DNA of 37,990 nucleotides from Candidatus Tiamatella sp. Its GTDB lineage: Archaea; Thermoproteota; Thermoprotei_A; Sulfolobales; Acidilobaceae. Positions within the stretch are counted from its first letter, which is position 1. Every line of letters starts with the position of its first letter. The stretch lies in the NCBI GenBank assembly GCA_015522645.1, contig WALV01000021.1, forward strand, positions 1 through 37,990, in the 5' to 3' direction. Positions 1 to 37,990 of the stretch are shown here, piece by piece. The notes below the pieces were generated by a model. The model ran no database searches. It saw nothing but the letters and a program-made list of their open reading frames with translations, and was not told the DNA's origin. A program made the translations under genes and the position numbers.

Positions 1-1615
1 CATTCAGAGACAACTGGGTTTGAGTCACATTAGTATATGACTTAGGCGGATCTATTAAAAGTGTGTGAGTACCCTTGTTCAGGGAGAAACTAATCGTTCC
101 GTCATCAGACGTCTGGCCAGCATAGACCCCGTCAACGAAGATTTTAGCGCCAGGTACGATATGGCCCCACGGATCCCTTACCTCTAGGTTCACCTTATAC
201 GGGATATACTTCTCGAACGAGAATGGTTCACTAGAGCTCATCCCCCTAATTATCAAGGTGGAATCGCTGGTGGAGAACATCATAGTATTATCCGGGGTGA
301 CGAAAAGGTATCTAGAGGAAACCGGTATACCGGCTGTTTTATACACGAAAACATCCTTGAGACTCTTAATAGAGACGGCGTGGATAGAACTGGGTGTCTG
401 AACGAAAACATAGTCCCTACTAACCTCCACCCTCACACTCCCAGGGATAGAGTAGGTGGAGAGTAGGGATCTACTGGACACGTTGAAAACATACAGGGTA
501 CCGGTGGAAGTTAAGACGCCTAGAATGCCGTTGTAAAGCGATGAGCTTATAGGGGCAGAGTCAAGGCCCACGCTCAATATGTTACCTGTGACCATGTCAG
601 AGAATATAAGGGACGTGTGAGTGGAGTCGTAAAGCACTATCTTCGACCCATACGAAGCTATAATGGAAGAGGCATAACCAATAGGTTTCATATACTTAAC
701 GGTGAACCCCTCAATAACGGCTGCATAATGCTTGACAACCCCGGTGGGAGGGGGAACAGACTTCCCGCCGGGGACAGTGATCACTAACCCGCTCCCACTA
801 ACACTCTTCGCGTCAAAAGAATACATATACCAGCTCTCATTATATTTCACATAAACATCCATCCTAGTAAAGGGAAGGGGCACATAAACCTCCCCAGTAC
901 CAGAGGATCTCGTTTCAAAGCTGAAGTCGTAATCCTTGAAGTAGAAAACCACGTCGCTTGAAGGCACGATATTCCCGGAACTATCAACAATAATATATGG
1001 AACCACCATATAGCTAGTGACACCGGGCGGGAGAATAGGGTCGTAAAGCAGTGTAACCCCACGCGTGTTAGGAACCATATCAATAACGTTCCCGAGGAGA
1101 AGCCTGTGAGCATTAGTAATGTTCTGGCTAATAGTTGAAATATAAGCCCAGGTCTTAGAGTCAATATCGAAAGCATACAGCTCACTCCCCCTAGGAGTAG
1201 AAGTAAGCATATAGACAATACCATTAGAGTAATAGGCCTTCACCAAACTACCGAAACCCACGATCGACCTATAAAGAACACTGCCCTGGCTATCAGCTAT
1301 CAAAACATCACCCGCACTAGAATACGCGACAACGAGAACAGGATTCTCCCGGGGATAAGGTATAACCTGCACACCCGAGCCAATGAAGGGGATAGACTTG
1401 AAAACCTCCACCCCCCTAATGAAAACAAGGTCATTACCCATAATACCTACAACAGTACCATCACTGAGAATACAAGCAGAACTAAAACTATACGGCAACC
1501 TAGCAATACTAGTACCACTAGAAACCTCCCCGGAAACCATCAAACCAGCATTAGATAAAGCCAAAACCAGTAAAAACCCGGCAATCAACAAACCAATGGA
1601 CCCACGAGGCAACAA
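1..1615 (-). CDS. Secreted propeller-like surface protein, C-terminus outside window
   Basis: I read this frame codon by codon on the minus strand; it is open for about 538 codons with no stop and runs off the left edge. The N-terminus is a hydrophobic signal-like segment (SIGLLIAGFLLVLALSNAG). It is followed by short beta-strand repeats of propeller type, with motifs such as VVAYSSAGDVLIADSQGSV and IIASYGSKIVLYDS. Near the edge is a PEGA/carboxypeptidase-regulatory-like stretch (VRDPWGHIVPGAKIFVDG, ending NKGTHTLLIDPP). A similar stretch occurs in the gene at 5569-7653, so the two may be paralogues. An in-frame TAG lies just upstream, so the start must be one of several TTG/GTG codons. TTG at 1615 or 1612, about 6 bases after GGTGG, is preferred; TTG at 1636 is possible. 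The gene is divergent from the pilin. Function is not recognised; extracellular location is inferred. Confidence 0.75.
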   Translation of the reverse strand, partial: MLPRGSIGLLIAGFLLVLALSNAGLMVSGEVSSGTSIARLPYSFSSACILSDGTVVGIMGNDLVFIRGVEVFKSIPFIGSGVQVIPYPRENPVLVVAYSSAGDVLIADSQGSVLYRSIVGFGSLVKAYYSNGIVYMLTSTPRGSELYAFDIDSKTWAYISTISQNITNAHRLLLGNVIDMVPNTRGVTLLYDPILPPGVTSYMVVPYIIVDSSGNIVPSSDVVFYFKDYDFSFETRSSGTGEVYVPLPFTRMDVYVKYNESWYMYSFDAKSVSGSGLVITVPGGKSVPPPTGVVKHYAAVIEGFTVKYMKPIGYASSIIASYGSKIVLYDSTHTSLIFSDMVTGNILSVGLDSAPISSSLYNGILGVLTSTGTLYVFNVSSRSLLSTYSIPGSVRVEVSRDYVFVQTPSSIHAVSIKSLKDVFVYKTAGIPVSSRYLFVTPDNTMMFSTSDSTLIIRGMSSSEPFSFEKYIPYKVNLEVRDPWGHIVPGAKIFVDGVYAGQTSDDGTISFSLNKGTHTLLIDPPKSYTNVTQTQLSLN

Positions 1616-1824
1616 GCAACCACCAACCCACACCAAACAAGTATCCTATACTACAACCATCATATCAATACTAAAAATAATAACAATAAGACCCTAAAAA
1701 AACCATTACCAAGAAAAACACTACTAGGAGCAATACAACGAATAATAAAACACCAAGCAAACAAACCCAACAATCATACTTCTTAAATACCCATTACATA
1801 AAAACCTCCCAACGGCTCAAACAC

Positions 1825-1832
1825 AAATATAA
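1825..1832 (+). promoter_or_regulatory. TATA-like box of the pilin gene
   Basis: AAATATAA lies about 26 bases upstream of a predicted start near 1855, leaving a leader of roughly 22 bases that includes the ribosome site GAGGTGA at 1862-1868. Confidence 0.4.
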
Positions 1833-1861
1833 GGCCAAGACCAAACAACTATAAAACAAAA

Positions 1862-1873
1862 GAGGTGAACCTC
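1862..1873 (+). promoter_or_regulatory. Ribosome site inside a small hairpin before the pilin start
   Basis: GAGG-TGAA-CCTC forms a 4-base-pair stem with a TGAA loop. The stem and loop contain the Shine-Dalgarno sequence GAGGTGA, and the ATG follows at 1878. The stem is short, so any effect on translation is a guess. Confidence 0.35.
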
Positions 1874-1877
1874 CGTC

Positions 1878-2369
1878 ATGAATAGAAGATCATCAAAAGG
1901 AATAAGCGACGTAGTCGCAACAGTAATAATAGTAGCAGCAACAGTAGCAATAGCCCTAGTAGCAGTGGCATACTTCACAGGAATAGTAGGAGGATCAACA
2001 GGATCACAAAGGATATCTCTAAACCCAATTAGTAGAATATGTGTTAATGCTACTAATCAGAAGAATACCTATTTATATCTTAAAATAGATAATACTGGAT
2101 CCAAGAGTGTTGAAATCACAGGGATACAGATTAGCGGACACTATATAGATTTATCCAGTAATCCTATAACTGTTCCAGCAGGTAGCTCATATTTCAGGAA
2201 TATTACAAATATATATGACAAGGTAGGGATTAATTTCACTGCAGGGTCAACCTATACTATACAATTTTATACAAGTGGTAATGTTAAGCTGTTATCTCAA
2301 GTAATACAGGCATATAGCATTGATGACTGCTCAGGATTACCTACCGCTACTACAACATCATTTCCATAG
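1878..2369 (+). CDS. Type IV pilin-like protein (class III signal peptide)
   Basis: The 163-residue product has the archaeal prepilin layout. A short basic leader (MNRRSSKG) is followed by a cleavage site for PibD-type prepilin peptidase after Gly8. Then come ISDVVATVIIVAATVAIALV (residues 9-28) and the rest of a hydrophobic assembly helix to about residue 38. The exposed part is beta-rich, with Cys55 and Cys151 possibly disulfide-linked and N-glycosylation sequons at Asn57, Asn108 and Asn119. It is the likely structural subunit for the ATPase gene that follows. Codons 1-47 end mostly in A (gta, gca, ata, aca); from about base 2015 the codon style changes abruptly, as if the head and body of the gene had different histories. 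The specific pilus type (adhesive or other) cannot be told. Confidence 0.85.
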   Translation: MNRRSSKGISDVVATVIIVAATVAIALVAVAYFTGIVGGSTGSQRISLNPISRICVNATNQKNTYLYLKIDNTGSKSVEITGIQISGHYIDLSSNPITVPAGSSYFRNITNIYDKVGINFTAGSTYTIQFYTSGNVKLLSQVIQAYSIDDCSGLPTATTTSFP

Positions 2370-2403
2370 TCTCATGGATAAAAAGCCAAAGAGCATGTTC
2401 AAA

Positions 2404-2414
2404 TTTTTCTTTTT
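2404..2414 (+). terminator. T-rich terminator after the pilin gene
   Basis: TTTTTCTTTTT lies 35 bases after the pilin stop, the usual archaeal oligo-T termination signal. It suggests that the pilin is transcribed separately from the ATPase gene. Confidence 0.5.
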
Positions 2415-2489
2415 CTATACTACTAATTTTATATCTAGAAATATAATTGATAAATCAAGGAAGGGGGAATAGAAGAGTATAATAGTCTA

Positions 2490-2540
2490 TTTTTAAATGA
2501 GTGTATATTGGGTGTATAATAGGTAATTACAGTTTAAATA
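2490..2540 (+). promoter_or_regulatory. TATA-like boxes upstream of the secretion ATPase
   Basis: Two candidates are visible: TTTTTAAAT at 2490-2498 and TTTAAATA at 2533-2540. The first would give a leader of about 40 bases. The second would place initiation at or near the ATG at 2562, which would make the GGTGA site at 2552-2556 pointless, so the first fits the ribosome site better. Confidence 0.35.
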
Positions 2541-2561
2541 TGATTATATAAGGTGAAGGGT

Positions 2562-5501
2562 ATGCGTTTTTTTAGAAGAATAAATATTAATTTTGGTTCA
2601 AAGAAAGTAGAATTGAAAAAACAAAAGAAGTCTACTCACTTGATTCCTCCTTTGCGGGTGTTTCCTCGGCCTCGTAGTTTGTTTGATCCCCGGCTTGTTG
2701 CTGGTTTGCGTGAGGTTATGTCTTACCGTGTTGGAGCGGGTTTTTACCCTGTTGATGTTTGGGTTAGGGTTTACGAGACTCGTGAGGGTGGGTTCCTGTA
2801 TCACGTTGATGAGCCTAGGTTGAATGTTGCCGAGGTTTCTATGTATGAGGATATTATGAATCTCCTGTATTTCGAGCCTCCTGAGGTCGAGGATTCCTCC
2901 AGTTTTTTCGAGGCTGTTGTTAAGAGGATGGAGGAGCTTCTCGGTAGGTATGCTGTGATTTATGAGGGTGCCCGTGTTAACTATATTCGTTATTACTTGC
3001 TGAGGGAGGCTTTGGGTTTCGGTTATATTGACCCGTTGATGCGTGACCCGCATATTGAGGATGTTTCTTGTAATGGTTATAATACTCCTGTTTATGTGTG
3101 GCATACTAGCTACGAGTATGTTGAGACTACTATGAGGATTCCTGAGAAGGAGTTGGATAGGCTTGTCCTCAAGCTTGCACATGTAAGCGGTAAGCATCTC
3201 TCGATAGCTAACCCTATTGTCGACGCTATTCTCCCCGGGGGTCACAGGCTTGCTGCTACTTATAGGAAGGAGGTGACTACTGGCGGGTCGAGTTTTACTA
3301 TTAGGAAGTTCAGGGAGAAGCCTATATCTATCGTCGAGTTGATTAAGTTCGGCACGATGGACCCGTTCATCGCTGCTTACGCTTGGCTTATGATGGAGTA
3401 TAAGAGGAACGGCCTCATACTAGGTGTTACGGGTGCTGGTAAGACCACGTTACTCAACGCTGTCGCGACTCTTATACACCCGAGCTATAAGGTTGTCACT
3501 ATAGAGGACACGCCTGAGCTTAGGCTGCCTTTACCCAACTGGGTTCAGCTTGTCGCTAGGGAGTTCGCTATGAGGTCGGATGTGGTGACTTCTATCACAC
3601 TTTTCGACCTGGTGAAGCTGAGCCTCAGGTACCGTCCTGAGATCATTATGGTTGGAGAGGTACGTGGAGAAGAGGCCTATGTATTGTTCCAGGCGATGGC
3701 AAGTGTGTCAGGGGATACGCCTATTGTTATCAGGGATAATGATGGCATGGTTAAGTTCACGAGTATAGGAGAGTTCGTGGATAAATATTACGAGGAGAGT
3801 GAAGAGAGGGTTACCAAACCTGTTGAGGGTGTGCAGGTTCTGAGCCATGATGGTTATAATGTTACTTGGAAGCCGTTGAGGTATGTTTTGAGGCACAGGG
3901 CTGATAGTATTTATCGCATTATCGCTGAAGGCGGTGTGGAGTTAAGGGCTACAGGTAGCCACAGCGTTTACGTACTTGACCCGGAGACCCTTGACGTGGA
4001 GGTCAAGCGTGTGGATCAACTCGCCCCTGGAGAGTTATTGTTGACTTTTGTGGGCGAGCCTAGGTGTGGCGAAAGGGATTACCGTGATGGAGGTTTGGTG
4101 GAGGTTGATAACCTTGGCGTTTTGGATGAGGATATGGCGTTTGTTTTCGGGGTGTATATTGCAGGTGGCTGTGTAAAGCATCACAGGGGATCAAGGATAT
4201 GTTTTACTATGGGGTTGAGTGAGAATAGTTTGACAGATAGAATGCTTAGAGTAATGTCTGAGAAATTTGGTGTGAAGCCTTATGTAGACGACCGCGGGTC
4301 CTATAAGATATTCGAGTTCAATAATACAGGGCTTGCAAGAGGATTTGAGAAGCTCCTCGGAGGGAAGCTTGAAGAGAAACGGATACCGCAAGCGTTATGG
4401 AGTTCTCCTTCTAAGGTTGTCAGGGCATTCTTTGAGGGATTGAAAGCTGGTTCTAGAAGGACTCTTAAGGAGAGATATGTGAGCTATGTGACTGCTAACG
4501 GGAGACTAGCCCAGGAACTGTTGTGGCTTGCGAGGATGAAGGGATTCTATGCTTTCTTACATGTTGAAAGACCTGCAAGTATGAATGTCGGGAGGGAATA
4601 CTATAATGTTAATGTTTACTTGGATACTGATTATATGAAGCCTGATGTAGCTGAACGAGTTCCAGCTGGGTCGCTGGTTAGGCTTGTAAAGCTTCTGGGA
4701 TTGTCTTCGCTCCCATATGATTTAGAGCGTATTAAAGGGAGGAAGTTTGTGAGTGTGAGGACTGCTGATAAGGTGGTTGAATGGGTTGGGTCGAGGAAAA
4801 TGCTTGGTAATGGGGTAGGAGAGCTTGTTAATAGAATAAAGGAATATGCCGCGGGTAACCTTAGGGCGGTGGTTGTTAAGGAAGTTAGTTTAGAGCTGTT
4901 TGACGGGTATGTGTATGATGTGAGTGTGCCGGGGACGGAGTCGTTTGTGGGCGGTAAGGTTCCCGTGTTACTGCATAATACTGGTCATGGTGGTGTTTCC
5001 ACTATGCACGCGGAGTCTTTGGAGGGTGCTGTTGATAGGTTAACTAGTCCTCCCATGAATATTCCTAGGAGTTATATTCCACTTATTCACTTCGCGATGA
5101 TGATACGGAGAGTCGACAAGGGCGGGAAGGCTGCTAGGAGGGTTACTAATATTTGGGAGGTTAACGATTATAATGACTATGTAGAGGTTTTCAGGTGGAG
5201 GGCTAGTAGGGACGAGTTCGAGAGGAGGCTCGGGGATTCCGTTACTCTCAAGAGGATAGCTAGCGATTTGCTTGACAGGCCTGTTGAGGAGCTCGTGTAT
5301 AAAGAGATTCCTGTTAGAGCATTGTTGTTCTATAATATGGCTCGGAGGAACTTGATTACTTTCCGGAATGTAGCCGAGGTTATCTCCAAGTATTATAGGG
5401 ATCCATCTATGCGTGACCGGATTCTGGAGGAGTCTAAGGAGCTTGCCGGTAGGGATGAGGGTGGTACTGTCCGGGAGCTGCTGGATATGGTTCATAGGTG
5501 A
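2562..5501 (+). CDS. Type IV pilus/secretion ATPase (GspE/VirB11 family) with intein
   Basis: This is a hexameric traffic ATPase that powers pilus assembly or secretion at the cytoplasmic membrane. In GTG-based residue numbering it shows Walker A GVTGAGKTT near 290, Walker B-type MVGEVRGEEA near 366, and the His box TGHGGVSTMHAES. An intein (residues 384-809) splits the last two; removing it joins QAMA to TGHGG, giving an extein of about 556 residues, a normal size. I prefer ATG 2562 because GGTGA (2552-2556) sits 5 bases before it; an in-frame GTG at 2553 lacks a ribosome site. The gene follows the pilin. The membrane platform partner (PilC/TadC type) that usually accompanies this ATPase is not in the window. 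It resembles the KlbA/GspE group rather than a clear archaellum FlaI. Confidence 0.88.
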   Translation: MRFFRRININFGSKKVELKKQKKSTHLIPPLRVFPRPRSLFDPRLVAGLREVMSYRVGAGFYPVDVWVRVYETREGGFLYHVDEPRLNVAEVSMYEDIMNLLYFEPPEVEDSSSFFEAVVKRMEELLGRYAVIYEGARVNYIRYYLLREALGFGYIDPLMRDPHIEDVSCNGYNTPVYVWHTSYEYVETTMRIPEKELDRLVLKLAHVSGKHLSIANPIVDAILPGGHRLAATYRKEVTTGGSSFTIRKFREKPISIVELIKFGTMDPFIAAYAWLMMEYKRNGLILGVTGAGKTTLLNAVATLIHPSYKVVTIEDTPELRLPLPNWVQLVAREFAMRSDVVTSITLFDLVKLSLRYRPEIIMVGEVRGEEAYVLFQAMASVSGDTPIVIRDNDGMVKFTSIGEFVDKYYEESEERVTKPVEGVQVLSHDGYNVTWKPLRYVLRHRADSIYRIIAEGGVELRATGSHSVYVLDPETLDVEVKRVDQLAPGELLLTFVGEPRCGERDYRDGGLVEVDNLGVLDEDMAFVFGVYIAGGCVKHHRGSRICFTMGLSENSLTDRMLRVMSEKFGVKPYVDDRGSYKIFEFNNTGLARGFEKLLGGKLEEKRIPQALWSSPSKVVRAFFEGLKAGSRRTLKERYVSYVTANGRLAQELLWLARMKGFYAFLHVERPASMNVGREYYNVNVYLDTDYMKPDVAERVPAGSLVRLVKLLGLSSLPYDLERIKGRKFVSVRTADKVVEWVGSRKMLGNGVGELVNRIKEYAAGNLRAVVVKEVSLELFDGYVYDVSVPGTESFVGGKVPVLLHNTGHGGVSTMHAESLEGAVDRLTSPPMNIPRSYIPLIHFAMMIRRVDKGGKAARRVTNIWEVNDYNDYVEVFRWRASRDEFERRLGDSVTLKRIASDLLDRPVEELVYKEIPVRALLFYNMARRNLITFRNVAEVISKYYRDPSMRDRILEESKELAGRDEGGTVRELLDMVHR
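3702..4979 (+). mobile_element. Intein (426 aa) in secretion ATPase, endonuclease probably inactive
   Basis: The intein begins at Ser (SVSGDTPIVIRDNDG) and ends LLHN, with Thr as the +1 extein residue. Hint-domain landmarks are present: a TGSH block (TxxH) and the C-terminal block VYDVSVPGTESFVGG, ending in the His-Asn pair. Ser1 is a known alternative to Cys1 for the first acyl shift. The central region is LAGLIDADG-like in length, but the two motifs read FGVYIAGG and FFEGLKAGS, so the catalytic acidic residue (D/E before G) is missing from both. Splicing looks intact, while homing activity looks lost. The site lies between Walker B and the His box of the host ATPase. Confidence 0.9.
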
Positions 5502-5568
5502 CGGTATTGTTTTCCCGTGGGGGTAAGAATAAAACCCTGGTATAGTCTAGTATATTCTTAGGGGGTAT

Positions 5569-7653
5569 TTGTTGAAGAAATACATATTAACCACGATACT
5601 GGCTTTCTCTATTATCATATTAACCCTTGGCAGTTTCACCGGCACATCGTTTGCAGAGTCCTCTACGAGTAATGGTTGGGGTGTTTTCAACGTTTACACT
5701 AACAGTCTCGCCGTCTACGACTACGATGGAGACGGGGTTCCCGAGGTGATCGTTTCACCTGACAAGATTATTGACGTGCACGCCATGTTCACCGGTCCCT
5801 ATAGCGGTCTGCAGAACCTGGTGGTAGTGGGGCCCTATCTCGTTAGTTACGGTGCTTCTGGCGTGAAAGTGTATCAGGGTGAGAAACTGGTCTATGAGAG
5901 GTCTGATGTTTACTCTGTTTCCCCTGATCTCACGGATTCCGGGATCCTGGTTGGGGACAGGGTTTTCTCGGTTTACGGGTCTTGGAGCATAAATGTTCCA
6001 ATGAACTCTCCAGTCCTAGCCTTCAACGGGACTTCGCCGGTTGTAGTGTACAGGGATTTCGTCTCCAGTAATATTAATATCTGGGATAATGGCAAGGTAG
6101 CCAATTTGAACATTAACGCTGAGCCAGTTGCGGCTTTCGTTATGGGCGATAAATTCCTCATACTCTCTAAGACCCCGGAGAATCTCCTCTTGATCAATGT
6201 TAGGAACCTGACTTCGAAGGGAGCGGAGACCTACGGTGTCTCCCTGCCGCCGAATTCATCGGTGGTAGGCTTCGACGTACCCTCCTATAGTTTCATGGTA
6301 TACTATGATGGTATGATTTACCTTGTAGGTATGAATGGTTTGGTGAACATGTTTACAGGCAGCCTACTATGCAGATCTGGTTTAAACATGTATATAGCCA
6401 CGGGAAACAATATCATACTGTTCAATGGTTATTTGGGTTCGGTAACAGCTACCTACCCTCTCCCCCCTACGAGTAATCCCAGGTTAGCGGCGTGCAGTGA
6501 TGGAGTTATTGCCGTGGCTTATGGTTCGAAGGTAGCGGTGTACTATCCGGCAGCGGAACCGGTTATCAGTATAAACGTTCGGAGAACAGCTTACGTCCTT
6601 ACCCCAGTGTCATACGAGGTTGATGCGAGGAATGCTGACATGCTAGAGGTCATGGTGAATGGTACGGTTGTTAAACCTAAGGGTGAGATTGTTTTCAATG
6701 AGAGCGGTATGTATAGGATGGAGGCGTATGCTTCTAACAAGTTCGTGGAGGCTCAGACTTATGCTGACATTGCAGTGTTGCCGAGGCCGCTTGTCATTAA
6801 ATTGAAGTTCAATCAGACCCCAGTCTTGTATAAGGATCTGAGCGTTACTATAGAAGCCTTCGACGGGCTATCGGGGGAGGAGGTGAACACTAGCTGTAAT
6901 TTAAGCGTTCCCGGTATAGGGGAACCTATAGATACTAGTAGCTGGAAGCCTGTTAGTTTCAGTGTTCTACCTTCATCCGGGACGTACACTGTTTCCGCTT
7001 CATGCGGCGATAACACCGTATACAAGGAGACCGATGCTTCTGTCGCTTTAATCGTCACTCCAGCGGATACGAAGCTGGTTGTACAACACCCGTATAATGG
7101 AACGGTTCTACTGTCTGTCTACGATGAGATGGGTAACTTGGTTAAAGGGAAAATAATTGTTTCATATGGGAATAATACGGTTGAAGGCGATAACCCTCTG
7201 ACCCTGAGCCTTTTACCGGGTACCCATACTGCTGAAGTCGCTTTTACACCTTTTGAAGACTATTACAAACCGTTGAAGGTTAAGGTTGAACTGGTGTACC
7301 AGAAGGGAGAGGCTGTTAACACTACGTCTCCATACTTGGTGTTCGTGGAGAAAATTCCAGTCACATCTACGAAAACTATAACCAAGCAGGTTCCTATAAG
7401 GCTAGTAGAGAAGGAGAAGACGGTAAACTACTTGGTGTTAACTGCTGCAGTAGTGGTTACCGCTATTGCTGCTCCAGTCGTTTACGAGTATCTCAGGAGG
7501 AAGAGTGTGCTCAGCGTTGTCCGCGATAAGATGGTTAAAATGTTTAGAGGCGGGAAGGCTAGTGAGTCTCCTGAGCCTCCTGGAGAGGCGGTAGGCGAGA
7601 GTCAGGGGGATAGGGCTGTTAAAGAGGATGCAGGGGGAGCTGATAAGGGTTAA
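5569..7653 (+). CDS. Membrane-anchored surface protein with propeller-like and Ig-like regions
   Basis: The 694-residue protein has an N-terminal signal segment (YILTTILAFSIIILTLGS), then an FG-GAP/calcium-loop-like motif DYDGDGVPEV at about 51-60. A long beta-rich region with many N-X-S/T sites follows. A PEGA/Ig-like stretch has VYDEMGNLVKGK and LLPGTHTAEV. Near 620-642 is one membrane span (YLVLTAAVVVTAIAAPVVY), followed by a basic then acidic cytoplasmic tail of about 52 residues. The layout predicts a large extracellular domain anchored by the C-terminus. GGGGGT at 5561-5566 supports TTG 5569 or 5572 as start. It follows the secretion ATPase by 67 bases and shares the GTHT-type domain with the gene at 1-1615. 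It is probably part of the same surface module, but its exact function is unknown. Confidence 0.8.
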   Translation: MLKKYILTTILAFSIIILTLGSFTGTSFAESSTSNGWGVFNVYTNSLAVYDYDGDGVPEVIVSPDKIIDVHAMFTGPYSGLQNLVVVGPYLVSYGASGVKVYQGEKLVYERSDVYSVSPDLTDSGILVGDRVFSVYGSWSINVPMNSPVLAFNGTSPVVVYRDFVSSNINIWDNGKVANLNINAEPVAAFVMGDKFLILSKTPENLLLINVRNLTSKGAETYGVSLPPNSSVVGFDVPSYSFMVYYDGMIYLVGMNGLVNMFTGSLLCRSGLNMYIATGNNIILFNGYLGSVTATYPLPPTSNPRLAACSDGVIAVAYGSKVAVYYPAAEPVISINVRRTAYVLTPVSYEVDARNADMLEVMVNGTVVKPKGEIVFNESGMYRMEAYASNKFVEAQTYADIAVLPRPLVIKLKFNQTPVLYKDLSVTIEAFDGLSGEEVNTSCNLSVPGIGEPIDTSSWKPVSFSVLPSSGTYTVSASCGDNTVYKETDASVALIVTPADTKLVVQHPYNGTVLLSVYDEMGNLVKGKIIVSYGNNTVEGDNPLTLSLLPGTHTAEVAFTPFEDYYKPLKVKVELVYQKGEAVNTTSPYLVFVEKIPVTSTKTITKQVPIRLVEKEKTVNYLVLTAAVVVTAIAAPVVYEYLRRKSVLSVVRDKMVKMFRGGKASESPEPPGEAVGESQGDRAVKEDAGGADKG

Positions 7654-8450
7654 GCCAGTATTTTCACAGTCTCCTCCTTATCGTCTCTCTGTACAATAGC
7701 GTTGATTTCTATGAAATGGTTTATTCTAGTCGTCTTCACTTTTGGTAGTAGAATTTTCTCTACTTGGAAGAAACCCGCCCTGTCATCCATTAAGACACTT
7801 ATTTTCACAGGCCTCCTATCCCCCTGTTCTATGTATACCTTCTTTATACTGAGGGCTGAGAGAGCGTGAATATCGCTCTTCCCTTTCTTATAGGGATACC
7901 TCGCTCGTCCCTCCGCCATATCCGTCCCGTCCCCTATCTTCACGGCTCCCGCTTCTAGTGTTAGGGCTTCCGCATCCATGCTTGTAGCATATATAGCGTG
8001 CAGGATTTCCTGCCTAATCGTGTAGAGATATGGATGGGATTTCCCGAGGATTTCAGGTAAAAGCCTGTTCAATATGTCTATCGATATCAAGGCACCGGTG
8101 AACTCGTGGTATAATCTATGTATAGAGTTGCCGATGTCGTGTAGCAGTGCACCTATCATAACCACCAGTTTAGCCTCCTCTATGCTTCCCACAGTTTTAT
8201 CAACCAGTGTCGTCGGCTCTACCCCCCTCCCCACGAGTATGTCGAAGATTTCAAGGGCCGATCCAGCCACTATCTTCGCGTGAATAGGCCCGTGATCATT
8301 GTAGAGAAGACGCGATACCGCGTTTACATTACTCATCTTCCACAGTTCTTGAACCTCCCTGTCTTTAGCGAAGACTGTGTAGGCGTTGTATAGAAGCCTG
8401 CTTGACTTCACGTGTTTCTCTATGAGATCTGGGCCTACCTTACTCGCCAT
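7650..8450 (-). CDS. HD-domain metal-dependent phosphohydrolase
   Basis: The 266-residue product has HD-superfamily residues in order: His53/His57 (NDHGPIH), His104-Asp105 (LLHDIGN), and later His and Asp residues (GDGTDMAEG) that could finish the metal site. The N-terminal half is helical, as in HD hydrolases; the C-terminal part (from about 200) is beta-rich and may be a regulatory or substrate domain. The substrate cannot be told; nucleotides or cyclic nucleotides are typical for the superfamily. It is the last gene of a minus-strand group nnr-cutA-HD: its ATG is 4 bases past the cutA stop codon, and its ribosome site GGAGGTGTGAG lies inside the end of cutA. Its 3' end overlaps the convergent surface protein gene by 4 bases. 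Confidence 0.85.
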   Translation of the reverse strand: MASKVGPDLIEKHVKSSRLLYNAYTVFAKDREVQELWKMSNVNAVSRLLYNDHGPIHAKIVAGSALEIFDILVGRGVEPTTLVDKTVGSIEEAKLVVMIGALLHDIGNSIHRLYHEFTGALISIDILNRLLPEILGKSHPYLYTIRQEILHAIYATSMDAEALTLEAGAVKIGDGTDMAEGRARYPYKKGKSDIHALSALSIKKVYIEQGDRRPVKISVLMDDRAGFFQVEKILLPKVKTTRINHFIEINAIVQRDDKEETVKILA

Positions 8451-8453
8451 TGC

Positions 8454-8786
8454 TCACACCTCCTCCTGGCCTATTGAGTCACTTATCCACTTAAGGTAAT
8501 CTGGGTTTCCACCTATTATGGGGAGGGCGATTATCTCCGGCACCTCGTAAGGGTGGAGCATCTTTATTCTTTTAACTAGTTTACCTAGGAGGCCTAGTTC
8601 TGTTTTCAGTATGAGTAGGCTTTCACTGTCATTTTCCACTTTTCCCTCCCACCAGTAGATGCTATCTAAATTGTTAACAATATTTACGCAAGCTGCAAGC
8701 TTCTCCTCTACTAGTCTACGCGACAGCTCCCCTGCTTTATCTCGGGGCGCTGTTACGAAGACCACTATCCTCTGGTAGAAAGTCAT
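8454..8786 (-). CDS. cutA: CutA1 divalent-ion tolerance family protein
   Basis: The product is a compact protein of 110 residues with the CutA1 signatures IVVFVTAPRDKA, EEKLAACVNIV, SIYWWEGKVE, and the C-terminal HPYEVPEIIALPI plus YLKWI. CutA1 forms very stable trimers with a ferredoxin-like fold and binds metals such as copper; its cellular role is still debated. The start is set at ATG 8786, preceded by GGAGG. An in-frame GTG at 8801 would add five residues (MGRRS) that the family lacks. It sits between nnr and the HD hydrolase, probably in one transcript. Confidence 0.93.
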   Translation of the reverse strand: MTFYQRIVVFVTAPRDKAGELSRRLVEEKLAACVNIVNNLDSIYWWEGKVENDSESLLILKTELGLLGKLVKRIKMLHPYEVPEIIALPIIGGNPDYLKWISDSIGQEEV

Positions 8787-8808
8787 GCTCCTCCGCCCCA
8801 CCGGGTGA

Positions 8809-10332
8809 CTAGTATTTCCCGCGTGCCTCCTTGAACACTTCCGGGATTAGATGCACTAGGTCTTTCGTCATTATTCCATCGCCATATAATTCGACTGCCA
8901 TAACCCCTGCTCTACCGTTAATATATGCGGCTGTTGCAGCAGCGTTGAACAGGTCAACCCCACGGGACACTAGTGCGGCCGTTATACCTGTTAACACGTC
9001 GCCAGCGCCTCCTACACTTGTTGCTTCATGGTGAACCCTGTTCAACCTATAGCGGCCCTCTGGGCTTGCTATCACATCCACAGGTGCCTTCAGCAATACT
9101 GTTGAACCGTATTTCCCAGCTATATCAAGTGCAGCTTGAACCCAGTCACCAAGTTCTCCTCCAACATTCCTTCCAAGTAAGAGGGATGCCTCCCCCCTAT
9201 TAGGGGTTAGGATGGATTTACTGGAGACTTTCCTATCCAGTTTTGCGAATGCTTTCAATCCATCGGCATCCAGTACTAGGGGAATATCCTTCTCGCCGGC
9301 TAGTTCAACGATACCACTAATAGCTTGAGCGGTCTCATGGTGCGAGCCTAAACCTGGGCCTAGAACTATTGCCTCCATCTTACTCCATTCCTCCCTATAA
9401 ACCTCTACGCACTCCAGGTCGAGACAGTCTTTCGGGCAGCTACGGACTATTAAGTCAGGGTCGAATCCGGCTATGATGGAGGAGGACCTGTTCCCAGTGT
9501 ATATGAAGGCGAGGCCCGCGCCTGTCCTGAGGGCCGCTAGCCCTGATAAGGCTGGAGCACCTGTATATAACTCTGATCCTCCTATAAAGGCTATTCTACC
9601 CCCCATACCCTCGTGGGTATCAACCGGTTCACTCGGAATCCTATGCTTAACATCTCCGGGACCCGCGTATAACCGGGCTTCCCTGGGTATCCCTATTTTA
9701 GCTACAACCACGTCCCCAGTATACTTAACCGCCTTCCCGAGACCCGGCTTCATGTACTGCATTGTCACCGTTACATCAGCCGTGGCAGCTGGGTCCGCAG
9801 CCTCTCCCGTATCACTGTTTACTCCAGTGGGAGCATCTATAGCCACTTTAAGCAGGGCTTTACCCTCGTTGAACTGTTCGACAGCCGCTTTGACAGGGTT
9901 TCTGAGCTTCTTACCTGTGAAACCTATTCCTAGTAGTGCGTCTATGAACACGTCTCCCGACACTTGCTTCCTCTCACAGTAGTCCTTTACTAGTGAAACA
10001 TGGATACTATCAAGTCTACTAATCAGGTCTAAATTAAACTTAGCGTCACCGTGTGACACGGATTCAGGGGGATAATACAGCAGCACAGTAACCCCGGCCC
10101 CCCTCGAGGCTAGGTGCCTCGCAGCTACGAAACCGTCACCAGCGTTACCACCCTTGCCCGCGAAAACAATTACATGCTTACCTTTCACACTACCGCCAAG
10201 CTTATCCTCTACCACGTCAGCAACACTCCTACCTGCATTCTCCATTAGATAAATTAGGGGGAGTCCTAGGAAGACAGTGTTCGTCTCAGCAACCTTTATT
10301 TCGAGAGTACTGAGCGTCTCGTAGTCACTCAT
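8809..10332 (-). CDS. nnr: Bifunctional NAD(P)HX epimerase/dehydratase
   Basis: This two-domain enzyme repairs hydrated NADH and NADPH. Residues 1 to about 210 are the YjeF_N epimerase domain, with NAG near 32-34 and the loop AGKGGNAGDGF at 58-68. Residues from about 225 are the carbohydrate-kinase-like dehydratase, with GGSELYTGAPALSG, VLGPGLGS, LDADGLKAF, ILTPNRGE and GGAGDVLTG near 440. The length of 507 residues is standard for the fused form. It is divergent from a nicotinamidase-like gene across 119 bases, so two NAD-related genes share one intergenic region. It heads the nnr-cutA-HD group. Confidence is high. Confidence 0.95.
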   Translation of the reverse strand: MSDYETLSTLEIKVAETNTVFLGLPLIYLMENAGRSVADVVEDKLGGSVKGKHVIVFAGKGGNAGDGFVAARHLASRGAGVTVLLYYPPESVSHGDAKFNLDLISRLDSIHVSLVKDYCERKQVSGDVFIDALLGIGFTGKKLRNPVKAAVEQFNEGKALLKVAIDAPTGVNSDTGEAADPAATADVTVTMQYMKPGLGKAVKYTGDVVVAKIGIPREARLYAGPGDVKHRIPSEPVDTHEGMGGRIAFIGGSELYTGAPALSGLAALRTGAGLAFIYTGNRSSSIIAGFDPDLIVRSCPKDCLDLECVEVYREEWSKMEAIVLGPGLGSHHETAQAISGIVELAGEKDIPLVLDADGLKAFAKLDRKVSSKSILTPNRGEASLLLGRNVGGELGDWVQAALDIAGKYGSTVLLKAPVDVIASPEGRYRLNRVHHEATSVGGAGDVLTGITAALVSRGVDLFNAAATAAYINGRAGVMAVELYGDGIMTKDLVHLIPEVFKEARGKY

Positions 10333-10451
10333 AACTGTTCACCACATCACGTACCGAGGCCGGCAATACTATATTAGATTCGTCCAGGTAGAATAATAAC
10401 ATTGGCCCACGAATATGGCCGGGTTTTCTTCTAAAAAGGGAGGGAGCGGCT

Positions 10452-11051
10452 ATGGTTAAGGTAGATGTTCCAGGCATCAGGGTAGAGGATAGGGTAACTC
10501 TCCCAGCTAGGGAGACAGCGGTTATAGTTGTCGACATGCAGAACGATTTCGTTAGGGATGAGGGTAAACTGGTGGTGCCAACTGCTAGGGAAACAGTTGA
10601 ACCAATCAAACGGCTTTTAACTAAGGCTAGAGGTAAAGGTGTGAGGGTAATATATACACAGGATACTCACTGGGATGGTGATCCAGAGTTCTCTCTATGG
10701 GGGGAGCACGTGAAACACGGCTCCTGGGGCTGGGAGATTATTAGCGAGCTAAAACCTTTGGAGGGAGACATTGTTATACTCAAAACAAGGTATGACGGTT
10801 TCTACGGTACGCCCATGGATGATATATTGAGGAGCTACGGTTACAAGAACCTTGTTATCGTAGGTACTGTAGCCAATATATGCGTGCTCCATACAGCTGC
10901 CAGCGCTGGCCTAAGATGGTATAACATAGTGGTCCCTATGGACGGGATATCCGCTTTGACGGAATTCGATTACTACCTAACGTTAAGGCAAGTTTCATGG
11001 CTATACAATGGGAAGGTCGTGAGGAGTGTTGATGGGGTAGAATTCAACTAG
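10452..11051 (+). CDS. Isochorismatase-family amidohydrolase, probably nicotinamidase
   Basis: The 199-residue product belongs to the cysteine hydrolase (isochorismatase-like) family. The catalytic triad is Asp28 (VVDMQNDF), Lys111 (LKTRYDGFYGT) and Cys144 (ANICVLHTA). Residues DTH (71-73) and WGEH (His86) match the metal-binding positions of nicotinamidase/pyrazinamidase, which converts nicotinamide to nicotinate in NAD salvage. The cis-peptide segment VGTVANIC is present. ATG 10452 is preceded by GGGAGGGAG and a TATA-like CTAAAAAG. Its stop overlaps the convergent gene at 11044 by 8 bases. Other family members hydrolyse different amides, so nicotinamidase is an inference from the metal site and the adjacent nnr. 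Confidence 0.85.
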   Translation: MVKVDVPGIRVEDRVTLPARETAVIVVDMQNDFVRDEGKLVVPTARETVEPIKRLLTKARGKGVRVIYTQDTHWDGDPEFSLWGEHVKHGSWGWEIISELKPLEGDIVILKTRYDGFYGTPMDDILRSYGYKNLVIVGTVANICVLHTAASAGLRWYNIVVPMDGISALTEFDYYLTLRQVSWLYNGKVVRSVDGVEFN

Positions 11052-11973
11052 AGACTAGAATAGTACTACCTCTATTCCGGGGTTGGACTACACTCACTTT
11101 GGCGTCGTCTAATCCGTTGGTAGCCAATGCTTCCCTGATTACTTTGACTGCCCTGATGGCCGCTTCCCTACTACCTGTTATAGTATACAGTGTGGGTCCC
11201 CAGCTTGACTGCATCAAATTTATCCCTGCTTCTCTTACATTATCTATTAACTCTATGCTTTGACTACTATTCGCATCTGCCCATATCATCGAGAAGTATT
11301 CCCCGGTTAGCATGTCTAGTTTTAGGATAGCTTCCAGGAATAAGTCGGGGTCACCTACATCGGCAGCGTGTTTTATTAGTGTTATTATCCTCCCCCCTTG
11401 AGCGTTGAATTCCCCACTGGTACATGGCAGGTTATCCCACGTATTCTCCTCCCACTCCTCCTTAGGGCCAGGCGGTCCCCCTGAGTCTACGAGGATTATA
11501 CGCCAATTCCTAGGGAGGCTCACACGGTAGAGTGGTTTGATTTCCATTGTATTACCATGCTTCCGGCTGCCATCGACTACTAGTCCACCGTAATTGAATA
11601 GTAGTGCCCCTACTCTACTTGTTCTATGACGGCCTAGTCTCACCGCTTCTTTCCTCCATTCAAACTTCACTCCTTTATGTAGTGATAGTGCTTTCGCTGT
11701 TGCCATGTAGAGTTGAGTGGATGAGCCAAGCCCCCTGTGGGGTGGTATGCATCCATGCACTTCTACGCCGTATTCTCCCCCGACGAGCTGTGTGATCCTA
11801 TCTATTTGTTCGTCCCCCATGCAACTGGGGAAATAGGAGTCTCCGTCGGTTATACATACTGTTATATGCGGGGATGAGAGGTATATTCCTGCACCCCTCC
11901 AGGGTGTTGGATGCGGGGGATACGTGTAGAAGCCTAAGTGGATACGGGCGAATGCCCTTATACATGTCCTCAT
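11044..11973 (-). CDS. Beta-ribofuranosylaminobenzene 5'-phosphate synthase family (GHMP fold)
   Basis: The 309-residue product has the hallmarks of beta-RFA-P synthase: N-terminal ARIHLGF at 9-15, the GHMP-like phosphate loop PPHRGLGSSTQ at 77-87, LVDSGGPPGPKEEW, and a C-terminal QSSWGPTLYTI. In methanogens the enzyme joins p-hydroxybenzoate or p-aminobenzoate to PRPP in methanopterin synthesis. No other methanopterin gene is visible here, so in this organism it may serve a modified folate-type C1 carrier. It starts at the base right after the trmI stop (TAG then ATG), which implies translational coupling. There is no sign of damage. Confidence 0.88.
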   Translation of the reverse strand: MRTCIRAFARIHLGFYTYPPHPTPWRGAGIYLSSPHITVCITDGDSYFPSCMGDEQIDRITQLVGGEYGVEVHGCIPPHRGLGSSTQLYMATAKALSLHKGVKFEWRKEAVRLGRHRTSRVGALLFNYGGLVVDGSRKHGNTMEIKPLYRVSLPRNWRIILVDSGGPPGPKEEWEENTWDNLPCTSGEFNAQGGRIITLIKHAADVGDPDLFLEAILKLDMLTGEYFSMIWADANSSQSIELIDNVREAGINLMQSSWGPTLYTITGSREAAIRAVKVIREALATNGLDDAKVSVVQPRNRGSTILVSS

Positions 11974-12753
11974 CTAGACCAGCCTTGCCAGTATAACTAT
12001 GAAGCCAGTATGGCTGGAAGGTGTGTTGGCAGGCCTTGTCTTTCCAGGCGAAACGATCCACTCCCTCATCCATGACTCATAGGCTCCGAGCCAGTGGTAG
12101 CTGTTTGATCCTGTTAACTGGCTTCTAAGCCTTTCTACCTGGCTTATAGTGGGCAGGTAAACGGCCACCTTTCCACCTGGCTCAATGTAACGGTGTATGT
12201 TGAGTAGCGCTTTGAAGGGATTCGGTATGTCGAGTAACGCTGTGTGGTATGGCGGGTCTTCTAACTCTACTTCCTCCATATTAGCATGGACTAGTTTCAC
12301 GTTTCTATATCCTAGTTTACCCATATTACTTTCAGCGACACTTATCATGTCCTCCCTCAAGTCCACGCCAATTATTTCCCCGCAGCTGCCGATTATTCTA
12401 GCGAAGAATGCGAGAGAGTACCCTGTACCCACACCGCTCTGAATCATCCTCATACAAGGCCTTACTCCCAGGAAAACGGATATCGTGGCTAAATCCTTCG
12501 GGTATATTACCTGGCTTCTCCTCTCAAACGCCTCGAGCTCCTCGACAGGACTAGCCCTCAAAGCGGTGAACTCTACTCCCGCACTGCTCTTAACTATGGA
12601 TCCAGGCTGGAGGCCCAACAGCTCTCTTGCTCTAATGAAACCGCCCACGGTCATGTAAACATCTTGTTCTCCTAGTACTATAACGTACTTCTTACGATTA
12701 TCCCTCTGGGCTAGAACTACTATATCGCCGGGTTTGAACGTGCTACCGCTCAA
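11974..12753 (-). CDS. trmI: tRNA (adenine-N1)-methyltransferase, TrmI family
   Basis: The 259-residue product has an N-terminal small beta domain (residues 1-90) and a Rossmann methyltransferase domain. SAM motif I is SGVGTGYS at 106-113, a divergent form of the usual EAGTGSG. It is followed by GVDLRE at 129-134, ANMEEV, and the catalytic-side motif LLDIPNPFKAL. Family members methylate A57 and/or A58 in the T-loop of tRNA, which stabilises tRNA at high temperature. It is the first gene of a two-gene unit with the beta-RFA-P synthase homologue. A guide-RNA candidate lies just upstream on the same strand. Confidence 0.9.
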   Translation of the reverse strand: MSGSTFKPGDIVVLAQRDNRKKYVIVLGEQDVYMTVGGFIRARELLGLQPGSIVKSSAGVEFTALRASPVEELEAFERRSQVIYPKDLATISVFLGVRPCMRMIQSGVGTGYSLAFFARIIGSCGEIIGVDLREDMISVAESNMGKLGYRNVKLVHANMEEVELEDPPYHTALLDIPNPFKALLNIHRYIEPGGKVAVYLPTISQVERLRSQLTGSNSYHWLGAYESWMREWIVSPGKTRPANTPSSHTGFIVILARLV

Positions 12754-12777
12754 TTCAGTGTCACCGATAGCATTGAG

Positions 12778-12840
12778 GGGTGCTCAGTCCTGGTATCTAT
12801 CGTCACTTGATCCGAAATACCAGCCTGCATCACAGCACCC
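12778..12840 (-). ncRNA. Candidate C/D box guide sRNA
   Basis: Read on the minus strand, the element starts GGGTGCT and ends AGCACCC, a 7-base-pair terminal stem. Next to the stem are a C box GTGATGC (consensus RUGAUGA, one change) and a D box CTGA (12784-12787). Internally there is a D' box-like CGGA and a C' box GTGACGA (one change from consensus). The two guide regions are about 12 bases (AGGCTGGTATTT) and 11 bases (AGATACCAGGA). Total length of about 63 is typical of archaeal C/D sRNAs, which direct 2'-O-methylation with L7Ae, Nop5 and fibrillarin. A TATA-like CTAAATATT (12868-12876) is about 26 bases upstream of its 5' end. The complement of the first guide is AAATACCAGCCT; targets are not verified. 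Confidence 0.65.
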
Positions 12841-12908
12841 ATGTTAAGGTTCTATTGTTGGAGGGCTAATATTTAGAATAAGAGGGGAAAGATGATCCAT
12901 CCTCTAGG

Positions 12909-14978
12909 TTAACCTGCGATAGATATCTTTACATACGAAGGAATCAAAACCGGGTCGAAAGGTACTCCTCTGCCACTGTAGAATTTACTGAACCACTCGT
13001 AGAAGTGAAGCCTTAAGCTGTGGGCGAACGCTATGATCGCTTCGAGTCCTGCGGTGAGCAGGTTGCCTGCAATGTAGGTAAGTATAGCGAATATAGCCAG
13101 TACAGGCCCCTTCCAAATCATCTCCGTAATTATAGTGAACCCGTACATCAGGCTGGCATGTGCTAGGCTGAGCCCCATAATCCTGAAGAAAGATGGGATA
13201 TTGCCCAGAAGCATGAGTACCACTTCGAAAGTCTCCATGAACGCCTCGAATAAACCGTGCTTGAGGCCTGCTATACCGTCTTCGATGAACCCTAGTATAG
13301 GCTCACCCATCATAAGCCATAATAGCGACGAGATCCCCACTATACCGACTATTTTACCGAACTCTGTATGCATCCCCCCTAGTGTAGCATCCCTTATCAC
13401 CCCTCCGCCTTTATAAGCGTCGAGGTATACTAGGAAGGGTAGTGTTGCTATTGTAAATAACAGGAATATCGGGAGCTTGGTTGCTAAGAGCTCACCGTAC
13501 TCTCTTCTTAGTATGGAGTTAACTAATCCTAGGAATGTTCCAAGTATCAGCACTATCCCAGCTATAATTAACGGTATTGTGAGAGCGAACCTCACGAGCT
13601 GAGCGAGCATTACAGTGTTATTCCTTTCAATAGCATACAGAGGCGTCGCTAGCGGCGGGTACTTAAAGCCGAGCCTTATCCATAGGTCTGAGAAGTGAGT
13701 CATCGGCCCGAAGAACTCTCCTGCAAGGAATCCTGTAACTATGCTTGCCCCGCCTAGGATCATTACCAGGGTCCACGTGAGTTTACTGTCTTCGCTTCTA
13801 GCTCTACGGTAGAATAGGTATGCTACGAGTACGACTAGTAAGCCATGGCCCCAGTCGGGGAACATAAGGCCGAATATTATGGGCATTGTTATTGCGAGGA
13901 ATACCGTGGGGACGACCTCGTCTGGGTCGGGCTCTCCATACATTCTCACGATTTTATGGAAGGGCTGCAGGATCCTTGGGAGAATAATTCTGCTAGGGGG
14001 TTTATGCTTCTCTGACCTTCTCAGAAGACGTATTACCTCTAGTATGAAACTGTTCCCAGTCGCCTTATTCAGGGCTTTCTCCAGCTTATCGATATCTGAC
14101 TTATCCACGTAACCTTGTATTACTACTAGTCTATCTGTGATTTTCGCGTTTGCAAGGAGCCTGAAGGCTTCTCTGAGGGCTAGGAGGGTGTGATAGTATT
14201 CCCCTGCTTCACCTACAAGTTCTAGGAGCTCTTTTCTCTCCTCCTCCGCTTTCTCCAGGGTGTCCTGTATTCTCTTCTCAATGTATGAGGATAGTTCTCT
14301 AGGATTACCCGGCATGCCCTCTGGAATCCTGAGGGGCTGGAATTCATAGTCGGAGAGAAGCTTAACTAGGTCCCCCTTGATATTGTATGGGCAGGATATG
14401 AGTACTATATACTCCTCCTCCCCGGCTTCGTTGTATGCCATGATGCAAGTGTTCTCCTCTACGAAGGATTCGATGTCTTTGATGTATTCTTTCGCGATGA
14501 ATCCCACGATAACGCTGATACGGGATAATTGGGTGACCCTAGGGATCTCTAGGTCTATGTAGGATATCTTGTTGTAGAACTCCTTTAGTTTCAGCAGCTC
14601 CGCTGCCTTGCTCTCAGCCTCAGTGATATACCTGACTCCTTCATCGTAAGCCTTCTCGAGCTCTGAGAACTTTTCCTCAATACTCTGTACTGCTTCAACC
14701 CATCCTCCGGCTCTTAATTCTATACTACCAGGGTGGGGTGGGGCGGTTTTCAATACGTCAAAGTATCTCTCGAATTTTGACGTCTTGTCAGTTAGATGGC
14801 TGAGCCACCTCCTGAATTCCCTGTTAACACTACCGGGAAGGGCTTCCTCCGGTTGTATAGGATGGAGCAATCCCTCCGGGGCTAGCGATGCGACTGTCCT
14901 ATCGAATTCCTCTCTTGGTAGAACTACCGCTGTCTCTGCAACCATTCTCGGTATGAGCGTTAGTCCCACTAGATGCAC
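12909..14978 (-). CDS. atpI: A-type ATPase subunit I (a-subunit homologue)
   Basis: The 689-residue product is the membrane stator/proton (or sodium) channel subunit. Residues 1 to about 330 are the soluble peripheral-stalk-binding half, with coiled coils (around 60-120 and 230-270). The C-terminal half has seven to eight membrane spans, with PTVFLAITMPIIFGLMFPDW and GHGLLVVL typical of the family. The last spans contain the conserved arginine-bearing region (AHSLRLHFYEWFSKFY), which faces the c-ring. GTG 14978 or GTG 14969 could be the start; GGGGTG precedes the latter at good spacing. It is transcribed away from the F-E-A-B-D operon, so the ATPase genes form a divergent pair of units. Confidence 0.95.
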   Translation of the reverse strand: MHLVGLTLIPRMVAETAVVLPREEFDRTVASLAPEGLLHPIQPEEALPGSVNREFRRWLSHLTDKTSKFERYFDVLKTAPPHPGSIELRAGGWVEAVQSIEEKFSELEKAYDEGVRYITEAESKAAELLKLKEFYNKISYIDLEIPRVTQLSRISVIVGFIAKEYIKDIESFVEENTCIMAYNEAGEEEYIVLISCPYNIKGDLVKLLSDYEFQPLRIPEGMPGNPRELSSYIEKRIQDTLEKAEEERKELLELVGEAGEYYHTLLALREAFRLLANAKITDRLVVIQGYVDKSDIDKLEKALNKATGNSFILEVIRLLRRSEKHKPPSRIILPRILQPFHKIVRMYGEPDPDEVVPTVFLAITMPIIFGLMFPDWGHGLLVVLVAYLFYRRARSEDSKLTWTLVMILGGASIVTGFLAGEFFGPMTHFSDLWIRLGFKYPPLATPLYAIERNNTVMLAQLVRFALTIPLIIAGIVLILGTFLGLVNSILRREYGELLATKLPIFLLFTIATLPFLVYLDAYKGGGVIRDATLGGMHTEFGKIVGIVGISSLLWLMMGEPILGFIEDGIAGLKHGLFEAFMETFEVVLMLLGNIPSFFRIMGLSLAHASLMYGFTIITEMIWKGPVLAIFAILTYIAGNLLTAGLEAIIAFAHSLRLHFYEWFSKFYSGRGVPFDPVLIPSYVKISIAG

Positions 14979-15015
14979 CCCTTATACTCCAAGGAATCCG
15001 GGTTCCCTGCTTGGT

Positions 15016-15055
15016 TATTTAAAAATGTATTAAATAAAAGCAACACTTATAAAAA
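15016..15055. promoter_or_regulatory. Divergent ATPase promoters
   Basis: Minus strand: TTTTTAAATA at 15016-15025, suited to subunit I (start near 14978). Plus strand: TTATAAAAA at 15047-15055, predicting initiation near 15080 for the F-E-A-B-D operon. The boxes are about 25 bases apart, so the two directions could compete for TBP/TFB. Confidence 0.5.
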
Positions 15056-15116
15056 TCCCAGAAGTCCCCCTATCCGTTTATGGGTTGTGTTAACGGGATA
15101 TAACTAGGTGTTGGTT

Positions 15117-15422
15117 GTGGGTAAAATAGTGGTGTTGGGAGACAAGCATACTCTGCTCCCCTTCAGGCTTGCGGGAGCAGAAGTCAGGGAGGCTTCTAGT
15201 TGGGATGAAGCGAAGAGTGTCATATCATCCGATCTCGCCGGCGAAAAAGATGTTTCCATTGTACTCCTGGCTGCCCACCTCATACCAGAGGAGAAGAGAG
15301 GGGAGTTCAGGAGCCTCGCCAGTAAAGTAGATTTTACACTTGTAAGCCTCCCTACGAAGTGGGCACCTCCTAAACCCGTGGATATGAAGAAGCTTCTCCT
15401 TGAAGCATTAGGTTTCGGGTGA
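15117..15422 (+). CDS. atpF: A-type ATPase subunit F
   Basis: This small Rossmann-like subunit of the central stalk has about 101 residues and a typical N-terminus (MGKIVVLGDKHTLLPFRLAG). A hydrophobic strand IVLLAAHLIPEE and a C-terminal DMKKLLLEALGF also fit the family. GTG 15117 is preferred because AGGTG lies 6 bases upstream; an in-frame GTG at 15108 would add three residues. It is the first gene of the plus-strand ATPase operon, with only 6 bases before the subunit E start. Confidence 0.92.
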   Translation: MGKIVVLGDKHTLLPFRLAGAEVREASSWDEAKSVISSDLAGEKDVSIVLLAAHLIPEEKRGEFRSLASKVDFTLVSLPTKWAPPKPVDMKKLLLEALGFG

Positions 15423-15428
15423 TGGGTT

Positions 15429-16034
15429 ATGAGTATGAAGGGAAGCGTAGGTGATCTCGCGTCAACTATTATTTCGAGGGAAATGGAGGATTACAAGTCT
15501 AAGATTGAGGAGGCATATAAGGCTGCTCTAAAGCTTATCGAGGAGACTAGGGAGAAGGAGTATAGGGAGTCTATTAGGAAAATACAGCAGGATATTGCTA
15601 ATGCAGAGGAGCGATTGAGAAGCGAGGAATCCTCTCTCGAGCTCCAGTTAAGGACTGCTAGGTCTGAGACTATTAACAAGTGGGTTGAGCTGGTGGTAGA
15701 GGAAGCCATTAATAGGGCTTTAAAGGAGAGGAGTTCCGACTGGTATAAGAGCTTCATGAGAGGCTTGGTTGAGAGGTTATCCGAGGAAGCTAGTAGTAGC
15801 GTGTTCATAGTTAGGTGTGCGAAGGAGGATCATAGGCTTGTGGAGAAGTTATTGAAGGAGACCGGGTTATATGGGAAGACGCTTAAGCTGGACAAGGAGC
15901 ATGCCGGGATTAAAGGCGGTATTATAGCGGTCTCAGAGGATGGTGATATAGTTCTCGATTACAGTTTCGAGCTTTTCTTGGAAAACATTAAACCTAAAAT
16001 TAGGACTAGAATAGCCAGGTTATTGGAAGGGTGA
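15429..16034 (+). CDS. atpE: A-type ATPase subunit E
   Basis: The 201-residue product is a peripheral stalk subunit. Residues from about 10 to 90 form a long charged helix (KIEEAYKAALKLIEETREKE and onward) that pairs with a partner stalk subunit. The C-terminal domain (about 100-201) has the family patterns FIVRCAKEDHRLVEKLL and GIKGGIIAVSEDGDIVLDYS. The partner subunit (G/H type) is not in the window. The stop overlaps the region just before the subunit A start, consistent with translational coupling. Confidence 0.93.
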   Translation: MSMKGSVGDLASTIISREMEDYKSKIEEAYKAALKLIEETREKEYRESIRKIQQDIANAEERLRSEESSLELQLRTARSETINKWVELVVEEAINRALKERSSDWYKSFMRGLVERLSEEASSSVFIVRCAKEDHRLVEKLLKETGLYGKTLKLDKEHAGIKGGIIAVSEDGDIVLDYSFELFLENIKPKIRTRIARLLEG

Positions 16035-16042
16035 GTTTGTGT

Positions 16043-19000
16043 ATGGCAATTAAAGGTAGGATAACCAGGATATCAGGTCCGCTCATCATAGCTGAAGGCA
16101 TGAAAGGAATACAGATGTATGAGATGGTTGGAGTAGGAGAAGAGGGCCTCATAGGGGAAGTTTCCAGGATTATGGGTGACAAAGCCTACATACAGGTATA
16201 CGAGTCCACCAGCGGCCTAAGGCCTGGAGACCCTGTTGAGGGTACAGGGGCTCCTTTAAGCGTTGAACTCGGCCCTGGTCTATTGACAAGTATTTATGAC
16301 GGTGTTCAAAGACCGCTTAATAAGATAGCGGAGTCCACGAAGGATATTTTCATTAGAAGAGGAGTACATATAGCTCCTATTCCCAGAGACAGGAAATGGA
16401 CGTTCACTCCAGTTAAACTCGAGAAGGGAGACAAGGTTTCAGGTGGGGATATCATTGGAACAGTACAGGAGACCAGCCTCATAGAGCATAAGGTAATGGT
16501 TCCCCCGAATGTTCACGGGAAGATTAAGTGGATCGCTGTGGAAGGGGACTATACTATAGAGGACATGATAGGGGAAGTAGAAGTAGACGGTAAGAGTGTG
16601 CCCTTGAAACTATCCCATAGATGGCCCGTCAGAATGCCTAGGCCGTTCAAGGAGAAACTAGAGCCCAGTGAGCCTCTGATCACGGGTGTAAGGATAATAG
16701 ACACAATATTCCCAATGGCAAAAGGAGGCACAGGAGCTATACCAGGGGCGTTTGGAACAGGTAAATGCGTCTTGCCTCGTACCCCTGTCATGTTCGCTAA
16801 CGGCGAAATATTCCCCATAGAAGAGATCTATAGAATGTTCAAGGATAGAGGTGAGGTGTTAGAGTCTAGTGAAGATGAAGAGATTATAGATGTGTCTAAC
16901 TTAAACCTAAAAGTAGTCTCGTTCGATGGTGAAAAACTATCCATAACACCTGTAACCCACCTCTACAGGGGGCGTTCAAGGGTTATAGTACGCGTGAAAA
17001 CAATGAGCGGGCGTGTCCTTGAGGTTACCCCTGTACATAAACTCCTACGCCTAGATAGCGACGGCGTTATAAGAGAGGTTCAAGCAGCATCTCTAAAACC
17101 AGGGGATCAGTTAGTAGTGCCGAGGAGATTACCGGTAAAAACAACTTTCCAGGAAATAGACCCATACAAGCTTGGGTTGCTAAGTACCACGGTTGCTGAT
17201 TATGAATTAATTCATGAGTTCAGGAGTCTACTCAAAAAATTGGCCTCAAAGAAGGGTGGTTATAAAGCTTTAGCATCGATACTTGGTGTTTCTGCTAAGG
17301 CAGTTGAGTCCATAGCCAATGGTAGAAACAGGCCCAGGTTACGTTTCATCAAACAAATATATAGTGAGGCTAACTTAGCTCCCCCTAGGCCTTCAGCATT
17401 AGCTCTTCCAAGAAGTAAGCGTCCTGTAAGGATCCCTGAATATGTTGACGAGGATCTAGCCGAGCTTCTGGGACTTCTGGTGTCAGATGGGATGTTAACT
17501 GAGAGAAGTGTCCGGTTCTTCTCCTCTGATAAGCAGCTGAGGAAAAGATTCGCCGAACTTGTACAAAGGCTCTTCGGTCTGGAAGTTAAAGAAAGGCAGG
17601 AGAGAACTGTTGGTAAGGTTCAAGTTAACTCGCGTCTTCTATCCATACTTCTCCAAAGGTTGGGAGTACCGCTTCACGGAAAGTCCGGGGAGGCAGAAGT
17701 TCCTAGGGCCATACTTATGTCTCCCACTAATGTTATAGCAGCATTTCTCCGGGGCTATTATCTTGGCGACGGAGGTTTCTCTGGTAACATAGCTGAAATA
17801 ACGACGGCGTCCCATAAGATGGCTATGGGACTCTCATATATTCTTACACGCCTCGGCATACTCTATAGTGTAAAGGAGAAAAAATTGAAAGGCAAGAGAT
17901 ACTATCATGTACTTATTTCCAGCCGCGATGAACTGGAGAGGCTATACAATATCATATCGGTGAGAGGAGATCACCCGAAGATTTCCGTGATAAAAAGGTA
18001 TGTATCCTCCAAGCAGCAAGGCCGGAAGTCTAGGGGCTCTCTCCGCCTCGACCCGGAGCTTATATCGAGGGAGTCTAAGATCTGGAGACCTGGCGGTATT
18101 AATGTTAGTAACTACACTGTTAATGGGGAGAGAATAGGAGTTTCAACATTAATGCTCCTGCCAAAGGCAACAGGATCTAAGGAGCTTTCCAGGCTTTCAG
18201 GGATACTTGAAGAAGTATCGGTTGATCCTGTTACCGAGGTCTCACGGATAGAGGGAGACTTTACTGTCTATGACCTCACGGTTCCAGGGACACATAATTT
18301 TGTAGGCGGTGAACTCCCTTCAATACTGCACAACACTGTAACACTTCATAGTCTTGCGCAGTGGAGTGCTGCTAAGGTTGTTATATATATTGGTTGTGGG
18401 GAGCGGGGTAATGAGATGACTGAGGTTCTGGAGAGGTTCCCCCAGTATATGGATCCCTGGTCGGGTAAGCCGTTGATGGAGAGGACTATACTTATAGCTA
18501 ATACGAGCAACATGCCTGTGGCTGCGAGGGAGGCTAGTATCTATGTGGGTATTACGCTTGCAGAGTACTACCGTGACATGGGTTATGATACGTTAATCGT
18601 TGCTGACTCTACGAGTAGGTGGGCTGAGGCTCTCCGTGAAATAGCGGGGAGACTCGAGGAGATGCCGGCGGAGGAAGGGTATCCGAGCTATCTGGCCAGT
18701 AGGCTTGCAGAGTTCTATGAGCGTGCAGGCAGGGCTGTAACTACCGGTTCACCGGAGAGGATTGGTAGTGTGACAGTCGTTGGAGCAGTATCGCCTCCTG
18801 GTGGGGACTTCACTGAGCCTGTTACAAGCCATACTAAGAGGTTCATCAGAGTTTTCTGGGCGTTGGATGCTAGATTAGCGTATAGTAGGCATTACCCGGC
18901 TATCAACTGGATAGATAGTTATTCAGCATATATTGACCTAGTGGCTAAGTGGTGGCATGAGAACGTTAATGAGAAGTGGAAGGCGTATCGTGAGGAGGCT

Positions 19001-19390
19001 ATGGAAATCCTGTTGAGGGAGGAAGAGCTTAGGGAAATAGTTCGACTAGTAGGCTCTGAAAGCCTTAGTGAACATGATAAACTGATACTTGAAACCGCTA
19101 GGTTGCTGAAGGACGGTTTCCTGAAGCAGAATGCTTTCGACGAGATAGACGCGTTCTCACCGCCGGAGAAACAGTTCTTATTACTCAGGATGATAATAAA
19201 CTTCCACAGGGAGGCTAAAAGGCTGGTTGAGAAGGGTATAACTGTTGCAAGGATAAGGGAAGCCACTCGGGACGTGGTTGTCGAAATGTCGAAGGCGAGG
19301 TTCTCTATACCTAACGATAAACCCGAGCTAATAGAAGACCTTGGGAAGAGGGCTATTGAGAAGCTTAAGAGCCTAGAGATAACCGGGTGA
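16043..19390 (+). CDS. atpA: A-type ATPase catalytic subunit A with intein in the P-loop
   Basis: This is the catalytic subunit of the A1 sector. The N-terminal barrel (KGRITRISGPLIIAEG) is followed by the bulge domain and the P-loop GAFGTGK at about 239-245 (numbered from the upstream GTG). A 523-residue intein splits Lys from Thr of the P-loop. The C-extein then resumes with TVTLHSLAQWSAA, IGCGERGNEMTEVL and DSTSRWAEALREI. Exteins total about 592 residues, a normal subunit A. ATG 16043 gives the conserved MAIKGRI start; a GTG at 16031 overlaps the end of subunit E. The protein is nonfunctional unless the intein splices, since the nucleotide site is broken. Confidence 0.96.
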   Translation: MAIKGRITRISGPLIIAEGMKGIQMYEMVGVGEEGLIGEVSRIMGDKAYIQVYESTSGLRPGDPVEGTGAPLSVELGPGLLTSIYDGVQRPLNKIAESTKDIFIRRGVHIAPIPRDRKWTFTPVKLEKGDKVSGGDIIGTVQETSLIEHKVMVPPNVHGKIKWIAVEGDYTIEDMIGEVEVDGKSVPLKLSHRWPVRMPRPFKEKLEPSEPLITGVRIIDTIFPMAKGGTGAIPGAFGTGKCVLPRTPVMFANGEIFPIEEIYRMFKDRGEVLESSEDEEIIDVSNLNLKVVSFDGEKLSITPVTHLYRGRSRVIVRVKTMSGRVLEVTPVHKLLRLDSDGVIREVQAASLKPGDQLVVPRRLPVKTTFQEIDPYKLGLLSTTVADYELIHEFRSLLKKLASKKGGYKALASILGVSAKAVESIANGRNRPRLRFIKQIYSEANLAPPRPSALALPRSKRPVRIPEYVDEDLAELLGLLVSDGMLTERSVRFFSSDKQLRKRFAELVQRLFGLEVKERQERTVGKVQVNSRLLSILLQRLGVPLHGKSGEAEVPRAILMSPTNVIAAFLRGYYLGDGGFSGNIAEITTASHKMAMGLSYILTRLGILYSVKEKKLKGKRYYHVLISSRDELERLYNIISVRGDHPKISVIKRYVSSKQQGRKSRGSLRLDPELISRESKIWRPGGINVSNYTVNGERIGVSTLMLLPKATGSKELSRLSGILEEVSVDPVTEVSRIEGDFTVYDLTVPGTHNFVGGELPSILHNTVTLHSLAQWSAAKVVIYIGCGERGNEMTEVLERFPQYMDPWSGKPLMERTILIANTSNMPVAAREASIYVGITLAEYYRDMGYDTLIVADSTSRWAEALREIAGRLEEMPAEEGYPSYLASRLAEFYERAGRAVTTGSPERIGSVTVVGAVSPPGGDFTEPVTSHTKRFIRVFWALDARLAYSRHYPAINWIDSYSAYIDLVAKWWHENVNEKWKAYREEAMEILLREEELREIVRLVGSESLSEHDKLILETARLLKDGFLKQNAFDEIDAFSPPEKQFLLLRMIINFHREAKRLVEKGITVARIREATRDVVVEMSKARFSIPNDKPELIEDLGKRAIEKLKSLEITG
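16766..18334 (+). mobile_element. VMA intein (523 aa) with intact LAGLIDADG endonuclease and an HTH
   Basis: It starts at Cys (CVLPRTPVMFANGE) and ends SILHN, followed by Thr. The Hint blocks TPVH (TxxH) and VYDLTVPGTHNFVGGELP are clear. The endonuclease motifs LLGLLVSDG (about residue 480 of the ORF) and FLRGYYLGDGG (about 570) both keep the catalytic Asp. Between the Hint domain and the first motif lies a helix-turn-helix-like stretch, YKALASILGVSAKAVESIAN with GR next, at about 410-435, resembling Cro/CI repressor DNA-binding helices. It probably helps the endonuclease to bind its target. The insertion point, between Lys and Thr of the P-loop, is one known for archaeal ATPase subunit A inteins. 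Confidence 0.92.
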
Positions 19391-19403
19391 AGAGGTGGGG
19401 TAA

Positions 19404-20798
19404 ATGTCGGTAGTAGGTGTAAGAGAGTATCATAGAATAAAGGAGATAAAAGGCCCCCTACTAGTAGTGGAGGGAGTGTCACGGGTAGCGTATGACGAGA
19501 TCGTGGAAATAGAGCTTGCTTCCGGTGAGAGGAGGAGAGGCAGAGTCCTCGACGTATCTCATGGAATAGCCGTCGTGCAAGTCTTCGAAGGTACAACTGG
19601 AATAACGAGCACGGGAACGAAAGTAAGATTCCTCGGCCGCCCACTGGAGATACCTGTAAGCGAAGATATGCTCGGAAGGGTTTTCAATGGACTGGGAGAG
19701 CCTATAGATGGCGGTCCGCCTATACTGGCGGAGGAGAAGAGGGATATTAATGGAGAACCGCTTAACCCTTCACAGAGGGCTTACCCGGAAGACTTCATAC
19801 AAACCGGTGTAAGCGCTATGGATGGGATGAATACGCTTGTAAGAGGCCAGAAGCTACCGATATTCTCGGGAAGCGGGTTACCTCACAACATTCTTGCAGC
19901 GCAAATCGCTAGGCAAGCCACTGTTAGGGGGGAGCAAGAGGAATTCGCCGTGGTCTTCTCAGCCATAGGTATAAAGTATGATGACGCACTGTTCTTCAAG
20001 AACTTCTTCGAGGAGACAGGTGCGTTAAACAGGGTAGCAATGTTTATGAACCTGGCAGACGAGCCTGCTATGATCAGGCTTGTAACACCTCGTGCAGCAT
20101 TGACGCTAGCTGAGTACCTTGCCTATGAGAGGGACATGCATGTCCTAGTCATACTAACCGATATGACCAACTACGCGGAGGCTCTCCGTGAGATAAGTTC
20201 GGCGAGGGAGGAGGTGCCTGGAAGGCAGGGATACCCGGGATACATGTATAGTGACCTGGCCAGCATTTATGAGAGGGCTGGTAGAGTGCATGGTAAGAAA
20301 GGAAGTATAACACAGATGCCTATATTGACGATGCCTAACGACGATATTACACACCCAATTCCAGACCTCACAGGGTATATAACGGAGGGCCAGATAGTAC
20401 TCGACAGGAACCTCCATAACAGGGGAATATACCCTCCAATAAACGTTCTCATGAGCCTCTCGAGGCTCATGAAGGAAGGAATAGGCGAGGGCAAGACAAG
20501 GGAGGATCACAGCGATGTGAGCAACCAGCTTTACGCTGCATACTCTAGAGCGGTAGAGCTGAGGAGCCTGGCTACTGTAGTAGGAGAGGAGAGTTTGAGT
20601 AATGTTGACAGGCTATACTTGAAGTACGCTGATTTATTCGAGGAGAAGTTCCTAGCCCAAGATCCCAGGGAGAATAGGAGTATAGAGCAGACACTCGATC
20701 TTGCCTGGGATATACTCTCCGTGCTCCCTGAGGCGGAGCTAACTAACATTAAGGATAAGCATATCAGGAAATACCATCCTAACTACAGGTCGAAGTGA
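19404..20798 (+). CDS. atpB: A-type ATPase regulatory subunit B
   Basis: The 464-residue non-catalytic subunit alternates with A in the A1 hexamer. The N-terminal barrel ([17 protein letters not shown]) is followed by [18 protein letters not shown] in place of a P-loop, which marks it as subunit B rather than A. Further matches are [34 protein letters not shown] and [15 protein letters not shown]. The ribosome site GAGGTGG is 5 bases before ATG 19404. There is no intein in this paralogue. An 11-base-pair inverted repeat lies inside it at 20449-20472. Confidence 0.97.
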
Positions 20799-20813
20799 TC
20801 TTTTGAACCTCCT

Positions 20814-21008
20814 CTATTTCTCCTTAAACAACGCCCAGTAGCCTGCGATAATTATTATAGAGAGCAGAGTAGCTAGCAGCCATATTGTTATCTTAACCAC
20901 TAGAAGATCCCAACCGGCTCTCGGCGGCTTGAACAGTAACCAAGTATAAACCACGTACACCACTATTATACCTAGTAATCCAATCCTCTGTTTACCCAAT
21001 ATGATCAC
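20814..21008 (-). CDS. Small two-span membrane protein, unknown function
   Basis: This 64-residue ORF sits antiparallel in the gap between atpB and atpD. It has two hydrophobic segments, GLLGIIVVYVVYTWLLF (about 10-26) and ITIWLLATLLSIIIIAGYWA (about 40-59), joined by a short basic loop (KPPRAG), and ends with KEK. The gap between the two ATPase genes is almost wholly filled by it, and its composition is strongly membrane-like, which supports a real gene. The GTG start at 21008 has no good ribosome site. I do not recognise a family; a link to the ATPase is only positional. Confidence 0.55.
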   Translation of the reverse strand: MIILGKQRIGLLGIIVVYVVYTWLLFKPPRAGWDLLVVKITIWLLATLLSIIIIAGYWALFKEK

Positions 21009-21104
21009 ACTATTCTAGGTAAGGGTATTTATTGTAAAATATATAATTTGGATCAACCAGCTAGGTTCAACGGGAGTCCAGCTAGTAGAGTTAGGTGTTA
21101 TGAG

Positions 21105-21749
21105 ATGGCTTTGGATGCTAGAAAGGTATTGCCGACGAAGATTAATTTGATAAAGTTGAAGAGAGAGGAGAAGATTATTAGGAAAGTAAGGAAGGTAATG
21201 GAGGAGAAGAGGGAAGTCTTACTCCTCTATATTAGACAGGCGATATCTGACTACGAGAGATATTATAATGAGGTGGCTAAATCCCTAATCGAGTTCTATG
21301 ATAATTTTTATCTAGGAGTCGCTGATGAAGGGTTCTCTTCTGTCCAGAGAATGGCTGGGAACGTTAATCCTGGCCTTAGGGTGAAGGAGTTTAAGAAGGT
21401 GCTTTTCGCCGTCAAGGTTCCGAGCTACGAGATTGACGAGTCAACCTACCCTGCTCTAAGATATTCCCCTGGTACGAGCCCCTATCTAGTTGATTCGCTT
21501 GAAATGATGAAGTCGATCTTGCCTAATCTTATGAAGATAGCTGAGCTTGAAGAGATTTTAAGGCTGCTTATCAACGAGTTGAAGGAGACTCAAAGGCTCA
21601 TTAACGCTATAGACTACGTTATACTCCCAAGCTATGAGAAGGTTACTAAGTTCATTAACATGGTTTTGGAGGAGCGTATGAGGGAGGAGTTCATTAGGCT
21701 TAAACTCCTTAAGAGGAAGCTTGAGAGGAGGGAGGAGGCTGCTTCCTAG
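21105..21749 (+). CDS. atpD: A-type ATPase subunit D (central stalk)
   Basis: This is the central-shaft subunit. Long N- and C-terminal helices flank a short middle region. The N-terminus reads MALDARKVLPTKINLIKLKR, and the C-terminal helix includes AIDYVILPSYEKVTKFINMV followed by a basic tail. Starting at ATG 21105 gives about 214 residues and the usual N-terminus. A TTG at 21048 would add 19 residues unlike the family. AGGTG lies 8-12 bases upstream. It is separated from atpB by about 300 bases that hold the small minus-strand ORF, so it may have its own promoter. No subunit C or K gene follows. Confidence 0.92.
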   Translation: MALDARKVLPTKINLIKLKREEKIIRKVRKVMEEKREVLLLYIRQAISDYERYYNEVAKSLIEFYDNFYLGVADEGFSSVQRMAGNVNPGLRVKEFKKVLFAVKVPSYEIDESTYPALRYSPGTSPYLVDSLEMMKSILPNLMKIAELEEILRLLINELKETQRLINAIDYVILPSYEKVTKFINMVLEERMREEFIRLKLLKRKLERREEAAS

Positions 21750-21937
21750 GCATATATCATGTTTCCGAGCTCCCTCACTCTCTGGTTCTATATGGCTATG
21801 GTGTTGCCAGCTGGATTCGGGTAGTCTTGGTCTTGTAACTGTGCTTATGTAAATTTTTCTATAATCATTGTTGAATTTATGGAAAAAATTTATAAATGCC
21901 TCATCGATATACTAATCATGTTTCGAGGTGGTAGGAC
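21750..21937 (+). promoter_or_regulatory. Intergenic region with Cdc48/VAT promoter
   Basis: A strong TATA box TTTATAAAT lies at 21889-21897, preceded by a purine-rich BRE-like GGAAAAAA. It predicts initiation near 21920 and a short leader with GAGGTGG before ATG 21938. A T-rich run (AAATTTTTCT) at about 21851-21860 could end the ATPase transcript. A 21-codon ORF from 21759 is present but has no ribosome site. Confidence 0.6.
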
Positions 21938-24130
21938 ATGGCTCAAAACAGCAAAGAAGTAAGATTGAGGGTAAGAGAAGCCGACCAGAGGGATGTGGGT
22001 AGGAAAATAGCTAGAATAGGTAGAAATGTAATGAAGCTCCTCGGACTAGAAACTGGTGACTTCCTAGAAATAGAGGGGCCAAAGTCAATAGCGGTAGCAA
22101 CAGTATGGCCCCTACACGGGGGGGAAGCCCAGAGAGACATAATCAGGATAGACGGGTACATTAGAAGCGCGATAGGTGCAAGCATAGGGGACTATGTAAC
22201 TGTCAGGAAAGCCGAAAACGTAGAGCCGGCGAAGAAAATAGTGCTGGCCCCATTGGAACCTATTAGATTCGGAAAAGACTTCGTTGACTACGTTAAGAAC
22301 ATACTTAAAATGAAGCCAGTTGGGCGTGGAGAGACTATTGTTATTCCAGTATTCGAAGGATTACCCTTGATGGTTGTCTCAACACAGCCAAGCCACTACG
22401 TCTACGTCACAGACGATAGTGAAGTGTCTATAAGAGAGAAACCCTTGAAGGAAGCAGAACTAGAGAAGGCGCGGGGGTTCCCTAAAGTCACATGGGAGGA
22501 CATAGGTGATCTTGAAGAGGCTAAAGAGAAGATAAGGGAAATAGTAGAGTTACCCATGAAGCACCCGGAGCTATTCAAGCACCTCGGTATAGAGCCGCCG
22601 AAGGGGGTGCTGCTATATGGGCCTCCGGGCACGGGTAAAACACTGTTAGCTAAGGCTCTCGCAAACGAGATAGGAGCCTATTTTGTAATGATAAATGGAC
22701 CCGAGATCATGAGCAAGTTCTACGGGGAAAGCGAGCAGAGGCTGAGGGAGATATTTAGAGAGGCAGAGGAAAACGCGCCCAGCATTATTTTCATCGACGA
22801 GATAGACGCTATAGCACCAAAGAGGGAGGAAGTAACGGGTGAAGTCGAAAAAAGGGTAGTGTCCCAGCTTCTCACATTGATGGATGGTATGAAGGAGAGA
22901 GGGAAAGTAATAGTTATAGGCGCGACCAATAGACCGGATGCTCTCGACCCAGCACTTAGAAGGCCAGGTAGGTTTGACAGGGAAATAGAGATAAGGCCTC
23001 CGGATAAGAGGGCTAGGAAGCTCATACTACAGGTACATACGAGGAACATGCCTCTGGACGAGGATGTTGATTTAGATAAACTGGCGGAGCTAACACACGG
23101 CTATACAGGAGCCGATTTAGCAGCCCTAGCTAAGGAAGCAGCGATGAGTGCTCTAAGGAGATTCATTAGAGATGGCAAAGTAGATCTATACCAGGCAAAG
23201 GAGCTTCCAGCAGGCATGCTGAAGAACATTAAGGTAACAATGAATGATTTCCTCGAGGCAATGAAGCTGATAAGGCCTACTCTAATCAGGGAGATATATG
23301 TAGAGGTCCCCCAAGTGAAATGGGATGACATAGGAGGACTAGATGAGGTGAAACAAGAAGTCAGGGAAGCCGTGGAATGGCCAATTAAATACGGGAAAAT
23401 AATCGAGAAAATGGGGATACACCCTCCGAAAGGCGTACTCCTCTTCGGTCCCCCAGGCACGGGTAAAACTTTACTGGCTAAAGCAGCTGCAACGGAGAGC
23501 GGGGCGAATTTCATAGCAGTGCGTGGGCCGGAAATACTGAGCAAGTGGGTTGGTGAAAGCGAGAAAGCGATAAGGAAAATATTCGAGAGAGCGAGGCAGG
23601 CGGCACCTACAATAGTATTCTTCGACGAAATAGACTCCATAGCGCCAGCTAGAGGGCTAAGGCATGACAGCGGAGTAACTGATAGAATAGTGAACCAGAT
23701 ACTGACAGAGATGGATGGGATCGTCCCCCTGAACAAGGTTGTAGTTATGGGAGCCACAAACAGGCCTGACATCATTGATCCCGCACTACTGAGGCCCGGT
23801 AGATTCGATAGGGTAATCTATGTACCACCTCCAGATAAGGAGGCCAGGAAAGAGATATTCAGAATACATACGAGGAACATGCCTCTAGGAAAAGACGTTG
23901 ACTTTGACAAGCTAGCGGAGCTAACCGAGGGTTATACGGGCGCGGATATTGAGGCGGTTTGCCGTGAGGCGGCAATGATAAAGTTAAGGGAAAAACTGGA
24001 GATAGGTCCCGTTGAAATGAAGCATTTCGAGACTGCTCTCAAGAAGGTTCCTCCAAGCATAACTAAAGAAGACTTGGAGAGATATGAGAAGCTCGTAAAG
24101 GAATACAAGAGAATGACTCTGGGAGGCTAA
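21938..24130 (+). CDS. Cdc48/VAT-type double AAA+ ATPase
   Basis: The 730-residue product is a p97/VAT unfoldase. The N-terminal substrate domain (1 to about 180) is a double-psi barrel plus a second subdomain. Two AAA modules follow. The first has Walker A GPPGTGKT near 228 and Walker B IIFIDEID near 281; the second has Walker A GPPGTGKT near 502 and Walker B IVFFDEID near 560. Sensor and arginine-finger motifs ([20 protein letters not shown] and the second-copy equivalent) are complete. It unfolds proteins for the proteasome and remodels complexes. Codon use favours A-ending codons (ata, aga, gga), unlike most neighbours, perhaps a high-expression style. The stop codon lies in the loop of a hairpin at 24121-24139. 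Confidence 0.97.
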
Positions 24131-24139
24131 TCTCCTCCC
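24121..24139. terminator. Hairpin with the Cdc48 stop codon in its loop
   Basis: GGGAGG (24121-24126) and CCTCCC (24134-24139) form a perfect 6-base-pair stem. The 7-base loop CTAATCT contains the TAA stop (24128-24130), and TCATCTTTT follows. It lies exactly at a convergent gene junction, so it could end transcription both ways. Confidence 0.45.
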
Positions 24140-24406
24140 TCATCTTTTCCCATACATAATCCTACCCTCACTATCCTTAATGTAAACTATCCGGTGTAAC
24201 GGTATGACCGTCCACTCATCATCCAGTGTCAAAGCCCACTTGTCTGCCGAGACCACTCGATCCAAAGGTATTTCCCTTATCATCGAACCCGAGATATCCT
24301 TCTCTCTATGAATATAGCCTATGACCACTCCTTTAGGCCGCTCATGTAGAAGCCACCGCAACTTATCATACAGAACGCTCCTCCCCAAACATAACACCAT
24401 TATCAA
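24140..24406 (-). CDS. DUF504/MJ1316-type RNA-end-binding domain protein
   Basis: This is a single-domain product of up to 88 residues. The pattern LYDKLRWLLHERPKGVVIGY, then IREIPLDRVV and a C-terminal TVIPLHRIVYI, matches the DUF504 (UPF0248) family. That family has been described as the MJ1316 domain, linked to recognition of RNA cyclic ends. TTG 24406, ATG 24400, GTG 24397 or a later TTG are all possible starts, and none has a convincing ribosome site. The gene is the last of a minus-strand group of tRNA-Gln, the H/ACA RNA candidate, and this ORF. Its 3' end meets Cdc48 with only 9 bases between. Confidence 0.75.
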   Translation of the reverse strand: MIMVLCLGRSVLYDKLRWLLHERPKGVVIGYIHREKDISGSMIREIPLDRVVSADKWALTLDDEWTVIPLHRIVYIKDSEGRIMYGKR

Positions 24407-24415
24407 CGCTCTGAA

Positions 24416-24490
24416 TGTGGGGAGGGGTAGAGTCCCCCGGTCATTACCCGTGAACCACGGTTAATCCCGGGATTGTCGCCTCCCTCCCCC
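24416..24490 (-). ncRNA. Candidate H/ACA box guide sRNA
   Basis: On the minus strand a 75-base element has all parts of a single-hairpin archaeal H/ACA RNA. There is a lower stem GGGGAGGG/CCCTCCCC (8 pairs), and a two-sided pocket follows (left AGGCGACAA, right GACTCTAC). The upper stem is TCCCGG/CCGGGG. Above it, tandem GA residues on both sides (GGGA and TGACC) fit a K-turn for L7Ae, capped by ACCGTG-GTT-CACGGGT. ACA (24416-24418) directly follows the lower stem. From the top of the pocket to ACA is 14-16 bases, as the family rule requires. A TATA-like CTATAC at about 24518 lies near 27 bases upstream. Predicted target form: (G)UAGAGUC-Psi-N-UUGUCGCC; not matched to any rRNA here. Confidence 0.65.
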
Positions 24491-24536
24491 AACCGTATAA
24501 TATGACAAAATAGAAGTATAGATTTTTCCCATGGGA

Positions 24537-24644
24537 TGGTAGCCGGGCGGGGATTCGAACCCCGGTCACGGGGGATCTCCCAGCAGAGCCCGTTACGGAC
24601 CGCTGTCCAAAGCCCCGCATCCTTGGCCGCTAGACGACCCGGCT
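24537..24644 (-). tRNA. tRNA-Gln (TTG) with a 32-base intron, CCA encoded
   Basis: The acceptor stem is AGCCGGG/CCCGGCT, then A73 and CCA (24537-24539). The T arm is CGGGG-TTCGAAT-CCCCG, and the anticodon stem is CGGGG/CCCCG. The loop reads CTTTGG up to the intron, giving anticodon TTG. The intron (24575-24606) sits at the standard 37/38 position and forms a bulge-helix-bulge. Exon CTTT pairs with intron GGAG, intron CAGC pairs with GCTG, and 3-base bulges lie at both splice sites. The AGCC 5' end suits an archaeal tRNA-Gln. A TATA-like AATAAAATAT (24666-24675) is correctly spaced upstream. Confidence 0.93.
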
Positions 24645-24735
24645 CTCCACCGACTGGTGGTTCCCATATTTTATTAGTATTCATATTAACCTATAAAGGA
24701 TATATTTATTCTTCGGGTTCAGATGGAGGTGTAAC

Positions 24736-25314
24736 TTGGGTTTGAATTCGAAGACGAGCCTCATAACTATCACTGTTCTCCTCTTAGCCGTTCTCGGAGT
24801 TGTAGCCTATTATCTCCAATTCAACAGTGGAACGAGTGGAGGAATGACTACTACGCAAGTAACTCAAAAACAAGAAAACCTTTCATGTAAAGGTGATCAA
24901 ATCATGCTTGATGACGGCGTATACCTCTATACTACTAACGGCATAGTGAAAACGAGTTTGAGTAAGGTAGCAGAGTTAAAGGATAAGCCTATAGTTATGT
25001 TGTTCTATAATAACCAATGCCCCCATTGCAGGGATTTTGACCCTACTTGGTGCCAGCTTGTTGAGAATCCCAACGTTTCATCTAAATATTATATGGTTAA
25101 AGTAGTGTGCGACTGGTTTACTGCAGCTTGTACGAGCGAAGATGCACGGTTGCTTTTTAGTAACATGGATGTAAGGGCTTCCCCCACTATAATTATAGCG
25201 AAGGCTAGTGGAAACAGTATTACTGGCGTTCAGATGCTTGTTCCCGGTGAGCCTGTATCCTTTGCGTACGGGGACCTGTTGAATTATCTGTTGACTTATA
25301 CTCCAAGCAAGTAA
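24736..25314 (+). CDS. Membrane-anchored thioredoxin-fold protein (CPHC)
   Basis: The 192-residue product has one N-terminal membrane anchor (about residues 8-28, LITITVLLLAVLGVVAYYL). A linker and a thioredoxin-like domain carry the redox pair Cys95-Pro-His-Cys98 (YNNQCPHCRDFDP) and a cis-proline segment ASPTIII. Extra cysteines (Cys51 and three between the active site and the cis-Pro) are unusual and could form structural disulfides. The domain should face outside the cell. The TTG start follows GGAGGTG by 5 bases. Likely role: disulfide exchange in secreted proteins; the partner is unknown. Confidence 0.8.
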   Translation: MGLNSKTSLITITVLLLAVLGVVAYYLQFNSGTSGGMTTTQVTQKQENLSCKGDQIMLDDGVYLYTTNGIVKTSLSKVAELKDKPIVMLFYNNQCPHCRDFDPTWCQLVENPNVSSKYYMVKVVCDWFTAACTSEDARLLFSNMDVRASPTIIIAKASGNSITGVQMLVPGEPVSFAYGDLLNYLLTYTPSK

Positions 25315-25328
25315 TGAGGAGAGAAAGA

Positions 25329-25336
25329 TTTATATA
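25329..25336 (+). promoter_or_regulatory. TATA box of the TFB gene
   Basis: TTTATATA preceded by purines (GAGAAAGA) predicts initiation near 25360 and a leader of about 60 bases before GTG 25422. That is long for this genome, where leaders look short. A second TATA-like TTTATAAG near 25362 would shorten it to about 30 bases. Confidence 0.45.
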
Positions 25337-25421
25337 GTACAGCCAACATTCTTTCTTGTGGTTTATAAGGTTTTCCCTGTTATTTAGCTGGGGAAGCCTT
25401 ATTTATGGATAGGTGAGTCTT

Positions 25422-26390
25422 GTGGCCGGAAAGAAGAGTGTAGAAGAGAAGCACGCCAGTCATCATGAGTGTCCTCCTGACCAGATATACTTTGACCCTG
25501 TGAGAGGAGAAAAGATCTGTTTGCTGACTGGTGAAGTAATCGAGGAGCAGGTGATAGACACGGGCCCAGACTGGAGGGCTTACAACCAGGAAGAAAGTGA
25601 GAGGAGGAGTAGGGTAGGAGTCCCCTTAACTTATACAATGCATGATCTCGGTGTATCAGCTATAGTTGACTACAAGAACAGGGATGCAGCTGGTAGAAGG
25701 CTGACAGGCAGGAAGCGGCTTGACGCCATTAAAATAAGAAAATGGCAGAGCCGAAGCAAGGTTCAGACAAGCATTGACAGGAATCTCCAGCAGGCGATGC
25801 AGGAGTTAGATAAGCTGGCGAAGCAGCTTGGTGTACCTAGGCACGTGCAGGAGGAGGCGGCTAAGATATATCATATGGCTGTTAATAAGGGGCTAGTGCG
25901 TGGTAGGAGCATAGAGAGTGTGATAGCTGCAAGCTTGTATGCGGCATGTCGAATACACAAGCTGCCGCATATGTTGGATGAAATAGCCCAGAAAGTTAGG
26001 GGCAGTAGGAGGGAGATTGCTAGATGTTATAGGCTGATAGTTCGAGACTTGAATCTTAGAGTCCCGGTAATTGATTCCAAGACATTCGTTGCTAGAATAG
26101 CTGGTGCACTAGGCTTGCCGGATGAAGCCATAGTTCAGGCAAGCAAGTTTCTCGAGATAGCTAAGAATAGAGGCTTGACTGCGGGGAAGGATCCAGGTGG
26201 GTTAGCCGCTGCGGCGGTTTACTTGGCGGCGCTAATGCTTGGAATAAAGAAAACGCAGAAAGAGGTAGCTAAGATAGCTGGTGTGACTGAGGTAACCGTT
26301 AGGAATAGATATAAGGAACTTGCACACGAGTTACATATTTCCATAGACATAGAGGACGATTCCAGTAGAAAGAAGAAAGCTGAAGCATAG
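25422..26390 (+). CDS. tfb: Transcription initiation factor B (TFB)
   Basis: This is the archaeal TFIIB homologue that bridges TBP, BRE and RNA polymerase. The N-terminal ribbon has only Cys17 and Cys33 (ECPPDQIYFDP, EKICLLTGEV), so the usual four-ligand zinc site is incomplete. As I recall, Sulfolobus-type TFB is the same, so this is lineage-typical. The B-reader/linker (DTGPDWRAYNQEE, RRSRVG) and two cyclin repeats follow, from about 115 and 210. The second ends with a DNA-binding HTH that includes TQKEVAKIAGVTEVTVRNRY. GTG 25422 is preferred: GGTGA is 5 bases upstream, while the alternative GTG 25413 overlaps that site. About 322 residues, a normal length. A perfect hairpin covers the stop codon. 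Confidence 0.95.
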   Translation: MAGKKSVEEKHASHHECPPDQIYFDPVRGEKICLLTGEVIEEQVIDTGPDWRAYNQEESERRSRVGVPLTYTMHDLGVSAIVDYKNRDAAGRRLTGRKRLDAIKIRKWQSRSKVQTSIDRNLQQAMQELDKLAKQLGVPRHVQEEAAKIYHMAVNKGLVRGRSIESVIAASLYAACRIHKLPHMLDEIAQKVRGSRREIARCYRLIVRDLNLRVPVIDSKTFVARIAGALGLPDEAIVQASKFLEIAKNRGLTAGKDPGGLAAAAVYLAALMLGIKKTQKEVAKIAGVTEVTVRNRYKELAHELHISIDIEDDSSRKKKAEA

Positions 26391-26401
26391 GCTTCAGCTT
26401 T
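26376..26401. terminator. Perfect 11-bp hairpin with the TFB stop codon in the loop
   Basis: AAAGCTGAAGC and GCTTCAGCTTT form an uninterrupted 11-base-pair stem; the 4-base loop ATAG contains the TAG stop. It lies between the convergent tfb and etfA genes. It could block or end transcription in both directions, or protect the 3' end of the mRNA. Confidence 0.6.
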
Positions 26402-26426
26402 AAATAGATAGTGTTTTAAGTAAAGG

Positions 26427-27347
26427 CTAGGCGTTTTTCTTCACTTTTATCTTCTCCATCAATACAGGTACGAACTTGTAGAGATCGGCAACCACGCCAT
26501 AGTCCGCATTCTTAAATATTGGCGCGCTTTTATCCTTGTTTACAGCGACAACTATCTTAGCATCTATAATACCTGCTAAATGCTGTGGTGCCCCACTGAT
26601 ACCTATGGCTAAGTAGACTTTGGGAGCCACTTTCTTACCGCTGAGGCCTACCCAGTGCTCCTCGCTTAGCCATTGTAGGTCAGCGGCTATCGGCCTACTA
26701 CAACCTATCTGTGCACCTAAAAGCTCAGCTAGTTCGAAAGCCAGTTTCAGGTCTTCCTTGCTCTTGAATCCTCTGCCGACGCTTACGATTATCTCAGCCT
26801 CCTCCAGGTTAACTCCACCCTTCTCTTTGGGTTTTCTTTCAACCACTTTTACACTGGATTCACCGTCTACAGTTATCTCCTCGACTTCCACTGCCTGGTC
26901 TCCTATTGTTGCAGGCTTGAATTTCCTAGGCGGTAGACTAATTATGCCTGGCAGTGGGAGCGATATTTTCGCCACTGCTCTACCGCTTAGTATGCCTCTC
27001 TCTATGGTCAATTTGCTGTCTTCGACCGTGAAACTCAAAGCGTCTACAGCGAATGGAACATTTTTCTTGGCTGCTAATCGCGAAACAGCATCTCTGACAT
27101 TCTTCGCTGTAACGGTTATTGTTAGATCCGGATTAACACTGTCGTATACTTTCCCTAATCCCTGAGCGATTTGTTCAGGCGTGTCTGCTTTAATGATGAA
27201 GGCTTTTTTCGCTCCCTTCGCGATTTCCGACATTATGTTCCCTGGAATACCTGATCCAGCTACATATACTTCTCCACCAAGAGTTGATGCTGCACCCACG
27301 GCTTCAGGCAGGTCTTTCTCGTTTACCGCGAACACTAGAATCTTCAT
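26427..27347 (-). CDS. etfA: Electron transfer flavoprotein alpha subunit
   Basis: This is an ETF alpha subunit of about 306 residues. The N-terminal domain starts MKILVFAVNEKDLPEAVGAA. The C-terminal FAD domain has VSVGRGFKSKEDL, GCSRPIAADLQWL, VGLSGKKVAPKVYLAIGISG, APQHLAG and VAVNKDKSAPIF, the standard FAD-binding series. ATG 27347 is chosen because GGAGGTGA lies 5 bases upstream; longer readings run back into etfB. With EtfB it moves electrons from acyl-CoA dehydrogenases to the quinone pool or to other acceptors. The gene is second in an etfB-etfA operon. No acyl-CoA dehydrogenase or ETF:quinone oxidoreductase gene is in the window. Confidence 0.95.
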   Translation of the reverse strand: MKILVFAVNEKDLPEAVGAASTLGGEVYVAGSGIPGNIMSEIAKGAKKAFIIKADTPEQIAQGLGKVYDSVNPDLTITVTAKNVRDAVSRLAAKKNVPFAVDALSFTVEDSKLTIERGILSGRAVAKISLPLPGIISLPPRKFKPATIGDQAVEVEEITVDGESSVKVVERKPKEKGGVNLEEAEIIVSVGRGFKSKEDLKLAFELAELLGAQIGCSRPIAADLQWLSEEHWVGLSGKKVAPKVYLAIGISGAPQHLAGIIDAKIVVAVNKDKSAPIFKNADYGVVADLYKFVPVLMEKIKVKKNA

Positions 27348-27360
27348 CTCTATCACCTCC

Positions 27361-28164
27361 CTAGAGCTTGATTGCACCCTCATTCACGAGGGCTTCAAGC
27401 AGCTTGTCCGCTATTTCTTCAAGGCTGTCTCCCTCGATTATTACCTGCTTCCTCTGTACTGCTAGTACTTTGGCCTCAAGTATGTTTGAAATGCTTGACA
27501 GCTCCAGGCCTAAGTCTCCAAGGGTATATTTCGTAAGTGGTTTCTTGAATGCTCTCCTAATCTGTATAAGGGTGGGAAGTCTAGGCGTGTTGATCTCCCT
27601 GGTAACGCTTATCACTGCAGGTAGGTTAGCTTCCACCTTCTCAGCGAAGTCTTCTAGGTCTCTTTCAGCTGTTATTTTATCACCGTTTATCTCTACTTTT
27701 TTCGCGAAGCTTATGTAAGGTAAGCCGAGTAGCTCGGCTAGTCTCCCCGGTACCTGTCCCGTGAAACCGTCTACTGTGGCTTCACCGGCGATTATGAGCT
27801 TCGGGTTCACGCCGAGTTTGTCTAGGAGCGCTTTTAACGCTACAGCCGTTGTTGATTGGTCTCCGGGGATTAGTTTATCGTCTGCTAGTAAATGGACCTC
27901 GTCTACTCCCATTGCAAGGGCTTCCCTTAGACTGCTCTCAGCGTCTTTCATTCTTTTAGCAACAGGCCCCCATGTTAGGACCGCTATTCCGATCACTTTA
28001 TCTGCACCGATACTGGATTTGATATCGCTTGCTAGTTGAACAGCATTCCTATCTATATCACTTAGTTTCAGTGGAATAGAGTCTATGAGCAGGTTTCCTT
28101 GGGCATCTGCTTTTATCATCCCAGGGTTCAGAGCCGGTTTCAACAATACTACTATTTCAGCCAA
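27361..28164 (-). CDS. etfB: Electron transfer flavoprotein beta subunit
   Basis: The 267-residue product is an adenine-nucleotide alpha hydrolase-type subunit. It starts MAEIVVLLKPALNPG, then DRNAVQLASDI, a conserved LREALAMGVDEVHLL, and GEATVDGFTGQVPGRLAELL, the ETF beta signature region. ATG 28164 follows AGAGGTG. The gap to etfA is 13 bases and contains the etfA ribosome site. Upstream, ATTATAAA (minus strand, 28221-28228) could be the promoter TATA box. Confidence 0.95.
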   Translation of the reverse strand: MAEIVVLLKPALNPGMIKADAQGNLLIDSIPLKLSDIDRNAVQLASDIKSSIGADKVIGIAVLTWGPVAKRMKDAESSLREALAMGVDEVHLLADDKLIPGDQSTTAVALKALLDKLGVNPKLIIAGEATVDGFTGQVPGRLAELLGLPYISFAKKVEINGDKITAERDLEDFAEKVEANLPAVISVTREINTPRLPTLIQIRRAFKKPLTKYTLGDLGLELSSISNILEAKVLAVQRKQVIIEGDSLEEIADKLLEALVNEGAIKL

Positions 28165-28300
28165 TGATTACACCTCTTTTTTATATAGCTATAGCCGTTG
28201 AATAGGGTGGTTCCCTCCGGTTTATAATGCTTGTTTACATTTTGTAGTCTAGAAATAGGAGATTCAAAGGCACGGGTTTGCTTAATAAAAAATTGGGAGG

Positions 28301-30046
28301 CTAGTGTTGGCCTTCTGCCCCCTTCATTTTACGGAGTTCTTCCTCTCTTAGTATCCTTCTAAGTATCTTTCCAACAGCGGTCTTGGGGAGATCGTCCCTG
28401 AACTCTATTACTTTAGGTACCTTATACTCTGCCAGGCCCTTCTTTGCGAACTCTATTATTTCCTCGGGGGTTACTTTGCCTTTACACTCGTCTTTGAGGA
28501 CAACGTAAGCTTTTACATACTCGAACCATTCCTTGTGTGGTGCACCTATCACCGCTGCTTCCTTCACACAGGGATGCCTGTATAAGACTTCCTCCACCTC
28601 ACGTGGGAATATACTGTACCCCTTATACTTTATGAGGTCTTTCTTTCTGTCAACTATGTAGAAGTAGCCTTCTTCATCCATTTTCGCTATATCCCCGGTT
28701 CTAACCCATCTATACCCGCAGCACTCGAAGAAAGCTGACTCGTTTTCCTCAGGCATGTCTTTATAGCCTAGCATTACTTGGGGTCCTGCTATAACTAGTT
28801 CACCCTCGTTACCAGGAGGCAGGATTACCGGTTTCTCTATGTCAGCTACAGCAGCTATCGTGTTTGGAATAGGTAAACCTATACTACCACGTTTAGCTTT
28901 ACCCATTATCGGATTCACATGTGTGACGGGACTCGTCTCTGTTAAACCGTAGCCTTCCCTCAGCTTCGCACCTGTTAGTTCCTCGAATTTCTCTGCGACA
29001 GCTACTGGTAGTGGGGCTGCCCCACTTATACATGCCTCTAGGCTGCTTAGATCGAACTCCCTCACCTTAGGGTGGTTGACTATGACCTGGTACATTAAGG
29101 GGACTCCGTGGAATAGGTTTGGTTTGTGTTTTTCTATTCCTTTCATCACTTCTATTACATCCCATTTGGGGTAAACTAGTATTGTAGCAGCTCTGAGCAT
29201 TGCGGAGTTAAGGACTGCGCTTTGCCCGTATATGTGGAACCATGGTAGGACTCCCATCATGATGTCTTTTGCTTTACTACCTCTCTTGTACCAGGAGTCT
29301 ATTTGATACGCGTTTGATACCAGGTTATAATGTGACAACATGGCGGGCTTAGGCAGCCCTGTTGTCCCTCCTGTGAACATTAACGCGGCGATATCATTCT
29401 TAGAATCTATTTCTGCGAACCGTTCAACGGGTTTGTAGTCCTTGAATATGTCTTTAAGGAACATTACCCCGTTCTCTCTTTGGATTTTAGGGAGTTCCTT
29501 CCTCATCTTCAACCGGTAGAGGAACCCGCCTAGTGCGGGTAGGAAATCTTCTAACCCTGTGTATATGATGGTTTCAATGTTAACATCTGCGGTGTCTATC
29601 TTATTCTTGAATAAATCAAGTGATACCAGTATTCTGGCCCTCGTTTTCTCTGCTTGGTGTTCAATTTCCCTGGGCGTATATAAGACATTCATAGGCGACA
29701 CAGTGCCACCTACGAGCAACGTGCCGTAGTAGGCTATAGCGAACTGAGGCGAGTTCGGTAGCATTAAGAGCACAACGTCCCCCTTACTTATCCCCTTGTC
29801 TTTCAGGAAGGAAGAGAATCTTCTAGCTTTATCGAATAGCTCACCGTATGTCATGTCTCTTCTTAGAAGAGAACTGGTTTTCCCACCGTAGAATATCATT
29901 GCTTTATGACTCGGGTACTTCCTCGCGGAGTCCACTAGAAACTGGTATAACGGTATTTCCGGTATCTCTATTTCCACTGGAACGTCTTGGTCATAGTTTT
30001 TTGCCCAGGGTTTTTTGATGTAGCCTCTCGCGTCTTCCTCGTTCAT
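28301..30046 (-). CDS. Long-chain acyl-CoA ligase (AMP-forming)
   Basis: The 581-residue ANL-family enzyme activates a carboxylic acid to its CoA thioester through an acyl-AMP. Motifs: P-loop-like LMFTGGTTGLPKPAMLSH, A5 GYGLTETSPVTHVNP, RTGDIAKMDEEGYF, the hinge VDRKKDLIKYKGYSIFPREV, and the C-terminal catalytic lysine in KTAVGKILRR. The start is ATG 30046, with GAGGTG 6 bases upstream; a longer reading would run through tRNA-Phe and is wrong. Next to etfBA, it suggests fatty-acid (or aromatic acid) oxidation. The exact chain length cannot be read from the motifs. Confidence 0.92.
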   Translation of the reverse strand: MNEEDARGYIKKPWAKNYDQDVPVEIEIPEIPLYQFLVDSARKYPSHKAMIFYGGKTSSLLRRDMTYGELFDKARRFSSFLKDKGISKGDVVLLMLPNSPQFAIAYYGTLLVGGTVSPMNVLYTPREIEHQAEKTRARILVSLDLFKNKIDTADVNIETIIYTGLEDFLPALGGFLYRLKMRKELPKIQRENGVMFLKDIFKDYKPVERFAEIDSKNDIAALMFTGGTTGLPKPAMLSHYNLVSNAYQIDSWYKRGSKAKDIMMGVLPWFHIYGQSAVLNSAMLRAATILVYPKWDVIEVMKGIEKHKPNLFHGVPLMYQVIVNHPKVREFDLSSLEACISGAAPLPVAVAEKFEELTGAKLREGYGLTETSPVTHVNPIMGKAKRGSIGLPIPNTIAAVADIEKPVILPPGNEGELVIAGPQVMLGYKDMPEENESAFFECCGYRWVRTGDIAKMDEEGYFYIVDRKKDLIKYKGYSIFPREVEEVLYRHPCVKEAAVIGAPHKEWFEYVKAYVVLKDECKGKVTPEEIIEFAKKGLAEYKVPKVIEFRDDLPKTAVGKILRRILREEELRKMKGAEGQH

Positions 30047-30123
30047 TATATGCACCTCACGGGTTTGTATAGATAATTCCTGAGGTCGATATGTGTGTAA
30101 CAGTAGTATAAATGGAATAACCG

Positions 30124-30130
30124 TTATAAA
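30124..30130 (+). promoter_or_regulatory. TATA box of tRNA-Phe
   Basis: TTATAAA lies about 36 bases before the mature tRNA 5' end, predicting a leader of about 10 bases. Confidence 0.5.
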
Positions 30131-30162
30131 CCGGGGTTGAAATAGAGTTATCCTGGAGTCTT

Positions 30163-30238
30163 GCCGCCGTAGCTCAGCTGGGAGAGCGCCCGGCTGAAGA
30201 CCGGGCGGTCCGGGGTTCAACTCCCCGCGGCGGCACCA
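30163..30238 (+). tRNA. tRNA-Phe (GAA), CCA encoded
   Basis: The cloverleaf is complete: acceptor GCCGCCG/CGGCGGC, D arm with AGCTGGGAGAGC, anticodon stem CCCGG/CCGGG around CTGAAGA (anticodon GAA), T arm CGGGG-TTCAACT-CCCCG, A73 and CCA. There is no intron. It stands in the gap between two minus-strand genes. Confidence 0.97.
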
Positions 30239-30246
30239 TGGTTTAA

Positions 30247-30714
30247 TTAATCTCTAATATAGCCAAGCAGTAGGAGATCATCTATTGACTCCATGTAGAG
30301 TATTCTTGTGCACCTCCGGTCGACTAAGGCGTGTTTACTTATGGCTGAGATCAAAGGTTTCTTCATATTTTTCAGTGATCCTCTGAGTGAAATCGATAGA
30401 TTAACACAGTTTTCCTTCAAGTAGTTAGGGATAATACTATCTATCAGTGAGGTAAGCTCATCGTGTTTTTCTATCTTGAAACAAGCTATGATTGGTATGA
30501 CTCTGTCTATGCTTGTCAGGATCTCTTTTACAACTAGTCTATAGGCCTTCAATGGTTCAATGCGTGTGTAGACTAAGAGGACTCCCCTGTAAGTCGTTCT
30601 TTCTATGCTTAAGTCAGGGTCGTATGGGAATAGTATGTCCCCTACTTCTTGTTCTGCCCAGTATTCTTTCCCCGCTTGGTGGTGGATGACAAGCGTCGGA
30701 CAGCGTATGGACAT
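30247..30714 (-). CDS. THUMP-domain-like RNA-binding protein
   Basis: This product of about 155 residues has a pattern like THUMP/TAN1-type proteins: EYWAEQEVGDILFPYDPDLS, TTYRGVLLVYTRIEPLKAYR, IPIIACFK and NLSISLRGS. THUMP domains bind tRNA or other structured RNA and accompany modification enzymes; no catalytic domain is attached here. The start is placed at ATG 30714. A longer reading to 30765 lies further inside the endonuclease III gene. The 73-base overlap with nth implies coupled translation. Family assignment is by pattern only and is moderately sure. Confidence 0.65.
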   Translation of the reverse strand: MSIRCPTLVIHHQAGKEYWAEQEVGDILFPYDPDLSIERTTYRGVLLVYTRIEPLKAYRLVVKEILTSIDRVIPIIACFKIEKHDELTSLIDSIIPNYLKENCVNLSISLRGSLKNMKKPLISAISKHALVDRRCTRILYMESIDDLLLLGYIRD

Positions 30715-31415
30715 ATTTCCCTTAGCGGGCACTCCCGGCATTTCGGATTCCTCGCTGTGCACCATTTTCTACCAAGTGCTATAACTAGCTTATGGGCTCT
30801 AACTAGGTCTTCTCCTTGGAAGAATTCTGTGAGTTTCAGGCTTATTTCTTTGTAGTTACTTGAGTTTGTCAGGCACCATCTCTGAGCTATTCTTTTTGCA
30901 TGGGTGTCTACTGCGAAAACCTGCTCCCCCCTCATTTGGGATAGGAAGACGTCCAGTGTTTTCTTTCCTATTCCAGGCATTTTCTTCAGGATTTTCCTCA
31001 GCTCTTCCGGGGGGAGCTCTACTAGGATTTTCTCTCCTCCAAGCTCTTTGATGCGTTTAGCTACTTCCACTATCCACTTCGATTTCTGGCCGGATAATCC
31101 TGCGGGCCGTATGGGTAGCTCTATCAATTCCGGGCCGAGCTCGATCATTCTATCAGGTGTTATGTTTCCCCTGAGGAGCTTGTGGAGTCTTGTATATGCA
31201 TATATGGCGGCCTTGTCCGTCGTGTTTTGGCTTAATATTATAGCGACTAGTAAAGCGAAAGGGTTTCCATTGAGTTTCTTGGATACCAGGCTGACGAATT
31301 CGTCTTCTCTAATCTCTAGCCCTACTTCCTCCAGTAGTTCGATGACTTTATGCCCAGTGAAGTCCTCTGGTATAACACAGTCTTGCTTGTCCTTGTTATT
31401 CCTTTTCAACCTCAT
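30642..31415 (-). CDS. nth: Endonuclease III (base-excision repair glycosylase/lyase)
   Basis: This 257-residue HhH-GPD glycosylase has the helix-hairpin-helix MPGIGKKT with the catalytic Lys (Lys152) and the catalytic Asp170 (VDTHAKR). The 4Fe-4S cluster ligands are Cys219, Cys226, Cys229 and Cys235, spaced C-x6-C-x2-C-x5-C as in the family. It removes oxidised pyrimidines and cuts the abasic site. An N-terminal stretch of about 15 basic residues and a basic C-terminal tail (TKRGKNTGQNKK) extend the core. It follows a nuclease gene and overlaps a THUMP-like gene on the same strand. Confidence 0.95.
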   Translation of the reverse strand: MRLKRNNKDKQDCVIPEDFTGHKVIELLEEVGLEIREDEFVSLVSKKLNGNPFALLVAIILSQNTTDKAAIYAYTRLHKLLRGNITPDRMIELGPELIELPIRPAGLSGQKSKWIVEVAKRIKELGGEKILVELPPEELRKILKKMPGIGKKTLDVFLSQMRGEQVFAVDTHAKRIAQRWCLTNSSNYKEISLKLTEFFQGEDLVRAHKLVIALGRKWCTARNPKCRECPLREICPYAVRRLSSTTKRGKNTGQNKK

Positions 31416-31464
31416 CCTCCATGGATTCCTTTCTATGCTTCTCAGGGATGATTGTATAAATATC

Positions 31465-32091
31465 CTATTTAACCTTTGAGCGGGATAGGATATCTATCAT
31501 ATATCGGGCTATGATACCTGAAACCCTCCTATCTCTAAGATACTTTCCAAGGCAAGGCATTTCCTCTACTAACTTGTCAACACATTCATAGCCTATTTTT
31601 CTCTCTCCAGAAGCTATCAATCTAAGGTAAAACTCGGCTTTAGGCGTTATTTCGCGGACACAATTCCTTAGTGTAATGTAATCTATGAAGACTGTCTCCA
31701 TGGAGTCTTCCATGAACACTTTAAGCTCGATGGGATCTACAGTGAACATATCGTCGAGGAATAATAGTTTCACCCCTAATTGCCCGGCTAGTTCCAGTAC
31801 TTCATCGTTCGAGTAACTCCTGGCAACCAGTATGGGTTTGCAGTTAGTTATACGTGAGTTAACATATGCCTGCCTGACACCGTTAATGTCAGCGTAACCA
31901 GACTTTACTTCAACCGCCCAACAGTCTCCATTATCGTCTCTAGCCAGTACATCCACCTCTCCGATTTCCCTGCCATTCCTCTCTATCCTCAGGTTGGTAT
32001 CTTCTATCGTGTAACCCTTGGATTCTAATAGTTTTATAGCAGTCCTAACACTGGCTTTCTCCCTTCTATGATGGGATATGTTCCTAGGCAG
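31465..32091 (-). CDS. Restriction/RecB-type nuclease-fold protein, apparent CTG start
   Basis: The protein has a PD-(D/E)xK-like core: GEVDVLARDDNGD, then WAVEVKSGYADINGVRQAYV, where Asp and Glu-x-Lys are candidate catalytic residues. Crenarchaeal relatives, as I recall them, begin MPRN-S-H. Here the matching residues LPRNISHHRREKA are in frame upstream, but no ATG, GTG or TTG occurs in frame until GTG 31956, which would cut off the first 45 residues. CTG at 32091 has AGGTGA exactly 6 bases upstream, and an in-frame TAA lies just beyond. About 208 residues from CTG. It may be a nuclease in DNA repair, next to nth; its substrate is unknown. Confidence 0.7.
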   Translation of the reverse strand: MPRNISHHRREKASVRTAIKLLESKGYTIEDTNLRIERNGREIGEVDVLARDDNGDCWAVEVKSGYADINGVRQAYVNSRITNCKPILVARSYSNDEVLELAGQLGVKLLFLDDMFTVDPIELKVFMEDSMETVFIDYITLRNCVREITPKAEFYLRLIASGERKIGYECVDKLVEEMPCLGKYLRDRRVSGIIARYMIDILSRSKVK

Positions 32092-32206
32092 CCATTATCA
32101 CCTGTTTACATGGGATATAATATGGCAATGCTTATATATTAACCAAGAATAAAAGAGGATAGGTACAAAATTGAATGAAGGTAATAATGCATTCGAGGTG
32201 GGTGAA

Positions 32207-32476
32207 TTGAAGTTTTGCCCGAAATGTGGGTCATTGATGATAGTTGTCAGAAGAGAGGGAAAACTATACTACCAGTGTACTAGGTGTGGTTATATGGAAC
32301 CTGTTAGGAGAGGAGATTCAATGAAAATAGTGGAGAAGACAGATGTGAAAAAGAAAGTGGTTTCAACTAAAGCTGTAGCGGAGAACCAAGCTATTATGAG
32401 GAGTAAGGAAGAGATAGAGCAGGAAATAGAGGAGTATTACGAGCAAGTATTAGATCAGTTGGCTGATGAATACTAA
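32207..32476 (+). CDS. TFS/RPB9-like N-terminal zinc-ribbon protein
   Basis: The product of about 89 residues starts MKFCPKCGSLMIVV and has one Cys4 zinc ribbon (CPKC and CTRC). A charged linker and an acidic coiled-coil-like tail follow (EEIEQEIEEYYEQVLDQLAD). The N-terminus matches transcription factor S/RPB9, but the second zinc ribbon, with the Asp-Glu pair that drives RNA cleavage in TFS, is absent. It may bind RNA polymerase without cleavage activity. TTG 32207 is chosen: GAGGTG is 6 bases upstream. A TTG at 32171 would add 12 residues and has no site. A TATA-like CTTATATATT lies near 32131. Confidence 0.75.
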   Translation: MKFCPKCGSLMIVVRREGKLYYQCTRCGYMEPVRRGDSMKIVEKTDVKKKVVSTKAVAENQAIMRSKEEIEQEIEEYYEQVLDQLADEY

Positions 32477-32484
32477 GCACCTCA

Positions 32485-33177
32485 TTACTTAAGTTTGCTA
32501 AGTTCTTTCGTAGCTTCTTCTATATCCTTGTGAGTATCTATGCTCTTCCAGAATATACCCTGGTATTTAACAGTAGATAATTTCCCCTCCTGGGCCAGCT
32601 CGGGGAACCCGTGTCTCTCAACATCCCCTTTCTCTGGTATGTAGTCGAATACTTTTGGCGTCATGACATACACGCCTCCGTTGATCCAGTAGTCTGGTAT
32701 GTAAGGTTTTTCAATGAATTTCCTGATTAGATCACCCTCTATGTCTAGTATCCCATAGGGGCTCCTGAGCGGGACTGCGGCTAGCGCTGCATAGGTGTCT
32801 TTTTCCCTGACTTTATTCATGAGCGGTTCAGGATCTAGATTTGTTATGATATCACCGTTTAACACTAGGAATAATTCTTCTGATTTCAGGATATGCTCCG
32901 CGTTTTTTATTGCACCAGCCGTCCCTCTAGGCTCTTCTTCTATCACATATGTAGCTCTTATCCCTAGTCTGTTCCCGCTTCCTATTTCCTCGATTATCTT
33001 TTCTTTCTGGTACCCGACGAGTAGGACTATATTTGTCACCCCATGGTTTCTAAGCCATTCAATCTGGTGTTCAAGTATGGGTTTCCCAGCTACCTCTATC
33101 AGTGGTTTGGGTATGGTTTCTGTTATTGGACGGAGGCGTTTACCGTATCCCCCGGCTAGAATGGCTGCTATAACCAT
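32485..33177 (-). CDS. Sugar-1-phosphate nucleotidyltransferase
   Basis: The 230-residue Rossmann-like transferase has the signature LAGGYGKRLRPITETIPKPL, then VAGKPILEHQIEWL, VLLVGYQKEKI, a metal-binding NGDIITN and the later FIEKPYIPDYWINGGVYVM. It makes an NDP-sugar from NTP and sugar-1-phosphate for glycan or protein glycosylation. Short members like this one, without a left-handed helix domain, include mannose-1-phosphate guanylyltransferases and glucose-1-phosphate thymidylyltransferases; the substrate cannot be decided. Confidence 0.9.
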   Translation of the reverse strand: MVIAAILAGGYGKRLRPITETIPKPLIEVAGKPILEHQIEWLRNHGVTNIVLLVGYQKEKIIEEIGSGNRLGIRATYVIEEEPRGTAGAIKNAEHILKSEELFLVLNGDIITNLDPEPLMNKVREKDTYAALAAVPLRSPYGILDIEGDLIRKFIEKPYIPDYWINGGVYVMTPKVFDYIPEKGDVERHGFPELAQEGKLSTVKYQGIFWKSIDTHKDIEEATKELSKLK

Positions 33178-33296
33178 TATGGTTCACCATATTCTATATT
33201 TTTAGTTTCAATTGTATCATAATAAGTGTTGGATAAGCCTCACACTGGGGTTCTGCTACCTCGTTATATGTAAATAATACTAGTCCTTATTACTTT

Positions 33297-33306
33297 CAGT
33301 TAACTG
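33297..33306. promoter_or_regulatory. Palindrome CAGTTAACTG before the Orc1/Cdc6-like gene
   Basis: A perfect 10-base dyad lies 33 bases before the start codon, inside TTTCAGTTAACTGGGAAA, whose flanks are also nearly symmetric. It could be an operator. The adjacent CTGGGAAAC recalls part of an origin recognition box but is not a convincing match. Confidence 0.35.
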
Positions 33307-33338
33307 GGAAACTTTCATAATGCAGGGTGGTGTAACTA

Positions 33339-34547
33339 TTGAGGCTCTTTAAGGACTACAAGGTCTTCACAGACTCTTATATACCTCCAAATCTCGTGAA
33401 TAGGGAGGAGAAGCTTACTAGATTGGTGGATTTCTACGAGTATATGACTGAGTCCCCAGGGGAATTCTCTAGAATAGCCGTAATATACGGCACTGTAAGG
33501 GGGAGGTCGGGTATTGGGAAAACGACGCTCGCTAAATTAACTGCTAAAAGGATATCCGAACTAGCAGCTAGGAACGGGTACAGGATAAGGCCCGTATATG
33601 TTAATGTTTACTCTATGACTGGTGTAAACCAGATATTGACCTCTATTATAAATCAACTAGGTATTAAAGGCGTCAAACCCAGGGGCAGTAGCCCTATTGA
33701 GCTAATGAAAGCTATTCTCGATGACGCGCTGAGTAAGGACTATTATATGATGCTAATAATAGACGAGATACAATCCATACTTAAGAGAAGAGGCTTCAAT
33801 GAGGAGCAATTAGTATATCTGTTCTTCAGGTACACAGAGATCTTCGAGGGCGTCGTGGACTCTTATAGAATATACCCTTTGCTCGTTGTTTTCGACATGA
33901 TAGAATGGGGTAAAATGCCCGGGCAGATCAGGTCGATGGTGGGCCTTGAAGTAGGCCTGCAACCATACAAATCATATGAACTATACGACATACTATATGA
34001 TAGGATAGAGAGAGGACTGGTTGACTCCGCAAGGTTCCCCCCTGCACTAGTAGAAATGATTACAGACTACCTAGGATACGATAAGAGTGGGGAAGGTAAT
34101 GCTAGGACAACGATAAACGTAGCCCGGCAATCCGTTGAAATAGCTGAGACAGGTGGAGACGATGTTGTCAGGGAGGAATATGTAAGAGAAGCATTATCAA
34201 TGGTGGGGACCTTCAAGATATCAGAATATAGTGTTGAGAGCCTGGGACTACACCAGAAAATACTGCTTTACGCCTTGTCACTCCTGAGCCTCAAGAAGGA
34301 AGGTGACTGGGTTACTATGGGTGTACTGGAAGAGGAGTATAAAACCGTGTGCGAGTGGCTCGATGAGAAGCCCAGAGTTCATAGCCAGCTCTTCGAGTAT
34401 ATCAAGGAGCTATCATTTAAAGGCTTAATACAAACAAGCCTCTCTGGGAAAGGCATGAGGGGCCGGACCACCCTCACCAGGATATCCCCAGATATCCCTG
34501 TTAGTCCTCTTAAAATGTTACTCGAAAAAGAACTACACTTGGCTTGA
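33339..34547 (+). CDS. Divergent Orc1/Cdc6-like AAA+ ATPase
   Basis: The 402-residue product has Walker A GRSGIGKTT at 55-63 and Walker B MLIIDEIQSI at 138-147. A helical lid region with NARTTINVARQSVEIAE follows, then a C-terminal winged-helix-like part from about 300 (GLHQKILLYALSLLSLKK onward). This order matches Orc1/Cdc6 initiators, but the sequence is more distant than a standard Orc1. It may be a paralogue of another role, such as in transcription control or on an integrated element. The start is TTG 33339 after GGTGG. The next ORF begins 4 bases after its stop, so the two likely work together. Confidence 0.75.
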   Translation: MRLFKDYKVFTDSYIPPNLVNREEKLTRLVDFYEYMTESPGEFSRIAVIYGTVRGRSGIGKTTLAKLTAKRISELAARNGYRIRPVYVNVYSMTGVNQILTSIINQLGIKGVKPRGSSPIELMKAILDDALSKDYYMMLIIDEIQSILKRRGFNEEQLVYLFFRYTEIFEGVVDSYRIYPLLVVFDMIEWGKMPGQIRSMVGLEVGLQPYKSYELYDILYDRIERGLVDSARFPPALVEMITDYLGYDKSGEGNARTTINVARQSVEIAETGGDDVVREEYVREALSMVGTFKISEYSVESLGLHQKILLYALSLLSLKKEGDWVTMGVLEEEYKTVCEWLDEKPRVHSQLFEYIKELSFKGLIQTSLSGKGMRGRTTLTRISPDIPVSPLKMLLEKELHLA

Positions 34548-34551
34548 TACT

Positions 34552-34803
34552 ATGGGCATCGAAGATATTCTCACAAGCAAGGGAAGAATAAGGGTCATCA
34601 AGGTACTATTGAAGTATGGAGCCACGAATATTAACACACTAATAAGAGAGTCGGGTTTAACACACAGGCTTGTAAACAAGTATATTACAGAGCTGAAAGA
34701 GGAAAACCTCGTGACGGAAAGGAGATATGGTAGGCTCAGAGTCATAGAAATAAACTACCAGAACCCCAAGGTTTCCATGCTTAAAATGCTCCTGGAAGAA
34801 TAA
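34552..34803 (+). CDS. Winged-helix DNA-binding protein
   Basis: The 83-residue product is one winged-helix domain. ILTSKGRIRVIKVLLKYG is followed by NINTLIRESGLTHRLVNKYI (the helix-turn-helix) and a wing with TERRYGRLRVIEI. It resembles ArsR/MarR-type transcription regulators. It directly follows the Orc1/Cdc6-like gene in the same orientation. A fused C-terminal winged helix is already present in that protein, so this could be a second DNA-binding piece of one complex or an autoregulator. Confidence 0.8.
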   Translation: MGIEDILTSKGRIRVIKVLLKYGATNINTLIRESGLTHRLVNKYITELKEENLVTERRYGRLRVIEINYQNPKVSMLKMLLEE

Positions 34804-34825
34804 GTAATAATTGGTGTAATAAGTT

Positions 34826-35275
34826 ATGGGTAAAATAGATGGAATGATAGATGTTACAGAGAAACCTGAAGTCTACCGGGAGGCTACAGCTTCTGGCATA
34901 ATTAAATTGAAACCAACCACTGTATCTAGAATAGTGAAGGGGGAGATAGAGAAGGGAGACGTATTCACTACCGCGAGAGTAGCAGGTCTACTAGCAGTTA
35001 AGAACACGCCGCAAATAATCCCCCACTGCCACCCCATACCCTATACCGGGATAACAGTAACGTTCAATGTGATAGGTGATGACAGGATAAAAGCTATGGT
35101 TAAAGTGAGAACAACCTGGAAAACAGGTGTTGAAATGGACGCGTTAACAGGAGTCATGGCCTCCCTGCTAACTATATGGGACATGGTGAAGAAATACGAG
35201 AAGGATGAGCATGGGAATTACCCTGAGACCTTCATAGAAGAAGTCAGGGTAGAGGAGAAAGTCAAACTAGAATAA
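34826..35275 (+). CDS. moaC: Cyclic pyranopterin monophosphate synthase (MoaC)
   Basis: The 149-residue product shows the MoaC pattern throughout: MIDVTEKPEVYREATASG, KGDVFTTARVAGLLAVK, IIPHCHPIPYTG and TGVEMDALTGVMASLLTIWDM. It acts after MoaA in molybdopterin synthesis, turning the cyclic GTP product into cPMP. It is well conserved and full length. No other cofactor gene is adjacent. Its end overlaps the end of rfcL by 9 bases. Confidence 0.96.
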   Translation: MGKIDGMIDVTEKPEVYREATASGIIKLKPTTVSRIVKGEIEKGDVFTTARVAGLLAVKNTPQIIPHCHPIPYTGITVTFNVIGDDRIKAMVKVRTTWKTGVEMDALTGVMASLLTIWDMVKKYEKDEHGNYPETFIEEVRVEEKVKLE

Positions 35276-36670
35276 TGGCTTGAACCTTGTGTCTTTACTA
35301 GGTTTTCTTCTCCTACCGGGCCTTCGTTTACTCTCGCCTGTGGAGGCTTTTCCTGTTAGTTTCTGCTGGCTCTTCTCGCCTGCTTCAGTACCATACCTTA
35401 AAGACTCCATTGTTTCTTTAATCTCTTTGCTACGCCCCCCAGCTAAGAAGTCAATCATCTTATCTTCCAATTCCAATTCTATAGCTAGTCTAGCTGGTAT
35501 GCTGGGCTCTTGACTATACCTGAAAATGACGGTTAGATAAGGCAGGACTTCGGATTTAACTTTTCTCCTTGACTCATGGATTTTCTGGCCAACCAGTCTA
35601 GCTAATCTCTCCCGTGTTCCTCTAACCTCTTTGCTCCTCCCCATTAACTTTATTTTTTCAGGATATCCGAACCTCTCTTTCTTAACTGGACCATACTTCC
35701 TCGCGAAAGCAATACCCGGCCCTAAATAGTCGAACACGTAAGATAGAAGTTCCCATGCTGTTTTGAATTTGGCTCTAGAAAGCATTACGTCAGCCCTTGA
35801 TAGGGAGTCAAACCCCCTATAGAGGTCCCTTGGATCACCTAGCTTACGTGGCATGTTATCATTGATCCAAGCCATAACTGTCTCGTAGTCGACTTCACTA
35901 TTGGAGACAGCATTCTTTGCTACCCAACCATATCGAGCGTAGAATATCCTAGTCAAAGTCTTGAATATGTCTATACTCTTATACCTCTCTCTAACAAGAT
36001 TAACGACTAGATCAAATGTAACCTTCCCGTATCCTTCTCCAACGTTTTGGAGGTCGTTTATAGCGGCTCTTAAATCCCCCTCAGCCTTATCGACTATATA
36101 CGACAGAGCTTGGTCTTCGCAGAATAACTTTTCTATGCTACAGATTTTTTTGAGGACGCTCATTACATCTCTCTTACCAAGCGGTCTAAACTGAATCATA
36201 GAAACCTTCATGCGTAACGATCTTAGTTTATCATTCCATGGGTCATTCGCCGTCATCACAATAGGGTTCTTCGTATAATCTATGATCCGATTTATCGCTT
36301 CAACTCCGCCGTAATCCTCTCTACCGGCTATGCCGTCAACCTCATCTAGCAGTATGATATATCCTTTCTTAAACAAGCTCCTCCTAGTAGCTGCGACACC
36401 AACTATCCTTTCAACATCTTGTTTCCTCCTGAAATCACTAGCATTCAGCTCTACTACCTCGAACCCATAGGTCCTAGCTAAAGCCTCTACCAGGCTTGTC
36501 TTACCAACACCAGGTGGCCCCCAGAGTAATACAGCTCTCTTGGAAGGAATACGGTTACTCGCCCATTCCTCAATCCAAGGTATGAGAATCTTCTTCGCCT
36601 GGTCTTGGTCGACTACATCCTCTACCTTACGAGGCCTATACTTGATTATCCACGGTATCCTGTGAGCCAC
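35267..36670 (-). CDS. rfcL: Replication factor C large subunit
   Basis: The 467-residue clamp-loader large subunit has Walker A GPPGVGKT at 51-58 (no intein here), ELNASDFRRK, and Walker B YIILLDEVDGI at 104-114. Collar helices follow, then a lysine/arginine-rich C-terminal tail (KRRPGRRRKPSKDTRFKP). With RfcS it opens and loads the PCNA sliding clamp at primer ends. It starts GTG 36670, 6 bases after the rfcS stop, so the two are one operon. No clear PCNA-binding box is seen at the end. Confidence 0.96.
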   Translation of the reverse strand: MAHRIPWIIKYRPRKVEDVVDQDQAKKILIPWIEEWASNRIPSKRAVLLWGPPGVGKTSLVEALARTYGFEVVELNASDFRRKQDVERIVGVAATRRSLFKKGYIILLDEVDGIAGREDYGGVEAINRIIDYTKNPIVMTANDPWNDKLRSLRMKVSMIQFRPLGKRDVMSVLKKICSIEKLFCEDQALSYIVDKAEGDLRAAINDLQNVGEGYGKVTFDLVVNLVRERYKSIDIFKTLTRIFYARYGWVAKNAVSNSEVDYETVMAWINDNMPRKLGDPRDLYRGFDSLSRADVMLSRAKFKTAWELLSYVFDYLGPGIAFARKYGPVKKERFGYPEKIKLMGRSKEVRGTRERLARLVGQKIHESRRKVKSEVLPYLTVIFRYSQEPSIPARLAIELELEDKMIDFLAGGRSKEIKETMESLRYGTEAGEKSQQKLTGKASTGESKRRPGRRRKPSKDTRFKPLF

Positions 36671-36676
36671 CGCTTA

Positions 36677-37990
36677 TTACTCCCCCAGCTTGCGCCCTAG
36701 CATTGATAACCATGCTATGAATGCTGTGAGCTGGATATCATCATCTGATCCTTCAACGACTCTAAAATGTATTTCACCTAGGTAGTCAGCTATTAGAACC
36801 CTATATTCCTCTGGAATCTGTATATTATTCCCGAAAAGCTCTCTATGTATTTGCTTCAGCACATCCGTACCCGACAAACCGTATTCGACCATGAGCTTCC
36901 TCAGCTTCGACCTAGCTAGGTCGAAGTCTCCCTTAAGGGCTGTCTGTATCATCTCTCTAATTTCAACAGGATGCGCCAGGCCTACAACCTTATAGACCAT
37001 TGAGACAGTCACTTTCCCGAGGGAAGCAGCTGCTTGAAGCACGTTAATAGCCTTCCTCATATCTCCCTCAGATATTTCAAAGATACTCTCCAAGCCATCT
37101 TCCTCGTAATCAACCCCCTCATTCTTCAATATGAATGCAAGCCGGGAAACAACGTCTTCCTTGCTAAGAGGTGTAAACCTGAACAAAGCACAACGACTCT
37201 GTATAGGGTCAATGATCCTGGAAGGATAGTTAGCTATAAGTATAAACCTCGTGGAAACAGTGTACAGCTCCATAAGCCTCCTCAAAGCCTGCTGCGCATC
37301 ACTAGTCATATTATCAGCTTCATCCAAAAGAATAATCCTAAACGGAACCCCGGGAGGAGTCCTACTCCTAGCAAACTCCTTAACCTTACTCCTAATTATA
37401 TCAATCCCCCTCTCATCAGACGCGTTCAACTCTAAGAAATAAGTCCTATAATCCTCACCATACAAGTCGTGAGCAAGGGCATGAGCCGCCGTTGTATTAT
37501 GTAGTATGACCGGTCCATAACCACCAATGAAATTCGCAGACTCTGGTACGGTTAAGTCATATACAACAGTTTCTTTTTCAACAATTCTAATAGAATTAAC
37601 ATCATCCCAAAATACATTTAGTCGTAAAACACTGCTAATATCATAGATAGCTTCCGCTATTTCTTTATAGAGGTTCATAAGCTCATCATAAACAACCTGT
37701 CGTAGCTGATCCAGTTCCTCCAGTCTATTGACCCTAATGTTATGCCGTAGCATAATCTTTACTGACGAGCCATAGGAATGAAAATGTCTTCCAATGCTCT
37801 CATAACTCAAGTATCTTCTAATAGATTCGTCTAAAATATTCCTATACTCATTTACCGAGTTGATAGAACTAGGGTCATCCAATAGCTTAACTACTATGTT
37901 TAAGCGGGGCATTCTATGCCTGTTCTTATACTCAAAAACCCTAAATCTTCTTCTTGTGGACACTTTCAACGGATTAAGTTCTTCTAATAC
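36677..37990 (-). CDS. rfcS: Replication factor C small subunit, with intein, N-terminus outside window
   Basis: The part in the window contains the C-terminal section of an intein (37496-37990) and the C-extein from the P-loop threonine on. TTAAHALAHDLYGEDYRTYF is followed by ELNASDERGID, Walker B IILLDEADNM, the SRC motif IQSRCALFRF and the collar helices. The frame stays open past the right edge, so the true start and GPPGTGK are outside. It is the ATPase core of the clamp loader, co-transcribed with rfcL. Sequence in the extein is typical and undamaged. Confidence 0.95.
   Translation of the reverse strand, partial: VLEELNPLKVSTRRRFRVFEYKNRHRMPRLNIVVKLLDDPSSINSVNEYRNILDESIRRYLSYESIGRHFHSYGSSVKIMLRHNIRVNRLEELDQLRQVVYDELMNLYKEIAEAIYDISSVLRLNVFWDDVNSIRIVEKETVVYDLTVPESANFIGGYGPVILHNTTAAHALAHDLYGEDYRTYFLELNASDERGIDIIRSKVKEFARSRTPPGVPFRIILLDEADNMTSDAQQALRRLMELYTVSTRFILIANYPSRIIDPIQSRCALFRFTPLSKEDVVSRLAFILKNEGVDYEEDGLESIFEISEGDMRKAINVLQAAASLGKVTVSMVYKVVGLAHPVEIREMIQTALKGDFDLARSKLRKLMVEYGLSGTDVLKQIHRELFGNNIQIPEEYRVLIADYLGEIHFRVVEGSDDDIQLTAFIAWLSMLGRKLGE
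37496..37990 (-). mobile_element. C-terminal part (165 aa) of an RfcS intein
   Basis: The last block reads VVYDLTVPESANFIGG and ends VILHN, followed by Thr-Thr of the extein, the same end pattern as the ATPase subunit A intein. The 165 visible residues before it are helical and basic (RRYLSYESIGRHFHSYGSS), possibly the end of an endonuclease domain; no LAGLIDADG motif is in view. The insertion point matches Lys|Thr of the P-loop GPPGTGKT, which is inferred because the Lys is outside the window. Confidence 0.9.

Follow-up and report, generated by a model that had tools for sequence, protein, structure and literature searches.

The minus strand of the window (the whole stretch of DNA analysed, 37,990 nucleotides of Candidatus Tiamatella sp., contig WALV01000021.1) encodes from position 24489 to 24416 a 74-nt RNA with all parts of an archaeal box H/ACA guide. 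With high confidence this RNA is regarded as a single-hairpin archaeal box H/ACA sRNA, which guides pseudouridylation of 23S rRNA at the equivalent of Escherichia coli U2457 and is probably transcribed from its own promoter. Judged from the sequence data it is a real H/ACA guide RNA gene that had not been listed before, and its predicted target is well supported. The evidence comprises the structure of the RNA, its conservation and covariation, the target match, and the Cbf5 and L7Ae genes of the host genome. Archaea are already known to use RNA-guided pseudouridylation, which keeps the novelty modest.

Structure of the RNA

The lower stem is followed by the pocket, the GA stem, the GA/UGA kink element and the apical hairpin, and ACA stands immediately 3' of the lower stem; all of these parts were found on the minus strand at the place (24416–24490) where a sequence-only reading had proposed an unannotated H/ACA guide candidate. 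The segment layout on this strand is GGGGAGGGA-GGCGAC-AAUCCCGG-GA-UUAACCGUGGUUCACGGGUAAU-GA-CCGGGGGA-CUCUA-CCCCUCCCC-ACA, with G1 of the lower stem at 24489 and the final A of ACA at 24416. The features are the following:

24416–24489, minus strand: H/ACA guide RNA, 74-nt core (covariance-model match and covariation across genera)
24481–24489, minus strand: lower stem, 5' strand GGGGAGGGA (eight Watson-Crick pairs and one A.C with 24419–24427; compensatory changes in other genera)
24475–24480, minus strand: 5' guide arm GGCGAC (its GCGAC is complementary to GUCGC of 23S rRNA, which follows the target UN; GCGAC invariant in nine confident homologues)
24467–24474, minus strand: GA stem, 5' strand, AA purine mismatches followed by UCCCGG (six pairs with 24435–24440, covarying in other genera)
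24465–24466, minus strand: kink-turn/kink-loop GA, 5' side (invariant in aligned homologues; faces GA at 24441–24442)
24443–24464, minus strand: apical hairpin (variable in sequence and length)
24441–24442, minus strand: kink-turn/kink-loop 3' side, GA of UGA (U at 24443)
24433–24440, minus strand: GA stem, 3' strand, CCGGGG followed by GA purine mismatches
24428–24432, minus strand: 3' guide arm CUCUA (its CUCU is complementary to AGAG of 23S rRNA, immediately before the target U; CUCU invariant in nine confident homologues)
24419–24427, minus strand: lower stem, 3' strand CCCCUCCCC
24416–24418, minus strand: ACA box (14 nt counted from where the 3' guide begins; ACA in eight of nine confident homologues, ACU in one, G009)

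The RNA was assigned to the minus strand because ACA comes right after the hairpin there and the tRNA is upstream of it, while CAACC comes after the plus-strand hairpin. A plus-strand reading also folds into a hairpin, but it has no ACA after the stem and was rejected, since ACA, K-turn and target fit the minus strand only.

In the productive archaeal H/ACA fold (Toffano-Nioche et al. 2015, PMC4652768) the GA stem contains 10 stacked layers, the 3' guide has 5 or 6 nt, the lower stem has about 9 bp, and the distance from the GA stem to the ANA box is 14-15 nt. The 10 layers in the GA stem of the window RNA are two purine mismatches, six pairs of the Watson-Crick or wobble type and two GA pairs, and together with the five nucleotides of CUCUA, nine lower-stem positions (eight pairs and one A.C) and 14 nt to ACA this gives a 10/5/9 RNA. 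The pocket-to-ACA distance had been put at 14-16 bases, and the value of 14 nt holds when counting starts at the 3' guide's first base. The pocket itself had been drawn two bases too long on each side, because the innermost two bases of each side stack in the GA stem; the arms GACUCUAC and GGCGACAA proposed on that basis are too long, and the usable ones are CUCU and GCGAC.

The one-hairpin layout, the 10-layer GA stem, the kink, the ACA at 14 nt and the guide pairing on either side of UN are shared with the 10/5/9 class known from Pyrococcus abyssi, Haloferax volcanii (Hvo1) and Sulfolobus (Sso1) (PMC4652768), whereas the sequence and locus of this RNA are different, and in the genus of the window two of the 10 layers are purine-purine mismatches. 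A crenarchaeal group of pseudouridine guides, the Pyrobaculum H/ACA-like sR203-sR210 (PMC4652768), also possesses a GA stem and a kink but has a truncated or lost lower stem, unlike the full covarying lower stem present here.

Conservation and covariation within the family

A DNA search of 98 relatives revealed the RNA in both congeners (G001 and G002) with 81-83% identity, in each case beside the same intron-containing tRNA-Gln; matches of 17-22 bp in G023, G034, G061 and G072 were short and were taken as chance. A first covariance model, built from the three congeneric sequences, yielded strong hits in other genera of the family (g7, g8 and g14), and a second one, built from nine sequences, added further matches within the family. 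Distant matches of the model in families f6 and f11 carry other arms and were left out.

In these other genera both lower- and upper-stem sequences are different while pairing is retained, and the guide arms GCGAC and CUCU remain constant among the nine confident homologues. Since the alignments were fitted to the structure of the model, pairing is somewhat inflated in the values of 99.2% of cells paired for nine sequences and 95.8% for 14 sequences; the segments were in addition arranged manually and compared with the DNA. Changes on both sides of a pair were observed in 10 of 14 pairs in the smaller alignment and in 11 of 14 in the larger one, where none of 500 shuffles was equal by any measure. 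The covariation score of the nine sequences was 0.669, compared with 0.199 for shuffles and at most 0.145 with slid partners. Covariation in related genomes, named beforehand as a check on the candidate, is thus present in both alignments.

The geometry is also retained with some variation. The lower stem of the homologues has 8-9 covarying base pairs, and ACA is found at 14 nt in seven sequences and at 15 nt in G027, with ACU at 15 nt in G009. In the kink region eight layers followed by GA/GA are present in g1 and g8, while g14 is one layer short on the 5' side, and in g7 there is an extra base beside GA and the tandem GA pairs are imperfect. At the 3' side of the kink AUGA is invariant within the genus and UGA is retained in other genera, with one extra base in g7.

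These data bear on the reading of the element as a chance GC-rich palindrome or a tRNA terminator with no guide function. The fold energy of -41.0 kcal/mol, compared with -30.8 for the mean of the shuffled sequences (z -2.8; two of 200 shuffles equally good), is modest by itself and not decisive, which leaves some room for such a reading; it is the conservation and covariation across genera that raise the structure above chance. With covariation extending over several genera while the loops stay constant, with ACA and kink elements retained, and with no T-run terminator found, a palindrome or terminator is hardly credible. The guide RNA has no counterpart in Rfam: no H/ACA family matched region 24100–24760 at E values up to 5, and no match for the RNA was obtained at gathering scores.

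Neighbourhood and transcription

The guide RNA is placed between a tRNA gene and an open reading frame of the same strand:

24537–24644, minus strand: tRNA-Gln(TTG), upstream neighbour (ARAGORN with introns; Rfam tRNA, 46.5 bits)
24516–24527, minus strand: AAAAATCTATAC, putative BRE/TATA element (-38 to -27 relative to the first RNA base)
24140–24406, minus strand: ORF with MJ1316 domain (PF04457), downstream neighbour (the true start codon may be nearer 24388)

The tRNA-Gln(TTG), which was missed by Rfam at gathering scores and by ARAGORN in default mode, has an encoded CCA and a 32-nt intron in the anticodon loop, the length and sequence of which vary in the two congeners. The counterpart of the MJ1316-domain ORF in G001 is shorter. 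The guide had been described as starting 46 bases past the tRNA 3' end; the shared strand stands, and the gap is corrected to 47 nt (24490–24536), as the tRNA ends at 24537. A TATA-like element, which the same reading had assigned to the RNA, lies about 30 nt upstream; the AAAAATCTATAC block recurs at a nearly equal distance in congener G001, as an archaeal BRE/TATA would, and in G002 no clear equivalent was seen.

The tRNA-Gln is located upstream on the same strand in all three congeners, with gaps of 45-76 nt (76 nt in G002), and in Nanoarchaeum equitans dicistronic precursors of tRNA and C/D box sRNA exist (PMC3491384), where a modification guide likewise lies downstream of a tRNA on the same strand. 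From this it could be proposed that tRNA-Gln and the guide share a dicistronic transcript, from which tRNA 3' processing frees the guide. Differently from the N. equitans dicistrons (PMC3491384), the RNA here belongs to the H/ACA type, is 47 nt away from the tRNA with a TATA-like element between them, and loses this neighbourhood outside the genus. No tRNA was found near the RNA in the examined loci of g7, g8 and g14, so that, within the loci examined, a single genus has the tRNA neighbour, and the guide is considered independent of it. In three genomes of these genera (G039, G009 and G034) the RNA lies between two ORFs, upstream of a glutamate dehydrogenase-like one; from reading their sequences we take the flanking ORFs to be SAM hydrolase/adenosyltransferase-like and glutamate dehydrogenase-like. 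The tRNA-RNA gap is moreover long and poorly conserved, and the TATA-like block is present about 30 nt upstream in both the window's own genome (G000) and G001. Release from a shared precursor is therefore an unlikely origin of the RNA. A tRNA-H/ACA dicistron of this one genus, in which the conserved guide has taken a place behind tRNA-Gln and comes from the tRNA transcript, is similarly doubtful; tRNA maturation would then also supply a guide that modifies the peptidyl-transferase centre. Transcription from its own promoter is the simpler reading and is regarded as probable.

The predicted ribosomal target and the proposed mode of action

Since 16S and 23S rRNA are absent from the window's own assembly, the target was read in a congener, using rRNA sequences of G002 and other relatives with guide arms fixed by the 10/5/9 rule. 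A first scan, in which the pocket had to begin near the upper stem's six Watson-Crick pairs, yielded weak and inconsistent sites and was discarded; when the pocket was shifted by the two purine mismatches a single consistent site appeared. All six sets of guide arms tested have one common qualifying site in 16S and 23S rRNA of G002, at 23S position 2616, with the sequence CAGAG-UC-GUCGC and 9 to 11 pairs across the guides. Comparison of G002 23S rRNA with E. coli rrlH identified the target U as E. coli U2457, and the site AACAGAGUCGUC is present in the guide-bearing genomes G002, G008, G009 and G015. The rRNA search advised by the sequence-only reading was thus fruitful in that one site fits the pocket, while the predicted pattern GUAGAGUC-UN-UUGUCGCC was not found and the actual one is (C)AGAG-UC-GUCGC. 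An equally good site was obtained in 98 of 2000 shuffled rRNA sets (about 5%; criterion of 4+5 bp), and for this reason the target case also rests on which site it is and on the arms being constant.

In E. coli pseudouridine 2457 is made by RluE, a protein-only enzyme, and snR34 is a eukaryotic snoRNA which guides more than one site. Yeast 25S U2826, the equivalent of E. coli 2457, is the position of snR34, so that the same rRNA position is predicted here as for snR34 and RluE, with the RNA-guided chemistry shared with snR34. The role of this yeast H/ACA RNA at the U2457-equivalent pseudouridine is documented (PMC11121408), and pseudouridine 2457 is nearly universally conserved (PMC11221467).

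An H/ACA guide whose main target is another RNA (tRNA, mRNA or other rRNA site) would be in line with the extra-ribosomal and tRNA targets that are proposed or known for archaeal H/ACA RNAs (PMC4652768). In its favour, the 5' duplex is short in G000 and G001: provided that their 23S rRNA is that of G002, it spans no more than 4 bp, with A facing C at the fifth position, and has an energy of -6.1 without initiation, which is at the edge of the published cut-off of -6 kcal/mol and was calculated by a program different from that of the paper. Also, the distant matches of family f11 carry CUCCA arms, which do not fit the AACAGGGUC site of G188. Against this, every guide tested fits one common rRNA site at the published spacing in the scan of 16S and 23S rRNA, and the fitted site is pseudouridylated in bacteria and yeast; another main target is accordingly improbable, and the U2457 equivalent is retained as the predicted one.

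The site is different in some relatives, being AACAGCGUC in G006 (g5) and AACAGGGUC in G011 (g10) and G188. In G006 and G011 no covariance-model match was obtained, as would be expected if the guides changed too. Several H/ACA-like RNAs were noted besides. Those of family f11 (L063, L075 and L078; each at 1501–1573) have the arms GGCGAC and CUCCA together with ACA. The hairpins of family f6 (L067 and L069; each at 1501–1571) have a UGA kink, ACA and other pocket arms and are candidate guides for another target. Two H/ACA-like hairpins occur in G030 (L065, 1501–1571, and L086, 1501–1577), and the first of them, with the differing arms GCGCC and CUUAG, is probably another guide.

The window's own genome encodes both Cbf5 (384.7 bits) and L7Ae (180.2 bits), above curated cut-offs. 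In the cbf5 gene (contig C11, L058 1477–2652) a short insert at the catalytic motif splits the reading frame between GHGGTL and PKVTGVLPVAL. The insert contains an in-frame TGA, forms a bulged hairpin when folded and presumably is the cbf5 intron known from Crenarchaeota.

Expression of the guide, RNP assembly and catalysis are proposed to proceed as follows. The RNA would be transcribed, probably from its own promoter, L7Ae would bind the GA/UGA kink, and the stems and the ACA box would be held by Cbf5 with Nop10 and Gar1. The pocket would then pair with the predicted 23S substrate CAGAGUCGUCGC, CUCU with AGAG and GCGAC with GUCGC; with UC left unpaired in the pocket, Cbf5 would isomerise the U at the E. 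coli U2457 position, beside the peptidyl-transferase centre.

In summary, for a family of archaea related to the Desulfurococcales this is the likely guide of a ribosomal pseudouridine that is nearly universal; no Rfam family covers the RNA, and the covariance model built here recovers it in several genera of the family. Bacteria modify this uridine with a protein enzyme and yeast with an H/ACA snoRNA; if the assignment is true, these archaea would do so with an H/ACA sRNA, and the uridine would be a clean case for comparing protein and RNA-guided solutions.
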